From the NCBI GenBank assembly GCA_016794595.1, contig JAEUJN010000076.1:62001-126000 (forward strand): a stretch of DNA of 64,000 bases, given 5' to 3'. Numbering within the stretch: the stretch's first letter is position 1; each line of letters starts with the position of its first letter. The notes under the pieces were generated by a model. It was not told the DNA's origin and ran no database searches. It saw only the letters and a program-made list of their open reading frames with translations. Origin of the DNA: Kineosporiaceae bacterium (GTDB lineage Bacteria; Actinomycetota; Actinomycetes; Actinomycetales; Kineosporiaceae). The position numbers were made by a program, and so were the translations under genes. Shown here piece after piece: positions 1 to 64,000 of this stretch.

Positions 1-2048
1 GCCTGCTCGCCGGCCCGCACGGCGACGGCCACCCGCTCGGCGGCCTCGTCGACCGCCGCTTGCACCTCGAGCAGCGAGGAGGCCGCCGCCCGCGAACCGC
101 CCCGGACGAAAGCCGCCGAGACCAGGTCACCGTGCAGGGTCACAACGGTCAGCTCCGGACGCCGCGCGATCACCTCGCGGGCCACGTCCAGCTCGGGCGC
201 GACCAGCACCCCGTCCAGGAGGCGATCGAGCGCCGCGCCGAGGTGATCCGGCGCAGTGATCAGGTCACGGGCCCAACGGCAGCCGGGCGCCGGCACCTCC
301 TGGGTGCCGGCCGTGGCCGGCCCGGACGGCGCGTGGCCGACCAGGACCCCCGCCTGACCGCCGTCCTCGGCCTGCAGCAGCCGCACGGCGGCCAGGGCGC
401 CGTCCAACGAGTCGGTGACCACCGCGTCGGCCGCCGTGCCCAGGGCGGCGGACACCGCGTTCTCGTACCCGGGGCGGACCTGGACCAGCGCGGCCACCGA
501 TCCGAGCAGGCCGGACAGCCGGTCGCCTGCGGCCAGCAGGGTGCCCGAGCCGTCCTTGCGCTGCAGGCCCAGCTCGAGCGCCTCGCGCCGGGCCGACCAG
601 GTGGCGCGATCCCGCTCGGCGTCCCGCTCGGTCTGCTTGGCCGCCTCCAGCGCGGAATGGGCCTCGTGCAGGTCTGCGGCGGCGGCCTCGTGCTCGGCGT
701 CCAGGCCCTCCTCGCCGGCCTCGACCCCCGCCACCTGGCCCTCCACCGCGGAGAACTCCTGCGCGGCGGCGTCGGCGCGGGCCTCGGCCTCGGTGATCTG
801 TTGGGCCAGACGCTCGGACTGCTCGAGGGCGGTATCCAGCCGGCTGCGGCGCGCGGCGACCTGACCGGCCAGCCGGGCCAGTCCCTCGCGGCGGTCGGCG
901 GCCGCCCGCACCAGGGAGTTCAGCCGGCGCTCCTCCTCGCCCTCCGCGCGCTCGGCGTCGTGACGCGCCTCGACCGCCTCCGCCAGGTGCTCGCGGGCGA
1001 ACTCGACCTCCGCGGCCAGCGCCTCCTCCTGCTCCCCGATCGCCCGGGCCTGGGCCTCGAGCTCCTCGGGATCACGCCCGGGGGTGCGCTCGGGGGCCTC
1101 CTCGCCGAGCAGCCGGCGGCGGTCGGCAGCCAGGGACGCCGTCCCGCGGACCCGCTCGCGCAGGCTCGACAGCCGGTACCAGGTCTCCTGCGCCCGGGCC
1201 AGGCGGGGGGCCGCATCGGCGGCGTCCCGCTCCAGGTCGGCCAGCCGGTGCCGCGCGTCGGCGAGCTCGGCCTCGACCTCCTCGCGGCGGGCCCGCAGGG
1301 CGGTCTCGTCGGCCACCTCCTGCTCGAGTGCGGCGGTGAACTGCACCAGATCGTCGGCCAGCAGCCGGGCCCGGGCATCGCGCAGGTCGGCCTGGACGAC
1401 GGCGGCCCGCCGGGCGACCTCGGCCTGGCGTCCCAGAGGCTTGAGCTGGCGGCGGATCTCGGCGGTCAGGTCGGCCAGCCGGGTGAGGTTGGCCTGCATC
1501 GCCTCCAGCTTGCGCAGCGCCTTCTCCTTGCGCTTGCGGTGCTTGAGGACGCCGGCCGCCTCCTCGATGAACCCCCGGCGCTCCTCGGGGCTGGCGTGCA
1601 GGACGGCGTCGAGCCGGCCCTGGCCGACGATCACGTGCATCTCGCGGCCGATCCCGGAGTCGGACAGCAGCTCCTGGACGTCGAGCAGCCGGCAGGCGCT
1701 GCCGTTGATCGCGTACTCGCTGCCCCCGGAGCGGAACATCGTGCGCGAGATGGTGACCTCGCTGTAGTCGATCGGCAGCGCGCCATCGGTGTTGTCGATG
1801 GTCAGGCTCACCTCGGCCCGGCCGAGCGGCGGGCGGCCGGCGGTGCCGGCGAAGATGACGTCCTCCATCTTGCCGCCGCGCAGGCTCTTGGCCCCCTGCT
1901 CCCCCATCACCCAGGCCAGGGCGTCGACCACGTTGGACTTGCCCGACCCGTTCGGGCCGACCACACACGTGATCCCCGGCTCGAAGCGCAGGCTGGTCGC
2001 CGAGGCGAAGGACTTGAAGCCCCGCAGGGTCATGCTCTTGAGGTGCAC
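1..2048 (-). CDS. smc: Chromosome partition protein SMC (N-terminal ~680 residues; runs off the left edge)
   Basis: The ATPase of the SMC-ScpAB condensin complex, which organises and segregates the chromosome. Reading leftwards from a GTG at 2048, the protein has the N-terminal head with Walker [10 protein letters not shown], a long Arg/Glu/Ala-rich first coiled coil, and a hinge-like region near the window edge (around positions 42-270, with VVTLHGDLV and a Gly-rich RGGSRAAASS turn). A ribosome-binding site AGGAG lies 4 nt before the GTG, which decides this start over the ATG five codons in. The second coiled coil and the C-terminal head with the ABC signature and Walker B lie outside the window. 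acyP lies just upstream on the same strand, an arrangement common in actinobacteria. Confidence 0.95.
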   Translation of the reverse strand, partial: MHLKSMTLRGFKSFASATSLRFEPGITCVVGPNGSGKSNVVDALAWVMGEQGAKSLRGGKMEDVIFAGTAGRPPLGRAEVSLTIDNTDGALPIDYSEVTISRTMFRSGGSEYAINGSACRLLDVQELLSDSGIGREMHVIVGQGRLDAVLHASPEERRGFIEEAAGVLKHRKRKEKALRKLEAMQANLTRLADLTAEIRRQLKPLGRQAEVARRAAVVQADLRDARARLLADDLVQFTAALEQEVADETALRARREEVEAELADARHRLADLERDAADAAPRLARAQETWYRLSSLRERVRGTASLAADRRRLLGEEAPERTPGRDPEELEAQARAIGEQEEALAAEVEFAREHLAEAVEARHDAERAEGEEERRLNSLVRAAADRREGLARLAGQVAARRSRLDTALEQSERLAQQITEAEARADAAAQEFSAVEGQVAGVEAGEEGLDAEHEAAAADLHEAHSALEAAKQTERDAERDRATWSARREALELGLQRKDGSGTLLAAGDRLSGLLGSVAALVQVRPGYENAVSAALGTAADAVVTDSLDGALAAVRLLQAEDGGQAGVLVGHAPSGPATAGTQEVPAPGCRWARDLITAPDHLGAALDRLLDGVLVAPELDVAREVIARRPELTVVTLHGDLVSAAFVRGGSRAAASSLLEVQAAVDEAAERVAVAVRAGEQ

Positions 2049-2194
2049 AGGCTCCTGCCCGGGTGGGGGACGGCTGGTGCTGCGCGCGACGGACGGGCGC
2101 GGGGAAGGCGCAGAGGGCTCGGCCAGCCTACCCGCCGTGCGTGCCGATCTCGGGCTTTCGCGTGTCGTGGTGGTAGGCGCCGGTCGGTGGTGGG

Positions 2195-2560
2195 TCAGCG
2201 CTCGACGAACCCGGTCGGCAGATCCCCGGCCGCCTCGTCGACCAAGCCCCACCGGCTCCAGGTGGTGCTCACCGAGACCACGTGCCCGGGACGGCGGTAG
2301 TACGAGCGGGGGGCGTCCAAGGGAACCGGTGGGGCAGGCTGGACGGTCAGCACCTCCACCAGCCGCTCACAGTCGGCGCGGCGCCCGTAGGCCACCACCT
2401 CGACGGAGCCGTCCTCCAGGTTGGTCGCGCTGCCCACCAGTCCGAACTCGAGCGCCCGGGACCTGGTCCACCAGCGAAAGCCCACCCCCTGGACCCGTCC
2501 GCGCACGACCGCTGTGACGCGCACCACGTCGTCAGGGTGGTCAGCCGGGCCGGTGATCAC
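2195..2560 (-). CDS. acyP: Acylphosphatase
   Basis: Small enzyme (121 aa) that hydrolyses carboxyl-phosphate bonds of acyl phosphates. The family signature is clear: [12 protein letters not shown] holds the phosphate-binding loop and catalytic Arg, and [11 protein letters not shown] holds the catalytic Asn. It is longer than the usual ~90 aa because of a C-terminal extension after the fold (from about residue 90). The GTG start has no ribosome-binding site, but TAAGGT lies exactly 12 nt upstream (2572-2567), suggesting a leaderless transcript. It is transcribed towards smc. Confidence 0.9.
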
Positions 2561-2625
2561 CCGAACACCTTAGTTGGTGGCCGTCATGCCATTGGCGGTC
2601 TGCTCTTCGAACCAGCGGGTGTAAC

Positions 2626-2641
2626 ATACCCCTGGGGGTAT
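2626..2641. promoter_or_regulatory. CsoR/CstR-like palindromic operator in front of cydA
   Basis: A perfect inverted repeat, ATACCCC-TG-GGGGTAT, lies 60 nt before the cydA start. Operators of the CsoR family (copper-sensing CsoR, persulfide-sensing CstR) are known to be C/G tracts flanked by AT in this arrangement. The palindrome overlaps -10-like elements TAACAT (2622-2627) and TATAAA (2639-2644), where a bound repressor would block RNA polymerase. No csoR-type gene lies in the window, so the partner is inferred only. Confidence 0.55.
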
Positions 2642-2700
2642 AAACCAGCCTGGGCGCCGACCGGTCGGCCGGCACACAGCACGAGACATCAGGAGCCCTG

Positions 2701-4155
2701 GTGAACCCGCTTGATCTGGCGCGGTGGCAGTTCGGTATCACCACCGTCTATCACTTCATCTTCGTGCCGTTGACGATCGGTCTGGCACCTCTGGTCGCGA
2801 TCATGCAGACCGCCTGGTTCCGCACCGGGGACGAGCGGTGGCTGCGGATGACGAAGTTCTTCGGGAAGTTGTTCCTGATCAACTTCGCGATGGGCGTGGT
2901 GACCGGGATCGTGCAGGAGTTCCAGTTCGGGATGAACTGGAGCCGGTACTCGGAGTTCGTCGGGGATGTCTTCGGGGCCCCGTTGGCGATGGAGGCGTTG
3001 CTGGCGTTCTTCCTCGAGTCCACGTTCCTGGGGGCGTGGATCTTCGGGTGGGACAGGTTGTCGAAGCGGGCGCACCTGGCCACCATCTGGTTGGCTGCGA
3101 TCGGGGTGAACGCCTCGGCGTACTTCATCATCGCGGCGAACTCGTTCATGCAGCACCCGGTCGGGGTGGTGTTCAACCCGCAGACCAACCGGGCCGAGCT
3201 GGACAGCATCTGGACGGTGTTGACCAACCCGACCACCCTGGCCGCCTTCCCCCACACGGTCACCGGTTCGTTCGTCACCGCGGCCACCTTCGTGGCCGCC
3301 ATCGCCGGCTGGTGGGCGGTCAGGCACGTGCGGGCGGGCCGGGCCGAGGAGGCCGCGGCCTACCGGCCAGCGCTGCGCCTGGGCCTGATCACGCTGATGA
3401 TCTCCGGTGTCCTGGTCGCGGTGACCGGCGACGTCCAGGCCAAGATGATGTTCGAACAGCAGCCGATGAAGATGGCCGCCGCCGAGGCGCTGTGCGAGAC
3501 CGAGACCGGCGCCGGGTTCAGCATCTTCGCCGTCGGCGATGTCAACAACAGGTGCGACGTACGCACCCTGACCGTCCCCGGGCTGGCCTCGTTCCTGGCC
3601 ACCGGCGACACCGGGGCCACCCTGACCGGCGTCAACGACCTGCAGGATCGTTACCAGGAGCTCTACGGCCCCGGCGACTACACGCCGCTGCTCGCGGTCA
3701 CCTACTGGTCCTTCCGGCTGATGATGGGTTTCGGTGCCTTCAGCGCCGCTCTGGCCCTGGCCGGGCTCTGGGTGACCCGCCGCGGGGCCACCCCGTCCGC
3801 GGCGCTGTTCGGCAAGCTGGCCCTGATCGCCCTGCCGATGCCGTTCCTGGCCAACCTGACCGGGTGGATCTTCACCGAGATGGGCCGCCAGCCCTGGATC
3901 GTGGCACCCAACCCCACCGGTGATGCCGCCATCCGCATGCTCACCGCCGAGGGGGTCTCCCCCACCGTGGACAGCGCCTCGGTGCTGGTCTCCCTGACCG
4001 TGTTCACCCTGCTCTACGGAGGCCTGGCGGTCATCTGGTTCTCCCTGATGCGCCGGTACGCGGCCGCCGGGGCACCGGCCATCACCCACGGTGACAGTGC
4101 CGCCGGCGGTGACGGTTCAACCGGCACCGACGCCCCCCTGACCTTCGCCTACTGA
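2701..4155 (+). CDS. cydA: Cytochrome bd ubiquinol/menaquinol oxidase subunit I
   Basis: Quinol-oxidising, haem-bearing subunit of the membrane cytochrome bd terminal oxidase, which reduces O2 to water with high affinity. The 484 aa match the shorter actinobacterial form with a short Q-loop. Visible markers are the N-terminal haem-ligand His in TTVYHF, helix motifs such as GIVQEFQFGMNW, and GRQPWIV near residue 395. The GTG start follows AGGAG with 5-nt spacing (2691-2695). It is the first gene of cydABDC, with cydB starting 23 nt after its stop. The C-terminal tail is Gly/Asp/Thr-rich. A CsoR-like palindrome lies just upstream. Confidence 0.96.
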   Translation: MNPLDLARWQFGITTVYHFIFVPLTIGLAPLVAIMQTAWFRTGDERWLRMTKFFGKLFLINFAMGVVTGIVQEFQFGMNWSRYSEFVGDVFGAPLAMEALLAFFLESTFLGAWIFGWDRLSKRAHLATIWLAAIGVNASAYFIIAANSFMQHPVGVVFNPQTNRAELDSIWTVLTNPTTLAAFPHTVTGSFVTAATFVAAIAGWWAVRHVRAGRAEEAAAYRPALRLGLITLMISGVLVAVTGDVQAKMMFEQQPMKMAAAEALCETETGAGFSIFAVGDVNNRCDVRTLTVPGLASFLATGDTGATLTGVNDLQDRYQELYGPGDYTPLLAVTYWSFRLMMGFGAFSAALALAGLWVTRRGATPSAALFGKLALIALPMPFLANLTGWIFTEMGRQPWIVAPNPTGDAAIRMLTAEGVSPTVDSASVLVSLTVFTLLYGGLAVIWFSLMRRYAAAGAPAITHGDSAAGGDGSTGTDAPLTFAY

Positions 4156-4178
4156 GCCCCGTGATCCGAGGAATCGTC

Positions 4179-5218
<1,040 letters not shown>

Positions 5219-5219
<1 letters not shown>

Positions 5220-6937
5220 TGCGCCCGCTCGACCCGCGCCTGCTGCGGCATGCCCGGGCGAGCCGCACCCACATCGCGGTCACCGCGGTGTTCGGCGTCG
5301 GCACCACAGCAGTGGTGGTGGTCCAGGCGCTCCTGCTGGCGCAGGTGATCGTGGCCGGCTTCTCCCGGGCTGCCCGCCCGGGAGAGGTCGCCGGGCCGAT
5401 CGCCGCGCTGTCGGCCGCCGTCCTGGTCAGGGCGGGACTGATGGCCGCTCAGGAACGGCTGGCCCACCGTGCGGCGGTCCGGGTGATCGCTCAGCTGCGG
5501 GCCGCCGTCCTGGCCCGGCTCACCCGGTCCCCCGACCTGGCGGCCGGCCGGGACGCCGCGGCGGAGGCCACGCTGCTCACCCGCGGGCTCGACGGCCTGG
5601 AGGGCTACCTCACCAAGTACCTTCCCCAGCTACTGCTCGCCGCGACCCTGACCCCGGGGTTGCTCGTGGTGATCCTCTGGCAGGACCCGTGGTCCGCCCT
5701 GGCGATGGCGATCACCCTGCCCCTGATCCCGGCCTTCATGGCGCTGATCGGCTGGTCCACCCAGTCCCTGGCCGCCCGGCGGCTGGTGAGCATGCAGCGG
5801 CTCGGCGCCCAGGTGCTGGACCTGATCACCGGCTTGCCCACCCTGCACGCCCTCGGCCGGGCCCGGGCCCAGGCCCTGCGGGTGCGCGAGGTCGGCGAGG
5901 CCTACCGGCGGGCGACGATGAGCACCTTGCGGCTGGCCTTCACCTCCTCCCTGGTGCTGGAGTCCTTCGCCACCCTGTCGGTCGCCCTGGTGGCCGTCGG
6001 GATCGGGCTGCGCCTGGTCTCGGGCCGGATGGACCTCGAAACCGGCCTGGCCGTGCTGATCCTGGCGCCCGAGGTCTACCTGCCGCTGCGGCTGGTGGGG
6101 GTGCACTACCACGCGGCCGCGGACGGCGTGGCGGCCGCCGAACAGGCCCTGGGCATTCTGGACGGGCCCGTGCCCGCCGCTGCGAGCCCCGCCGGCCGGC
6201 TCCGCTCCGGGCGGCTCCCGGCGGGGCCGGTGTCGGTCCACGGCCGGGGGATCTCGGTCCAGCGCCGCGGCCGTCGGGCTCCTGACGGGCTGTCCCTCGA
6301 TCTGTACCCCGGCGAGGTGGTCGCGTTGATCGGGCCCAACGGGTCGGGCAAGTCCACCGCGGTCGAGGTCCTGCTCGGGCTGCGGGCCCCCGAGGAGGGA
6401 CGCGTGCTGCTGCGCGCTCACGACGGGTCCCGCCCCCACCGGGCCGGGGACGGCGAACTCGAACCGGCCGCTGTCGACCTGGCCGATGTCGATCCCCAGG
6501 CGTGGCACCAGCGCCTGGCCTGGGTTCCCCAGCGCCCCGTGGTCCTGCCCGACACCCTGGAGGCAAACCTCTGGTTCGACGGGCCCCGTGACCAGCGCGA
6601 CCGCGCCGCCGCCCTGACCGGCCTGGACGCCGTCGTGACCACGTTGCCCGAGGGCTGGCAGACCCGCGTGGGCCACGGGGGGCACGGGCTGTCCGCCGGG
6701 CAACGCCAGCTCCTCGGGCTGACCCGAGCGGTGCTGCGCCAGGACGCCGAGCTCGTGATCCTGGACGAACCCACCGCTCACCTGGACGTCGTGACCGAGC
6801 GCAGCGTGCTCCGCCTGATCGGGTACTGGCGCGAGCGGGGGGCGGCCGTGCTCGTGATCGCGCACAGGCCGACCCTGGCCGCACAGGCCGATCGCGCCGT
6901 CGAGGTCGGCGCCCGGCTCGAACCGAGCCTGACATGA
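5219..6937 (+). CDS. cydD: Thiol-reductant ABC exporter subunit CydD
   Basis: One half of the heterodimeric ABC exporter CydDC, needed for cytochrome bd assembly; in E. coli it exports cysteine and glutathione. Residues 1-310 form the six-helix transmembrane domain. The nucleotide-binding domain has Walker [10 protein letters not shown], signature LSAGQRQ and Walker [13 protein letters not shown]. Its 572 aa are normal for the family. The ATG overlaps the cydB stop and cydC follows after 16 nt. Actinobacteria lack glutathione, so the exported thiol here is presumably cysteine or another reductant (inference). Confidence 0.94.
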
Positions 6938-6953
6938 GCGGCGTGAGCCGGAC

Positions 6954-8714
6954 ATGAGCCGCCACTGGCTGGTCCGTGCCCTGCGCGCCCTGGACCCCGA
7001 CCCCCGCCGGCTGGCCCTGGCCGTCCTGGTCGGCACCGCGGCCCTGGGCAGCGCCATCGGACTCATGGCGACCTCGGCCTGGCTGATCTCCCGGGCGGCA
7101 CAGCAACCGCCCGTCCTGTACCTGCAGGTGGCGATCGTGGCCACCCGCGCACTGGGCATCAGTCGCGGGGTCTTGCGGTACACCGAGCGCCTGGTCGGGC
7201 ACGACGTGGCGCTGCGCGGGGTCACCACGGTGCGCGAACGGCTCTACCGGGCCCTCGCCGAGGCCGATCCGGCCGTGATCACCGGGCTGCGGCGCGGCGA
7301 CCTGCTGGCCCGGGTGGGCGGTGATCTGGACCTCCTGGCCGATCTGGTCGTGCGCGGACTGCTGCCGATCGCGGTCACCCTGACCAGCCTGATCGGGGGT
7401 GCCGCGCTGGTCGCCCTGGTACTGCCCGAGGCCGGGGCCGTGGTCGCCGCGACCCTGCTGCTCGCCGGAGGCCTGGTGTCCTGGCTTGCCGCCCGGTCGG
7501 CCCGCCAGGCCGAACGGGACGGCGACCGGGCCCGCCGCGAACTCAGCGCCGAGGTGCTCACGGTCCTGGACGGCGCGGCCGAGCTGCGCGTCGCCGGCGT
7601 CCTGGCCCCGCGACTGGCCCGGGCCGCCGCGGCCGAGAAGGATCTCGGCCGGGCCCGGGAGGCTGCGGCACGCACCGGCGCCTGGTCGCTCGGGGTCGCC
7701 ACCCTGGCGACCGGCCTCGGGACCGTCGTGGCCACCGCACTCGCGTTGACGGCCACCGCCCAGGGCCGGCTCGCCCCGGTCTGGATCGCGGTGGTCGCGC
7801 TGACCCCGCTGGCCGCCGCGGAGGCGGTGGGCGCCCTGCCCGCGGCCGCCGTCCAGCTGGTGCGCTCGCGCGGGGCAGCCGAACGGGTCCTGGCCCTGAT
7901 CGACACCGCCGCCGACCCGCGCCCCTCGGAGCACCCCCAGCCGCACCCCCCGGTGTACCCCCAGCCGCACCCCCCGCTGCACCCCCCGGTGCACCCCCAG
8001 GCGCACCTGAGGGCCCAGGCTCTGCGGTGTGCCCACCCGGCCACCCGGGGCACCGCCGACCGCGGCGGCCCGCCCGAGCGCGAGCACCCGGTGGGTCCGC
8101 TGACCCTGGACCTGCCCCCGGGGCGCCGGATCGCCCTGATCGGACCCAGCGGATCGGGCAAGAGCACCGTGCTGCTCACCCTGGCCGGCATGCTCCCCCC
8201 GCGATCGGGAGCGATCACGGTGAACGCCGAGGGCGGGCCGGTCCCGGTGCAGGACCTTCCCGAGGACGCCCTGCGCCGGACGGTCCACCTGACGGCCGAG
8301 GACGCCCACCTGTTCACCACCACCCTGCGCGAGAACCTGCGGCTGGCCGACCCGTTCGCCGACGACGAGGCCCTGCTCGAGGTGCTCGACCGGGTGGGTC
8401 TGGGGACCTGGACCCGCTCCCTCCCCCAGGGGCTGGACACCGTGATCGGCTCCGGCGGACGCGACGTCTCCGGCGGTGAGCGGCGCCGCCTGCTGCTGGC
8501 CCGGGCGCTGCTCACCCGGGCGGGCGTGCTGCTGATCGACGAAGGGACCGAGCATCTCGATCCCCGCAGTGCCGACGAACTGGTCCGCACCCTGCTGGAC
8601 GGCAGCCTCACCCCGGCCACCGTCGTCCTGGTGACCCACCAACTGACCGCCCTGGACGCCGCCGACGAGGTGATCGCCCTGTCGGCGGCCGGCGAGGTGC
8701 TGCCCCCGGGCTGA
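6954..8714 (+). CDS. cydC: Thiol-reductant ABC exporter subunit CydC with His/Pro-repeat linker
   Basis: Partner of CydD in the CydDC exporter (586 aa). The transmembrane domain covers residues ~1-310. The nucleotide-binding domain starts near residue 380 with Walker [10 protein letters not shown], signature SGGERRR and Walker [13 protein letters not shown]. Between the two domains is an unusual linker of six HPxx/YPxx tetrapeptides (residues ~327-350), encoded by a 12-bp tandem repeat. It would place several histidines in a row of Pro turns, a possible metal-binding element. It is the last gene of the cyd operon. Confidence 0.93.
7932..8003 (+). repeat. Six-unit 12-bp tandem repeat in cydC
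   Basis: Six imperfect copies of a CACCCCC(A/C)GSYG unit, in frame, encoding the tetrapeptides [24 protein letters not shown]. The repeat lies exactly in the linker between the membrane and ATPase domains of CydC and probably expanded by replication slippage. Confidence 0.9.
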
Positions 8715-8780
8715 CCCGGGCCCACGGATCCGACGCCACTGGCTACGGTGGGCTCGCCGCACGCTCCTCGAGGGGATTCG

Positions 8781-10547
8781 ATGCCCGAGCACCAGCCGTC
8801 TCCACCCCCCGCGCACCCCGCGCCCGCTGCACCCCCCGCCCCCGCTGCACCACCTGCGCCTGCTGCACCCACGGCGCCACCGGCCACGCCCATGACCTCG
8901 GTCTCCTTCGACCGTCGCCTGCTGGACGCGGTCGTGGCGGTGGCCGACGGGCTGGACCTCGAGCCCACCCTGCGCCGGATCGTGCGGGCCGCCTCCGACC
9001 TGACCAACGCGCCGTACGCCGCCCTGGGCGTCCTGGACGAGGAGGGCCACCACAAGGCGTTCGTCCACACCGGCGTCGACGAGGCCCGGGCTCGGGCCAT
9101 CGGGGCACCGCCGCACGGAGTGGGCGTCCTGGGTCACATCACCCGGGTCGGGCGCGCCGTCCGGGTGGACGATCTGCCCAGCCATCCGAGCGCGGCCGGT
9201 TTCCCGCCGCACCACCCGGTCATGCGCAGCTTCCTCGGGGTTCCGGTGGGCATCGGCGACCGGGTGGTGGGCAACCTGTACCTCGCCGACAAGGCCGGCG
9301 GGTTCACCGCCGAGGACGAGGATGTGGTCGTGGCCCTGGCCGCCGCCGCGGCGGTCGCGGTGGAGAACGCCGAGTTGTACGGCGACGTCCGGCGCCGGGA
9401 ACGGTGGCTGGCCGCGGCCCAGGAGGTCTCCACGACCATGCTGTCCGGCGCCGAGGACGACCAGGCGCTGCACCTGATCGCCACCCTGGCGACCGAGGTG
9501 GCCGAGGCGGACATGGCCGCGTTGGTGCTCGCCGGGTGGGGTGGCCAGTGGGTGCTCGAGCTCGCCGTGGGCGAGGGTGCCGACGAGCTCGTGGGCACGG
9601 TCATGCCGGACGACGGCCGCGCGGCCACCGTGATCCGGCTGGGCCGGGGCATGCTCGTCCCCGATCTGGCCACCGACCCCCAGATGAAGGTCGAGCGGCT
9701 GCGCCGGTTCGGGCCGGCGATGTACGCCCCGCTCCAGGCCCGCGACGAGCGGATCGGGGTGCTGATGGTGGCCCGCAGGGTGGGCGGGCACCAGTTCACC
9801 CGCACCGATCTGGCGACCGCGCAGATCTTCGCCGGCCAGGCAGCCCTGGCCCTGCAGCTGGCCGACGGGCGCCGTCGCGCCGAGGAGAACGAACTGCTCG
9901 AGGAGCGGGCCCGGATCGCCCGTGACCTGCACGACCTGGTGGTCCAGGAGCTGTTCGCCATGGGGATGCGGCTGTCCCGGTTGCGGGAGCGGCTCGATCC
10001 CGACGAGCTCGCCGACGTGGACACCTCGCTGGAGTCCCTCGACCGGGTGGTCCGCCAGATCCGGGCCACCATCCGGGCGTTGCGCGACCCGGACGAGAGG
10101 GCCGGCCTGGCCGACCGGGTGCACGCCGAGGCCGCGCGTTCCCACGCCTACCTGGGGTTCCGTCCCGAGGTGGTGGTCGAGATCGCCGACGAGCTGGACC
10201 CCGACGAGCTGGTCGACGGGGAGATCGCCGACGACCTGATCGCGGTCATCCGGGAGGGTCTGTCCAACGCGGCCCGGCACGCCCACGCCAGCGCCGTCCA
10301 GGTGCGGCTGGCGATCACCCGCCGCGAGGTGCGCGCCGAGGTGCGCGACGACGGCGCCGGGATGCCCGCCGAGTTCACCCGACGCAGCGGCCTGGACAAC
10401 CTGACCGAACGCGCCCGGCGCCACGACGGTCGCTGCGAGGCCCTGGGCAACGCGGACGGCACGGGCAGCACCCTGCGCTGGTCGGTGCCGCTCGGGCACC
10501 CCACGGCAGCCGGGGCGGCTGTTCGCGCGGGTGAGGGGGCGCCATAG
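8781..10547 (+). CDS. DevS/DosS-like dual-GAF sensor histidine kinase
   Basis: Cytoplasmic sensor kinase of 588 aa. After an Ala/Pro-rich low-complexity N-terminus (~residues 8-37) come two GAF domains (~45-190 and ~205-345), a HisKA_3 dimerisation segment with IARDLHD (phospho-acceptor His384) and a HATPase domain ending in GTGSTLRWSVP. GAF-1 contains GFPPHHPVM followed by SFLGVPV, closely resembling DevS of M. tuberculosis; His144/145 falls where DevS has its haem ligand (His149, from memory). This suggests an O2/NO/CO or redox sensor. The ATG at 8781 follows GAGGG (8770-8774), and TACGGT (8744-8749) is a candidate -10. The position just after cydABDC and a DevR-like regulator nearby support a low-oxygen role. 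Confidence 0.88.
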   Translation: MPEHQPSPPPAHPAPAAPPAPAAPPAPAAPTAPPATPMTSVSFDRRLLDAVVAVADGLDLEPTLRRIVRAASDLTNAPYAALGVLDEEGHHKAFVHTGVDEARARAIGAPPHGVGVLGHITRVGRAVRVDDLPSHPSAAGFPPHHPVMRSFLGVPVGIGDRVVGNLYLADKAGGFTAEDEDVVVALAAAAAVAVENAELYGDVRRRERWLAAAQEVSTTMLSGAEDDQALHLIATLATEVAEADMAALVLAGWGGQWVLELAVGEGADELVGTVMPDDGRAATVIRLGRGMLVPDLATDPQMKVERLRRFGPAMYAPLQARDERIGVLMVARRVGGHQFTRTDLATAQIFAGQAALALQLADGRRRAEENELLEERARIARDLHDLVVQELFAMGMRLSRLRERLDPDELADVDTSLESLDRVVRQIRATIRALRDPDERAGLADRVHAEAARSHAYLGFRPEVVVEIADELDPDELVDGEIADDLIAVIREGLSNAARHAHASAVQVRLAITRREVRAEVRDDGAGMPAEFTRRSGLDNLTERARRHDGRCEALGNADGTGSTLRWSVPLGHPTAAGAAVRAGEGAP

Positions 10548-10557
10548 GGTGCTCGCC

Positions 10558-11352
10558 ATGCCGCCCACTCCCCCGATCCTGACCGTCGCCGAGCACGCCG
10601 AGGGCCTCGGGGACGCCGTGGCCGTGATCCGGGCCAATGCGGTCGCCGCCGGCCTGGACGCCGTGGTGCCCACCTGCCCGGGCTGGAGCGTCCGTGACCT
10701 GGTCACCCACCTCGGCGTGGTGCACCGCTGGGCGGATGCGGTGCTCACCGGCCGGGTCAGCCCGCCCGCGACCGGCATCGACCAACCCGCCGTCGAGGCC
10801 GAGGCCCGCGCCGCCGCCGACGTGCTCGACTGGCTGGACGACGGGCTGGTCGACCTGGTCAACACCCTGGCCCACTCCCCCGACGACCTCGAGGCCTTCT
10901 TCTTCCTCAGCGACGCCCCACCCGCACGCCAGGCCTGGGCCCGGCGGCAGTGTCACGAGGCGACGGTGCACGCGGTCGATGCCATGTCCGCCCGGCTGCG
11001 GCGCTCGCCGACGGCGGCCGAGACCTGGATCCGGCCCCGGCTGGCCGCCGACGGGATCGACGAGTTGCTCACCGGATTCCTCCCCCGCCGGTCCTCGACG
11101 GTCCGCTCCGAGCAACCGATCAGGGTTGCCGTGCTGCCGGCCGATGTCGAGCAGGCCTGGCTGCTGGACATCGGGCCCGGCCCGGTGGTCGCCACCCGCA
11201 CAGGCACGGACACAGCCGCGGACGTCACCCTGCGGGGCAGCGCGGTCCAGCTCTACCTGGCGCTGTGGAACCGTGGGGAGGAGATCGAGGTCGCAGGGTC
11301 GGACCAGTGGCTGGCCGGCTGGCGCGAGCAGATGCGGGTGCGCTGGAGCTGA
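10558..11352 (+). CDS. Maleylpyruvate isomerase / mycothiol-dependent (DinB-like) family protein
   Basis: A 264-aa protein of the MDMPI family typical of mycothiol producers. The N-terminal half has the conserved VPTCPGWSVRDLVTHLGVVHRW segment and a four-helix DinB-like layout with metal-ligand-type histidines (H in THLG, and H in RRQCHEATVHAVDA around residue 141). The C-terminal domain ends near ALWNRGEEIEV. The exact reaction is unknown; family members isomerise maleylpyruvate or transfer thiols. The ATG has TAGGGT 13 nt upstream, which reuses the stop codon of the kinase gene, so it may be transcribed leaderless as well as by read-through. Confidence 0.82.
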   Translation: MPPTPPILTVAEHAEGLGDAVAVIRANAVAAGLDAVVPTCPGWSVRDLVTHLGVVHRWADAVLTGRVSPPATGIDQPAVEAEARAAADVLDWLDDGLVDLVNTLAHSPDDLEAFFFLSDAPPARQAWARRQCHEATVHAVDAMSARLRRSPTAAETWIRPRLAADGIDELLTGFLPRRSSTVRSEQPIRVAVLPADVEQAWLLDIGPGPVVATRTGTDTAADVTLRGSAVQLYLALWNRGEEIEVAGSDQWLAGWREQMRVRWS

Positions 11353-11386
11353 GTCCCCGAGCGCGCGAGGCGTGGACCGAGACCGG

Positions 11387-12031
11387 TCAGGCTCCCCAGC
11401 CGCTGCTCTGCCGGTTGCTGGCCACCCATGCGGCGGCCTGCGTCCGGCGGCGGAACCCCATCTTGGCCAGCAGGCCGGTCACGTGGTTCTTCACGGTCTT
11501 CTCGGCCAGCCCGAGGCTGGCACCGATCTCTCGGTTGGACAGCCCGTCGCCGATCAGCTCGAGCACCTTCTTCTCGGTCGGGGTCAGCGACTCGGTCGGG
11601 TCGTGGTGGGTGGCCCGGCGCCGGGCCACCGAGCGCTCGTCGAGCAGCACCTTGCCCTGGGCGACCTTGCGCACGACGTCGGCGATCTCGGTGCCCCGAA
11701 CCGTCTTGAGCACGAAGGCGGCTGCCCCGGCGTCGAGGGCCGCCTCGACCGCCTGGTCGTCGTCGAAGGAGGTGAGCACCACGCAGCGAACGTCGGGCTG
11801 GTTCTTGCGCAGCGCCCGGACGACGTCGATGCCCGTGCCGTCGGGCAGTTTCAGGTCGACGATCGCGACGTGGGGGCGTACCGCAGCGGCCCGCCGGACG
11901 GCGTCCACCACCGTGCCGGCCTCGGCCACCACGGTCAGCAGCGGATCGGCGTCCACGACGTCGACCACACCCCGACGGACGATCTCGTGATCGTCGATCA
12001 CCAGCACCCGGACCCGGCTGTCTGCATTCAC
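11387..12031 (-). CDS. DevR/NarL-family response regulator
   Basis: Two-component response regulator of 214 aa. The receiver domain (1-~120) has the acidic pair D13/D14, phospho-acceptor Asp59 in AIVDLKLPDG, Thr in VVLTSFDDD and Lys in FVLKTVRG. The LuxR-type HTH (~150-205) has LTPTEKKVLELIGDGLSNREIG and a recognition helix EKTVKNHVTGLLAKM that matches the DevR pattern. It is the likely partner of the dual-GAF kinase at 8.8-10.5 kb although it lies on the opposite strand. The GTG start has TAGCCT 13 nt upstream and no ribosome-binding site: probably leaderless. Confidence 0.9.
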   Translation of the reverse strand: MNADSRVRVLVIDDHEIVRRGVVDVVDADPLLTVVAEAGTVVDAVRRAAAVRPHVAIVDLKLPDGTGIDVVRALRKNQPDVRCVVLTSFDDDQAVEAALDAGAAAFVLKTVRGTEIADVVRKVAQGKVLLDERSVARRRATHHDPTESLTPTEKKVLELIGDGLSNREIGASLGLAEKTVKNHVTGLLAKMGFRRRTQAAAWVASNRQSSGWGA

Positions 12032-12061
12032 GAGAGTCAGGCTACTCGAGCGCGCAAGGCC

Positions 12062-12967
12062 CTAACGTCGCTGACACCGCGGACAACGGTAGGAGGACCG
12101 GTTCATGAACGCCTCCCGGCGCAGGGGCGTGCCGCAGCGGCGGCAGGGCAGGCCGTCCCGACCGTAGGCGGCCAGCCCGCGCTCGAAGTACCCGGACTCC
12201 CCGTTCACGTTGACGTACAACGCGTCGAAACTCGTCCCGCCCGCCTCCAGGGCCTGCGTCATCACGTCCCGGGCGTGCCCGATCAGCTCGCGCAGCTTGC
12301 CGGCCGAGATCGCCTCCAGCGGCCGGTCGTAGTGCAGCCGAGCTCGCCAGAGCGCCTCGTCGGCGTAGATGTTGCCCACCCCCGAGACCAGCCGCTGGTC
12401 CAGCAACGCCCGCTTCACCGTCGTCCGGCGGGTGCGCAGCCGGCGCACCAGCGCCCCGACGTCCAGGTGGGGGTCCAGGACGTCCCGCGCGATGGGGGCC
12501 ACCTGCGGGGGCACCATCGCCGCCCAGGGGGCGTCCGGCAGCTCCGAGGCGCCGGCGGGCAGGCCGTCGGTGGTGGGGACCAGCGTGGTCGGGGTGAGGC
12601 CGCCGAACATCCGCTGGTCGACGAACCGCAGCTCCCGGTCCTGCCGGTCGGCGGGACCGCCGGACAGGCAGAACCGCACCCGCAGGTGCCGTTCCGGGGC
12701 GGCGCCGGGCGGCTGGAGCAGCAGCTGCCCGCTCATCCCCAGGTGCACCAGCAGGGCGCCGGAGTCCAGCACGAGCCAGCTGAACTTGCCCCGCCGGACG
12801 ACGTCCCGCACCGTCTCGCCGCACAGCCGGGCCGCGAAGTCCTCGGGCCCGGGCAGGTGCGCCCGGACCGGACGCGGGTGGCACACCTCGACCTCGCGCA
12901 CGGTGCAGCCGAGCACCCAGCGCGCCAGACCACGGCGGACCACCTCGACCTCGGGCAGTTCGGGCAC
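12062..12967 (-). CDS. mutM: Formamidopyrimidine-DNA glycosylase
   Basis: Base-excision repair enzyme that removes 8-oxoguanine and formamidopyrimidines and nicks the abasic site. The mature N-terminus [13 protein letters not shown] starts with catalytic Pro and Glu. Lys in VRRGKFSW, the H2TH region with [18 protein letters not shown], and a C-terminal zinc finger [10 protein letters not shown]...YRCPRCQ complete the fold. The protein has 301 aa. The GTG at 12967 is chosen because it places Pro at position 2 and has GAGAGGAAG 8 nt upstream. It lies 37 nt downstream of rnc in the same operon. Confidence 0.95.
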
Positions 12968-13004
12968 CCGGTGACTTCCTCTCGACCCGCTCGACGAGGC
13001 CGGG

Positions 13005-13808
13005 TCAGGACGCCGCGGGCGCGGCCGCTGCCAGCTCGGCCTCGATGGCGGCGAACGCGGCCGAGGCCGCCAGTTGCTCGGCCTCCTTCTTGCTGCGGCC
13101 GCTGCCCGTTCCCCGGGCGAGGCCACCGATCCGCACCGTCGCGTGGAACAGCTTGGCGTGGTCGGGGCCTTCCTCGCCGACCCCGTACTCCGGCACGCCC
13201 AGGCCGTTGTTGGCGGTCAGCTCCTGCAGGCTGGTCTTCCAGTCCAGCGCGGCCCCCCGCAGCGCCGAGTCGCGCAGGTTGTCGTCGACCAGCCGGTGCA
13301 CCACGGCAGCGGCCTGCTCGATCCCGTGGTGCAGGTAGACGGCGCCGATCAGCGCCTCCACCGTGTCGGCGAGGATCGAGGACTTGTCGGCGCCCCCGCT
13401 GGTCTGTTCCCCGCGCCCGAGCAGCAGGTGGGGCCCCAGGCCCAGGTCGCGGCCGACGTCCGCCAGGGCTCGCATGTTGACCACCGCGGCGCGCAGCTTG
13501 GCCAGCTGTCCCTCGGGCAGGTCCGGGTGCGCGCGGTACAGGGTGTCGGTCACGACCAGTCCCAGCACGGCGTCCCCGAGGAACTCCAGCCGTTCGTTGG
13601 TCGGCAGGCCGCCGTTCTCGTAGGCGTACGAGCGATGGGTCAGGGCGAGGACCAGCAGGTCCTCGGGCAGCGTGATCCCGAGTCGGGACTGGAGTGCCAC
13701 GCGATCGTCGGCGGCATCGTCGGCGGCCACCTCACCGGCCGCCTCCTGGCCGGCAGCCCCGTCGGCGCCAGGGTCGACTCCGGCTCCGGCGACGGCGTCC
13801 CGACTCAT
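13005..13808 (-). CDS. rnc: Ribonuclease III
   Basis: Double-strand-specific endoribonuclease that processes rRNA and structured mRNAs. The signature [14 protein letters not shown] holds the metal-binding Glu/Asp; the second acidic site is in [13 protein letters not shown]; a C-terminal double-stranded RNA-binding domain has [14 protein letters not shown]. The ATG at 13808 has GGAGGG upstream and gives 267 aa with an acidic/Ala-rich N-terminal extension of ~35 residues before the catalytic domain. It follows rpmF by 16 nt and precedes mutM. Confidence 0.95.
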
Positions 13809-13824
13809 GCGGCCCTCCGGCGAC

Positions 13825-14028
13825 TCAGAGGTCCTTGACCTTGCGGCCCTTGTACTCGAGGTAGAGCGGGGTCCCGGCGGAGTCGCTGACCACTCGCGCC
13901 TGGTGCGGGCGGGAGTAGCTGACCTGGCCACCCTCGACGGTGGTGGTCAGGGTGGTGGCGGTCGCCTTCCACTGCGAGCGGCGGGACCGCGTGTTGCTGC
14001 GGGACATCTTCCGCTTGGGGACGGCCAC
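13825..14028 (-). CDS. rpmF: Ribosomal protein bL32, zinc-free form
   Basis: Ribosomal large-subunit protein of 67 aa. The N-terminus [14 protein letters not shown] is canonical for L32. The usual two CxxC pairs of the zinc ribbon are absent; the C-terminal half is instead [18 protein letters not shown] followed by a basic tail. This is the cysteine-less form of L32. The GTG start has GGAGA upstream. The gene lies in the conserved yceD-rpmF-rnc arrangement. Confidence 0.94.
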
Positions 14029-14074
14029 GGGACTTCTCCTTCGTCGGGTGCTGCTCTGGAGTGGTACTCGGTGA

Positions 14075-14710
14075 TCAGTCGGTCTCGAGCCGGCTCAGCG
14101 CCTCCCAGCGCGAGTCGATGCTCTCGTGCCGATGGTCCGGGTCGTCCGCCAGGTGTGCACCGCACTCGGAACACAGGCCTGGGCAGTCCTCCCGGCACAA
14201 CGGCTGGTACGGCAGTGCGGGCACCACCGTGTCGCGCAGTGACGGTTCCAGGTCGATCAGCTCGTCCTGGAGCTCGCGCACCTCGTCGTCCTCGTCACCC
14301 TCCTCGGTCCGGCGACCGGGGTAGGCGTACAGCTCCTGGACGTCGGCGACCACCGGGTGCTCGACGTCGTCCAGGCACCGCACACACTCCCCGCGGGCCG
14401 TGCCGCGGACGGAGCCGGTCACCAGCACCCCCTCCAGCACCGCTTCCAGCCGCAGTTCGAGCTGGAGGTCACTGCCGGTGGGGACCCCGATCACCTCGGT
14501 TCCCAGATCGGCCGGAGCCGGGACGACGCGGGAGACCTTCCGCATGGTTCCGGGGCGGTGACCCAGCTCTCGGGTGTCGAGCACGAGCGGGGACCGCGGG
14601 TCCGGGCGGATGGTGCACCTTCCTCGACGTGGCTTCGGACGATCTCGGCACGCCGCAGGGCGGCGTGGGCCGACGGGCAAGGCTACCTCGACCGGCTCAC
14701 CAGGATCCAA
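14075..14710 (-). CDS. YceD/DUF177 family protein (start uncertain)
   Basis: A member of the YceD family that accompanies rpmF in most bacteria and has been linked to 23S rRNA/ribosome maturation. The conserved core starts at [11 protein letters not shown] and includes [13 protein letters not shown], the acidic loop [15 protein letters not shown] and the Cys motif [16 protein letters not shown]. The first in-frame start is a TTG at 14710 that would add ~33 Pro/Arg-rich residues unlike the family. A strong site GAGGAAGG is placed 6 nt before an ATC codon at 14611, exactly where the family normally begins. The next canonical start is a GTG at 14584. The true start is therefore open; the C-terminus is secure. 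Confidence 0.85.
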
Positions 14711-14727
14711 TCGCGGCCCGGGGTGGG

Positions 14728-15246
14728 TCAGCCCCGCCGCTGGACCAGCCGGTCGCGGACGAGGTCCGGTACCAGTCCGGTGACGTCGCCCCCCAGCGCT
14801 GCCACCTCCTTGACCAGCGAGGACGACACGTGTTCCAGCCGGGGGTCACCCGGCAGGAACACCGTCTCGAGGCCGGTCAGGTGCCGGTTCATCAGGGCCA
14901 TGGGCAGCTCGTAGGCGAAGTCGGTCCCCGACCGCAGTCCCTTGACCACGGCCGCCGCACCGACCGCTCGGCAGAAGTCCACCAAGAGGGCCCCGGAGAC
15001 CTCGGCGATCCGCACCCGGGGCGTCGCGTCCAGGCAGGCCTCGAGCAGCTCGATCCGCTCCGCCGGGGTGAACGTGCCGGGCTTGGCCGGGTTGGTCAGA
15101 ATGGCGACGATCACCTCGTCGAACAGCTCCGCCGCCCGGTGGACGACGTCCAGGTGGCCGTTCGTCACCGGGTCGTAGCTGCCGGGGCAGACGCAGCGCC
15201 GGATCACCCCGGGGTCGGGTTCGCCCTCCCCGGCCGCCATGGTCAT
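14728..15246 (-). CDS. coaD: Pantetheine-phosphate adenylyltransferase
   Basis: Penultimate enzyme of coenzyme A synthesis, joining ATP and 4'-phosphopantetheine. The 172-aa protein has the nucleotidyltransferase motif GSYDPVTNGHLDVV and the later VSSSLVKEVAALGGDV. The ATG at 15246 is preceded by TAGCGT 13 nt upstream (15259-15254), which reuses the rsmD stop codon as its first three bases, and has no good ribosome-binding site. It could be transcribed leaderless as well as with rsmD. Confidence 0.95.
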   Translation of the reverse strand: MTMAAGEGEPDPGVIRRCVCPGSYDPVTNGHLDVVHRAAELFDEVIVAILTNPAKPGTFTPAERIELLEACLDATPRVRIAEVSGALLVDFCRAVGAAAVVKGLRSGTDFAYELPMALMNRHLTGLETVFLPGDPRLEHVSSSLVKEVAALGGDVTGLVPDLVRDRLVQRRG

Positions 15247-15256
15247 GTCGGGCACG

Positions 15257-15838
15257 CTACCCGCTCTCCTCGGGCCGCAACACGGCAAACCAGAGCGCGG
15301 TCTCGCCGTGCCGGCGCACGTCCGAGCGCGCGAGCCGGTCCGGCCAGCGCGGTTCGGGGCTGCGCGCGCTGCGTTCGACGACGATCAGCCCGTCGGGGGC
15401 CAGCCACCGGGCGGCCACCGCCTCCAGGATGTCGCCCAGCTCACCCTGACCCAGGGCGTACGGCGGGTCGATGAACACCACGTCGGCCGGTGACCCGGCC
15501 AGGAACGGCGGATTGCCGGCGAGGAACCTCTGCACCGAGGCCAGCACGACCCGCACCGCGCTCAGCCCGAGCACGGTGGCGTTGCGCCGGGCCACCGCCG
15601 CGGCGCCCCGCGCGGAATCCACCAGGACGACCTCGCAGGCCCCCCGGCTGGCCGCCTCCAGCCCCAGAGCGCCCGATCCGGCGAACAGGTCCAGCACCTT
15701 GGCCCCGCGCAGCACCTGCCGGGCGTCCAGACCCGAGAACAGTGCCTCCCGCACCCGGTCGCTGGTGGGTCGGGTCAGGTCCCCCTTGGGGACCTCGATC
15801 CGTCGGCCACCGGCTGTCCCGGCGATGATGCGCGCCAT
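15257..15838 (-). CDS. rsmD: 16S rRNA (guanine966-N2)-methyltransferase
   Basis: S-adenosylmethionine-dependent methyltransferase acting on 16S rRNA. The 193-aa protein starts [17 protein letters not shown], then [15 protein letters not shown], motif [16 protein letters not shown] and catalytic DPPYALGQ. All are family hallmarks. Another in-frame ATG lies 12 codons upstream; 15838 is chosen because it gives the standard N-terminus. It forms an operon with coaD, whose start is 11 nt past this stop. Confidence 0.93.
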
Positions 15839-15916
15839 CGGGGCATTGTCCCGCCGCTGACCGGCGTGGGGCATCGTCAGGGCCTTGAAGGGTCAACCCG
15901 GTGCGCCGAGCTGACG

Positions 15917-17245
15917 ATGTCCCGCATGACAGAGGCGTCCCGCACCTGGTTGCCCCGGGGTTCACAGATGACTGCGGCCTCCTGGCAGGCGCGACACCGC
16001 ATCCTGACCTGGTTCCTGTGGGCCGAGGTCCCGGTGCTGGTCCTGGTCGGGCTACTGGGCCCGACGGGACCTGCCGAGGCACTGCTGTTGCCGATGACGG
16101 TCGCGGTGTTCGGCGTCCTGGCCCGGGTGAGCCGGTCTCGCGATCTGCAGGCCCGGTGGACCGGCCTCGGCCTGATCGCCGGTTCCTTTCTCGGGATCGA
16201 GCTGTCCGGCGGACAAGTGCACGCGCACCTGTTCATCCTGTCGGCGATCGCTCTGGTGGCCCTCTACCAGCAGTGGGGCCCGCTGCTGCTCACCGTGGGT
16301 GCAGTCGTGCTGCACCACCTCACCCTGGGCCTGATGGCCCCCGAGCGGGTGTTCGCCATGACGACCGGCGGTGCGCACACCACCGAGCACCTGCCGTTCC
16401 TCACGGTGCTGGTGATGGTGCTGGTCCACGCCGTCGCGGTCGTGCTCGAGGTGGCCGGGATCCTGCTGCTCTGGCACTTCGCCGAGGCGGCCGAGCGCGA
16501 GACCGATCAGCTCCGCCGCCAGCGAGAGCTCGAGCGCGAGGCCGACCAGGCCGCGCGCTCACAGGCCGACCAGGCCGTCAGCCAGGCCGAACACCAGCGG
16601 GTCGAGCGCGCCGCCCAGGCCAGGCGGGCGGTGGGCGACCGGGCGGGCCGGCTGCAGGACCGGGTGGACGACGCCACTCGCGCCGTGGCCGCGCTCGAGG
16701 AGCAGGCCGAGGTGCTGCGCCGCACGATCGCCGACGTCGCCCAGCGCTGCCAGCAGGCCGCCGAGACCGCCGGCAACGGTGAACGCACGGCCGCGGTGGC
16801 GGCCGAGGAGGTGCGCCGGCTGGAGCGGGCCATGGGCGAGATCTCCGAGGTCAACCAGATGATCGCCCAATTGGCGGGCCAGACGAACCTGCTCAGCCTG
16901 AACGCCACCATCGAGGCGGCCCGGGCGGGCGAGCTGGGCAAGGGCTTCGCGGTGGTGGCGCAGGAGGTCAAGGGGTTGGCCACCGAGACCGCCGCCTCGG
17001 CCGACAAGGTCAGCGGCGTCATCGGCACCGTGGTGGAGGAGACGGAGCGGGTCGCCCGCAGTTTCGCCACCACCAGCGCCCTGGTCGGGGACATCCACCG
17101 GGCGCAGAACGAGATCGCCGAGTCGGTCGACCAGCAGTCCCAGGTGCTCGCCGCGGTCACCGAGCAGACGTCGGCGGTCACCGCTGCCGCCCGGGACATC
17201 AGCGCGGGCCTGACCGAGCTGGCCGACCTGGCCGGGCGGGACTGA
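15917..17245 (+). CDS. Methyl-accepting chemotaxis-type signal transducer with multi-helix membrane sensor
   Basis: Membrane receptor of 442 aa. Residues ~20-190 form about six hydrophobic helices rather than a periplasmic ligand domain. The segment includes [18 protein letters not shown] and [10 protein letters not shown], so histidines lie in or near the membrane; similar His-containing sensor regions occur, from memory, in actinobacterial GGDEF and MCP proteins. A coiled coil and the cytoplasmic signalling hairpin follow, with the near-invariant tip [18 protein letters not shown] and [13 protein letters not shown]. No HAMP domain is evident and no che or flagellar genes lie nearby. Start 15917 is one of several close ATGs. 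Confidence 0.85.
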
Positions 17246-17263
17246 GACCGGCCCGATCCGGGA

Positions 17264-19492
17264 TCAGGCGCGGTCGAGATAGGCCTCGCGGTCGGCGTCC
17301 AGCAGTTCCTCCAGCACCTCGGCCAGCGCCGGGTGGCCGGTCAGCCCCGGGTCGACCCGCACCAGCTCGGTCGCCTCCGCCCGGGCGTCGATGATCATGT
17401 CCTCGTCCCGCAGCACCCGCAGCGTGCGCAACGAGGACCTGCTCCCCGACTGGGCCGCGCCCAGGACGTCGCCCTCGCGACGCAGGTCCAGATCGGCGCG
17501 CGCCAGGGCGAACCCGTCACGCACCCGGGCGACCACCTCCACCCGCAGCCGGGCCGGGGTGCCCTCGGCGGCGTCGGTGACCAGCAGGCAGACCCCCGGC
17601 GCGCTGCCCCGGCCCACCCGGCCACGCAGCTGGTGCAGCTGGCTCGTGCCGAACCGGTCCGCGTCCAGCACCACCATGGCGGTGGCATTGGGCACGTCGA
17701 CCCCGACCTCGACCACGGTGGTCGCGACCAGCACGTCGATCCTCCCGGCCGCGAAGTCCTGCATCACGCTCTCGCGCTGCTCCACCGGCATCCGGCCGTG
17801 CAGTGCCTCGATCCTCAGGCCGTCCACGGCAGGCGTCGTGGCCAGCTCCTCGATCACCTCGTGGACGGCGCGCAGCGCGCGAGCGGGAGCCGGCTCGGTG
17901 AGGTCGAACAGCGCCTCCAGCTGCTCGGCGGATCCGTCGGAGTCCTCCAGCGGGGCCGGCCGGCCTCGCCCGGTGGGGCCGGCGGGGCCGGCCGGCTCCG
18001 CGTCGATCCGAGGGCAGACCACATAGGCCTGGTGGCCCGCCTCGACCTCCTCCCGGATCCGTGCCCAGATGCGCTGGTACCAATCGGGTCTGGTGGCCAG
18101 GTCGACCACGTGAGTGGCCACCTCGGCTCGCCCGGCGGGCACCTCGACCAGCACCGAGGTCTCGAGGTCGCCGAACACCGTCATGGCCACCGTCCGGGGG
18201 ATCGGCGTGGCCGTCATCACCAGCAGGTGCGGACTCTGGCGTCCCTTGTCCCGCAACACGTCCCGCTGCTCGACCCCGAACCTGTGCTGCTCGTCCACCA
18301 CCACCAGCGACAGGTCGGCGAAGGTGACCTTGTCCTGCAACAGCGCGTGGGTGCCGACCACGATCCCGGCCTCGCCGGAGGCGATCTGCAGCAGCGCCCG
18401 GCGACGGGCGGCGGTGGACATCGAGCCGGTCAGCAGCACCACCCGGGTCGCCTTCTCACCGCCCAGCAACCCCCCCTGGCCGATCTCGCCCAGCAGGGCC
18501 GTGATCGAGCGGAAGTGCTGGGCCGCAAGCACTTCCGTGGGTGCCAACAGTGCCGCCTGACCGCCGGTGTCCACCACGGTCAGCATCGCCCGCAGCGCCA
18601 CCACGGTCTTGCCGGAGCCCACCTCGCCCTGCAGCAGCCGGTGCATCGGGTGGGAGCGGGACAGGTCCTCGGTGATCTGGTCGCACACCTGCACCTGGCC
18701 CTGGGTCAAGGTGAACGGCAGCGCCAGGTCGAAGGCGTCCAGCAGGCCGCCGGGAACGACCGGGCGCGGGGTGGCGGGGAACATCGTGGCCTCGAACCGC
18801 CGCCGGGCCAGGGCGACCTGGAGGACGAAGGCCTCCTCGTAGACGAAGCGTTCCCTGGCGTGCAGGCCGGCCGCCTCCGTGAGCGGCTGGTGCACGGTGC
18901 GGAACGCCTCCCCCAGCTCCAGCAGGCTCAACCGCCCGCGAACGGCCTCGGGCAGCGGGTCCTGCACCGGGCCGAGGATGCCCAGGACCGTGGCCACGCT
19001 CTTGCGGATGGTCACCTGCTCCACCGCGGCCACCGAGGGGTAGACGGGGATGGGACGCTCGACCTCCTCCTCCGAGATCTCCTGCTGCAGCGGCGTCCAC
19101 TTGGGGTGGGTCAGCTGCAACTGGTCACGGAAGCGTTCCACCCTGCCGGAGAAGAGCATCCGGGTGCCCACCGCGAACCGTGACCGCAGGCGGTGGCCCT
19201 GGAAGAACGTCATCGGCAGCCGGTCCTCGCCATCGGTGACCACCACCTTGAGCAGGTGACCGGCGCGCCGCCGCATCGGCACCAGGTCGGCACTGACCAC
19301 CTCGGCCACCAGCGAGACGTCCATACCCTCGGGCAGGTGACGGATCGTCGTCAGCTGCCCGTAGCGCTCGTAGCGGCGCGGCAGGTGCCGCACCAGTTGC
19401 CCGACCGTGTGCAGGCCCAGGTGGCGCGCCAGCGAATCGGCCGTGCGCGCGCCGAGCACCGCCCCCAGGGGATGGGACAGGGTCAGGGACAT
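17264..19492 (-). CDS. recG: ATP-dependent DNA helicase RecG
   Basis: Superfamily 2 helicase that remodels stalled forks and branched DNA. The 742-aa protein has the N-terminal wedge/OB domain (VVVTDGEDRLPMTFFQGH), motif I GEVGSGKTVVA, DEQHRFG as the DEAH-type box, motif III VMTATPIPRT, and motifs V-VI VVEVGVDVPNAT and QLRGRVGRG. A low-complexity Gly/Pro insertion (GPAGPTGRGRPAP) sits between the helicase lobes. A ribosome-binding site GGGAGG precedes the ATG. Confidence 0.96.
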   Translation of the reverse strand: MSLTLSHPLGAVLGARTADSLARHLGLHTVGQLVRHLPRRYERYGQLTTIRHLPEGMDVSLVAEVVSADLVPMRRRAGHLLKVVVTDGEDRLPMTFFQGHRLRSRFAVGTRMLFSGRVERFRDQLQLTHPKWTPLQQEISEEEVERPIPVYPSVAAVEQVTIRKSVATVLGILGPVQDPLPEAVRGRLSLLELGEAFRTVHQPLTEAAGLHARERFVYEEAFVLQVALARRRFEATMFPATPRPVVPGGLLDAFDLALPFTLTQGQVQVCDQITEDLSRSHPMHRLLQGEVGSGKTVVALRAMLTVVDTGGQAALLAPTEVLAAQHFRSITALLGEIGQGGLLGGEKATRVVLLTGSMSTAARRRALLQIASGEAGIVVGTHALLQDKVTFADLSLVVVDEQHRFGVEQRDVLRDKGRQSPHLLVMTATPIPRTVAMTVFGDLETSVLVEVPAGRAEVATHVVDLATRPDWYQRIWARIREEVEAGHQAYVVCPRIDAEPAGPAGPTGRGRPAPLEDSDGSAEQLEALFDLTEPAPARALRAVHEVIEELATTPAVDGLRIEALHGRMPVEQRESVMQDFAAGRIDVLVATTVVEVGVDVPNATAMVVLDADRFGTSQLHQLRGRVGRGSAPGVCLLVTDAAEGTPARLRVEVVARVRDGFALARADLDLRREGDVLGAAQSGSRSSLRTLRVLRDEDMIIDARAEATELVRVDPGLTGHPALAEVLEELLDADREAYLDRA

Positions 19493-19513
19493 CCTCGATC
19501 CTCCCCCGGCACG

Positions 19514-21145
19514 TCACTCCACCCCGATCAGGATCGGGTGGCGCGGCTGCCCGCCGTCCAGCACCGTGACCTCCACCCCGGGGTGGCTCCGGCGGACGCG
19601 GGCGGCCAGGGTGGCTGCCAGGCCGGGCGGGGCCTGCGTGCCGAGCACCAGGCTCACCAGCTCACCGCCCCCGGTCAGCATGCGGTCCAGGACCTCGGCG
19701 GCCACCGCGCCGACCTCGTCCCCGATGCTCACGATGTCACCCTGCACGAGTCCGAGCACGTCGCCCCGGCGGCACACGCCCGCCATCGTCATCGCCTCCC
19801 CGGTCGCGACGGTGACCGCCCCGTCCCGGGTGGCGCCGGCCGCGGCCGACATGGCCACCACGTCCTCGTCGACCGTGCGCCGGGGGTCGTGGACGGCGGC
19901 TGCCGCCAGCCCCTGCACCTGCGTCCGGGTCGGCAGCACGGTGACCCGGACTCCACCGGCACGGGTGCCGGCTGCGGCGGCCCCGGCCACCGTCAGGGCG
20001 TCCGGGTCGTTGGGCAGCACCACGACGGTCTCGGCCAGCCGGTGCGCCGCGCCGATCGCCTCGACCAGACGCGCGGTGGACCAGGGGCGGCGATCGCCGT
20101 CCGTGACCACCACCGCGCCGGCGTCGGCGAACAACCGGGCGAGACCGGGTCCGGTCGCGCAGGCCACCAGCGCGACCTGGGTGGTCCCCACCCGGGCGCC
20201 GCCGGGGGCCACCCGGCCCGCGGGGGTCAGGCCGACGATCCGGATCCGGCTCGGACGCCCGGCCTCGACCCCGGCCTCGACCGCCGCCCCCGGGTCGTCG
20301 GTGTGCACGTGCACGTGCCAGACCCGGTCGCCTCCGGCCACCACCAGGGACTCCCCGAGCAGCGCCAGCCTCCCGCGCACCCGGTCGGCCTCCTCGGGTG
20401 CGGCCTCCAGCAGGTACATCACCTCGAACGCCGGGGCGATCCCGGACGGTTTGCCCGCGCCCGCACAGGGGCCGGCCTCGGGCAGCCGTGGCTCGGCCCG
20501 GGGGGAGCGCACCCGCCGCCCCCAACCCCCGGCCCGGCGGTGGTGGACCAGGTCCTCCAGCGTCTCCAGCACCACCAGGTAGCCCTGTCCCCCGGCATCG
20601 ACCACTCCCGCCTGGTGCAGCACCTCGAGCTGCGCGGGGGTGCGGGCCAGCGCCTCGCGGGCGCTGGCGACCATGGCAGCGACGACGTCGGCCAGCCGGT
20701 CACCGGCCCGTCCGGCCGCCTCGGCGGCAGCGGCACTGACCGACAGGATGGTGCCCTCCACCGGGTCGGCCACCGCTCGCCAGGCCTGCTGGTCGGCCCG
20801 CCGGGCCGCCTGGGCCACGGCGGGGCCGTCCAACGATTCCCGGTCGGCGAGCACATCGGCCCACCCGCGCAGCAACTGGGCCGCGATGATCCCGGAATTG
20901 CCCCGGGCCCCCATCAAGGCGCCATGGGCGAAGGCGGCCAGCACCTCGCGCACCCCGGCGTCGGCCGACAGCCCGGACACCGCGTCCACCGCCGCCTCGA
21001 AGGTCAGGTAGAGATTGGTGCCGGTGTCCCCGTCCGGCACCGGGAACACGTTCAGGGCGTCGAGTTCCTCGCGGGCCTCGGCGAGCGCCGCCAGGGCGGT
21101 CAGAGCCCACTGCCGGGCCGCCCGGGCGTCGATCGCCTCCAGCAT
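19514..21145 (-). CDS. DAK2-domain protein (YloV/FakA-like kinase)
   Basis: A 543-aa member of the DhaK/DAK2-like family. In Firmicutes the homologue FakA phosphorylates fatty acids with the lipid-binding partner FakB. The N-terminal DAK2 domain has LNVFPVPDGDTGTNLYLT (metal/ATP-binding aspartates) and GARGNSGIIAAQLLRGW. The middle and C-terminal parts (VDAGGQGYLV, HVHVHTDDPG, GDIVSIGDEV) follow the long YloV layout. No FakB (DegV) gene lies nearby. The ATG at 21145 is supported by TAGCCT 13 nt upstream (21158-21153), typical of a leaderless start. It is divergent from rpmB and upstream of recG, a conserved arrangement. Confidence 0.88.
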   Translation of the reverse strand: MLEAIDARAARQWALTALAALAEAREELDALNVFPVPDGDTGTNLYLTFEAAVDAVSGLSADAGVREVLAAFAHGALMGARGNSGIIAAQLLRGWADVLADRESLDGPAVAQAARRADQQAWRAVADPVEGTILSVSAAAAEAAGRAGDRLADVVAAMVASAREALARTPAQLEVLHQAGVVDAGGQGYLVVLETLEDLVHHRRAGGWGRRVRSPRAEPRLPEAGPCAGAGKPSGIAPAFEVMYLLEAAPEEADRVRGRLALLGESLVVAGGDRVWHVHVHTDDPGAAVEAGVEAGRPSRIRIVGLTPAGRVAPGGARVGTTQVALVACATGPGLARLFADAGAVVVTDGDRRPWSTARLVEAIGAAHRLAETVVVLPNDPDALTVAGAAAAGTRAGGVRVTVLPTRTQVQGLAAAAVHDPRRTVDEDVVAMSAAAGATRDGAVTVATGEAMTMAGVCRRGDVLGLVQGDIVSIGDEVGAVAAEVLDRMLTGGGELVSLVLGTQAPPGLAATLAARVRRSHPGVEVTVLDGGQPRHPILIGVE

Positions 21146-21247
21146 GCTCGGCAGGCTACTGGGCGCGAGCACCGATTACCGTTCGGGCACCGGCGTCGGA
21201 TACCCTCTAGCGGTTCGCCCGCCCACTCGACCTCAGGAGAACTACCC

Positions 21248-21433
21248 GTGGCTGCCACCTGCGACGTCTGCGGCAAGGGGCCGGGCTTCGGTCACAACAT
21301 CTCGCACTCGCACCGGCGCACCAAGCGCCGCTGGGACCCCAACATCCAGCGGGTGCGGGCCTTCGTCGGTGCCACACCGAAGCGGCTCAACGTCTGCACG
21401 TCCTGCATCAAGGCGGGCAAGGTCGTTCGCTGA
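21248..21433 (+). CDS. rpmB: Ribosomal protein bL28, zinc-binding form
   Basis: Ribosomal large-subunit protein of 61 aa with two CxxC pairs, CDVCGKGP and CTSCIKAGKV, the zinc-ribbon form of L28, and the conserved SHSHRRTKRRW. The GTG start has AGGAGA (21234-21239) upstream. A candidate -10, TACCCT, lies at 21201-21206. It contrasts with the zinc-free L32 in the same window. Confidence 0.95.
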   Translation: MAATCDVCGKGPGFGHNISHSHRRTKRRWDPNIQRVRAFVGATPKRLNVCTSCIKAGKVVR

Positions 21434-21455
21434 CCCGGGCCCCGCACGACCTCGA

Positions 21456-21481
21456 GGCCGGTTCCCCAGGGGGAGCCGGCC
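21456..21481 (+). terminator. Intrinsic terminator after rpmB
   Basis: A 12-bp stem with one G-T pair (GGCCGGTTCCCC and GGGGAGCCGGCC) closing a 2-nt loop, 22 nt after the rpmB stop and followed by TTCGTCGTC. It lies between convergent rpmB and thiL and could serve both. Confidence 0.75.
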
Positions 21482-21510
21482 TTCGTCGTCCGGCCGCCGA
21501 TCAGCCCGCC

Positions 21511-22659
21511 TCACCAGTGCGTCCAGCCCGCCCGGCCGGGCCACGGCCGGCCCCCGACCAGGACCGCGGCCCCAGCCGGACCGCGTGGCTCGCCGTGATC
21601 GCCCGGGAGCACCCGCCCCACGACAGTGAACTCCTCCGGCACTACGGCGTCCTGCGGGAAGCAGGCCAGCAGGGCGTGGTCCTCTCCCCCGGTGAGCACC
21701 CACTCCAGCACCTGATCCGCCACCTGACCCGGTTCCTGATCCGGCATCTGATCCGGCCCCAGCAGCCGGCGAGCAGCGACCGGCAAGCGCCGGTCGCGGG
21801 GTAGCCGGGCCGGATCGAGGTCGATCACCACCCCCGAGGCCGACGCCACCCGGGCCGCATCCCGCAGCAGGCCGTCACTGGTGTCGATCAGCGCGGTGGC
21901 CCCCGCCGCGCGAGCCCGTGGCCCGGCGGCGTACGAGGGGCGAGGCGCCCGATGGACCGCCATCAGCTGCTCCAGCGCCGGCTCGGGCCCCCGCTCTGGC
22001 ACCTCCCGCCCGGAGGGCTCCCCGGCCGCGTCCCCCGCGGCGACCCCGGCCAGCAACAGATCGAGCCCGGCGGCGGAGCACCCCGGGCGGCCGGCCAGCG
22101 CCACCAGGTCACCGGACCGCGCACCCGAACGCACGACCGCCGCTCGCCCGCCGTCCAGCACCCCGAGCGCGGTGCCGGTGAGCACGACCTGCGCGGACGC
22201 CGACACGTCACCACCGATCATCGTCGCCCCGGCCCGGGCGCACTCCTCGGCCAGGCCCCGGGCCAGCTCCACCGGCAGCGCGGACGGCAACTCCCCCGGA
22301 GCGGCGAGCGAGACCAGCAGCGCCATCGGCCTGGCCCCCATGGCGGCGATGTCCGCCAGGGTCTGTGCCGCCAGCTTGATCCCGACCTCGCGCGGGCTGG
22401 ACAGGTCCCAGCGGAAGTCGCTGCCCTCGACCAGGGTGTCGGTGGAGGCCACGACCCGGACGACGCCCGAGGGGGCCTGCGGGTCATCGGCACCGAACTC
22501 GACCACTGCGGCATCGTCACCCGGCCCGGTCAGCACCCACGCCGGCGGCGGCGGATAAGCCGCCAGGACCTCGGCGACCACCCGGTCCTCCCCCCGGTCC
22601 GCGATGCGGTCCGCACCGCCGTCGGGTCGGTTGTTCGGTCGCCGTCCGTGGGAAACCAC
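21511..22659 (-). CDS. thiL: Thiamine-monophosphate kinase
   Basis: Final enzyme of thiamine diphosphate synthesis, phosphorylating thiamine monophosphate with ATP. The 382-aa protein has the ATP/metal motifs GPGDDAAVV, STDTLVEGSDF, LADIAAMGARP, MIGGDVSAS, LIDTSDGLLRDA and LTGGEDHALL. It is longer than the usual ~320 aa. Part of the excess is a Pro/Asp/Gln repeat (PDQM, PDQE, PGQV, ADQV) from a 12-bp tandem repeat just before the GGED motif. The GTG at 22659 is preferred because GAGGTGAG sits 6 nt upstream. It is divergent from the Lrp-type gene. Confidence 0.93.
   Translation of the reverse strand: MVSHGRRPNNRPDGGADRIADRGEDRVVAEVLAAYPPPPAWVLTGPGDDAAVVEFGADDPQAPSGVVRVVASTDTLVEGSDFRWDLSSPREVGIKLAAQTLADIAAMGARPMALLVSLAAPGELPSALPVELARGLAEECARAGATMIGGDVSASAQVVLTGTALGVLDGGRAAVVRSGARSGDLVALAGRPGCSAAGLDLLLAGVAAGDAAGEPSGREVPERGPEPALEQLMAVHRAPRPSYAAGPRARAAGATALIDTSDGLLRDAARVASASGVVIDLDPARLPRDRRLPVAARRLLGPDQMPDQEPGQVADQVLEWVLTGGEDHALLACFPQDAVVPEEFTVVGRVLPGDHGEPRGPAGAAVLVGGRPWPGRAGWTHW
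21709..21756 (-). repeat. Four-unit 12-bp tandem repeat in thiL
   Basis: Four copies of a unit like CACCTGATCCGC on the plus strand, in frame with thiL and encoding the tetrapeptides PDQM, PDQE, PGQV and ADQV in a surface loop. Confidence 0.85.
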
Positions 22660-22731
22660 TAGAGACTCACCTCGGAGCGACACGGTAACGTGAGGCGGCC
22701 CGTCACGGGCCGTCACCCCGAGGAGGACCCG

Positions 22732-22965
22732 ATGGTCGAGGCCTACATCCTGATCCAGACCGAGGCCGGCAAGGCATCGGACGTGGCCAGAGAGGTGTCG
22801 ACCATGGCCGGGGTGACCATGTGCGAGTACGTGATGGGTCCCTACGAGGTGATCGCCCGGGTCGAGGCCGCCAGTGGCGACGAGCTGGGCAAATTGGTGA
22901 TCGCCCGGATCCAGTCCGTCCCGGGCATCACCCGCACCACGACGTGCACCATCGTCCACCTCTGA
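22732..22965 (+). CDS. Stand-alone Lrp/AsnC ligand-binding (RAM) domain protein
   Basis: A 77-aa protein consisting only of the regulation-of-amino-acid-metabolism fold: VEAYILIQTEAGKASDVARE, then MCEYVMGPYEVIARVEA and PGITRTTTCTIV. No DNA-binding helix-turn-helix is present. Small proteins like this are conserved next to thiL/ddl in actinobacteria, and their job is unclear; they may bind amino acids or pair with full-length Lrp proteins. AGGAGG lies 5 nt before the ATG. Confidence 0.88.
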   Translation: MVEAYILIQTEAGKASDVAREVSTMAGVTMCEYVMGPYEVIARVEAASGDELGKLVIARIQSVPGITRTTTCTIVHL

Positions 22966-23009
22966 GCCGGTCTGCGAACGGCTCCTCCGGCCCCCACGGG
23001 ATCCCCCTG

Positions 23010-23528
23010 ATGCCGTCCACCGTCCCCGTGCCCTGCGCGACGTCCCGGAGCTCTCGGCGACCGGACCCCCGGGCCACCAGCGCCGCCTCGCTCACCGCCG
23101 TACTGATCGTGGCCACCACGGCCGCCTGCTCCGGCGGCGAGGAGGTCACCGCAGCGCCCCGGGCCGGTGAGTCCGCCTGCACCGCCGCGCTGGCCGCCGC
23201 CCCGCAGACCGTCCTGAACCGGGCGCGGGGGTCGATGGACGTGCCGGGGGTGCTGGTGTGGGGGCAGGACCCCCGGATCGTGCTCCGCTGCGGGCTGCCC
23301 GAGCCCGGCCCCTCGACCTTGCCCTGCCTGACGGTCGAGGGCCTGGACTGGGTGATCGACGACACGGCCGACCCGGTGACCGCGGTGAGCTACGGCCGCT
23401 CACCTGCGGTCGAGATCAGCATGGCCCGGGTCGGTCCCACCAGCGACCTGCCCGCGGCGCTGGTCGACCTGGCCCCGGCCGCCCGGGTGCTGCCCGGGAC
23501 GGGACGAACCTGCACCGGGCGGTCCTGA
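23010..23528 (+). CDS. DUF3515 family lipoprotein
   Basis: A 172-aa predicted lipoprotein. The N-terminus carries a hydrophobic stretch (AASLTAVLIVATTAAC) ending in a lipobox Cys. The mature domain has three further cysteines (SACTAAL, VLRCGLP, LPCLTVEG) and DWVIDD. The family is actinobacterial, of unknown function, and usually lies between thiL and ddl, as here. No clear ribosome-binding site precedes the ATG, so the start is only probable. Confidence 0.82.
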   Translation: MPSTVPVPCATSRSSRRPDPRATSAASLTAVLIVATTAACSGGEEVTAAPRAGESACTAALAAAPQTVLNRARGSMDVPGVLVWGQDPRIVLRCGLPEPGPSTLPCLTVEGLDWVIDDTADPVTAVSYGRSPAVEISMARVGPTSDLPAALVDLAPAARVLPGTGRTCTGRS

Positions 23529-23594
23529 TCCCTGCCAACCGCCGGCGACCGCGGGCGACGGCCACCGACTCGCCCGGACCTGTCAGCGCAGTCC

Positions 23595-24773
23595 TCAGCG
23601 CAATCCGGTGCGGCGGCGCAGGGCGAGGGTGAGCAGGCGATCGACCAGATCCGGGTAGGACAACCCGGTCTGTTCCCACATCCGCGGGTACATCGAGAAC
23701 GGGGTGAAGCCCGGCATCGTGTTGATCTCGTTCACGATCACGGCCCCGTCAGGGGTGACGAAGAAGTCCACCCGGGCCAGCCCCTCGCACCCCATGGCCT
23801 CGAACGCCCGGGCAGCCAGATCACGGACCTGGCGTACCACGGTGTCCGACAGGTCGGCCGGGCAGCTCAGCTGCACGCTCGCCTCGTCCAGGTACTTGGC
23901 CTCGAAGTCGTAGAAGTCGTGATCGCCGAGCACCCGGATCTCCCCGGGAAGGCTGGTCGCGGGCGCCCCGCCGTCCGCGCTCTCCAGCACGGCGCACTCG
24001 ATCTCCCTGCCGGTCACCATCGCCTCGACGATCACCTTGGGGTCGTGCAGGCGAGCGGCCTCGATGGCGGCGTCCAGGTCCTCGGCACGCTCGACCTTGC
24101 TGATCCCGATGCTCGACCCCGCCCGGGCCGGCTTGACGAACACCGGGTAGCCGAGTTCCTCGATGTCCTCGCGCACCCGCTCTGCGTGTCGCTCCCAGTC
24201 CCTGGGGCGGACGACGGTGTAAGGGCCGACCGGGAGCCCGGCGCCCTCGAGCAGCACCTTCATGTAGTGCTTGTCCATGCTGGCCGCACTGGCCAGCACG
24301 CCCGAGCCCACATACCGGATGTCCGCGAGCTCCAGCAGTCCCTGGATGGTGCCGTCCTCACCGAAGGGGCCGTGCAGCACCGGGAAGACCACGTCCACCC
24401 GGCCCAGCAGGCGAGGAACCTCGCCGGGCTCGAGGACGGTCAGCCCCGAGCCGTCGACCTCGAGCGGAACCAGCACCGCCGGGCCCTCGTCGTCCTGCAC
24501 CCGGGGTAGGGCACCGGCCTCGATCTGCCACCGTTTGGGTTCCTCACCGGTCAGCACCCAGCGCCCGGTCGGGGTGATGCCGATCGGCACCACCTCCCAC
24601 CGCGCGGGGTCGATGGCCTGCATGACCCCGGCGGCGGTGACACAGCTGACGCCGTGCTCGCTGGAGCGGCCACCGAAGACCACGGCGACCCGGGGACGAC
24701 GGCTGTCCGCAGCCTCGTGCTCCCCCGGCGTGAGGACCTGAGTGAGGCCCTGTGGGCCGCCTGTCTCGCTCAT
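23595..24773 (-). CDS. ddl: D-alanine-D-alanine ligase
   Basis: ATP-grasp enzyme making the D-Ala-D-Ala dipeptide for peptidoglycan precursors. The 392-aa protein has VAVVFGGRSSEHGVSC, HGPFGEDGTIQGLLEL, YPVFVKPARAGSSIGISKV, and the metal-binding end ARVDFFVTPDG...VNEINTMPGFTPFSMYP. The Tyr/Phe position near the active site (FYDFEAKY) fits the dipeptide ligase rather than the vancomycin-resistance lactate form. TATGGT 14 nt before the ATG may act as a -10 box giving a nearly leaderless transcript. gpsA, often next to ddl in related genomes, is not in the window. Confidence 0.95.
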   Translation of the reverse strand: MSETGGPQGLTQVLTPGEHEAADSRRPRVAVVFGGRSSEHGVSCVTAAGVMQAIDPARWEVVPIGITPTGRWVLTGEEPKRWQIEAGALPRVQDDEGPAVLVPLEVDGSGLTVLEPGEVPRLLGRVDVVFPVLHGPFGEDGTIQGLLELADIRYVGSGVLASAASMDKHYMKVLLEGAGLPVGPYTVVRPRDWERHAERVREDIEELGYPVFVKPARAGSSIGISKVERAEDLDAAIEAARLHDPKVIVEAMVTGREIECAVLESADGGAPATSLPGEIRVLGDHDFYDFEAKYLDEASVQLSCPADLSDTVVRQVRDLAARAFEAMGCEGLARVDFFVTPDGAVIVNEINTMPGFTPFSMYPRMWEQTGLSYPDLVDRLLTLALRRRTGLR

Positions 24774-24922
24774 CGGGCCCGACCATACTCCTCGACCACT
24801 CCTCGACACTCCTCGACCGGGCCCGCACGACCGTGCGCGCCGGGCAGGGGTGGCTGCAAGGGTGGCCGGGGCCACTGCGTGCGTCCCGGCTCGCCCCGGA
24901 CACCGGAATCTAGGCTGGCCGC

Positions 24923-26056
24923 ATGGAACCTGCCCGCTTGTCCGCCGCCACCGTGGCCGTCACCGCCGGACGTCCGGACCCGCTGCCCAACGCACCCCTG
25001 AACGCCCCCGTGACATTTGCCTCCACCTATGCCGCCCGCGCCCACGCCGCCGAGCCGCAGGACGTCGGGTACGGGCGCTGGGGCAATCCCACCTGGACGG
25101 CGTTCGAGGAGGCGCTCGGCGCGCTCGAGCACGGTGAGGCGCTGGCCTTCGCCTCCGGGATGGCAGCGGTGGACGCGGCGCTGGGGCTGGTGTCCCCGGG
25201 GGGCGTTGTGGTGATCCCCGGCAGCGTCTACAACGGCACCGAGGCCCTGGCCCCGCAGTTGGCGGCGCAGGGCCGGATCACCGTGCGCCGCACCGCCGGG
25301 ATCGAGGCCGGCGAGGTGATCCCCGCTCTGGACGGCGCAGCCATGCTCTGGCTGGAGTCGCCGTCCAATCCCCTGCTGGAGGTCGCCGACCTGCCCGTCC
25401 TGATCGACGCCGGCCGGTCCCGGGGGGCGGTGGTCGTGGTCGACAACACCTTCGCCACCCCACTCGGGCAGCTCCCGTTGTCGCTGGGGGCGGATGTGGT
25501 CGTGCACTCGGCGACCAAGTACCTCTCCGGGCACTCCGACCTGTTGCTGGGCGCCACGGTCACCCGGGACGAGCGGCTGCGCGCGGCCCTGCACACCCAT
25601 CGCACCCTGCGCGGGGCGGTTCCCGGTCCGATGGAGGCCTGGCTGGCCCTGCGGGGCCTGCGCACCCTGCACCTGCGGGTGGAACGCGCGTGTGCCAACG
25701 CGGCCGAGCTGGCCCGGCGCCTGGCCGATCACCCTGCCGTGTCCCGGGTGCGCCATCCCTCCCTGCCCGGCGATCCCTACCACGCGCGGGCCGCTGCCCA
25801 GATGGCGACCATGGGCGCCGTCATCTCCATCGAGCTGGCGGGCGGTCCGCACGCGGCCGATCGGCTGTGCACCACCACCCGGCTCTGGGTGGACGCGACG
25901 AGCCTGGGGGGTGTCGAGTCGACCCTGGAGCGGCGCCGCCGGCACGCGGCCGAGCCGCACGCCGTCCCGGAGAACCTGGTGCGGCTCTCCGTCGGGATCG
26001 AGGACGTCGAGGACCTGTGGGCCGATCTGGCCACCACCCTGGATCACCTCGGGTGA
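24923..26056 (+). CDS. PLP-dependent trans-sulfuration family enzyme (cystathionine gamma-lyase/synthase-like)
   Basis: A 377-aa fold-type I enzyme of the Cys/Met metabolism family. The PLP-binding lysine is Lys199 in HSATKYLSGHSD; other hallmarks are YGRWGNPTW, LAFASGMAA, SVYNGT, WLESPSNPLLEV, VVDNTFATP and the C-terminal SLGGVESTLE...VRLSVGIED. It could be a cystathionine gamma-lyase, gamma-synthase or methionine gamma-lyase; sequence reading alone does not decide. The ATG has TAGGCT at exactly -12 and no ribosome-binding site: a leaderless start. It opens an accessory region between ddl and plsC. Confidence 0.9.
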   Translation: MEPARLSAATVAVTAGRPDPLPNAPLNAPVTFASTYAARAHAAEPQDVGYGRWGNPTWTAFEEALGALEHGEALAFASGMAAVDAALGLVSPGGVVVIPGSVYNGTEALAPQLAAQGRITVRRTAGIEAGEVIPALDGAAMLWLESPSNPLLEVADLPVLIDAGRSRGAVVVVDNTFATPLGQLPLSLGADVVVHSATKYLSGHSDLLLGATVTRDERLRAALHTHRTLRGAVPGPMEAWLALRGLRTLHLRVERACANAAELARRLADHPAVSRVRHPSLPGDPYHARAAAQMATMGAVISIELAGGPHAADRLCTTTRLWVDATSLGGVESTLERRRRHAAEPHAVPENLVRLSVGIEDVEDLWADLATTLDHLG

Positions 26057-26071
26057 GCGATCCCGAGAGCG

Positions 26072-26689
26072 TCAGGCCTGGGCCAACCTCTCGGCCAGGG
26101 CATCCAGATAGGTCCGCAGAGCGACACTGAACGCCTCCTCGTCGATCGTCTCGACGTCGGTGACCGCCAGGGCGGCGCGCAGGTTGGGCAGGTCCTCGCC
26201 GACCTGGTCCAGATCGGCGAAGCCCAGGATGAAGACGTCCATCGCCGAGCCGAGCACGATGTAGTCGAGCAGGGCCATGAACCGCATCGCCTCGGGGCGA
26301 GGCAGGCCGAGGCGCTCCAGGGCGCCCGCCTGGCCCTCGTAGACGCGCAGGGCCAAACGGGCGTGCAGCGGCCTGCGGACGACGACCGGCAGCACATTGG
26401 GGTGGTCGAGGAACGCCTGCCGATAGGAGCGAGCGAACCGTTCGATCCCGCGCCGCCAGTCGGCGTCGGCGAGGGCGGACAGGTCGATCCGGGAGTCGAC
26501 CAGGTCGTGGACCAGCTCGATCACCTCGTCCAGCCCACTGACGTGGTGGTACAGCGAAGGGGCCTGGACGCCCAGCCGCTGGGCCAACGGGCGCATGCCG
26601 AGGCCTGCGGGGCCGTGCTCGTCGAGCAGTTCCAGGGCCGCAACGGCGATCCGGTCCCGGCTGATCAGTGCCCGCGCTGGACGACCCAT
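26072..26689 (-). CDS. TetR-family transcriptional regulator
   Basis: A 205-aa repressor. The N-terminal helix-turn-helix is GLGMRPLAQRLGVQAPSLYHHV, very like TetR-type regulators. The C-terminal ligand domain resembles the tetracycline-repressor class (FLDHPNVLPVVV, LDYIVLGSAMDVF). It is divergent from the NCS1 permease operon, with a palindrome over the permease promoter between them, so it probably controls that operon; the inducer is unknown. GGAGG lies ~11 nt before the ATG. Confidence 0.9.
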   Translation of the reverse strand: MGRPARALISRDRIAVAALELLDEHGPAGLGMRPLAQRLGVQAPSLYHHVSGLDEVIELVHDLVDSRIDLSALADADWRRGIERFARSYRQAFLDHPNVLPVVVRRPLHARLALRVYEGQAGALERLGLPRPEAMRFMALLDYIVLGSAMDVFILGFADLDQVGEDLPNLRAALAVTDVETIDEEAFSVALRTYLDALAERLAQA

Positions 26690-26713
26690 GCTCCGACGTT
26701 CCTCCCGAACCCC

Positions 26714-26744
26714 TTGTCAGATAAACCTATCGGCGTTAGTTTTA
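26714..26744 (+). promoter_or_regulatory. Permease-operon promoter with overlapping TetR-type operator
   Basis: A near-consensus promoter: -35 TTGTCA (26714-26719), 17-nt spacer, -10 TAGTTT (26737-26742). A 23-bp imperfect palindrome, TAAACCTA-7 nt-TAGTTTTA (26722-26744, 7 of 8 arm positions paired), covers the spacer and -10, so a bound repressor would occlude it. The stretch is unusually AT-rich for this genome. The TetR gene divergently encoded 25 nt away is the obvious candidate. Confidence 0.65.
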
Positions 26745-26788
26745 GCCTTACAGCGTGACCTGCGACACAGCGTGGCACGGCCCGAGCC

Positions 26789-26826
26789 ATGGGAGGACCA
26801 TCACCGTCTGCCCCGGCCCCTCCCAT
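26789..26826 (+). other. Hairpin in the long leader of the permease operon
   Basis: Perfect 8-bp stem ATGGGAGG/CCTCCCAT with a 22-nt loop, inside the ~155-nt leader between the predicted transcription start and the permease ATG. A CCACACCGGT direct repeat follows just downstream. Function unknown; it matches no riboswitch I can recognise. Confidence 0.4.
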
Positions 26827-26904
26827 CCACACCGGTCCACACCGGTCCACCCGTCAGACCCTGCGCCGCCTCCTCTTCTCGCCTCCTCACCGACAGGACC
26901 GCAG

Positions 26905-28374
26905 ATGCGCACTGACAACACTCCCCCCGACATTCCCCCCGACGAGGCGCCCGAGGCACTGCAGCCGCCCGGGATCGAGCTGCACTCGATCGACTACGTC
27001 CCGGCCACCGAGCGCCATGGCAAGGTCTCGCACCTGGGCGCGATCTGGTTCGTCAGCAACATCAACCTGACAGCCATGGCCACCGGGATCACCGCACTGA
27101 GCATCGGGGCGGGTCTGACCTGGACGATCATCGCCACCGTGATCGGCTCGCTGTTCGGCACCTTCTTCATGGCCTTCCACTCCGCGCAGGGCCCGCAACT
27201 CGGGCTGCCGCAACTGGTGCAGTCCCGGCCACAGTTCGGCTACCTCGGTGCTGCCGTCACGGTCTGGGTGTTCGCCCTGGCCAACTACATCGCCTACAAC
27301 ACCTCCGACGCGATCCTGTCCGGCGATGCCTTCAACGCGCTGTTCGGGATCGACACCAACATCGGCTATTTCCTGGCTGCGGCCGTGGCGGCCCTGGTGG
27401 CGCTTTACGGCTATCACTGGATCCACCGGATCAACCGCTGGCTCACCTGGCCGCTGCTCGCCGTCATGGTGCTGCTCACGATCGCCGCGCTGGTCACCGT
27501 CGACGTGCCGGACGGCGCGTACGCTCTCGGCGAGTTCCGGGCCGCCCCGTTCATGACCGTCTTCGTCATCCTGGCCGGCTTCCAGCTCGGGTGGGCCCCG
27601 TACGTCTCGGACTACTCCCGCTACCTGCCGGCGCAGGTCGGCGTGCGCTCGACCTTCTGGTGGACGTACCTGTCCAGTGCCATCTCCGGGTTGTGGGTGT
27701 TCGTCATCGGCTCCATCTCCTCCGCCGTCGCGGGGCCCGACGCCACGCCGGTGCAGGCGTTCAAGGCCGTCGGCGACAGCCTGTTCCCCGGGTTCGGCTG
27801 GATCGCCGTGTTCGCCCTGCTGATCGGATTGCTGTCGGTGATGGCGATCAACCAGTACGGGGGGATGATGTCGATGATCTCGATCCGGGACTCGATCAAG
27901 CCGGTGCAACCGAGTCGGCGGATCAGGGCGATCGGCATAGGAGCGATGTTCCTCGTCGTCTGGGCGATCGCGCAGTTCGTCGGCGTCGAGCGGTTCAACC
28001 TGTTCTACGGCAACGTGTTGATCTTCCTGGCGTACCTGTTCACCCCGTGGACGGCGATCAACCTGGTGGACTACTTCTTCGTCCGGCGCGGGTTGTACTC
28101 GATCCGGGAGATGTTCTCCCCGAACGGGATCTACGGCAGGTGGGGCTGGCGCGGGCAGACCGCCTACCTGGGGACGCTGGCCGTCATGGCGCCGTTCATG
28201 GTGACCACGCCGTTCACCGGCCCGGCGGCCACGGCACTGGGTGGCGTGGACTACTCCATGTTCATCGGCCTTCCGGTCGCGGGCCTGCTCTACCTGTGGC
28301 TGAGCCGCGGCATCGACCTGGCCGCAGAACGTCGGATCGTCGAGGCAGAGGGGCTGCTCACCGGTGTCCACTGA
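26905..28374 (+). CDS. NCS1-family nucleobase/ureide permease
   Basis: A 489-aa secondary transporter with about 12 hydrophobic helices. Family motifs include GAIWFVSNINLTAMATG, the substrate-site stretch SAQGPQLGLPQLVQSRPQFG, ANYIAYNTSDAIL and the later FTPWTAINLVDYFFVRRG. NCS1 carriers move purines, pyrimidines, hydantoins or allantoin with Na+ or H+. The ATG at 26905 gives the usual acidic cytosolic N-terminus; an upstream in-frame GTG adds only Pro/His-rich residues inside the leader. Its 3' end overlaps the amidohydrolase gene by 11 nt, so uptake and hydrolysis are probably linked. Confidence 0.9.
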   Translation: MRTDNTPPDIPPDEAPEALQPPGIELHSIDYVPATERHGKVSHLGAIWFVSNINLTAMATGITALSIGAGLTWTIIATVIGSLFGTFFMAFHSAQGPQLGLPQLVQSRPQFGYLGAAVTVWVFALANYIAYNTSDAILSGDAFNALFGIDTNIGYFLAAAVAALVALYGYHWIHRINRWLTWPLLAVMVLLTIAALVTVDVPDGAYALGEFRAAPFMTVFVILAGFQLGWAPYVSDYSRYLPAQVGVRSTFWWTYLSSAISGLWVFVIGSISSAVAGPDATPVQAFKAVGDSLFPGFGWIAVFALLIGLLSVMAINQYGGMMSMISIRDSIKPVQPSRRIRAIGIGAMFLVVWAIAQFVGVERFNLFYGNVLIFLAYLFTPWTAINLVDYFFVRRGLYSIREMFSPNGIYGRWGWRGQTAYLGTLAVMAPFMVTTPFTGPAATALGGVDYSMFIGLPVAGLLYLWLSRGIDLAAERRIVEAEGLLTGVH

Positions 28375-30073
28375 CCCGCAGTCCCTGCGTCAGCCCTCCG
28401 TCGGGCAGGCTCCCACCGGCCCGGCTGACCTGATCCTCACCGGCGGCCGAATCTGGTTGGGGGGCAACCGCACCGCCGAGGCGGTGGCGGTCCGGGGTGA
28501 CCGGATCGCCGCCACCGGTCGTGAGGTCGACGTGCTCGCCATGGCCGGGTCCGGCACCCGGGTGATCCGAACAGCCGGCTCCCTGGTGCTGCCGGGCTTC
28601 CAGGACAGCCACGTCCACGCCCCGTTCGCCGGACGCCACCAGTTGCGGGTGTGGCTGAACGACCTGGCGGGCAAGCAGGCCTATCTGGAGGCCGTTGCGG
28701 CCTACGCCGCAGCCCACCCCGACGAGCCGTGGATCGTCGGTGGAGGCTGGGCCATGGAGTTCTTCCCCGGCGGGCTGCCCCGCAAGGAGGACCTCGACGC
28801 CGTCGCCGGTGACCGCCCGGTGTTCCTGTTCAACCGCGACGTGCACGGCGCATGGGTGAACAGCAGGGCGCTCGAGCTCGGTGGCATCGGCCCCGGTACG
28901 CCGGATCCTGCCGACGGGCGGATCGAACGCGACCGGGACGGGACGCCGTCCGGGTGCCTGCACGAGGGCGCCGCGTACTCCTTCAACGACCACGTGGTTC
29001 CCGTTCCGTCCCAGGCGGAGTGGGAGGCCTCGATCCTGCAGGCGCAGCGCCACCTGCACGCCCTGGGGATCACCGGCTGGCAGGACGCCTGGGTGACCCC
29101 GGCCACCGAGGCCGCCTACCGGGTCCTGGCCGCGGACGGACGGCTGACCGCCCGGGTGGTGGGGGCACTGTGGTGGGACCGGCACCGTGAGCTCGACCAG
29201 ATCGCCGACCTGCTCACCCGCCGTGAGCAGTCCCGGGACGCCGCGGCGCGCTCCGGGTCCGGCGTCCCGGGCTTCCACCCCACCTCGGTCAAGATCATGA
29301 CCGACGGGGTGCTGGAGAACCATACCGGTGCGCTGCTGCAGCCCTACTGCGACGGCTGCGGCGGCACCACCGACAACCACGGCCTGTCCTACCTCGACCG
29401 CGAACTGCTCGCCGCCGCACTCACCTCGCTCGACGGGCACGGCTTCCAGGTGCACCTGCACGCCATCGGCGACCGGGCGGTGCGCAACGCGCTGGACGCC
29501 GTCCAGGCCGCGCGCCAGGCCAACGGGGCGAGCGATCGCCGCCACCACATCGCCCACCTGCAACTGGTCCAGCCGCAGGACGTTCCCCGCTTCGGCGAAC
29601 TCGGCGTCGTGGCCAACTGCCAGGCCCTGTGGGCCCAGAACGATGCTCAGATGGAGGAGCTGACCCTGCCCTTCCTCGGCCGCGAGCGCGCCGAACTGCA
29701 GTACCCGTTCGCCTCGGTGCGCTCCGCCGGAGCCCGATTGGCGATGGGCAGCGACTGGTCGGTGAGCACCGCAGACCCGTTGGCGCAGATCGAGATCGCG
29801 GTCACCCGGCGGGGACGCGGCGAGCCACCGCTGCTTCCCGGCGAACGGTTGGACCTCCCGGTCGCCCTGAGCGCCTTCACCGCCGGTTCGGCGTACGTCA
29901 ATCACGACGACGAGGCCGGCGTGATCGCCCCCGGCCGGCGGGCCGACCTGGCCGTGCTCGACCTGGACATCCTGGCCGACGGCTTCGCCGGCCCGCAGAG
30001 CGCCCCGATCGCCGATGCCTCGGTGGTGCTCACCGTGGCCGCGGGTCGCGTGGTCCATGATCGGACATCGTGA
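28364..30073 (+). CDS. YtcJ-like metal-dependent amidohydrolase
   Basis: A 569-aa member of the amidohydrolase superfamily (Amidohydro_3 group). The metal-binding HxH is in LPGFQDSHVHAPFAGRH. Later ligands are in QVHLHAIGDRAV, HHIAHLQLVQP and the Asp of AMGSDWSV. The small beta-sandwich domain is formed by both ends of the chain (LILTGGRIWLGG and ADLAVLDLDIL). YtcJ-type enzymes hydrolyse amide or formamide bonds of varied substrates, and the substrate here is unknown. It sits between the NCS1 permease and urease-like genes, overlapping both (11 nt and 4 nt), pointing to one pathway. Confidence 0.88.
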   Translation: MSTDPQSLRQPSVGQAPTGPADLILTGGRIWLGGNRTAEAVAVRGDRIAATGREVDVLAMAGSGTRVIRTAGSLVLPGFQDSHVHAPFAGRHQLRVWLNDLAGKQAYLEAVAAYAAAHPDEPWIVGGGWAMEFFPGGLPRKEDLDAVAGDRPVFLFNRDVHGAWVNSRALELGGIGPGTPDPADGRIERDRDGTPSGCLHEGAAYSFNDHVVPVPSQAEWEASILQAQRHLHALGITGWQDAWVTPATEAAYRVLAADGRLTARVVGALWWDRHRELDQIADLLTRREQSRDAAARSGSGVPGFHPTSVKIMTDGVLENHTGALLQPYCDGCGGTTDNHGLSYLDRELLAAALTSLDGHGFQVHLHAIGDRAVRNALDAVQAARQANGASDRRHHIAHLQLVQPQDVPRFGELGVVANCQALWAQNDAQMEELTLPFLGRERAELQYPFASVRSAGARLAMGSDWSVSTADPLAQIEIAVTRRGRGEPPLLPGERLDLPVALSAFTAGSAYVNHDDEAGVIAPGRRADLAVLDLDILADGFAGPQSAPIADASVVLTVAAGRVVHDRTS

Positions 30074-30855
30074 GACTGACCCCGGCAGAGAGAGATCGGG
30101 TGCTGATCGCCTCGGTGGCCGCCATCGCCCGGCGGCGGCGCGAGCGCGGGCTGGCGCTCAACCTGCCCGAGGCCACGGCACTCATCTGTGATGAGGTGAT
30201 CGAGGCCGCCCGCGACGGCGCCCGCCTCGCCGAGGCGGTCCGGCGAGCCTGCGGCGTCCTCGGCCCGGGCGACGTGCTGCCCGGGGTGGCCGAGATGCTC
30301 CCCGAGGTCGCCGTCGAGGCGGTCTTCGACGACGGCACCCGGCTGGCGGTCGTTCCCCACCCGATCACGGACGGCCCTGGGGGGCCCGAGGACCTGACAG
30401 CACCGGGAGCGCCCCCGCCGGCCGAACCCGTTCCCGGCGAATCCGTTCCCCCCGAACCCGAACCGGGCGCACTGCGCGTGCTCGTGCGCAACGAGTCCCA
30501 GGTACCGATCACGGTGACCTCACACTGGCACTTCTTCGAGGCCAACCCCCGGTTGCGTTTCGACCGCGCCGCCGCCTACGGCCGGCGGCTGGCCGTGCCG
30601 GCCGGCCAGGGGGTGCGATTCGCCCCGGGTGCGGTCAGAACGGTCGACCTGGTGCCGTTCGGCGGGCGCCGGGTGCTGGTCGGTTTCGCCGGTCTGGTGG
30701 ACGGCGAGCTCGACGACCCCAGGGTGCGCGAGGAGGCACTGCGCCGGGTGCGCGCGTTCGGCTACGCCGATGTCCCCGAGCCCGACCGGGACCCCGACCG
30801 GGCAGGGCGGCCTGCCGCTCCCGACGGCCAACCCGACCCGGACGACGCACGATGA
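30070..30855 (+). CDS. Fused urease gamma-beta subunit (UreA-UreB) homologue
   Basis: One 261-aa chain combining two urease subunits. Residues ~1-100 are UreA-like (MRLTPAERDRVL, LNLPEATALICDEVIEAARDG, LPEVAVEAVFDDGTRL). A Pro/Glu/Gly-rich linker covers ~101-135. Residues ~136-240 are UreB-like (VRNESQVPITVTSHWHFFEANP, LRFDRAAAYG, VPFGGRRVLVGFAGLVDGELD). Gamma-beta fusions are known in other bacterial ureases. The GTG overlaps the amidohydrolase stop (GTGA) and the stop overlaps ureC (ATGA). No ureDEFG maturation genes are in the window. It forms the structural partner of the divergent alpha subunit that follows. Confidence 0.88.
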   Translation: MRLTPAERDRVLIASVAAIARRRRERGLALNLPEATALICDEVIEAARDGARLAEAVRRACGVLGPGDVLPGVAEMLPEVAVEAVFDDGTRLAVVPHPITDGPGGPEDLTAPGAPPPAEPVPGESVPPEPEPGALRVLVRNESQVPITVTSHWHFFEANPRLRFDRAAAYGRRLAVPAGQGVRFAPGAVRTVDLVPFGGRRVLVGFAGLVDGELDDPRVREEALRRVRAFGYADVPEPDRDPDRAGRPAAPDGQPDPDDAR

Positions 30856-32543
30856 GCCGGCGCGCAGACCCCACGGTCTACGGCCCGACGGCGGGTGACC
30901 GGATCCCCCTCGGCGACACGGGGCTCGTGCTGGGCGTCGACGTGGACGACAGCCTGCCCGGCGAGGAGTTCCTGATCGGGTTCGGCCGAACCGCACGCGA
31001 CGGCCAGCACTTCCGGGCGGTCCCGATCGAGGGGAGCCCTTCGTCCGGCTCTGCGCCGCCGGTCGAGCTGGTGGTGAGCAACGTCGTCCTGCTCGACCCG
31101 GTGCTCGGGGTGCGCAAGACCTCGATCGGCATCCGCGGCGGCCGGGTGAGCGCCATCGGCCGGGCCGGCAACCCCGACGTGCTGGACGGCGTGGAGGTGG
31201 TCACCGCGACCGGCACCGCGGTGGTCAACGGAGAGGGGTTGATCGCCACCCCGGGCGGCATCGACACCCACGTTCACCTGCTCTCGCCCAGGGTGCTCGA
31301 GGCCGAGCTCAGCTCCGGCATGACCACCGTGATCGGCCAGGAGTACGGGCCGATGTGGGGAGTCGGGGTCAGCGACCGCACCGGCCTGCACCACGTTCTC
31401 GCCGCGGCCGAACACTGGCCGGTGAACCTCGGCTGGCTCGGCCGCGGCAGCTCCTCTCGACCGGCCGGCCTGGTCGAGGCGCTGGTCAACGGCGCCTGTG
31501 GGTTCAAGGTGCACGAGGACACCGGCGCCCATCCGCGGGCCCTCGACACCGCCCTGCGGGTGGCCGACGAGCACGACGTCCAGGTGGCGCTGCACACCGA
31601 CGGACTCAACGAGGCGGGCGATGTGACCCGAACCCTGGCCGTGCTCGCCGGGCGCGCCGTCCATGCCTTTCACGTCGAGGGCTGCGGCGGCGGGCACGCC
31701 CCAGATGTGCTCGGCCTGGCGGGGGTGTCCACCGTGCTCGCCTCCAGCACGAACCCGACCCTGCCCTTCGGCCGCGACAGCACCGCCGAGCACCTGGCCA
31801 TGATCATGAAGGCTCACGGCCTCTCTGCTCAGGTGGCACAGGACCGGGCCAGGGCTGCCGACCGGATCCGGGCCGCCACCATGGCCGCCGAGAACGTGCT
31901 GCACGATCTCGGGGTCATCCCGATCACCTCCTCCGATGCCCAGGGCATGGGCCGGGCCGGGGAGACCTTCGCCCGCACCTTCGCCCTGGCCGCCGCGATG
32001 AAGGCCACTCGCGGTCCGTTGGACGGCGATGGGGACCGTTGCGACAACCGGCGAATCCTGCGCTACCTGGCCAAGCTGACGCTCAATCCGGCTCGGGCGC
32101 ACGGTCTGGACCACGAGGTCGGCTCACTCGAGCCGGGAAGGCTCGCCGACATCGTGCTGTGGCACCCGGCGTGGTTCGCGGTCAAGCCGAACCTCGTGCT
32201 CAAGGCCGGCTTCCCGGCCTGGGGACTGACCGGGGACCCGAACGCCACCATCGACCATGCGCAGCCGCTGGTGTACGGGCCTCAGTTCGGTGGCCTCGGC
32301 GCCACGCCCGCGCGGCTCGCCGTCCATTTCGTCTCGGCGGCCTACGACGGACAGTGCCCCACGGGACGCCGCGCGGTGACGGTCCGCGGGTGTCGCCGGG
32401 TGGACCTGCACGCGATGGCCCACCACGGTCGGGTGGGCGAGGTCGAGGTCGAGGTGGGCGGTCACCGGGTCACCCTGGACGGGGACCTGCTGACCTGCCC
32501 CCCTGTGCAGGAGATGGCCCTGTCCCGGCGCTACCTGCTCTGA
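30852..32543 (+). CDS. Divergent urease alpha-subunit homologue (UreC-like metallohydrolase)
   Basis: A 563-aa protein collinear with UreC. All dinuclear-metal ligands are present: His140/His142 (DTHVH), carbamylated-Lys equivalent Lys219 with His221 (GFKVHED), His248 (ALHTDGLNE), His274 (FHVEGCGGGH) and Asp362 (SSDAQ). The catalytic flap His322 and Arg338 are kept. Other pocket positions differ from classical urease (Klebsiella numbering, from memory): flap Cys319 is Ala321, Ala167 is Val173, Ala363 is Gly365, and the loop GTGPAAGT is replaced by EYGPMWGV. It may hydrolyse a compound other than urea, or be a weak urease. Co-translated with ureAB (ATGA overlap). No nickel-insertion genes nearby. 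Confidence 0.87.
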   Translation: MSRRADPTVYGPTAGDRIPLGDTGLVLGVDVDDSLPGEEFLIGFGRTARDGQHFRAVPIEGSPSSGSAPPVELVVSNVVLLDPVLGVRKTSIGIRGGRVSAIGRAGNPDVLDGVEVVTATGTAVVNGEGLIATPGGIDTHVHLLSPRVLEAELSSGMTTVIGQEYGPMWGVGVSDRTGLHHVLAAAEHWPVNLGWLGRGSSSRPAGLVEALVNGACGFKVHEDTGAHPRALDTALRVADEHDVQVALHTDGLNEAGDVTRTLAVLAGRAVHAFHVEGCGGGHAPDVLGLAGVSTVLASSTNPTLPFGRDSTAEHLAMIMKAHGLSAQVAQDRARAADRIRAATMAAENVLHDLGVIPITSSDAQGMGRAGETFARTFALAAAMKATRGPLDGDGDRCDNRRILRYLAKLTLNPARAHGLDHEVGSLEPGRLADIVLWHPAWFAVKPNLVLKAGFPAWGLTGDPNATIDHAQPLVYGPQFGGLGATPARLAVHFVSAAYDGQCPTGRRAVTVRGCRRVDLHAMAHHGRVGEVEVEVGGHRVTLDGDLLTCPPVQEMALSRRYLL

Positions 32544-32597
32544 GGAGATGCGCGGTACCAGCCGACCTGGCCCCTCACCCGGCGATCGCGGCGGGTG

Positions 32598-33392
32598 TCA
32601 GGTGCCTGTGCGGCCCTCCGCCGGGGGGTCGCCGGGCGCGATCCGCTTGCGCGGATTCCCGGTCAGGGGCTGTCCGTGGGCTCGGGGGTCCCACCGCTCG
32701 GCCGGAGCCTTCTCGCCCCGGATCCGTTCCAGCAGTTGGGTGATCGCAGCCATGATGTCCGCCGTCGCCGCGCGCAGGGTCGGGCCGTCCAGGGGACGGT
32801 CATGATAGGCGGACAGGTCGACCGCGGGCCCGGCCCACACGTGGACCAGGGTGGAGCGCCAGAACCGCAGGCGTAGCGAGTAGGGCGGCAGCAGTTGCTG
32901 CGGCCCCCACTGGGCGATCGGGATCACCGGCGCCCCGGTGGACAGTGCCACCCGTGCGGCCCCCGTCTTGCCGACCATCGGCCACAGGGCGGGGTCGCGG
33001 CTCAGCGTCGCCTCGGGGTAGATGGCCACGCACTCGCCCGCTCGCACACCCTCCATCGCCGCTGCCAGTGCCCTGCCGGCGTCGGAGCTCTCGCGCAGCA
33101 CGGGGATCTGGCCGGCCGCGGTGACGATGCGTCCCACCACCGGCACCCGGAACACCGACTCCTTGCCGAGGAATCGCGGTGGGCAGCCGTGGTCGAGCAG
33201 GAAGTGGGCGAAGGTCAGCGGGTCGATGTGCGAGACGTGGTTGCCGGCGGCGACGAAGCCCCCGGTGCGGGGCAGGTTCTCGCCACCGCGCCAGTCCCGA
33301 CGGGTGAGGAAGGTCAACGGTGGCCGGAGCAGGCCCTCGGCCACACGGTAGGCACCGCTCAGGTGGCGGGGAGGCACGGCTGCTCGGCTCAC
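32598..33392 (-). CDS. plsC: 1-acylglycerol-3-phosphate O-acyltransferase (PlsC family)
   Basis: Membrane-associated acyltransferase of 264 aa in phospholipid synthesis. The catalytic NHVSHID (HX4D motif), substrate-binding FLGKESVFRVPVVG, YPEATLSRD and VIPIAQWG are in family order. The C-terminus carries a ~40-residue Pro/Arg-rich tail. The GTG start has GGAGG ~10 nt upstream. It is divergent from cofC. gpsA, its usual neighbour in related genomes, is missing and the urease-like module lies in the gap. Confidence 0.9.
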   Translation of the reverse strand: MSRAAVPPRHLSGAYRVAEGLLRPPLTFLTRRDWRGGENLPRTGGFVAAGNHVSHIDPLTFAHFLLDHGCPPRFLGKESVFRVPVVGRIVTAAGQIPVLRESSDAGRALAAAMEGVRAGECVAIYPEATLSRDPALWPMVGKTGAARVALSTGAPVIPIAQWGPQQLLPPYSLRLRFWRSTLVHVWAGPAVDLSAYHDRPLDGPTLRAATADIMAAITQLLERIRGEKAPAERWDPRAHGQPLTGNPRKRIAPGDPPAEGRTGT

Positions 33393-33457
33393 GGCCGCCC
33401 ATCCTCCCCCGCCGCCCCGACACCTGTCGAGCGACTGTCGACTGCGAGACTGCCGGG

Positions 33458-34396
33458 GTGAACGGCACCTGGTGCATCCTGCTCCCGGTCAAAGGAGGGC
33501 CGGCGGCCAAGTCCCGCCTCGCAGCCGCCGGAGCGGCCGCCACGGGCATCCCCGCCCCGCAGCACGCCGCCCTGGCCGAGGCGATCGCCCTGGACACGAT
33601 CGAGGCCGTTCTGGGCTGCCCCCGAGTGGCCTCGGCGGTGGTGGTCACCGCCGAGGCGGCGATCGGCGCACGAGCCGTGGCCCTCGGGGCGACAGTCGTG
33701 GCCGAGCACCGGGCCGGGGCCGGGCTGAACCGGGCGCTGCACGACGGCCTGAGGGATCCCTCGGTGTCCGGGCACGACGGCGGAGTGGCCGTTCTGCTGG
33801 CCGACCTGCCCGCCCTGCGACCTGACCAGCTCTCCGACGCCCTGGACGCCGCCGCTGCCGCCCTGCGAGCAGGTCGTCCGATGGTCGCCGTCCCCGACGC
33901 CGAGGGGCGCGGGACGGTGCTGCTGGCAGCGCTGCGGGCCGGGTGCCTCGACCCGGCCTTCGGCCGGGAGTCCCTGGCGGCGCACCGGTCCCGGGGCGCT
34001 GCCGTGCTGGAGGTCGACCTGCCGGGCCTGCGCCGCGACGTCGACACCGTCGCAGGGCTGGAGCTCGCCCTCGCGCTGGGGTGCGGTCCGAGGACCGTGG
34101 CGCTGGCCACGGCCGGGGGGCCGGCGGCGGCCTCGCGGCCGGCTCGCGGCTACCCTGGCCTGGTGCAGGCCACCGTGCATCGCTTCGATCCCGTCAGCGG
34201 CGCGGGCAGTGTGCTCACCGACAACGGAACGGTCCTGCCCTTCACGGCAGAGGCCTTCGCCGGCAGTGGGTTGCGGCTGGTGCGGGTCGGCCAGCGACTC
34301 ACCGTGGTCGTCGAGGGCCAGGGAGCCGAGGCTTTGGTGACCGGTCTGAAACTCGAGACGGTGGGGCGGGTCCCCACCCGCCCGGCCCGTCCCTGA
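33458..34396 (+). CDS. cofC: 2-phospho-L-lactate guanylyltransferase CofC fused to a C-terminal cold-shock-like domain
   Basis: A 312-aa chain. Residues ~1-215 are CofC, which activates phospholactate (or phosphoenolpyruvate) with GTP for coenzyme F420: LPVKGGPAAKSRL at the N-terminus, VLLADLPALRP, PDAEGRGTVLLAAL and LPGLRRDVDTVAGL. After an Ala/Gly/Pro linker, residues ~236-305 resemble a degenerate cold-shock beta-barrel (ATVHRFDPVSGAGSV, DNGTVLPFTAEAF, VRVGQRLTVVVEG) without intact RNP1. No stop codon separates the two parts. The barrel may also be made separately from an internal start. Confidence 0.82.
   Translation: MNGTWCILLPVKGGPAAKSRLAAAGAAATGIPAPQHAALAEAIALDTIEAVLGCPRVASAVVVTAEAAIGARAVALGATVVAEHRAGAGLNRALHDGLRDPSVSGHDGGVAVLLADLPALRPDQLSDALDAAAAALRAGRPMVAVPDAEGRGTVLLAALRAGCLDPAFGRESLAAHRSRGAAVLEVDLPGLRRDVDTVAGLELALALGCGPRTVALATAGGPAAASRPARGYPGLVQATVHRFDPVSGAGSVLTDNGTVLPFTAEAFAGSGLRLVRVGQRLTVVVEGQGAEALVTGLKLETVGRVPTRPARP
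34163..34396 (+). CDS. Possible internally initiated cold-shock-like protein within cofC
   Basis: In the cofC frame, a GTG at 34163 would give a 77-aa cold-shock-like protein starting VQATVHRFDP. TACCCT lies exactly at -12 to -7 relative to this GTG, the spacing of leaderless genes in this window, and the domain begins right at this codon. This is an alternative or additional product, not proof that the longer fusion is absent. Confidence 0.4.
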   Translation: MQATVHRFDPVSGAGSVLTDNGTVLPFTAEAFAGSGLRLVRVGQRLTVVVEGQGAEALVTGLKLETVGRVPTRPARP

Positions 34397-34405
34397 CCTC
34401 GCGCC

Positions 34406-35737
34406 TCAGCGGTCGTACCGGGCGCCCAGGGCGTCCAACTTGTCCTGGAAGTGCTCGTAGCCGCGGTCGATCAGGCCGATCCCGCGGACCCGAGAGGTGC
34501 CCTCGGCGGCCAGGGCCGCGATCAGGTGACTGAAGCCCCCCCGCAGATCGGGCACCTCGATGTCCGCCCCGTGCAGCTTGGTCGGCCCGCTGACCACCGC
34601 CGAGTGCCGGAAGTTGCGCAGTCCGAACCGGCACGGCAGTCCGCCGAGACACTCGCGGTAGAGCTGGATCTGGGCGCCCATGTCCCGCAGCGCGCGGGTG
34701 AAGCCGAACCGGTTCTCGTACACCGTCTCGTGCACGATCGACAACCCGTTGGCCTGGGTCAGGGCCACCACGAGGGGCTGCTGCCAATCGGTCATGAAGC
34801 CGGGGTGGACGGCGGTCTCGAGCACGATGGACTCCAGGCTGCCGCCCGGATGGCTGAACCTGATCCCGTCGTCGGCGATGTCGATCGCACCGCCGACCTT
34901 CCGAAAGACGTTGAGGAACGTCATCATCTCCAGCTGCCGGGCACCGTCGACGGTGATGTCGCCACCGGTGGCCAGCGCGGCGCATGCCCAGCTCGCGGCC
35001 TCGATCCGGTCGGGCAGCGCACGGTGGGTGAACCCGCTCAGGCGGTCGACGCCCTCGATCTTGACGGCGCGGTCGGTGTCGACGCTGATGATGGCACCCA
35101 TCTTCTGCAGCACCGCGATCAGGTCCATGATCTCGGGCTCGATGGCGGCATTGCGCAACTCGGTGACGCCCTCGGCCCGGACGGCGGTGAGCAGGACCTG
35201 CTCGGTGGTGCCGACACTCGGGTAGGGCAGTTCGAGCTTGGTGCCCTGCAGGCGAGTCGGCGCCCTCAGGGCGATGCCGTGCGGCATCTTGTCCACCACG
35301 GCGCCGAATCGGCGCAGGACGTCGAGGTGGTAGTTGATCGGGCGGTCACCGATCCGGCAGCCTCCGAGATCGGGGATGAAAGCCTCCCCCAGGCGGTGCA
35401 ACAGCGGGCCACAGAACAGGATCGGGATCCGGCTGGAGCCGGCGTGAGCGTCGATGTCGGCCACGTGGGCCGACTCGACGTTGCGCGGATCGAGCAGGAG
35501 CTCGCAGGGCCCGGTGCCGGGCGAGACCTCCACCCCGTGCAGTTCCAGCAGCCCGGTGACGACGGCGACGTCCCGGATCTCGGGCACGTTCATCAGCCGG
35601 CTGGGCTGTTCCCCCAGTAACGAGGCGACCATGGCCTTGGACACGAAGTTCTTCGCCCCTCGGACCGTGACCGTCCCCCGCAGCGGAACCCCGCCGTGGA
35701 CGACGAGGGTGTCGGAGGTGTGTGCCGGGTCGCTCAT
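34406..35737 (-). CDS. murA: UDP-N-acetylglucosamine 1-carboxyvinyltransferase
   Basis: First committed enzyme of peptidoglycan synthesis, adding enolpyruvate to UDP-GlcNAc. The 443-aa protein has VRGAKNFVSKAMVASLL, the catalytic loop DLGGCRIGDRPINYH with Cys present, and PDLRGGFSHLIAALAAEG. The Cys, which in M. tuberculosis is Asp, predicts sensitivity to fosfomycin at the enzyme level (family knowledge). The ATG at 35737 is chosen over an upstream in-frame start that lies against the hup terminator. It is the gene after hup on the same strand. Confidence 0.94.
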   Translation of the reverse strand: MSDPAHTSDTLVVHGGVPLRGTVTVRGAKNFVSKAMVASLLGEQPSRLMNVPEIRDVAVVTGLLELHGVEVSPGTGPCELLLDPRNVESAHVADIDAHAGSSRIPILFCGPLLHRLGEAFIPDLGGCRIGDRPINYHLDVLRRFGAVVDKMPHGIALRAPTRLQGTKLELPYPSVGTTEQVLLTAVRAEGVTELRNAAIEPEIMDLIAVLQKMGAIISVDTDRAVKIEGVDRLSGFTHRALPDRIEAASWACAALATGGDITVDGARQLEMMTFLNVFRKVGGAIDIADDGIRFSHPGGSLESIVLETAVHPGFMTDWQQPLVVALTQANGLSIVHETVYENRFGFTRALRDMGAQIQLYRECLGGLPCRFGLRNFRHSAVVSGPTKLHGADIEVPDLRGGFSHLIAALAAEGTSRVRGIGLIDRGYEHFQDKLDALGARYDR

Positions 35738-35754
35738 GGGCTCATCGTGACGCA

Positions 35755-35790
35755 GACGGCGGGCCACCTCCAAGGAGGCGGCCCGCCGTC
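35755..35790 (-). terminator. Strong hairpin terminator between hup and murA
   Basis: A 17-bp stem with one mismatch and a 2-nt loop (left arm 35755-35771 starting GACGGCGGGCC, right arm 35774-35790). No U-tract follows, as is common in actinobacteria. It lies 48 nt past the hup stop and only 17 nt before the murA start, so it also shapes the murA leader. Confidence 0.8.
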
Positions 35791-35838
35791 AGGGCGGTTC
35801 ATCGGGACCGCGATCGGCCCCGCTGGAGCGGTGGCGAC

Positions 35839-36747
35839 TCAGGCCTTCTTGGCCGCGGTCCGCCGGGCGGGGGTCTTGGCAGCCGTGGTGCGCTTGGCCG
35901 GGGCCTTGGTGGCAGCGGCCTTCGCCGGAGCCTTGGTGGCAGCGGCCTTCGCCGGAGCCTTGGCCGCTGTCCGCGCCGGGGCCTTGGTGGCAGCGGCGCG
36001 TGCCGGGGCCTTGGTGGCCGCGGCGCGAGCCGGGGCCTTGGTGGCAGCGGCGCGTGCCGGAGCCTTGGTGGCCGCGGCGCGAGCCGGGGCCTTGGTGGCC
36101 GCTGCCTTGGTGGCCGCAGCCTTCGCCGGGGCCTTGGTGGCGGTCGTCTTCGTGGCAGTGGCACGCGCCGGAGCCTTGGCCGCAGCAGCGCGAGCCGGGG
36201 CCTTGGTGGCGGCAACCTTGGTGGCAACGGCCCGTGCCGGGGCCTTGGTGGCAGCAACCTTGGTGGCGGCAGCCTTCGCCGGGGCCTTGGTCGCGGTGGC
36301 CCTGGTGGCGGTCGCCTTGGTGGCGGTTGCCTTTGCCGGGGACTTGGCGCCGGTCGCCTTGGCGGCCGCGGCCTTCGTGGCCCGGCCACCTGCCGCGGCG
36401 GCCACGGTGGCCGCGCGAGCGGCGCTCCGGGCGGCCGTCGTGGCGGACACGGCGGCCACCTTGGGCAGCGACTTGGGGTCTGCCACGTACATCTTGAACG
36501 CGGTGCCGGGCTTGAACCGGGGCACCGACGTCTTCTTGATCTTCACCGTGGCGCCGGTGCGCGGGTTACGCCCCACCCGAGGCCCGCGCACTGTCTTCTC
36601 GAACGAACCGAAGCCCGAGATGGCAACCTTCTCGCCGCGTGCGACGGCACGCGTCACGGTGTCCACGATCGCCTCGATCGCGTCGGCCGCGGCCTTCCTG
36701 CTGCCGAGACGCCCTTCGAGCGCCGCGACGAGTTCTGCCTTGTTCAC
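35839..36747 (-). CDS. hup: HU-family nucleoid protein with very long Lys/Ala/Pro tail
   Basis: Histone-like DNA-binding protein of 302 aa. Residues 1-~90 are a standard HU fold (MNKAELVAALEGRLGSRKAAA, ISGFGSFEKTVRGPRVGRNP). The remaining ~210 residues are a basic, low-complexity tail of repeats such as AATKAPARA, similar in type to mycobacterial HupB and streptomycete HupS but about twice as long. Tails of this kind bind DNA like histone H1. The GTG at 36747 has GGAGG 8 nt upstream. A 7-bp-arm dyad lies in the leader. Confidence 0.95.
   Translation of the reverse strand: MNKAELVAALEGRLGSRKAAADAIEAIVDTVTRAVARGEKVAISGFGSFEKTVRGPRVGRNPRTGATVKIKKTSVPRFKPGTAFKMYVADPKSLPKVAAVSATTAARSAARAATVAAAAGGRATKAAAAKATGAKSPAKATATKATATRATATKAPAKAAATKVAATKAPARAVATKVAATKAPARAAAAKAPARATATKTTATKAPAKAAATKAAATKAPARAAATKAPARAAATKAPARAAATKAPARAAATKAPARTAAKAPAKAAATKAPAKAAATKAPAKRTTAAKTPARRTAAKKA
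35848..36360 (-). repeat. Degenerate tandem repeat encoding the HU tail
   Basis: Repeats built on a GCCTTGGTGG core on the plus strand, encoding ATKAP(A/K)(R/K) units. Around 36000-36100 the repeat has an exact 27-bp (9-residue, AATKAPARA) period for about four copies, the pattern expected from recent slippage. Confidence 0.85.
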
Positions 36748-37048
36748 AGATGTCCTCCGGTACACGGTGTCGAGCGCGGTGCTCGACCTCGACATGACGG
36801 TATTCCGCCAAAGCATGAATCGTCCAACATCGTCAAGACCCTGAGCCCTTGTGTCGTAACGATTACCCCGCCCTCCGGAGTCGATTCCGAGGCCCTGCGG
36901 CGGGTTCCCGGGGGCGCCTCCCAGACCCCCAACTGGCGCTGACGCGCCAACGGGTGGGCCGTCTCACCCGAGCCACCGGCCGCGTCCCCGAGGTCGGGAC
37001 AGCCGCTCGTCGACGACCAGAATCGTTGTCGTGGTAGGGGTTTGGTTC
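36748..37048. other. hup leader/promoter region and leuD-hup spacer
   Basis: A 301-nt gap without a credible gene. It holds the hup leader with a perfect dyad GTCGAGC-5 nt-GCTCGAC at 36769-36787, and TTGACG/TTGGAC-like -35 sequences on the minus strand around 36810-36840 that may serve hup. A short TGGCGC-TGAC-GCGCCA hairpin near 36932-36947 may end leuD transcription. The rest shows nothing I can assign. Confidence 0.45.
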
Positions 37049-37657
37049 TCAGCGAGCCGGCAGGGTCACCGGCAGCCACTGGGGACGAGTGGTCTCGAAG
37101 GCATCGATCGCCTCGACGTGCTGAAGGGTCAGGCCGATGTCGTCCAGACCCTCCATCAGGCGCCAGCGGGTGTAGTCGTCCACCTCGAAGCCCACCTGGA
37201 AATTTCCGTCGGCAGCAGCGACCGTGACCCTCCGCTGGGCGAGGTCGACGGTGACCTCGGTGCCGGGGACGGCCTCCAGAGCCAACTGGATGCGCTCGAT
37301 GTCGCCTTGGTCGACCACTGCGGTCAACAGACCCTGCTTGCCGCTGTTGCCCCGGAAGATGTCCGCAAATCGGGACGACAGCACCACCCGGAACCCGTAG
37401 TCCTTCAAGGCCCAGACGGCGTGCTCGCGCGAGGATCCGGTGCCGAAGTCGGGCCCGGCGACCAGCACCGAACCCGCCTGGAATGCCTCCTGGTTCAACA
37501 CGAAATCGGGGTCCGATCGCCAGGCGGCAAACAGGCCGTCCTCGAAGCCGGTTCGGGTGACCCGCTTGAGGTAGACCGCCGGGATGATCTGGTCGGTGTC
37601 CACGTTGGACCGCCGCAGGGGCACGCCGATCCCGGTGTGCGAGACGAACTTCTCCAT
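37049..37657 (-). CDS. leuD: 3-isopropylmalate dehydratase small subunit
   Basis: Small subunit of isopropylmalate isomerase in leucine synthesis (202 aa). [41 protein letters not shown] and [18 protein letters not shown] are family hallmarks. GAGGGAG lies 6 nt before the ATG. It follows leuC by 44 nt in the same operon. Confidence 0.96.
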
Positions 37658-37701
37658 CACTGACTCCCTCGGATGTGGGGCTCGATCGGGTTCGGGCGGG
37701 C

Positions 37702-39120
37702 TCAGGACGACGTGGCGGGCTCGAGATCCGCGGGGCTGGACAGCGTGCCCCGGACCGCAGTGGCCGCAGCGACCAGGGGCGAGACCAGGTGGGTCCGGCC
37801 GCCCTTGCCCTGGCGTCCCTCGAAGTTGCGGTTGGACGTCGAGGCCGAACGCTCCCGGGGCGCCAGCTGATCCGGGTTCATCCCCAGGCACATCGAGCAC
37901 CCGGCATTGCGCCACTCGGCGCCGAAGTCCCGGAAGACCTTGTCCAGCCCCTCGGCCTCGGCCTGCTGGCGCACGCGCTCGGAGCCCGGAACCACCAGTA
38001 CCCGAACGCCGTCCGCCTTGACCCGCCCCTGCACCACCTCCGCAGCGGCCCGCAGGTCCTCGATCCGGCCGTTGGTGCACGAGCCGATGAACACCGTGTC
38101 CACCGCGATCCGGCGCAACGGGGTTCCCGGGGTCAGCCCCATGTACTCCAGGGCCCGCTGGGCCGCCGATCGTTCGCTCTCGTCGTCCAGCTCGGCCGGG
38201 TCGGGGACCGAGGCCGACAGCGGAAGGCCCTGCCCCGGATTGGTTCCCCACGTCACGAACGGCTCCAGGTCGGCCGCGTCGAACACCACCTCGGCGTCGA
38301 AGGTGGCATCGGCGTCGGTCTGCAACTGCGACCAGGCGGCCACCGCAGCGTCCCAGTCGGCCCCGGACGGCGCGTGCGGGCGGCCCTTCAGGTAGTCGAA
38401 CGTGGTCTGGTCCGGGGCGATCATCCCCGCCCGCGCCCCGGCCTCGATCGACATGTTGCACACCGTCATCCGGGCCTCCATGGACAGCGCGCGGATGGCC
38501 TCACCGCGGTACTCCAGGACGTATCCCTGGCCGCCACCGGTGCCGATCCGCGCGATGACCGCCAGGATGATGTCCTTGGCCGTGGCTCCCTGCGGCAAGG
38601 ACCCGTTGACGGTGACCGCCATGGTCTTGAAGGGCTTGAGCGGCAACGTCTGCGTGGCCAGGACGTGCTCGACCTCGCTCGTGCCGATCCCGAACGCCAG
38701 CGCCCCGAAGGCGCCGTGGGTCGAGGTGTGGGAGTCACCGCAGACCACGGTCATCCCGGGCTGGGTCAGGCCCAGCTGCGGCCCGACGACATGCACGATG
38801 CCCTGTTCCACATCGCCCAACTGGTGCAGCCGCACCCCGAACTCGGCGCAGTTCGTCCGCAGGGTCTCGAGCTGGGTGCGACTGACCGGGTCGGCGATGG
38901 GCCGATCGATGTCGGTGGTCGGCACGTTGTGATCCTCGGTGGCCAGGGTGAGGTCCGGCCGGCGCACCGGGCGGCCGGCCAGGCGCAGCCCGTCGAAGGC
39001 CTGGGGACTGGTCACCTCGTGGATCAGGTGCAGGTCGATGTAGAGCAGATCGGGCTCACCGCCGGCGCCGGTGCGGACGACGTGTGCGTCCCAGACCTTC
39101 TGTGCCAATGTGCGTCCCAC
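37702..39120 (-). CDS. leuC: 3-isopropylmalate dehydratase large subunit
   Basis: Aconitase-type [4Fe-4S] enzyme (472 aa) isomerising isopropylmalate. [28 protein letters not shown], the cluster cysteines in FIGSCTNGR and GCSMCLGMN, and [11 protein letters not shown] are present. The GTG at 39120 is preferred because GGGAGGAG lies 8 nt upstream and the protein then starts [13 protein letters not shown], as is standard. It is divergent from the IclR-type regulator with a palindrome between the genes. Confidence 0.96.
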
Positions 39121-39200
39121 GGCTGCTCCTCCCGGGCGTTCGACGGCGAGGTGTCCCTCGTCGACCACAGCGTGCTCCTCCGGGTCACCGATACGCTCTT

Positions 39201-39221
39201 GCGTCTCACGGGTCGAGACGC
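39201..39221. promoter_or_regulatory. Candidate NdgR (IclR-type) operator between leuC and its regulator
   Basis: Perfect inverted repeat with 7-bp arms GCGTCTC and GAGACGC around a 7-nt spacer, 12 nt before the regulator ATG and 80 nt before leuC. The position suits combined autoregulation and control of leuCD. NdgR is known to bind this intergenic region in Streptomyces; assigning this exact repeat is inference. Confidence 0.6.
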
Positions 39222-39233
39222 GAATATCAGCGA

Positions 39234-39989
39234 ATGGACACCGCGCCCCTCGACGCCGCCCTCGACCCCCCTGACCGGGCGGGCAGTGGGGTCGGCGTAC
39301 TGGACAAGGCGGCCACGGTGCTCGGGGCACTCGAGGCCGGCCCCTGCAGCCTGGCCCAGCTGGTGGCGGCCACCGGCCTGGCCCGGCCCACCGCCCATCG
39401 GCTGGCCGTCGCCCTGGAACACCACCGGCTGGTGGGGCGGGACCTTCAGGGCCGCTTCATCCTCGGCCCCAGGCTCGGCGAACTCGCTGCCGCAGCAGGT
39501 GAGGATCGCCTGCTCGCGGCCGCCGGCCCGGTGCTGAACGCCCTGCGCGACCACACCGGGGAATCCGCCCAGCTCTACCGCCGCCAAGGCGATGCCCGGG
39601 TCTGCGTCGCGGCGGCGGAACGCCCGATCGGCCTGCGGGACTCGATCCCGGTGGGCTCGACCCTGACCATGCTGGCCGGGTCAGCCGCCCAGGTGCTGCT
39701 CGCCTGGGAGGAACCGGACCGGCTGCATCGCGGACTGCACGGAGCCCGCTTCAGCGCCACCACGCTGTCCGGTGTGCGCCGGCGAGGCTGGGCTCAGTCC
39801 CTCAGCGAGCGCGAGCCGGGCGTGGCCTCGGTCTCGGCCCCGGTGCGCGGGCCTTCCGGCCGGGTGGTGGCCGCGGTGTCGGTGTCCGGTCCGATCGAAC
39901 GCTTCACCCGGCAGCCCGGCCGCCAGCACGCCGGGGCCGTGGTGGCCGCCGCGGGTCAGCTGACCGCCGTCCTGCGCGCGGGAGGGTAG
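39234..39989 (+). CDS. ndgR: IclR-family regulator of leucine biosynthesis (NdgR-like)
   Basis: A 251-aa regulator. The N-terminal winged helix has [40 protein letters not shown]. The C-terminal effector domain has [41 protein letters not shown]. Its position divergent from leuCD is that of NdgR/LtbR, which controls leucine and other amino-acid genes in actinobacteria. The ATG at 39234 follows an AT-rich GAATATCAG stretch, and no clear ribosome-binding site is visible. Confidence 0.9.
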
Positions 39990-40068
39990 CGACGTCGACC
40001 ACCGGTACCCGAGCGGACACGCACCGCACCTGCTTGGGAACCCCACCCGTGATCGCTTGGATGGGAAG

Positions 40069-41151
40069 GTGCTCCCCCGACCCGTGACCCGACATCGGCT
40101 GCTGGTGCTTCCTGCTGTCGCCGCGCTGCTCCTCGCCGGCGCGATCCCCACCGCCGAGGACGCTCACGCCGCGGCCACCACCGCTGCGGCGACGGTGTCC
40201 ACGCCTCTCGCCCCGCGCAGCATCCAGGCCCTGCCGGGCTTCCGGGACACCGGCTCCGGTCCGGTCCTGGACGTCGCCCGCTTCACCTCGGTCGGGCGGC
40301 TCGAGGTCCCGGCCAGGCTGACCACCACCGGAACCGTGGTGCTGTCCGTCCGGCTGACGGTGGAGGTTCCGATCCGGCTGGCGCTGTCGGTGCGCGGCTG
40401 GTGCGCCGCGCCGTCCGCGTTGGGCTCGGCACCGGATCGGCGATCGTTGCCCGACGTCCTGGTGATCGGCCAGAACCCGGTGCCCGGCACCTCCACGACC
40501 GCGGTGGCGGCCCGGACGCTCACCGGCCGGGCCGTGGTGGCGGTGCCCCGGGGATCGGCGGTGAGCTGCCGGCTCCAGCTCTCCCCGAGGACCGAGTCTC
40601 TGGCGCCGTCACGGCTGTCCCTGCGTTCGGGGACGCTCGGGGCGGCAGCGGCGCCGGTGGTGGCGCGGGCTGCCCAGCGACCGGCCGTCCTGGTGGGCCT
40701 GCGCGGCGCACCGGGCGTGCCGAAGGGCCGACAGGCGGCGCGGGTGGGCGTCGTGGCCCGACTGGGACCGACCACCCTGCCCTCGCGGGTACGCCTCGAG
40801 GGCGAGGCCGAGTTGACCACCTGTGCCCTCGGCTACCACCTGTGCGGCCGCGGGACGGCACCGACGTCCGTCGTCGACGTGGTCCTGATCGTCCGTGACC
40901 TCACCCGCTCGGGGCGGGTGTGCGCCACCTGGAGCGGCCGGCCGCGCCGGGTGACGATCACCCCGGCGGTCCACCACGTCAAGGTGCTCGCCCCGGCGGT
41001 CACCGTGACAGCACGCTGCGGGACGGCGATCGCCGCTCACCTCGAGGTCCGCCCGCGGTCGGGCAACGCCGTCGAGGTGGAGCCGGTCCTGGTGCCCACC
41101 GCTCAGCCTCGCGGGGTGCAGACCCACACCTGGCTGGAGACGCTCGCCTGA
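40069..41151 (+). CDS. Secreted protein of unknown function
   Basis: Not recognised. About 360 aa (355 if the GTG at 40084 is used; a TTG at 40057 is also in frame). The N-terminus is a signal peptide: TRHRLLVLPAVAALLLAGAIPTA then a probable cut after AHA. The mature part is rich in beta-strand-like Val/Ala/Thr segments, with five or six cysteines (RGWCAAP, SCRLQL, TTCALGYHLCG, VCATWSG, TARCGTA) that may form disulphides. It lies between ndgR and another secreted-protein gene on the other strand. The ribosome-binding site is ambiguous. Confidence 0.7.
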   Translation: MLPRPVTRHRLLVLPAVAALLLAGAIPTAEDAHAAATTAAATVSTPLAPRSIQALPGFRDTGSGPVLDVARFTSVGRLEVPARLTTTGTVVLSVRLTVEVPIRLALSVRGWCAAPSALGSAPDRRSLPDVLVIGQNPVPGTSTTAVAARTLTGRAVVAVPRGSAVSCRLQLSPRTESLAPSRLSLRSGTLGAAAAPVVARAAQRPAVLVGLRGAPGVPKGRQAARVGVVARLGPTTLPSRVRLEGEAELTTCALGYHLCGRGTAPTSVVDVVLIVRDLTRSGRVCATWSGRPRRVTITPAVHHVKVLAPAVTVTARCGTAIAAHLEVRPRSGNAVEVEPVLVPTAQPRGVQTHTWLETLA

Positions 41152-41191
41152 TCCCCCGGGCCGGCCGATGCGGCCCGTCCCGTACAGCCGG

Positions 41192-42067
41192 TCAGTACGT
41201 CGACGCGAAGTTGCCGTGGTGGATGCTGCAGACGATGTAGTCGGCCTCGTCGCCGTCCATCGTGCCGTCGTACTTGGACGAACAGGCCTCGTAGATCACC
41301 TGGATCTGCCCACCCGCGACGACCAGCCCCTCGGACATGTTGGGCGCGGTGACCCAGTTGCCGGTCGAGGTGCTGCCGTTGTAGCGCACGTTCTTCGGCC
41401 AGAAGATCAGGTGGCTGTCGTTGTCCCGCCCCGCGGACTGGCTCCACACGATCGTGTTGCCGGAGACGATCACGCCCTGGACGGCGGACGGGGTGTAGAT
41501 CGCCGCCTCGGTGGTCCTGGTCAGGTCCCCGCTGGCCGAGACCCTGTAGGAGTACATCCACGAACGCGCGTCCGGGTCCCAGGTGCCCACCCAGATCTTC
41601 TCCCCCTCGGCATAGGCATAGGAGGAGGCCTCCACGGTGAAGTTCCCGCTGGTGGTCAGGGTCGAGCCGCTGGCCTTGCTCAGCTGCGCGCGCGGATACC
41701 GGCGCAAGGCGCCGCCGTGGGTGACCCACAGGTAGCCCGAGGTCATGGCGATGCCGCCGACGTGGCCCTTGATGTCGAGGCGGTAGGTGCGCAGCCAGTT
41801 CCCGGTGGCCCGGTCGTACAGGGCCACGATCGAGTTCGACAGCTCGTGGGCGTCGTAGTAGGAGACGATCAGCGTGCTCTCGTTGAGCTTGGTCAGGCCC
41901 TGGGGCACCCAGGCGGTGTGCGCGTAGAGCTGCCACTTGGGGCCGGTGTCGAAGTGCCGGTAGTACTCGTCGAACTGCGCCGGCGCGGCCAGCGCCGAGT
42001 TCGTCGGCACGAGCAGCGCCACCAGCGCCGCCGCGGCCACCACGGTGAGTCGTCGTCCCAGCCTCAT
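41192..42067 (-). CDS. Secreted beta-propeller-like protein of unknown function
   Basis: A 291-aa protein with a clear signal peptide (LTVVAAAALVALLVPTNSALA) and GGAGG 5 nt before the ATG. The mature chain consists of repeated strands ending in turns (VPQGLTKLNESTLIVSYYD, GHVGGIAMTSGYLWVTHGG, GVIVSGNTIVWSQS, SEGLVVAGGQIQVIYE), reminiscent of a propeller-type secreted protein. Its C-terminus contains SSKYDGTMDGDEADYIV, an Asp-rich loop that could bind calcium. Function unknown. It is convergent with the preceding secreted gene and upstream of the tRNA pair. Confidence 0.78.
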   Translation of the reverse strand: MRLGRRLTVVAAAALVALLVPTNSALAAPAQFDEYYRHFDTGPKWQLYAHTAWVPQGLTKLNESTLIVSYYDAHELSNSIVALYDRATGNWLRTYRLDIKGHVGGIAMTSGYLWVTHGGALRRYPRAQLSKASGSTLTTSGNFTVEASSYAYAEGEKIWVGTWDPDARSWMYSYRVSASGDLTRTTEAAIYTPSAVQGVIVSGNTIVWSQSAGRDNDSHLIFWPKNVRYNGSTSTGNWVTAPNMSEGLVVAGGQIQVIYEACSSKYDGTMDGDEADYIVCSIHHGNFASTY

Positions 42068-42215
42068 CGGTTCCTCCGGCCCCGCGCTGCCGGGAACGGA
42101 CGTTCACGGCGGAGGCACCGTACCGGGACGAAGGTCACGGAGGGAACCATGCCAGGCAATCTCACCCCTCGTCACCCGCCGTCACCTGTCGGCGGGCACG
42201 GGGGCGCACACAGCA

Positions 42216-42247
42216 ACAGGCCCCCGGCCGCAGGGCCGGGGGCCTGT
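42216..42247 (-). terminator. Terminator of the tRNA-Gln/tRNA-Glu unit
   Basis: A perfect 14-bp stem (ACAGGCCCCCGGCC and its complement) with loop GCAG, 6 nt past the 3' end of tRNA-Glu in the direction of transcription. Confidence 0.85.
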
Positions 42248-42253
42248 CTCGTG

Positions 42254-42326
42254 TAGCCCCGACGGGATTCGAACCCGCGCTACCGCCTTGAGAGGGCGGC
42301 GTGCTAGGCCACTACACAACGGGGCC
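42254..42326 (-). tRNA. tRNA-Glu (anticodon CTC)
   Basis: A 73-nt cloverleaf: acceptor arm GGCCCCG/CGGGGCT, anticodon stem CCGCC/GGCGG enclosing loop CTCTCAA with anticodon CTC, and T-loop GGTTCGAATCC. CCA is not encoded. It lies 1 nt downstream of tRNA-Gln, so the two are co-transcribed. Confidence 0.95.
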
Positions 42327-42327
42327 G

Positions 42328-42399
42328 CTGGGGTACCAGGACTCGAACCTAGACTAACTGAACCAGAATCAGTCGTGCTGCCAATTACACCATACCCCA
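42328..42399 (-). tRNA. tRNA-Gln (anticodon CTG)
   Basis: A 72-nt cloverleaf: acceptor TGGGGTA/TACCCCA with discriminator G, anticodon stem ACTGA/TCAGT enclosing TTCTGGT with anticodon CTG, and T-loop GGTTCGAGTCC. In actinobacteria this tRNA is normally charged with Glu by GluRS and amidated by GatCAB. gltX lies about 9 kb away. Confidence 0.95.
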
Positions 42400-42507
42400 C
42401 GGGGGTACCTCGGCCGGCGCTGGTCCACCGTCGAGACCCGACGCACGACTGTACCGGCCCGCCAGCCCCGCCCCCAAATCACGCGCGGCGGCGGAGCCGC
42501 AAGGCCC

Positions 42508-43227
42508 TCAGATGCCCCACCGGTCGGCCAGCTCGGTCAACGTCTCCACCGCGGGGACGTCCACCGTGCCGGCCTCCTCCCGCCGGCCCCGACGGTCGAT
42601 CCACACCCCGGTCAGGCCGGCATCGCGCGCGCCCCGCGCGTCGACGTCCAACTCGTCACCGACGTACACCGCCTCGCGGGCCGCCACGCCGAGCCGCGAG
42701 CAGGCCAGCGCGAACACCCGCGGATCGGGCTTGCCCAATCCCAGGTCGTCCACGGTCACCAGGACCGGGATCCGCTCCTTCAGGCCCACCCGGTCCAGCT
42801 TGTCCCGCTGGTGGGCCAGCCCGGCGTTGGTGATCGCGCCGATGGCCAGCCCGGCAGCCTCCAGCCGGTCCAGGAACCCGGCAACCTCCTCGAAGGCCCG
42901 CCACGCGCCGCGGAATGCCCGCTCGTAGTGCTCTTCCCACACGCGGAAGGTCTCGCCGTCCAGACTCGGGCCGCCCAGGGCCAGGTGCAGGTCCACCGCC
43001 CGGCGCCGCCGCTGCTCGACGAAGGTGAGCTCTCCTCGGGTGTAGGCGCGAAAGTGCCCGTGGCGATCGGCGACCCAGTGGGCCAGCGCGGCCGCCGGGA
43101 CGCTCTCGTCCGATCCCGGCATCCACCGGGCCACCACGGCCGAGATCGCGGCAGAGAAGGCCGCCCGGGTGTCGACCAGGGTGTCGTCGATGTCGAGCAG
43201 GACCGCCCGGACCGCAGATCCGATCAC
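42508..43227 (-). CDS. HAD-family hydrolase
   Basis: A 239-aa haloacid-dehalogenase-type phosphatase. Motif I is LLDIDDTLVDT (nucleophile and acid Asp), motif II AITNAG, motif III Lys in GLGKPDPRVF and motif IV GDELDVDARGARDAG. A helical cap lies between motifs I and II. The GTG at 43227 begins MIGSAVRAVLLDIDD. Substrate unknown; a small phosphosugar or nucleotide is typical. It lies upstream of the tRNA pair, divergent from a glycosyltransferase. Confidence 0.88.
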   Translation of the reverse strand: MIGSAVRAVLLDIDDTLVDTRAAFSAAISAVVARWMPGSDESVPAAALAHWVADRHGHFRAYTRGELTFVEQRRRRAVDLHLALGGPSLDGETFRVWEEHYERAFRGAWRAFEEVAGFLDRLEAAGLAIGAITNAGLAHQRDKLDRVGLKERIPVLVTVDDLGLGKPDPRVFALACSRLGVAAREAVYVGDELDVDARGARDAGLTGVWIDRRGRREEAGTVDVPAVETLTELADRWGI

Positions 43228-43320
43228 GACCCCATTGTGCTCAAGCGCGCCCGGCCCGAGGTCGACATCCACGACGTCGAGCCGTCCGCCGACCACCCGT
43301 CCGATCGAGTTGGGGCTGCC

Positions 43321-44337
43321 GTGACCGATCCCGCGCCGACCGTCGGCACCCCCGTGGTGACGGTGCTGTTGCTCACCTACAACCAGCGCCCCTACGTGGA
43401 ACGTGCCCTGGCGGGGATCCTGGAGCAGCGACTCGACGTGCCGCTCAGGGTGGTCGTGCACGACGACGCCTCCACCGACGGCACCCAGGACGCGGTGCGC
43501 GCCGCAGCCGAACGGCACCCCGGACGGCTCGAGCTGATCCTCCAGACGGAGAACCAGCTCTCCCGAGGCGTCTCGATCACCGCGCGGCTGCTCCTCGACG
43601 TGGACAGCGAGTTCGTCGCCCTCTGCGAGGGGGACGACTTCTGGACCGATCCCGACAAGCTGCAGCAGCAGGTCGACTTCCTGCGGGCCAATCCGTGGTG
43701 CTCGGTGTGCCACCACGACTTCAGCATCGTGTCCGACGGTGGGCGAGCCGACTACGAGGCCGGGCTGCGGCGCTACCTGGACTCGTTGTCCTGGCGAACC
43801 TCCCCCCGGGTGGAGGGCCGGCGGCTGGCGTTGGGCAACTTCGTTCGCACCTGCACGGCCATGATCCGCAGGTCCTCGCTGAGGGACGAGCTCCTGCGGG
43901 CCGCCCACGACGTTCGACCCGGTGACCACATGCTGTTCTGCGCAGCGGCCGAGCACGGCGACGTCGGGTTCATCAACCGGGACATGGCCTGCTACCGGCT
44001 GCACGACGGTGGCTCCTGGTCGATGCTCGACCCGGCACAGCGTGAAGAGCGTCAGCTGGGGGTGTACTGGTTCCTGGCCGGCCAGCTCCGCGGGCCGATG
44101 CAGCACGCCGTGCAGGAAGTGTTGTTGCACCTGCTCGCCACCTCCGCGACCCAGCGACAGCGCTACCAGGCACTGCGTGAGCTCACGGGCCAGATCGCCC
44201 AGCTCGCGCAGGCGGGATCCCAGACGGCGGATGCGTTGGAGGCCACGCTGGCGCGGTCGGCCGCCCTGCAGGAGCGGTTGTCCGCCGTGACCGCCGAGCG
44301 CGACCTGCTGGCGTCCGTGACAGGTCACACCGGCTGA
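43321..44337 (+). CDS. Family 2 glycosyltransferase
   Basis: A 338-aa GT-A enzyme. VVTVLLLTYNQRPYVERAL opens the nucleotide-binding fold; VHDDASTDGTQD and CEGDDFWTDP supply the metal/sugar-nucleotide aspartates; the catalytic region continues with WCSVCHHDFS. The C-terminal ~60 residues form a coiled coil (LRELTGQIAQLAQAGSQ...ALQERLSAV). It is convergent with the sugar-modification operon, so it is likely to use or extend that glycan (inference). The GTG start is moderately supported; an in-frame TTG lies 12 nt upstream. Confidence 0.85.
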   Translation: MTDPAPTVGTPVVTVLLLTYNQRPYVERALAGILEQRLDVPLRVVVHDDASTDGTQDAVRAAAERHPGRLELILQTENQLSRGVSITARLLLDVDSEFVALCEGDDFWTDPDKLQQQVDFLRANPWCSVCHHDFSIVSDGGRADYEAGLRRYLDSLSWRTSPRVEGRRLALGNFVRTCTAMIRRSSLRDELLRAAHDVRPGDHMLFCAAAEHGDVGFINRDMACYRLHDGGSWSMLDPAQREERQLGVYWFLAGQLRGPMQHAVQEVLLHLLATSATQRQRYQALRELTGQIAQLAQAGSQTADALEATLARSAALQERLSAVTAERDLLASVTGHTG

Positions 44338-44402
44338 CCGAGACGCCGGAGGTGAGCTGCACGCCCCGACGCCTGCCGGCCGCAGAGCGCCGGTCCAGAG
44401 GG

Positions 44403-45152
44403 TCAGCTCAGCAGCAGCTCGAACCGAAAGTGCGCGTACGGCAACGTCTTGGGCTGCAGCAGCACCTCGGCCGTCGCGAAGCCGCTGTCGCGGGCCAGGT
44501 GGGCCAGCCACTGTGGGGCGAACCAGGTGCCGATGATCGGTTCGCCGGCGACGAGCTGCTCGAAATGGGCCGCGCGCCGTGACACCGAGTCGAAGAAGTC
44601 CCACATCCGGTCGGCGTCGGGGACGTCGCCGATCAGGACCCTGCCCCCCGGACGCAACCAGTCGCGCAGCCTGCGCATCAGGAGCACGGTCTCGCCCTGG
44701 GTGAGGTACTGCAGGCCCGCGTAGAGCAAGATCCGGTCGAACGAGTCGGCAGGGAACTCGCAGCGGCGGATGTCGCCCTGCTGGAGTTCGATGTTGGGGT
44801 GGCCTTCCCGGTCCACGTGGCGCAGCAGGTCCTGGGCGAAGTCGACCCCGAGAACCCTGGCGCTGCGCCGGGCCAGATGATGTGTGATGGCGCCGTTGCC
44901 GCAACACAGGTCCAGGACAACGTCGTCGAGTCCGGGCCGCAGCTGGTCGAGAATCCAGTCCACGATCGGCCGGAACTCCGCGTCGGTGATCGGTCGCCCC
45001 TGCCAGGTGCGCTGCACCTGCACCTGCGCGGCCGAGCCGAGGCTCTCGGCGGCCTGGTGCTGCCAGTACCGCTGCCAGTAGTCCTCGGGCGACGCCTGGA
45101 TCGTGGCCTCGCCCCCGACACCGGAGGCCTTCCCGGGCGAGGTCGTCGTCAT
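44403..45152 (-). CDS. Class I SAM-dependent methyltransferase
   Basis: A 249-aa methyltransferase. Motif I VVLDLCCGNGAITHHLA, the acidic VLGVDFAQDLL, then DSFDRILLYAGLQYL and LRPGGRVLIGDVPD. The N-terminus (ASPEDYWQRYWQHQAAESLGS) resembles sugar or small-molecule methylases. The ATG follows GGAGGGGG and overlaps the stop of the preceding gene (ATGA). It is the last gene of the rmlA operon and may O- or N-methylate the sugar made there. Confidence 0.85.
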   Translation of the reverse strand: MTTTSPGKASGVGGEATIQASPEDYWQRYWQHQAAESLGSAAQVQVQRTWQGRPITDAEFRPIVDWILDQLRPGLDDVVLDLCCGNGAITHHLARRSARVLGVDFAQDLLRHVDREGHPNIELQQGDIRRCEFPADSFDRILLYAGLQYLTQGETVLLMRRLRDWLRPGGRVLIGDVPDADRMWDFFDSVSRRAAHFEQLVAGEPIIGTWFAPQWLAHLARDSGFATAEVLLQPKTLPYAHFRFELLLS

Positions 45153-46114
45153 GATCCCCCTCCACCGGCTCGCTGCCAGGCCTCGGCGGCCCGCACGACC
45201 CGGTGCATGTCGCTCGCGTCGTAGTCCTCCGCGATCGGTACGGACAGGATGTGGTCCTCCAACCACCGGGCGCCGGTGATGTCCACCCGATCCTGAGCGG
45301 CGAGCACCCTCGGATGGGTCGGCCAGTGAATCGACGTGTAGATCGAGCGCTCGGCGAGGAAGGAACGCAGGCTGTCCCGCTCCTCGGTCGAGGGCAGCAA
45401 CCGGTTGTGAATCATGGGGACCTCGTGCCCGGCGAACGTCCCCATCGCCGTCCCGGCCGGGAAGGTGTCGGCAAGGACCCGCTCGTTGGCCTGACGCCTG
45501 GCGCTGACCACGGCCCGATCGACGGTGAGCAGCACCGCGAGCGACTGTCCCGAGATGTCGCACAGGGCCCAGTCCCGGTCCATCATGTTCTCCGCCTCGC
45601 GGACGTCGCGCCAGTCCGTCGCCTCCAGGCGGAGCCAGCTGTCCAGCTTGCGACTGGCCTCGTAGACCGGGTTGTGGGCACCACGGACGAACCCGCCGTC
45701 CACGACCTTCACCAGCTTGCGATAGCTACCGAAGGCGACGTCCCCGCGCAGCTGGAGGCGGGAGAGCCAGGCGTGCGAGAGGTCCTCGAGGATCGTTCCT
45801 CGCGACGGGGGGAGCGGGGTGGTGTTCTCGTAACCGAAGTAATGGACGAAGACCAGCGCCTCGCCGGTGTCCAGACTGTCCGGGTAGTGGCAGGTGAGGT
45901 CCGGCGCGACCGAGTAGAACCGCAGGTCGATCTCCGGGAAGCGCCGCTCCATGGCCGAGACCAGGGACCAGCACACGAAGGTCGGCAACCACACCCGCCT
46001 CGGGCGGATCCTCTCCCCGATCAGGTAACTGAATGCGGCTCGGCCCGAACCGAAATAGGTCTCCGGACCGCGGTGTGGCGGCAGCTTGCTGCCGATGATC
46101 GTGTCAGTGGTCAT
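45149..46114 (-). CDS. Divergent PLP-transferase-fold protein in glycan operon
   Basis: A 321-aa protein with a recognisable but diverged DegT-like layout: GSGRAAFSYLIG near the N-terminus, RRVWLPTFVCWSLVSAM, LVFVHYFGYENTTP, then ILEDLSHAWLS (Asp that would hold the PLP ring nitrogen) and SYRKLVKVVDGGFV, whose Lys is the likely Schiff-base residue. The C-terminal part (THPRVLAAQDRVD, ILSVPIAEDYD) also fits. Aminotransferase activity is plausible, but the substrate is unknown. It overlaps the genes on both sides (11 nt and 4 nt). Confidence 0.7.
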   Translation of the reverse strand: MTTDTIIGSKLPPHRGPETYFGSGRAAFSYLIGERIRPRRVWLPTFVCWSLVSAMERRFPEIDLRFYSVAPDLTCHYPDSLDTGEALVFVHYFGYENTTPLPPSRGTILEDLSHAWLSRLQLRGDVAFGSYRKLVKVVDGGFVRGAHNPVYEASRKLDSWLRLEATDWRDVREAENMMDRDWALCDISGQSLAVLLTVDRAVVSARRQANERVLADTFPAGTAMGTFAGHEVPMIHNRLLPSTEERDSLRSFLAERSIYTSIHWPTHPRVLAAQDRVDITGARWLEDHILSVPIAEDYDASDMHRVVRAAEAWQRAGGGGS

Positions 46115-46376
46115 CGGGCCCTCCGGGCTCGGGCTCGTGCTGCACCTCGGCCACGATCCGGCGGGCCTGAGCGGCGAGACGGCCCGGCGGGAGCTCCCGG
46201 AAGTCGCCCTCGAGCACGTGCAGCAGCTCCTGGCCGCGCCGGATCTCGTAGTGGTAGAGCCATTCCGAGTAGTAGGCCGTCCGGGGGAAGGACTCAACGC
46301 TGCACTCCCCGGCCAGTGCGTACTTGAGGTAGCAGTACGCCTCGAGGTCGCTCTCGGCCACGAACGGTGCGGTCAT
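46104..46376 (-). CDS. Small protein of unknown function (90 aa) in glycan operon
   Basis: Not recognised. 90 aa, starting MTAPFVAESDLEAYCYLKYAL, then ESFPRTAYYSEWLYHYEIRRGQELLHVLEG. It is rich in Tyr and acidic residues and has no membrane segment or signal. Its ATG overlaps the WbqC stop (ATGA) and its end overlaps the next gene by 11 nt, so it is almost certainly translated. The pattern suggests a small helical partner protein of a neighbouring enzyme. Confidence 0.72.
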   Translation of the reverse strand: MTAPFVAESDLEAYCYLKYALAGECSVESFPRTAYYSEWLYHYEIRRGQELLHVLEGDFRELPPGRLAAQARRIVAEVQHEPEPGGPDDH

Positions 46377-47122
46377 CGGCTCACCAGCTCCCTGTCCGGA
46401 CGAGGATCGGTCAGCATGGCCCGCACCTGGTTCGGTGGGCACCACATCAGTGCATCGAGGATCGACAGGTTGGGCACGTGGGTGTAGCGCCCGGTGTGAT
46501 AGCTCAGCGGCTCGAACTCCTGGATGGTCAGCCGAACGCCAGCCTCGGCGAACCTGGCGGGGTCGAACAGGGCCGCTCCACCGGGCGGGTTCAGGTACTC
46601 GTCGGCCCCCAGGTGACGAGAGATCTCCAAGGCCCAGTCGCCGGGTCCGTCGATGGCGTCCGTCGGCATGGCGAGCGCGGAGAAGAGCACCGGCGCGAAA
46701 GGGATCCCCAGGTGTCGGCAGACCTCCGCGAGGCTGTGCACGACCAGCTCGGTCAAGCGTCCGGACGACGGCGTCAGGCAGCGCTCCACCAGTTCGACGG
46801 TCTCGCGGTAGCAGGGAGCGTGCTTGCGATAGTGGGCCAGCTGGCCGAGCAGCGTGCGTCGCCACGGGCGCCGCTCGTCGATCTCGATGTCCTGGATCGG
46901 GGTGCCTCGGGAGTGGCTGCGCAGCGGCACGCCCACGTACTGCCAACCTGGTTCGAGGACGGTGCCTCCGGGGCCGAGCGGGGACAGGATCCGGTTGCGG
47001 TTCACCCAGCCGTGCCGGATGTACTGCGGGGTGTCGAAAACGACCCAGCAGTCGGTGCGCTGGATCAGGTCGAAGTAACCCGGATAGGGGAACAGGTACG
47101 GCTGCATCACCCCGAGTCTCAC
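46373..47122 (-). CDS. WbqC-like family protein
   Basis: A 249-aa protein of the WbqC family, found in O-antigen and other surface-glycan loci and thought to act in amino-sugar modification. The N-terminus LGVMQPYLFPYPGYFDLIQ, then WVNRNRILSP, the mid-protein RRTLLGQLAHYRKHAPCY and the C-terminal LSILDALMWCPP are characteristic. The GTG overlaps the sulfotransferase stop (GTGA). Chemistry unproven. Confidence 0.85.
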   Translation of the reverse strand: MRLGVMQPYLFPYPGYFDLIQRTDCWVVFDTPQYIRHGWVNRNRILSPLGPGGTVLEPGWQYVGVPLRSHSRGTPIQDIEIDERRPWRRTLLGQLAHYRKHAPCYRETVELVERCLTPSSGRLTELVVHSLAEVCRHLGIPFAPVLFSALAMPTDAIDGPGDWALEISRHLGADEYLNPPGGAALFDPARFAEAGVRLTIQEFEPLSYHTGRYTHVPNLSILDALMWCPPNQVRAMLTDPRPDRELVSR

Positions 47123-47928
47123 GCGAGGAACCTCTCCAGCGGAGTGCCCTGCACCTCGCGGACAACGGCACGCTGGATGGCGGGGTCGAGCTCCCGACGC
47201 CAGTGGGTCGCCACCGACGGGTCCTTGAAGACCGCATAGGGGCTGTCGGAATGTGAGGCGTGGCAGGCCCGGACGAACTCCTCCGTCTGCGCGCTCACCT
47301 CCAGGTCGAGGAACTCGAACAGCTCATGGGTGAGCTTCTCGGTCTCGGCCACGAGTGCCTCGTAGCTGATCACCCGCACGCGGTCGGGGTACTTCACCGC
47401 CAGGTCGAGGTAGAGGTGGGCGACCTCGCGCCATTTGTGGAAACCGAAGAAGTTCTCCTCGCGGCCCTGGTTCTTGCAGGCCCCGAAGCGCCACTCGCGC
47501 GCCAGGTCCGACCCCGGCGGGAACTCCTTGGGGTTGCGACTCCAGGAATGCAGGACCCCGCAGGGGTGGCGCACGATGCCGACCAGCCTCAGCTGCGGCA
47601 GGTGCTCCAGCATCGTCGGGATCAGGTACTGGTAGCGGCACATCTTCAGTGCCAGCGTGGTCGTCGGGTTGTGTTTGGTGAAGGTCGGGTAGAGCCCTGC
47701 GCTGCGCTTGTCGGCCTGGGCCAGGAACTCGTCGGTGTGCCCGTCCATCCGGCGCATCAGCGCGGCGAACTCCTGTGGCGAGGAGTCGGCGGTGACAGAG
47801 TCCTTGAACGCGTAGGCGAAGAACGGCTGGAAACGGTAGTTCACCGCGGGGGAACTGTCGATGAGCATGCCCAGCCAGCTGGTCCCGCTGCGGGGTACTC
47901 CGGCCACCACACCGATCGACTCGATCAT
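47119..47928 (-). CDS. Sulfotransferase (PAPS-dependent)
   Basis: A 269-aa enzyme predicted to transfer sulfate from PAPS. The 5'-phosphosulfate loop is GVPRSGTSWLGML close to the N-terminus and the 3'-phosphate site is VGIVRHPCGVLHSWSR. The later YEALVAETEKLTHELFEFLDL is typical of sulfotransferase domains. The ATG overlaps the DegT stop (ATGA). Lying among sugar-modifying enzymes, it probably sulfates a glycan or glycolipid. No PAPS-synthesis gene lies in the window. Confidence 0.87.
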   Translation of the reverse strand: MIESIGVVAGVPRSGTSWLGMLIDSSPAVNYRFQPFFAYAFKDSVTADSSPQEFAALMRRMDGHTDEFLAQADKRSAGLYPTFTKHNPTTTLALKMCRYQYLIPTMLEHLPQLRLVGIVRHPCGVLHSWSRNPKEFPPGSDLAREWRFGACKNQGREENFFGFHKWREVAHLYLDLAVKYPDRVRVISYEALVAETEKLTHELFEFLDLEVSAQTEEFVRACHASHSDSPYAVFKDPSVATHWRRELDPAIQRAVVREVQGTPLERFLA

Positions 47929-49145
47929 GAGTCCTCCCCTTGCGGTCCGGTCAACGCCGCCAGTCTGCGGTCGGACGCCGCCGTGCTGACCACGGCATCG
48001 ACGATCCCCACCACCGCCTCGGCCCGCTCCGGGGTCATCGCCGTCCCGGTGGGCAGCACGATCACCCGGCCGGCCACGAGTTCGGTGACGGGCAGCCATT
48101 CGCCGGCCCCGGGCACCTGGTCGGCGTAGGGCGCCATCCGGTGACACCCGGGCCAGAAGTAGCGGCGCGCCATGACGTTCTCGGCTCGCAAGGCGTCGAT
48201 CACCCGGTCACGCAGCTGCGGGTCGCCGTCCTCCACCTCGAGCACGGCGTACTGGTAGTTGGCGGCCTCACCGGGCGGGAACTCCAGCAGCCTCACGTTC
48301 GGCACCCTGGCCAACGCTCGACGGTAGGTGGCGTGGATCAGCCGGTTGGTCTGGACGAAGGACTCGATCGCGTCCAGGTTGACCAAGCCCATCGCGGCGC
48401 AGATCTCGGGCATCTTGCCGTTGGTGCCCTCGCCGCCGACATCGTCCAGACCCTGGAAGCCGAAGTTGCGCAACCGGCGCAGCCGTTCGGCCAGATCATC
48501 GTCGTCGGTGGTGACCGCCCCGCCCTCGAAGGTGTTGAAGAACTTGGTGGCGTGGAAGCTGAAGACCTCGGCGCGGCCGAACGAACCGATCATGCGCCCG
48601 TTGTGCGACACCCCGAACGCGTGAGCGGCGTCGAACACCAATTCCAGGCCGTGATCGTCCGCGACCTTCTGGAGCCGCTCGACGGCCGCGGGCCTTCCCC
48701 ACAGATGGACGGCCACGATCCCTGACGTGGCCGGCGTGATCGCCCGGGACACCGCCAGTGGGTCCAGGGTGTGGGTGAGGTCGTCGATGTCGGCAAACAC
48801 CGGCGTGAGCCCGATCCAGGACAGGGCGTGCGCCGTGGCCACGAACGTGTACGAGGGGACGATGACCTCACCGCTCAGCCCGAGCGCCCTGGCGGCGAGC
48901 TGCAGGCCCACGGTGCCGTTCACCACCGCGATGGCGTGCCGGACCCCCAGCAGCTCGGCGATCCGGTCCTCCAGCTCCTGGACCAGCGGCCCGCCGTTAC
49001 TCAGCCGCCGAGTGCCGAAGATCTGGTCGATGTAGCGGTCGAACGCCGCCCGATCACCCAGGTTCGGGCCCCCGACGTGCACCGGTGACCCGGCCGCGCG
49101 CGAAGCCGGGGCCTCGAGGGGCGTCGTTCGCTGCTGGGCAGGCAC
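47925..49145 (-). CDS. DegT/DnrJ/EryC1-family sugar aminotransferase
   Basis: A 406-aa PLP enzyme that probably aminates a nucleotide-linked keto-sugar. VVNGTVGLQLAARALGL, VIVPSYTFVATAHALSWIG, FDAAHAFGV (cofactor Asp), and the PLP-lysine motif FSFHATKFFNTFEGGAV. The C-terminal strands (YQYAVLEVEDGD, MARRYFWPGCHRM) are standard. Its likely substrate is dTDP-4-keto-6-deoxyglucose, because rmlA lies directly upstream, but no 4,6-dehydratase (rmlB) is in the window. The GTG starts 7 nt after the rmlA stop codon. Confidence 0.9.
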   Translation of the reverse strand: MPAQQRTTPLEAPASRAAGSPVHVGGPNLGDRAAFDRYIDQIFGTRRLSNGGPLVQELEDRIAELLGVRHAIAVVNGTVGLQLAARALGLSGEVIVPSYTFVATAHALSWIGLTPVFADIDDLTHTLDPLAVSRAITPATSGIVAVHLWGRPAAVERLQKVADDHGLELVFDAAHAFGVSHNGRMIGSFGRAEVFSFHATKFFNTFEGGAVTTDDDDLAERLRRLRNFGFQGLDDVGGEGTNGKMPEICAAMGLVNLDAIESFVQTNRLIHATYRRALARVPNVRLLEFPPGEAANYQYAVLEVEDGDPQLRDRVIDALRAENVMARRYFWPGCHRMAPYADQVPGAGEWLPVTELVAGRVIVLPTGTAMTPERAEAVVGIVDAVVSTAASDRRLAALTGPQGEDS

Positions 49146-49151
49146 AACGGC

Positions 49152-50087
49152 TCATCGGACGGCGGCGGCCCTGGCTTTACCCGTTCTCTGCTGCGGGACC
49201 GATCGCGGGGCGGCGGGCCCGCCGTCCTCCTCCAGCAACCGGAGCAGGTACTCGCCGTACCCACTGGCGCGCAACGGCTCGGCCACCGCCCGCAGGGCGT
49301 CGTCGTCCAGCCACCCCTGCCGCCAGGCGACCTCCTCCACGCACCCGATCTTCGATCCGCCTCGTCGCTCCAGCATCTGGACGAACGTGGCTGCCTCGAG
49401 CAGGGAGTCCACGGTTCCGCAGTCGAACCATGCCGTCCGTCGATCCAGCACGCCGACATCCAGCCGCCCCTGGCGCAGGTACTCCTGGTTGACCGAGGTG
49501 ATCTCCAGTTCCCCGCGAGGACTCGGTCGCACGGCCCGGGCGAACTCGACCACGTCCTCGCCGTAGAAGTACAGGCCCGGAACGGCGTGGTGGCCGCGGG
49601 GCCGGGTGGGCTTCTCCTCCAGGGACAGAGCCCGGCCGTCACGGTCGAACTCGACCACCCCGTAGTGCTCGGGGTTGCTCACCCGGTAGGCGAAGATGCC
49701 GGCGCCCGCCACGTCACAGCGTGCCTTCAGGGACGTGCCCAGACCGACTCCGTGAAAGATGTTGTCCCCCAGGGCGAGCGCCACACGATCGCGGCCCACG
49801 AAGTCCGCGCCGATGAGCAGGGCCTGGGCCAGTCCCTCGGGCCGGTGCTGCACCGCGAACTCCAGCCGGACGCCGAACTGACGCCCGTCCCCGAGCAATC
49901 GGCGAAACGCCGGCTGATCCTCCGAGGTGGTGATCAGCAGGATGTCCCGGATCCCGGCGAGCATCAGGGTCGACAGCGGGTAGTAGATCATCGGCTTGTC
50001 GTAGACCGGGAGCAGCTGCTTGCTGACCCCACGGGTCACCGGGAACAGCCGAGATCCGGCGCCGCCGGCCAGCAGGATGCCCTTCAC
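49152..50087 (-). CDS. rmlA: Glucose-1-phosphate thymidylyltransferase
   Basis: First enzyme of dTDP-sugar synthesis (311 aa). [34 protein letters not shown] contains the nucleotide loop and active-site Lys; ALGDNIFHG carries the metal Asp; [21 protein letters not shown] and [13 protein letters not shown] follow. The C-terminal ~20 residues are an extra basic/Ala tail. It is the first gene of the seven-gene modification operon; the promoter must lie in 50088-50183. The GTG has no strong ribosome-binding site. Confidence 0.94.
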
Positions 50088-50183
50088 CGTCAGGGCTTCG
50101 ACGGACAGGGCTCTGCGCTTGAGACCCGGCCCACCCCTACCGGCGAGGCCGTGCGGCCGGGGGCCACGAGGCCCAGCCCGGCA

Positions 50184-51179
50184 TCAGACCGGGCCGGGAG
50201 CCCACCCGCGCACCGGGGGGTGGAACAGCCGCCCGATCCGCAGGCGCCGGGCCGCCACGTCGATGGCTGCGGCCCCGATCAGCAGGATGACCGCGTCGAC
50301 CAGCACGCTGATCGGCTCGGCCTCGGTGACCGTGAGCATGTCCGAGACGCCCCCGGTGAGCACCGAGTAGGTGAACGCGACCACGTTGAACCCCGCGTGC
50401 AACGCGATCGACGCCTCGAGGCCTCCCGTCCGCCAGACCAGCCAGGAGGCGACCAACCCGAACAGCAGCCGGTCGGTGAACAGCCACGGGTCCTGCTGGC
50501 CGTGCGCGTAGGCGAAGACCGTGGCCGAGACCACGGCCGCCAGCAGCGCGCCGGCCCCCGCCCGCGGCACCAGCGACCCGATCGCCTGGCTGAGCCAGCC
50601 GCGGAAGAAGTACTCCTCACCGGCCGCCTGCAATGGCGTCGTGGCCAGTACCACCAGGGCGTAGGTGAGGGCACGGTGCTCGGGCGAGAACTCGACCCCA
50701 CCGGCGGCCAGCAGCAGGCCCCCGTTGGCCACCACCATGACGATCACCACGACCACCGAACACCGGATCAGCCAGACCCAGCGCACGCCACCGGCGATCG
50801 AGGCCACCCACCGGGGACGCCAGCCGTGCCCTCCCCAGACCGCGAGCTGCGAGACCGGGATCAGGCAGGCCAGTAGCACGTTGGTGGTCAGGACGCCGAT
50901 CGGCGAGGCAGCCCAGTCGTTGTACTGGGCCTCGCTCGGCGGGGTGTCGGCCTGGGTGGCCCACATGCCGGCCATGGTGATCCAGAACGCCACCAGCACC
51001 ACCAGCGAGCTACCCAGGGCGATCACCAGGGACACCACCGGACGCCACCAGGCGTGGTTGGGGCCTCGCAGCAGCTGGGGATAGGGCCGGGCCAGCCAGG
51101 CCTCCCGCGGCCCTGCCCCGGGCACGAGCGGCCCGGTGAGCGTGTGCGGCACGGGACCGGCGGCCCCGCTCTCGCTCAT
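50184..51179 (-). CDS. CPBP-family intramembrane protein (CAAX-protease-like)
   Basis: A 331-aa membrane protein with ~8 hydrophobic segments. The ABI/CPBP motifs are present: glutamate pair in [16 protein letters not shown], His in [12 protein letters not shown] and the third motif in [11 protein letters not shown]. Family members include Rce1-like proteases and bacteriocin-immunity proteins; the target here is unknown. Its ATG overlaps the stop of gltX (ATGA), so it is co-translated with glutamyl-tRNA synthetase. Confidence 0.85.
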
Positions 51180-52771
51180 CCGGCGAGCCGGCGTCGCAGG
51201 CCGGCCAACCGGTCGAGACTGACCTGGCGGCCCAGGATCTCCATCGACTCGAACAGCGGTGGGGAGACCCGGCGCCCGCTGACGGCCACGCGCAGCGGGC
51301 CGAAGGCGAGCCTCGGTTTGATCCCCAGCCCGTCCACGATCGCCGCCCGCAGCGCTTCCTCCAGCGCCGCCGCGGTCCAGTCCGGCAGCCCCGCGAGCGC
51401 CGCCTGGGCGGCGTCCAGGACGGCAGTGGCCTGCTGGACGTCCTTGCTCACCTGCGCCAGGGCATCCGCCTCGACCTCGACCTGCTCGGTGAACAGGAAG
51501 CCCAGCATGCCGACCGCCTCACTCAGCACGGTGATCCGGGTCTGGACCAGCGGCGCGGCGGCGTGCAGCACCTCGCGCTCGCGCTCCCCCAACCCGGTGT
51601 GGTCGGCGGCCCCGAGCAGTCCGGCGCCGTGCAGGTAGGGCACGAGCCGGGCCTCGAAGTCGGCCGGCTCGAGCCGCCGGAGGTGTTCGGCGTTGATCGC
51701 ATCCGCCTTGGCCTGGTCGAACCGGGCCGGGTTGGCGTTCACGTCGGCGATGTCGAAGGCCTTGACCATCTCGTCCATGGTGAAGATGTCGCGGTCCTCG
51801 GCGATCGCCCAGCCCAGCAACGCCAGGTAGTTCAGCAGCCCCTCGGGGACGAACCCGCGCTCGCGGTGGTGGAACAGGTTGGACTGCGGGTCGCGCTTGC
51901 TCAGCTTGCGGGTGCCCTCCCCCAGCACCATGGGCAGGTGGGCGAAGTGGGGCACGAACGTGGTCACCCCGATCGCGATCAGCGCCCGGTACAGCGCGAT
52001 CTGGCGTGGGGTGGACGAGAGCAGGTCCTCCCCGCGCAGCACGTGCGTGATCCCCATCAGGGCGTCGTCCACCGGGTTGACCAGGGTGTAGAGCGGCTGG
52101 CCCCCGGCGCGGGCGACCACGAAGTCCGGCACCGTGCCGGCCCGGAAGGTGACCTCGCCGCGCACCAGGTCCTCGAAGGTGATGTCCTCCGCGGGCATCC
52201 GCAGGCGCAGGACGGCGTCGCGGCCCTCGGCGCGCAGCGCAGCCCGCTGCGCCGGCGTGAGGTCGCGATCGTGGTTGTCGTAGCCCATCTTGGGGTCGCG
52301 CCCGGCGGCCTGGTGCCGGGCCTCGATCTCCTCCGGGGTCGAGAACGACTCGTAGACATGCCCACCGGCCACCAGACGCTCCAGCACGTCGGCGTAGAGC
52401 TCTCGGCGCTGACTCTGACGGTACGGCTCGTGCGGACCCCCGACCTCGACGCCCTCGTCCCAGTCCAGGCCCAGCCAACGCAGGGCGTCCAGCAGCTGGG
52501 CGTAGGACTCCTCGCTGTCGCGGGCGGCGTCGGTGTCCTCGATCCGGAACACGAACGTCCCACCGGTGTGCCGGGCGTAGGCCCAGTTGAACAGCGCGGT
52601 CCGGATCAGTCCGACGTGCGGGGTTCCGGTCGGTGACGGGCAGAACCGAACCCGCGTGGCCGGGCCCGGCACCCCGCCCCCCGCCGGGTTCGCTGGTGAA
52701 CTCACCGCCGGGGGTGAGGCGGAGATGGCGCCGGACGTCGTGCCCGCGGGGGCGTTCGGGTGCTCGCTCAT
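51176..52771 (-). CDS. gltX: Glutamyl-tRNA synthetase
   Basis: Class I aminoacyl-tRNA synthetase of 531 aa, charging tRNA-Glu and, in organisms using GatCAB, also tRNA-Gln. HIGH-type motif [21 protein letters not shown] and KMSKS-type KLSKRD are clear; the anticodon-binding C-terminal helices end in [12 protein letters not shown] ~38-residue Ala/Ser/Pro-rich N-terminal extension precedes the catalytic domain. The ATG at 52771 has TACCCT ~15 nt upstream. It is divergent from the PspC gene and coupled to the CPBP gene. Confidence 0.96.
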
Positions 52772-52884
52772 GGTGGGCTCAGGGTATCCGCGACCGGGGC
52801 CCGGGCGCGGATCAGGGTCACCTCCGGGCCGCCTCAGGGACGTCCCTGACAGACAGGACGCCCGATCGGGCGCAGCCTGGAGAC

Positions 52885-53265
52885 ATGACGAACACACCTG
52901 CATCCCGGTCCCTGCGCCGCAGCGACAACCGCATGATCGCCGGGGTCTGCTCCGGCATCGCCGAGTACCTCGGCGTCGACACCACCCTGGTCCGCGTCCT
53001 GACCGTCGTCTTCGCTCTCTTCGGCGGCGCGGCGGTGCCGATCTACCTCGCCGCCTGGGTGATCATGCCCGACCCGCGGGGTGACATGATCGCCGCCCGG
53101 TTCGTCGAGCGGTTGAACGCCAAGCGGTCCGAGGGCCGGCCGGTCGACGTGCCGAATCCCTACAGCGCCTCGCCGCAGACCCAGACCCACGCCCCCCAGG
53201 CCCCGCAGCCGAGCACCCCGAGCACCTCGGCCGCCGACACCGCTCACGAACCGCCGGCCGCCTGA
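52885..53265 (+). CDS. PspC-domain membrane protein
   Basis: A 126-aa protein with an N-terminal PspC domain: [23 protein letters not shown] then a hydrophobic helix ([25 protein letters not shown]). The C-terminal ~50 residues are Pro/Gln/Thr-rich and probably disordered. PspC domains sense membrane stress in enterobacteria; in actinobacteria the role is undefined. GGAG lies close to the ATG. It is divergent from gltX. Confidence 0.88.
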
Positions 53266-53327
53266 TCCGCCCGGCCATCGAGCGCCCGCCCGCCGACCGC
53301 TCGCCGACCGCACGCCGACCGCGCAGG

Positions 53328-54116
53328 TCAGCGGCGCACCACCGGGTTGGACAGCACGCCCAGCCCCTCGATGTCCACCTCGACCCGCTGCCCGGCCGTG
53401 ATCGGACCGACGCCCTCGGGGGTGCCGGTCAGGATCACGTCGCCGGGCAGCAGGGTCATGGCCGAGCTCACGTGGACGACGATCCGGGTCACGTCGAAGA
53501 CCATCTGCGCGGTCCGCGCCGACTGCACCACCTCGCCGTCCCGGCGGGTATTCAGCGCCCGGTCGGCGACATCGCGGACCCCCAGACCGGTCACCAGGTA
53601 CGGACCCAGCGGGCAGGAGGCGTCGAATCCCTTGGCCCGCCACCACTGACCGTCCCCGCGCTGCCAGTCCCTGGCGGTGACGTCGTTGGCGCAGGTGTAC
53701 CCGAGGATCACCTCGTCGACCCGCTCTGCGGGGACGTCGCGGCAGACCCGCCCGATGACCACCGCCAGCTCGCCCTCGTAGTGCACCTCGGTGCTGCCGG
53801 CAGGGAGCACGATCGGGTCGCCCGGCCCGATCACCGAGGTGTTGGGCCGGAGGAAGATCATCGGCTCGGCCGGCACGTCACTGCCCATCTCGGCGGCGTG
53901 GGCGGCGTAGTTGCGCCCCACGCCGAGCACCTTGCTGCGCGGGATCACCGGGGCCAGCAGGCGGACGTCGTCCAGCGCCACGCGCTCGCCGGTGAACTGC
54001 ACGGGGGTGTAGAGCGGATCGCCGACGATGACGGCCAGCTGGGCGGTGCCGTCCGGGTCGTGCTCCAGCACGCCGAACCGGGGGTCCTCACCGGTGGTGA
54101 ATCTCGCGATGTGCAC
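53328..54116 (-). CDS. Fumarylacetoacetate hydrolase family protein
   Basis: A 262-aa member of the FAH superfamily, which cleaves C-C bonds or decarboxylates keto-acids. VLGVGRNYAAHAAEMGS, the metal-binding HYEGELAVVIGR (Glu residues), CANDVTARDWQ, RAKGFDASCPLGPYLV and TGTPEGVGP are characteristic. The exact substrate is not determinable. The GTG has TAGGCT at exactly -12 and no ribosome-binding site, indicating a leaderless transcript. Its position next to gltX is conserved in actinobacteria. Confidence 0.9.
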   Translation of the reverse strand: MHIARFTTGEDPRFGVLEHDPDGTAQLAVIVGDPLYTPVQFTGERVALDDVRLLAPVIPRSKVLGVGRNYAAHAAEMGSDVPAEPMIFLRPNTSVIGPGDPIVLPAGSTEVHYEGELAVVIGRVCRDVPAERVDEVILGYTCANDVTARDWQRGDGQWWRAKGFDASCPLGPYLVTGLGVRDVADRALNTRRDGEVVQSARTAQMVFDVTRIVVHVSSAMTLLPGDVILTGTPEGVGPITAGQRVEVDIEGLGVLSNPVVRR

Positions 54117-54203
54117 GGCTGGAGCCTACGACCTGTCCCGGGGGCAGCGGCGCGGCGGGGGACGTGGGGCGAGGCCCGCGCCGCCATGGGGAAGAGTGGT
54201 GCC

Positions 54204-55232
54204 GTGGACGACGTGATGCGCGCGGTACGACTGGTGGCGGCGGGCGAGGTTCGGCTGGTGTCCGAACCCCGGCCACTGCCGGGCCCGGGTGAGTGCCTGG
54301 TGCAGGTGAGCGCGGTCGGCCTGTGCGGGTCGGACCTGCACTGGTACGCCGAGGGCGGGATCGGGGACGCGCGGCTCGCCGATCCCCTGGTGATCGGACA
54401 CGAGGCAGCGGGCGTGATCGTCGCCGGACCCCGTGCGGGACAACGGGTTGCCATCGATCCGGCCGTCCCGTGCGAGCGCTGTGAGCAGTGCCGGGCCGGG
54501 TGGCGCAACCTGTGCCCCGCCGTGCGGTTCCTCGGCCACGGCGCCACGGACGGCGCCCTGCGCGAGTTCCTCGCCTGGCCCGAGCACCTGCTCCACCGCG
54601 TCCCGGAGCAGCTGACGGACGGCGATGTGGCCATGCTCGAGCCGCTCGGGGTCGCCGTGCACGCCCACGACCTCGGTCATCAGCACCTCGGCGACACGGT
54701 GATCGTCGTCGGCTGCGGTCCGATCGGGCTGTGCCTGCTCCAGGTCGCCCGAGCGGCGGGCGCCGCGCGGGTCCTGGCCGTGGACCCGCTCCCCCACCGC
54801 GCTCGGGCCGCGCTGGACCTGGGCGCGGACGCCGTCCTGCCGCCCGAGCCCGCAGCGTTCGCCGCCGCGCTGGCCGAGCAGACCGCCGGCCGCGGGGTCG
54901 ACGTGGCCTACGAGGCGGCGGGTCCGGACGCCGCCGTGAGCCTCGCCGTCGAGGCGGCCCGGCCAGGCGGGCGGGTGGTGCTGGCCGGCATCCCCGACAG
55001 CGACTCGACCACGTTCACCGCCTCGGTGGCCCGGCGCAAGGGCCTGACCCTGGCTCTGGTGCGGCGCATGACGGACGTGTACCCGCGAGCGATGGCCCTG
55101 GTGCTCGGCGGCGCCGTGGATGTCCGCCGGGTGGTGAGCCACACCTTCCCGCTCGAGCGGGCCGCCGACGCCTTCGCGCTGGCCGTGGCCCGCGAGGGTC
55201 TCAAGGTCATCGTCCACCCCACCCTCCCGTGA
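54204..55232 (+). CDS. Zinc-dependent sorbitol/xylitol-type dehydrogenase
   Basis: A 342-aa medium-chain dehydrogenase. Catalytic zinc site CGSDLHWYAEGG and GHEAAGVIV; structural-zinc cysteines in CERCEQCRAGWRNLCP; Rossmann motif VVGCGPIGLCLLQ. This layout fits polyol dehydrogenases (sorbitol, L-iditol, xylitol). The start could be ATG 54186, GTG 54204 or ATG 54216; GTG 54204 has GGGAAG upstream. Its stop overlaps the following sugar-kinase start (GTGA), suggesting that the polyol is oxidised to a ketose that the kinase phosphorylates. Confidence 0.87.
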   Translation: MDDVMRAVRLVAAGEVRLVSEPRPLPGPGECLVQVSAVGLCGSDLHWYAEGGIGDARLADPLVIGHEAAGVIVAGPRAGQRVAIDPAVPCERCEQCRAGWRNLCPAVRFLGHGATDGALREFLAWPEHLLHRVPEQLTDGDVAMLEPLGVAVHAHDLGHQHLGDTVIVVGCGPIGLCLLQVARAAGAARVLAVDPLPHRARAALDLGADAVLPPEPAAFAAALAEQTAGRGVDVAYEAAGPDAAVSLAVEAARPGGRVVLAGIPDSDSTTFTASVARRKGLTLALVRRMTDVYPRAMALVLGGAVDVRRVVSHTFPLERAADAFALAVAREGLKVIVHPTLP

Positions 55233-56797
55233 GCACCCCGCCCGTGAGCACCCCGCTCGTGCTCGCCGTCGACTGCTCGACGACGGCCGCCAAGGCCGTG
55301 GTCATGGACGGCGCCGGCCGACCCGTTGCCTCGGCCTCGACGCCGCTGGCCCTCGATCGCCCGGGGCCGGGCCGGCACGAACAGGACGCCGCCACCTGGT
55401 GGCAGGCAACCCGGCGCTCGATCCGCGAGGCGGTCTCGGCCCTCGACGAGCCGGCCCGGGTCGCAGCCGCCTGCCTGACCCATCAACGGGAGTCCTTCGT
55501 CTGCCTTGATCGGGACGGCGAGGCCCTGCGCCCGGCCGTGCTCTGGCTGGACAGCCGGGCCGGGGCCGAGATCGCCGAGCTGGGCACCGATCGGGTGCTG
55601 GCCCTGTCGGGCAAGCCACCGGACACCACGCCGGCCCTCTACAAGCTCGCCTGGCTGGCCCGGCACGAGCCCGCCGTGCTGCACGGCGCCGCCCGCGTGG
55701 CGGAGGTGCACGGGTACCTGGCCGGCCATCTGACCCGGCACCTGGGCGGGCACGCGACCGGGCCGTGGGCGACCAGCACCGCCAGCGCGGACTCGCTCGG
55801 CCTGCTCGAGTTGGTCGAGGGCACCTGGTCGGCGGAACTGCTGGGGCTGGCAGGAGTGCGCCGTGACCAACTGCCCGACCTGGTGCCACCGGGTGAGGTG
55901 CTCGGGCAGCTCGCTCCCGAGATCGCCGCCGACCTCGGGCTGCCCGGGCCGATCCCGCTGGTCGCCGGCCTCGGCGACGGTCAGGCCGCGGGTCTGGGTG
56001 CCGGCGCGGTCGACGCCGGGACCGCCTACCTCAACCTGGGTACCTCGATGGTGCTCGGCACCCCCACATCGACCTACCTCAGCGGCAACGCGTTTCGCAC
56101 CCTTGCCGGTGCACCGGCGGGCACCTTCGTGCTGGAGACGGTGCTCAACGCCGCCGCCTACCTGGCGGACTGGTTCCGGCGAGAGTTCGGCGCCACCGCG
56201 GGCGCCGCCCCCGACCCTGCCCTGGAGGCGGCCGCGGCGGCGCTCGCCCCCGGGGCCGACTGCCTGCTCGTCCTGCCCTACTGGAACGCCGCGCAGACCC
56301 CGTACTGGGATCCGGCCGCGCGCGGGGCGATCGTGGGCCTGACCGGCACACACACCCGGGCGCACGTCTACCGGGCACTGCTCGAGGGGGTGGCGTTCGA
56401 GCTGCGCCTCCACCTGGAAGGGCTGGAACAGGCGACCCGGACGCCGATCACCTCGATCCGGGCGATGGGCGGGGGCAGCCGCAGCCCGTTGTGGGCGCAG
56501 ATCGTCGCCGACGTCACCGGGCGGCAACTGCGGCTGTGCGACGGAGAGGAGATCAGCGCGCGTGGCGCCGCCGTCCTGGCCTGGGCCGGTGCGGGGCTCG
56601 GCGGCGATGTCCGTGAGGTCTCCCGGCGGATGGGCGCCCTGGGCGGCACGATCACCCCGGACGCTGCCCGGGCGGCTCGGTACGCCCGGTTGTTCGCCGT
56701 CCAGCGCGAGCTCTACCCCGGGCTGCGCGAGGTGTTCGCCCGGCTGGCCTCCGTCACCGACCAACCGGGCACCGACGAATCGGGCACCGACGGATGA
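55229..56797 (+). CDS. FGGY-family carbohydrate kinase (xylulokinase-like)
   Basis: A 522-aa sugar kinase. N-terminal phosphate motif LAVDCSTTAAKAVV, HEQDAATWW, LTHQRESFVCLD, VLWLDSRAGAEI, GLGDGQAAGLGAG, and the C-terminal MGGGSRSPLWAQIVADVTGR and ISARGAAVLAWAGAG. It phosphorylates a ketose, with D-xylulose as the first guess given the neighbouring dehydrogenase. The C-terminus ends in a small GTDxxGTD repeat. The start codon lies in a 15-bp duplication (GTGAGCACCCCGC twice), so two GTG starts are possible. It converges on the ABC operon. Confidence 0.88.
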   Translation: MSTPPVSTPLVLAVDCSTTAAKAVVMDGAGRPVASASTPLALDRPGPGRHEQDAATWWQATRRSIREAVSALDEPARVAAACLTHQRESFVCLDRDGEALRPAVLWLDSRAGAEIAELGTDRVLALSGKPPDTTPALYKLAWLARHEPAVLHGAARVAEVHGYLAGHLTRHLGGHATGPWATSTASADSLGLLELVEGTWSAELLGLAGVRRDQLPDLVPPGEVLGQLAPEIAADLGLPGPIPLVAGLGDGQAAGLGAGAVDAGTAYLNLGTSMVLGTPTSTYLSGNAFRTLAGAPAGTFVLETVLNAAAYLADWFRREFGATAGAAPDPALEAAAAALAPGADCLLVLPYWNAAQTPYWDPAARGAIVGLTGTHTRAHVYRALLEGVAFELRLHLEGLEQATRTPITSIRAMGGGSRSPLWAQIVADVTGRQLRLCDGEEISARGAAVLAWAGAGLGGDVREVSRRMGALGGTITPDAARAARYARLFAVQRELYPGLREVFARLASVTDQPGTDESGTDG

Positions 56798-56807
56798 GGT
56801 CAGCACC

Positions 56808-57704
56808 TCACTTCGAGAAGCCCGCGGTGAGCCCGGCGAGCAGTTGCCGGCGCCCCACCGCATAGAAGATCAGGACCGGCAGGGTGGTCAGCACGACCGA
56901 GGCCAGGATGGCCGGCACGTTGACGCCGTACTGGCCCTGGTACTCGAACAGCGCCAGCGGCAGCGTCCGCTTGGTGGGGTTCTGGGTCAGGATCAGGGGC
57001 AGCAGGAAGTTGTTCCACACCTGCAGCGCGTTGTAGATCGACACGGTGACCAGTGCGGGGCGGGTGAGGGGGAACGCCAGCCGCCACATGGTCCCCCACT
57101 CGGTGCAGCCGTCCAGCCGCATCGACTCGAACAGCTCACGCGGGACGTCGCGGATGAAGTTCGACAGCACCAGGACGGACAGCGGGATCGCGAAGGCGAT
57201 GGACGGCAGGATCATCCCGGTCAGGGTGTCGTACATCCGCATCCGGATGATGATCAGGTAGATCGGGATGATCACGGCCTGCAGCGGGATCGCCAGTCCC
57301 ATCAGGAACAGCCCGTTGCTGAACCGCAGGAAGAGCCCGTTGCCGCCGCGGACGATCGCGAAGGCGGCCATGAACGAGATCACCACGGCCGGGATCACGG
57401 CTCCGATGGTGACCGCCACGCTGTTCACGAAGTACCGCGCGAAGTCGCTGTCGATGACCAGCCGGTAGGCCGCCAGGGACCACTCCTGCGGCGGGGCGAG
57501 CGGCTTGGTGGCGAAGAAGTTGCTCTGCGACTTGAAGCTGGAGATGACGATCCAGTAGATCGGCAACATCACCACGACCAGCCAGATCCAGCCGGACAGG
57601 CCGCCCAGCCAGTTCCACCGCGCCAGCCGGGCCACGCGCCCGGTGCCACCGGCCACCGGACGCGCCCCGTGCTCGCTGACGGTGTGGGTCGCCGTGGTCG
57701 CCAT
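56808..57704 (-). CDS. Carbohydrate ABC transporter permease (MalG type)
   Basis: A 298-aa inner-membrane permease with six predicted helices and the EAA loop PRELFESMRLDGCTEWGTMWR, which contacts the ATPase. It is the last gene of the substrate-binding-protein/MalF/MalG operon, 3 nt after malF. No ATP-binding subunit is encoded nearby; it probably shares a multitasking ATPase (MsiK-like) encoded elsewhere, as in Streptomyces. Confidence 0.92.
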   Translation of the reverse strand: MATTATHTVSEHGARPVAGGTGRVARLARWNWLGGLSGWIWLVVVMLPIYWIVISSFKSQSNFFATKPLAPPQEWSLAAYRLVIDSDFARYFVNSVAVTIGAVIPAVVISFMAAFAIVRGGNGLFLRFSNGLFLMGLAIPLQAVIIPIYLIIIRMRMYDTLTGMILPSIAFAIPLSVLVLSNFIRDVPRELFESMRLDGCTEWGTMWRLAFPLTRPALVTVSIYNALQVWNNFLLPLILTQNPTKRTLPLALFEYQGQYGVNVPAILASVVLTTLPVLIFYAVGRRQLLAGLTAGFSK

Positions 57705-57707
57705 CGC

Positions 57708-58634
57708 TCAGGCCCCCTCCAGCATGCTCTCGTTCGGGTCGGTCCCACCGAGCCGGCGCAGCACCAGGGCGAGCAGCAACCCGACCAGCACCAGGATGAC
57801 CGCGATCACGCTGGCCGGGCCCATGAGGTTGGCCATGAAGCCGCGCTTGTACATGTCCAGGGCCAGCACGCGGGTCGCGTCGCCCGGGCCACCAGCCGTC
57901 AGCACGAAGATCAGGTCGAAGAAGGTCAGTGAGCCGACCACCATCAGGGTCGAGGAGGTGATGATCGTGTACTTCAACTGCGGCAGCGTGATGCTGAAGA
58001 ACTGCCGCACCCGCCCCGCGCCGTCCAACTCGGCGGCCTCGTACATCGAGCGCGGGATCTGACGCACGCCTCCCTGGTAGATCAGCGTGTGGAACGGCAC
58101 GTACTGCCAGGACACGATGAACACCACCACCGCGACCGCCAGGCCCTCACGCCCCAGCCAGTCCTGCTGCAGCAGCGGCACGCCCAGCCCCGCGCCCAGC
58201 CCGAAATTGGGGTCCAGCAACGCCTTCCAGGTGATCGCGATGGCCGCCGAGGAGAGCAGCAGCGGGATGAAGAACACCACTGCGAGCACACCCCGATAGC
58301 GCTGGCTCCCGGCCAGGAAGACCCCGAGCAGCACGCTGAGCGGGGTCTGGGCGACCCAGGACAGCGCCATGATCTCGAAGGTGACCAGCAGCGAGTGGGG
58401 CAGCTGCGGGTCGGCCAACACGGCCTTCCAGGCGTTCAGGCCGTCCAGCTGGATGTCGGTCGAGATGCCGTTCCAGCGCGTGAACGACAGGTACAGCACG
58501 CCGAACAGCGGCACCACGGCGAAGACCACGAAGACGAGCAGCGCCGGCACCACCAGCCAGGCGAGCGAACCGCTCCGCCCGCCGCTGACGGCGGAACGGT
58601 CTCGCCGCACGGCGGGCGGAGCGGTCACGGTCAC
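57708..58634 (-). CDS. Carbohydrate ABC transporter permease (MalF type)
   Basis: A 308-aa permease with six helices (LAWLVVPALLVFVVFAVVPLFG onward) and the EAA loop PRSMYEAAELDGAGRVRQFFSITLPQL. Its GTG overlaps the stop of the binding-protein gene (GTGA), so translation is coupled. It pairs with the MalG-type permease downstream. Confidence 0.92.
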   Translation of the reverse strand: MTVTAPPAVRRDRSAVSGGRSGSLAWLVVPALLVFVVFAVVPLFGVLYLSFTRWNGISTDIQLDGLNAWKAVLADPQLPHSLLVTFEIMALSWVAQTPLSVLLGVFLAGSQRYRGVLAVVFFIPLLLSSAAIAITWKALLDPNFGLGAGLGVPLLQQDWLGREGLAVAVVVFIVSWQYVPFHTLIYQGGVRQIPRSMYEAAELDGAGRVRQFFSITLPQLKYTIITSSTLMVVGSLTFFDLIFVLTAGGPGDATRVLALDMYKRGFMANLMGPASVIAVILVLVGLLLALVLRRLGGTDPNESMLEGA

Positions 58635-59995
58635 TTCCCGATCACCGCGTTGAGGTTCGCAGCGAATTGCTGGGGGCTGATCGAGAGCTGGAACAGCTTG
58701 GCGATGCTGTCCAGCAGCACCTCGGCCTGGGTCGGCGGGAGGGCCTGGTCCCAGGACTGCACGAAGCTCTTCGCCCCGCTGGCGGTGGCGTACTGGAACT
58801 TCAACCAGTCCGCGTCGGCGCCGCTGATCAGGCTGTCCGAGCCCTTGGCGATCGGGATGTTGCCCGACCCGATCCACGCCTTCTGTTCCTCGAGGTCCAG
58901 GATCGCGGTCTCGAAGAACTTCTTGGCCGTCTCCTTCTCGGCATCGGTCGCCTTGGCGGAGATCGAGTAGTACTGGCCGGGGTTGCCGACCGAGTTGCTC
59001 GGGTCACCCTTGCCGCCGTCCACCCCGGGGAAGTTCATGTAGCCGAGGTGTCCACCGGTGACGAAGTCGCCGCCGCTCGCCTTCATGTTCCCGTAGGTCC
59101 AGGCGCCGTGGACCATCATCGCGGCCTTGCCCGTGTAGAGCAGGGCCTGGTCGGCGTTGGAGTCGGCGGTGACCGAGGAGAAGCCCTTGACGAAGCCACC
59201 CGCCGTGATCAGCTTCTGCATCTCGGTGAGGGCCTGGATGGCCGCCGGGTTGCTCCAGGCGTCCTTCTCCCCGTCGAAGGCGGCCTGGAAGACCTCGGGA
59301 CCGCCGATCCGGTCGAACAGGAACTCCAGCCACATCATGTTGGTCCACCGTGACTGGCCGCCGAGCGAGAACGGCGCGATCCCCTTGGCGTTGAACTTGG
59401 GCACGAGATCCATGATGTCGCCCCAGGACTGCGGCGGCTGGGCGCCGATCTTCTCGAACGAGCGCTTGTCGTAGAACAGCACGATGGGCGTGACCGTCTC
59501 GCCGGGCATCGCATACAGCTTGCCGTTCACGGTGGCAGCGCCGAAGGCCGCCGGGAAGATCTTGTTCTTGATCTCCGGCTTGGAGTCGAACCACGGCGTC
59601 AGGTCCTCGACCTGGTTGGCGTCCACCCAGCTCTTCAGGCCGCCGCCGCCCCAGCCCCACAGGATCGTCGGTGCCTGACCGGCGCCGAGAGCCGTCTTGA
59701 TCTTCTGCTTGTAGGCGTCGTTCTGGAACATGGTCAGGGCGATCGTCGAGCCGGGGTTCGCCGCGTTGAACCGATCGACGGTGGCCTTGCGGATCGCCTC
59801 CTGGGGCTGGCCGGTCAGGGTCCAGTAGCTGGCACCGCCACCCGCCGCGGCGGAGGCGCCACCACCTCCCGCCGACGCACTCGGGTTGGTCGAGCTGGGG
59901 CCGGAGCTGCCGCAGGCGGCGAGTGTGGCCGCCGCGACGGGCAGGCCGGCCGCCAGTGCCAGGAAGTTGCGCCGAGAGGTGGTCCTTGGATCCAC
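58631..59995 (-). CDS. Extracellular sugar-binding lipoprotein (ABC importer)
   Basis: A 454-aa binding protein. The N-terminus has a twin-arginine-type motif TSRRNFLALAAGL followed by lipobox TLAAC, so it is probably exported folded and lipid-anchored. A Gly/Ser/Ala linker leads into the two-lobe fold (YWTLTGQPQEAIRKATV, LYAMPGETVTPIVLFYDKR, GKAAMMVHGAWTYGN). The GTG at 59995 has GGAG 7 nt upstream. Divergent from the GH3 gene with LacI-type operators between, so it likely imports the GH3 product or its substrate (a beta-glucoside). Confidence 0.92.
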   Translation of the reverse strand: MDPRTTSRRNFLALAAGLPVAAATLAACGSSGPSSTNPSASAGGGGASAAAGGGASYWTLTGQPQEAIRKATVDRFNAANPGSTIALTMFQNDAYKQKIKTALGAGQAPTILWGWGGGGLKSWVDANQVEDLTPWFDSKPEIKNKIFPAAFGAATVNGKLYAMPGETVTPIVLFYDKRSFEKIGAQPPQSWGDIMDLVPKFNAKGIAPFSLGGQSRWTNMMWLEFLFDRIGGPEVFQAAFDGEKDAWSNPAAIQALTEMQKLITAGGFVKGFSSVTADSNADQALLYTGKAAMMVHGAWTYGNMKASGGDFVTGGHLGYMNFPGVDGGKGDPSNSVGNPGQYYSISAKATDAEKETAKKFFETAILDLEEQKAWIGSGNIPIAKGSDSLISGADADWLKFQYATASGAKSFVQSWDQALPPTQAEVLLDSIAKLFQLSISPQQFAANLNAVIGK

Positions 59996-60094
59996 GTTGA
60001 TCTCCGCAGGGTGAGGGGCCGCGGTCCGGCCGCGGACACACGAATGCTCCACCGGGCAGCGACGGCCCGACCACCGAGACGGCGTTCGGACTTA

Positions 60095-60108
60095 TCGAAA
60101 TGTTTCGA
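60095..60108. promoter_or_regulatory. LacI-type operator 1
   Basis: Perfect palindrome TCGAAA-TG-TTTCGA in the 294-nt region between the ABC operon and GH3 gene, 100 nt before the binding-protein start. It shares its TCGAAA/TTTCGA core with operator 2. Confidence 0.6.
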
Positions 60109-60246
60109 AACTGCCGTATCGCCCACGGTAGGATTCGTCGCATGGTGGTGTCAATGGCCCGCGGGGTCTCTTGCCACATCGGGACCAAAGCGCAACACTT
60201 CCAGCGGGAAGCGTCCTGCCTCACAGGCCGCTACAAACCTTTTCAA

Positions 60247-60265
60247 CGATCGAAACTTTCGATCG
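60247..60265. promoter_or_regulatory. LacI-type operator 2
   Basis: Perfect 19-bp palindrome CGATCGAAA-C-TTTCGATCG, ending 24 nt before the GH3 ATG. LacI-family repressors typically bind such palindromes; the LacI gene co-transcribed with GH3 is the likely ligand-responsive repressor. Elsewhere in this intergenic region (59996-60289) I see no gene. Confidence 0.65.
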
Positions 60266-60289
60266 AGACCCGTTCCAGCGGGAGTGACA

Positions 60290-62839
60290 ATGACCGGCCA
60301 GCACGACGCGCCCCCGGCGAGCGCCCTGCCACCCCACCCGCTGCCCTGGCACGATCCCGCCAGGCCGGTCGAGGAGCGGGTCGAGGCCCTTCTCGCGGCC
60401 ATGACCCTCGAGGAGAAGGTCGCCCAGCTCGGCAGCCGGTGGGTCGGCAACGACATGCAGGGATCGGACCCGACCCCTGCGCCCGACGTCGAGCCGGGCG
60501 TCCAGCCAGGTGTCGAGCCGGGCGTCGAGCCGGGCTCCGACCACACCCTCAACGTCGCGCCCCTGCAGGACGTGTTCGCCGCAGGCCACGCCGTCCCGCT
60601 GGAGGTCGCCGCCGCCCACGGCCTCGGCCAGCTCACCCGGATCTACGGCAGCCGTCCGGTCACGGTGGCGGACGGCGCGGCGCAGGTGATCCGCCAGCAG
60701 GAGGTCGTGCTGGCCCACAGCCGGCTGGGGATCCCCGCGATCGTCCACGAGGAGTGCCTGACCGGGTTCACCGCCTACGGCGCGACCGTCTACCCGGCAG
60801 CCATCGCCTGGGCCGCCACCTTCGACCCCGCGCTGGTCGAGCGGATGGCCGCGGCCATCGGGCACGACATGGCCGCACTCGGTGTGCACCAAGGACTGTC
60901 GCCGGTGATGGACGTCGTCCGCGACCACCGCTGGGGCCGGGTCGAGGAGACCATGGGCGAGGACCCCTTCCTGGTCGGGACGCTCGGCGCCGCCTACGTC
61001 CGCGGGCTCGAACGGGCCGGGGTGATCGCCACCCTCAAGCACTTCGCCGGGTACTCGGCCTCGCGCGCGGCACGCAACCACGGCCCGGTCTCGATGGGGC
61101 GGCGCGAGCTGCTCGAACTGATCCTGCCCGCCTTCGAGATGGCCATCGCCCTCGGTGGCGCGCGCTCGGTGATGAACTCCTACGCCGACGTGGACGGCAT
61201 CCCCGCCGGTGCCGACGCCTGGCTGCTCACCGAGGTGCTGCGCGAGGAGTGGGGCTTCACCGGAACCGTGGTCTCCGACTACTGGGCCGTGCCGTTCCTG
61301 GCCACCATGCACCGCGTCGCCGCGACCGCCGAGGACGCCGGCGCGCTGGCGCTCGCGGCCGGCATCGACGTCGAACTGCCCGACACCATCGGCTTCGGAC
61401 CGTCCCTGGTCGAGCGGGTGCAGCGCGGCGAGCTCGACCCCGCCCTGATCGATCGGGCCGCGCGCCGACACCTGCGGCAGAAGGTGGAACTGGGGCTGCT
61501 GGACCCGGACTGGACGCCAGAAGCCTCCGTCGCCCGGTCCCGTGAGGTGGATCTGGATGCGCCGGTTCACCGCGAGATCGCCCGCGAGCTGGCCGAGCGC
61601 TCGATCGTGCTCCTCGACCCCGGCACGGCGTTGCCGCTGCGGGCGCCGGATCGCCCCCTTCCGGGTCGGATCGCCGTGGTCGGACCGTGCTCGGACGACC
61701 CGAGGACGTTCATGGGCTGCTACGCCTTCCCCAACCACGTGCTCCCCCGCTACCCCGACAAGGGCCTGGGCGTCGAGGTGGTGAGCGCCGTGGACGCCCT
61801 GCGCAGGGAACTCGACCCGCAGTTCGCGCCGGGCGATGATCAGAGCCCGGTGGACGTCGTCCACGCCCGGGGATGTGACGTGCTCGGTGAGGACCGCGGC
61901 GGGTTCACCGAGGCGGTCGAGGCCGCTCGGGGCGCGGACCTGTGCATCGCCTACGTCGGTGACCGGGCGGGCCTGTTCGGCCAGGGCACCTCCGGTGAGG
62001 GCTGCGACGCCGCCGACCTGCGCCTGCCCGGCGTCCAGGAGGACCTGCTCGATGCCCTCCTGGCCACCGGCACCCCCGTGGTCGTGGTGGTGGTCTCGGG
62101 GCGCCCGTACGCGCTGGGCGCGGTGGCGGGTCGCGCCGCGGGACTCGTCCAGGCGTTCATGCCCGGGGAGGAGGGTGGCGCGGCGATCTCCGGGGTACTC
62201 TCCGGGCGTGTCCAGCCCAGCGGGAAGCTGCCGGTCCAGGTCCCGCGGGGGCCGGGTGGCCAGCCCGCGACCTACCTCCAGCCGCCGCTCGGGGCCTCGG
62301 TCAGCGCCGGCATCAGCAACCTCGACGCGGCACCGCTGTTCCCCTTCGGACACGGTCGGTCCTACACCTCCTTCGCCATCGGCCGGTTGCGGTTGTCAGC
62401 CGTCGACGTGCCGACCGACGGCGAGCTCGCGGTGAGCGCGCGCGTGACCAACATCGGACCGCGGGCGGGTGAGGAGGTCGTCCAGCTCTACCTGCACGAC
62501 GTCCTGGCGTCCGTGACCCGACCGGTGCGGCAGTTGGCCGGATTCGCCCGGGTCCGGCTCGAGCCGGGCGCGGCCGTCGATGTCACCTTCCGCGTGCACG
62601 CCGATCGGACGGCGTTCGTCGGACCGGACCTGCGTCGGGTCGTCGAGCCGGGTGAGGTCGAGGTGTTCGTCGGATCCTCTAGCCAGGATCTGCCGTGCCA
62701 CGGCGTGGTCCGGTTCAGCGGCCCGCCGCGCGTCGTCGGCCACGACCGCCGGCTGGACACCCCCGTCGAGCTGGTCCCGGTCGGCGGTTCCGGGGCGAAC
62801 ACCGCCGCTGCCCCGGTCAGCGGGTGGCGAGCAGAGTGA
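60290..62839 (+). CDS. Glycoside hydrolase family 3 (beta-glucosidase/xylosidase-like)
   Basis: An 849-aa cytoplasmic enzyme (no signal peptide) with the GH3 order: N-terminal barrel (LGIPAIVHEECLTGF, VMDVVRDHRWGRVEETMGEDP, LKHFAGYSASRAARNHGP), nucleophile Asp in TVVSDYWAV, the alpha-beta sandwich (IAVVGPCSDD, YVGDRAGLFGQGTSGEG), and a C-terminal fibronectin III-like domain (GRSYTSF, VTNIGPRAGEEVVQLYL). Near residues 67-82 sits a VEPG/VQPG repeat. GGGAG lies 6 nt before the ATG. It probably hydrolyses imported beta-linked oligosaccharides. Its stop overlaps the LacI gene (GTGA). Confidence 0.93.
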   Translation: MTGQHDAPPASALPPHPLPWHDPARPVEERVEALLAAMTLEEKVAQLGSRWVGNDMQGSDPTPAPDVEPGVQPGVEPGVEPGSDHTLNVAPLQDVFAAGHAVPLEVAAAHGLGQLTRIYGSRPVTVADGAAQVIRQQEVVLAHSRLGIPAIVHEECLTGFTAYGATVYPAAIAWAATFDPALVERMAAAIGHDMAALGVHQGLSPVMDVVRDHRWGRVEETMGEDPFLVGTLGAAYVRGLERAGVIATLKHFAGYSASRAARNHGPVSMGRRELLELILPAFEMAIALGGARSVMNSYADVDGIPAGADAWLLTEVLREEWGFTGTVVSDYWAVPFLATMHRVAATAEDAGALALAAGIDVELPDTIGFGPSLVERVQRGELDPALIDRAARRHLRQKVELGLLDPDWTPEASVARSREVDLDAPVHREIARELAERSIVLLDPGTALPLRAPDRPLPGRIAVVGPCSDDPRTFMGCYAFPNHVLPRYPDKGLGVEVVSAVDALRRELDPQFAPGDDQSPVDVVHARGCDVLGEDRGGFTEAVEAARGADLCIAYVGDRAGLFGQGTSGEGCDAADLRLPGVQEDLLDALLATGTPVVVVVVSGRPYALGAVAGRAAGLVQAFMPGEEGGAAISGVLSGRVQPSGKLPVQVPRGPGGQPATYLQPPLGASVSAGISNLDAAPLFPFGHGRSYTSFAIGRLRLSAVDVPTDGELAVSARVTNIGPRAGEEVVQLYLHDVLASVTRPVRQLAGFARVRLEPGAAVDVTFRVHADRTAFVGPDLRRVVEPGEVEVFVGSSSQDLPCHGVVRFSGPPRVVGHDRRLDTPVELVPVGGSGANTAAAPVSGWRAE
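60488..60535 (+). repeat. Four-unit 12-bp tandem repeat in the GH3 gene
   Basis: Four in-frame units of GTCGAGCCGGGC (one variant with Gln) encoding VEPG, VQPG, VEPG, VEPG, in a loop of the N-terminal barrel domain. Confidence 0.85.
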
Positions 62840-63903
62840 CGGACGCCCTCTCCCGGCGCAGGCGACCGACGCTGGCCACGGTGGCCGCGACGGCCGGGGT
62901 CTCCGTGGCCACCGTCTCCAAGGTGCTGAACGGGCGCAGCGACGTCGCTCCGACGACCCGGGCCAGGGTCGAGGACGTGTTGCGTGGCTACGAGTTCCCG
63001 CCCGTGGCCCGCCGGACGCAGCCCCAGCCCGCGACCACGGTGGAGCTGATGTTCGACCGAGACCTGCACGCCTACTCGGCCGAGGTCGCCCACGGCGCGA
63101 TCGACGTCGGGGAGGAGCTGGGGATCTCCATCGTGATCTCCATCCGGGCCGACTCCGGCGGCCGGTACCGCCAGAGCAGTCCGACCGAGTGGGCCCGTGA
63201 ACTGGCCTCCAGCGGACGCCGGGCCCTGGTCACGGTGACCGGCTCGCTGACTGCGGCGCACGTCAATGCACTTCGCGCACAAGGGATCCCGCTGGTGGTT
63301 GTCGATCCGTTGCACGTGCCACACACCCGGATCACGAGCGTGGGGTCCACCAACTTCTCCGGCGGGCTGGAGGCCGGCGAGCACCTGCTCTCGCTCGGCC
63401 ACACCCTGATCGGCTATGCCGGTGGACCGATCACGGCGGCCTGCAGCCAGGCCCGGGTGGCCGGGCTGCGCTCGGCGGTCGAGGCGGCGGGGCTGACCCT
63501 GCCCGAGGGGTACGTCCGCTTCGGTGACTTCGTCTACGAGAGCGGGTTCGAGGACGGCGGCGCCTTGCTCGACCTGCCGCGGCGTCCCACGGCGATCTTC
63601 GCCGGCTCGGACGAGATGGCCCTCGGGGTCATCGAGGCGGCCCGGGTGCGCGGCCTGCGGGTCCCCGAGGACCTGAGCATCGTCGGCTTCGATGACACCC
63701 AGCTGTCCCGGATGGCCTCGCCGCCGCTGACCACGGTGCGCCAGCCCCTGCACGAGATGGGGGCGGTCGCGGTTCGCACCGCGCTGCGCCTGGCTGCCGG
63801 CGAGACCATCGACTCCCATCACGTCGAACTGGCCACCCATCTCGTGGTCAGGGGGTCGACGACGGCGCCGGCCCCCGCCGGGTCCGCCGACACCGGCCGG
63901 TAG
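62836..63903 (+). CDS. LacI-family transcriptional regulator
   Basis: A 355-aa repressor. Helix-turn-helix TLATVAATAGVSVATVSKVLNGRSDV with the hinge following; the periplasmic-binding-like domain has VVDPLHVPHTRITSVGSTNFSGG, AGSDEMALGVIEAARVRGLRVPEDLSIVGFDDTQLS and TTVRQPLHEMG. It is co-translated with GH3 (GTGA overlap) and likely controls GH3 and the divergent ABC operon through the two palindromes. Confidence 0.92.
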   Translation: MTDALSRRRRPTLATVAATAGVSVATVSKVLNGRSDVAPTTRARVEDVLRGYEFPPVARRTQPQPATTVELMFDRDLHAYSAEVAHGAIDVGEELGISIVISIRADSGGRYRQSSPTEWARELASSGRRALVTVTGSLTAAHVNALRAQGIPLVVVDPLHVPHTRITSVGSTNFSGGLEAGEHLLSLGHTLIGYAGGPITAACSQARVAGLRSAVEAAGLTLPEGYVRFGDFVYESGFEDGGALLDLPRRPTAIFAGSDEMALGVIEAARVRGLRVPEDLSIVGFDDTQLSRMASPPLTTVRQPLHEMGAVAVRTALRLAAGETIDSHHVELATHLVVRGSTTAPAPAGSADTGR

Positions 63904-63913
63904 GCTCGCCCGG

Positions 63914-64000
63914 GTGACCACGGTGACCACGGTGACCACGGCGCACCAGCCACTCGCGCCAGAGGGCTCGGACGGGGTGCCGACCACGTCGCCACCCTCT
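63914..64000 (+). CDS. Start of a further gene (partial, cut by the right edge)
   Basis: An open frame from GTG with TAGGCT 13 nt upstream, the leaderless spacing seen elsewhere here. The first codons are three copies of GTGACCACG (VTT repeats), then AHQPLAPEGSDG, open to the edge. Too short to identify; the start may be any of the three GTGs. Confidence 0.4.
   Translation, partial: MTTVTTVTTAHQPLAPEGSDGVPTTSPPS

Follow-up and report, generated by a model that had tools for sequence, protein, structure and literature searches.

The window, a 64,000-nucleotide stretch of a contig from a Kineosporiaceae bacterium, contains a one-strand run of four genes encoding an NCS1-type permease, an Amidohydro_3 hydrolase, fused urease gamma and beta subunits (UreAB) and a UreC-like catalytic subunit, with overlaps of 4 to 11 bases between neighbors (4 bp between ureAB and ureC; Table 1). 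Judging from its position, the divergent TetR-type gene, which starts 66 bp from the NCS1 open reading frame as listed, is the probable regulator of this operon; the true start of the permease may lie further in, at about residue 50. Two relatives (L033 and L035) have the same operon order, with permeases 75-78% identical to that of the window. On the 3' side of ureC lie an acyltransferase gene, on the opposite strand, and a CofC-like gene, both of which look unrelated to the operon.

Table 1. Genes of the operon and of its putative regulator, in window coordinates.
Feature	Position	Strand	Remarks
TetR-type regulator	26072..26689	-	Pfam TetR_N/TetR_C_1; divergent from operon
NCS1-type permease (cytosine/purine/hydantoin/allantoin transporter family)	26755..28374	+	Transp_cyt_pur, E 2e-37; first gene of operon
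Amidohydro_3 metal-dependent hydrolase	28364..30073	+	Amidohydro_3, E 2e-79; overlaps ureAB by 4 bp
ureAB, fused gamma/beta subunits	30070..30855	+	NF009671 (bifunctional gamma/beta), 279.6 bits, cut-off 243
ureC-like catalytic subunit, UreDFG-independent clade	30852..32543	+	full-length match to solved ureases

A sequence-only reading of this DNA had described a fused UreA-UreB followed by a collinear UreC, and both genes are indeed present, with family matches over their full lengths. The gamma, beta and alpha subunits show urease homology from end to end in Pfam, curated models and solved structures: UreAB matches Urease_gamma (E 9e-33) and Urease_beta (E 3e-27), UreC matches Urease_alpha (E 2e-27) and Amidohydro_1 (E 7e-50), and the best match of UreC among solved ureases (6yl3/4z42) scores 479 bits along the full length. 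UreC lies above the cut-off of the broad subfamily model NF009686 (668 bits versus 354) and below that of the urease alpha equivalog TIGR01792 (569.8 bits versus 680).

In a maximum-likelihood tree of 55 UreC sequences, with the root drawn at the midpoint only, the window protein falls inside a 27-row Actinomycetota clade with support of 100/99. The sister of this clade is the pair L122/L123 (98/92), followed by L124/L125 (98/92). Opposite these groups (98/92) stand the canonical ureases of actinobacteria, Thermus, Deinococcus, Methylosinus, Hydrogenophilus and a haloarchaeon, along with L126, a long branch of unsure placement. Identity to the window UreC is about 58-72% within the clade and at most 53% for most other UreC proteins. 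The window protein thus belongs to a real, conserved branch that extends clade-wide in actinobacteria, as the sequence-only reading had proposed; the trait by which that reading expected the branch to be defined, an alanine in the flap, did not survive. Position 321 is alanine in only 12 of 89 clade members, the others having V (68), S (4), C (4) or T (1), and the commonest clade residue, valine, also replaces the cysteine in 6 of 21 canonical sequences used for comparison, so we reject the alanine flap as a clade marker.

Alignment to solved ureases confirmed that the window UreC retains H140, H142, K219, H221, H248, H274, D362, the flap histidine H322 and R338, and that D223, the third member of the flap triad, is in place. 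All 89 clade members share the metal ligands, H221, H322 and R338, and the H-E-D motif that contains D223 is invariant in the 18 clade members aligned. With this complete set of residues, it is well supported at the sequence level that the window UreC works by urease-type chemistry. The same alignment bore out the differences noted from the letters alone: Cys319, Ala167 and Ala363 of Klebsiella UreC (Sporosarcina equivalents in PMC7433671) correspond to Ala321, Val173 and Gly365, and the loop that carries Ala167 in urease reads QEYGPMWGV, followed by a short deletion. Across the clade, the sites of Klebsiella Ala167, Ala363 and Cys319 are occupied by V, by G and by V, A, S or T, respectively, with cysteine retained in only four of the 89 members; the canonical comparison sequences vary too, with glycine for Ala363 in 5 of 21. 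Clade-diagnostic changes comprise Q163, E164, W169, G172 and V173 in the loop, R198, S200, G251, C278 and R308-D309 (flap region), D337, which adjoins R338, and A363 and G365, which adjoin D362; these changes cluster near the pocket.

In the Sporosarcina enzyme, the NH2 groups of urea donate hydrogen bonds to the backbone carbonyls at the equivalents of positions 173 and 365 (PMC7433671), and V173 and G365 replace precisely these two alanines. Loss of the Ala365 side chain and of the flap cysteine may enlarge the pocket, and the clade-wide E164 might, speculatively, hold a positively charged end of the substrate. An AlphaFold model of the window UreC, based on 18 clade sequences, was of poor quality (mean pLDDT 44).

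Urease is the textbook chaperone-dependent nickel enzyme. The absence of maturation genes near the window operon, pointed out in the sequence-only reading, holds genome-wide: the window genome (99.4% complete) encodes a single UreC (one Urease_alpha match), no UreD, UreF or UreE, and no true UreG. Its only UreG-like match (37.7 bits versus a cut-off of 204) was rejected as UreG, being HypB-like and adjoining HypA-like and hydrogenase-like genes, and is probably HypB. Among 50 further named genomes with clade copies (those reached through their loci come without completeness figures, and several are metagenome-assembled), UreD and UreF are both absent from all 13 that lack a canonical UreC; in the 37 that have one, UreF is present in 37 and UreD in 35, mostly close to the canonical gene. 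Among 21 genomes tested, UreG above the cut-off occurred only in those with a canonical UreC, and three sister-group genomes (G208, G022 and G127) lack UreD, UreF and UreG. In one genome (G171), a stop codon interrupts the canonical UreC and only a remnant of UreD is left, whereas the clade copy has an open reading frame. The absence of UreD and UreF from clade-only genomes and the broken canonical copy in G171 indicate that retention of the clade does not require the urease chaperones. UreE is uninformative as a discriminator, since it is also absent from four canonical-urease genomes in the UreE search.

The gene neighborhood is the best evidence, at the level of sequence, that the substrate may be a ureido or carbamoyl compound. 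Across 80 clade loci, many of them closely related and therefore non-independent, a gene of the agmatine-deiminase (PAD_porph) family lies within 5 kb of ureC in 62, often less than 150 bases downstream; an NCS1 permease gene does so in 28 and an Amidohydro_3 gene in 12. In a sample of 25 genomes that carry such deiminase-family genes, 30 of the 49 copies have a clade or sister ureC within 10 kb, where chance predicts about 0.25; none of the 49 is that close to a canonical ureC. The association recurs in differing orientations in Streptomyces, Nonomuraea, Kineosporia, Kribbella and Tetrasphaera-like genomes and reaches the sister group, where a deiminase-family gene lies 448 bp from ureC (L122 in G208). 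The deiminases that we tested clearly belong to the PAD_porph family, and their best solved match is plant agmatine deiminase (3h7c/3h7k), full length; because they score below the AguA equivalog TIGR03380 (267-296 versus 381.8 bits), agmatine itself may not be their substrate. Polyamine-type ABC transporter genes, identified partly by eye, near four loci (L036, L099, L130 and L131) and a class III aminotransferase gene near L036 would fit an amine substrate.

In the window lineage, the Amidohydro_3 hydrolase, together with the NCS1 permease, apparently substitutes for the deiminase, and it is perhaps the maker of the ureido substrate. Six genomes with an Amidohydro_3 partner (the window genome, G402, G403, G410, G418 and G419) contain no deiminase-family gene at all, and a locus with Amidohydro_3 and NCS1 genes (L033) and one with two deiminase genes (L034) are nearest relatives in the tree. 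The exchange is not strict: L036-L038 combine a nearby Amidohydro_3 gene with deiminase genes at other places in the genome, and both partners are missing from five clade genomes. Plasmid look-alikes of the Amidohydro_3 protein carry little annotation.

Our data suggest, with a probability of about 0.5, that the window enzyme is a UreDFG-independent, urease-fold, dinuclear-metal amidohydrolase whose main substrate is not free urea but a ureido compound (R-NH-CO-NH2) made by its partner. In most of the clade, the deiminase-family partner would convert a guanidino to a ureido group, and in the window lineage the Amidohydro_3 partner, fed by the NCS1 permease, would produce the ureido compound. 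The urease-like complex would then hydrolyze the ureido group to an amine, CO2 and ammonia by the conserved bridging-hydroxide chemistry, with H140, H142, carbamylated K219, H248, H274 and D362 as metal ligands, H221 polarizing the carbonyl and D223-H322-R338 acting as the flap triad; a urease-like site with room for the substituent would accept a substituted urea. Chaperone-free carbamylation of the lysine is known from several other amidohydrolases. We infer that the lysine of the window enzyme is likewise carbamylated spontaneously and that the metal (Zn, Mn, Fe or Ni) is loaded without UreDFG; the substrate class and the order of steps are inferred in the same way. More tentatively, the clade as a whole may be a non-urea family of the urease fold, consisting of post-deiminase decarbamoylases (non-orthologous stand-ins for AguB) with UreDFG-free assembly of the site and with one sub-branch recruited to nonribosomal peptide synthetase (NRPS) clusters. 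An AguA-AguB pair works by a comparable logic, in which a deiminase makes a ureido compound and a second enzyme takes off the carbamoyl group (PMC9397018), with the differences that AguB is a nitrilase-family protein, whereas an enzyme of the urease fold is proposed for the second role here, and that the partner deiminase of the clade falls under the AguA cut-off. No AguB scored above TIGR03381 in 38 clade genomes (best 262 versus 410 bits), but AguB-like C-N hydrolases, all below the cut-off, are present, so a decarbamoylase is not strictly missing, and we regard the absence of AguB as weak grounds for displacement and do not take it as proof.

Alternatively, the enzyme could be a true urease that acts on free urea and is loaded without UreDFG, either spontaneously or through HypA/HypB. 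If guanidine, or a molecule like it, were the substrate of the deiminase, urea would be the product and the window-type enzyme a real urease. The complete metal site and flap triad agree with this idea, as do the HypB-like and HypA-like genes of the window genome, a Deinococcus urease cluster that carries HypA and HypB, the role of HypA/HypB in Helicobacter urease (PMC7055735) and the name "urease subunit alpha" that RefSeq gives to plasmid relatives. Nevertheless, the label "true urease" fails several tests, namely the curated TIGR01792 cut-off, the urea-contact residues, which are changed across the clade, tree placement and chaperone genes. Furthermore, urt genes accompany several of the canonical reference clusters, but we recognized no urea transporter next to the clade genes, and no guanidine riboswitch was present in five loci (the window and four relatives). 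We therefore consider this explanation unlikely. Ordinary urease activity that depends on accessory proteins encoded elsewhere in the genome is conceivable where a canonical cluster is present as well, in 37 genomes; in the window genome it is refuted, unless the helpers have diverged beyond recognition, and with no UreD, UreF or true UreG there or in 13 others, it is highly improbable as a general account. That the proteins are inactive or structural relics of urease is more improbable again: they coexist with a canonical urease in many Streptomyces, but their catalytic residues are invariant in all 89 members, and they are kept in 14 genomes that have no other UreC and in G171, with its broken canonical copy.

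A different kind of substrate, a cyclic or unrelated amide such as a hydantoin-like or allantoin-like compound imported through NCS1, would have the Amidohydro_3 protein and the deiminase act afterward or in parallel. NCS1 permeases carry flat N-heterocycles, and the frequency of their genes near clade ureC would fit such a compound, as would three plasmid copies from NRPS clusters that include a 2OG-Fe oxygenase gene but have no deiminase annotated. Most loci, however, lack an NCS1 gene, some have polyamine-type or Opp/Dpp-type ABC transporters instead, and the link with the deiminase is far stronger; we consider a cyclic amide improbable, and a ureido compound remains our preferred substrate.

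The clade enzyme and the canonical nickel ureases of Klebsiella, Yersinia and Sporosarcina have in common the subunit set, the fold (by homology), the metal ligands and the His-Asp-Arg flap triad; they differ in that the window UreC is only about 43-53% identical, has altered urea-contact and flap cysteine positions and a loop deletion, and occurs without UreDEFG and without a urea-transport context. A parallel for chaperone independence is the iron urease UreA2B2 of Helicobacter, which works with a metal other than nickel and independently of the nickel chaperones. UreA2B2 resembles the clade enzyme as a chaperone-free urease variant and differs from it in that its substrate is urea; organisms with UreA2B2 also carry a nickel urease with its accessory genes. 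The literature that we searched, with subscription papers outside it, contains no measured activity, metal content or biochemical study of any clade enzyme, and no characterized enzyme of the urease fold that acts physiologically on anything but urea. A widespread actinobacterial branch with an intact site and no chaperone genes would make it possible to explore which properties of urease impose its dependence on chaperones.

Clusters consisting only of ure(AB)C were drawn for S. coelicolor and S. avermitilis in 2008 (PMC2492869), and a 2017 study counts ure(AB)C among the functional types of urease (PMC5489568); their passages on these clusters report no pocket changes, genome-wide lack of UreDFG or link with a deiminase. 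In an ArgR study (PMC3293853), SCO5525-5526 appear among urea-utilizing genes and SCO5527 among homologues of the ADC pathway, with no connection drawn between them. The accessory-less Streptomyces pairs, SCO5525-5526 and relatives, are probably of the same kind as the window pair, although SCO5525-5526 are known to us from such descriptions and lie outside our alignment. If our reading is correct, many "urease" annotations in Streptomyces would be wrong, including some on which inferences of urease capacity have been based (as in PMC5489568).

Three plasmid members of the actinomycete UreC-like clade, which are 58-60% identical to the window UreC, carry N at position 164 instead of the clade E164 (window UreC numbering) and share S363 and A365 with canonical urease. 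Their urease-like genes are surrounded by apparent NRPS gene clusters (wider view, L134) that encode adenylation/condensation proteins, APH-type phosphotransferases, a 2OG-Fe oxygenase and one further protein with a weak match to a B12-binding domain. The plasmid enzyme was possibly recruited to natural-product synthesis. Around the Streptomyces clade genes lie genes that by eye resemble leuB, ilvE and cimA/leuA (e.g., L046 and L083), and the ancestral position of the clade locus may have been beside leucine synthesis genes.

Features in the window and at the compared loci
Feature	Location	Coordinates	Strand	Remark
LeuC/LeuD-like genes	window	37702-39330		~5 kb downstream of the locus; named by eye
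HU-like DNA-binding protein	window	35839-36816	-	
[NiFe] hydrogenase-, HypA- and HypB-like genes	L002 (contig C39 of the window genome, G000)	around 11275-11793		
Urease-like, plasmid clade member	L113	8282-10647		
Urease-like, plasmid clade member	L114	8267-10653		
Urease-like, plasmid clade member	L115	8264-10644		
Urease-like, third type, long-branched	L126 (Nonomuraea sediminis, G411)	8345-9973		

A second urease-like group without accessory genes comprises L124 (genome G022) and L125 (G127), in which the loop around Ala167 (Klebsiella numbering) is mostly missing, reading TAGFE followed by a deletion; no gene of the agmatine-deiminase family was found anywhere in these two genomes. The third type is marked by a GMGLGGVWDVG loop, a TVH flap and replacement of Gln364 by Met, and its gene is followed by a transporter-like gene.

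Because of the hydrogenase-, HypA- and HypB-like genes, the window organism probably handles nickel, though without urease chaperones. The tail of the HU-like protein is long and of low complexity, made up of Ala, Lys and Pro in KAPA-type repeats.
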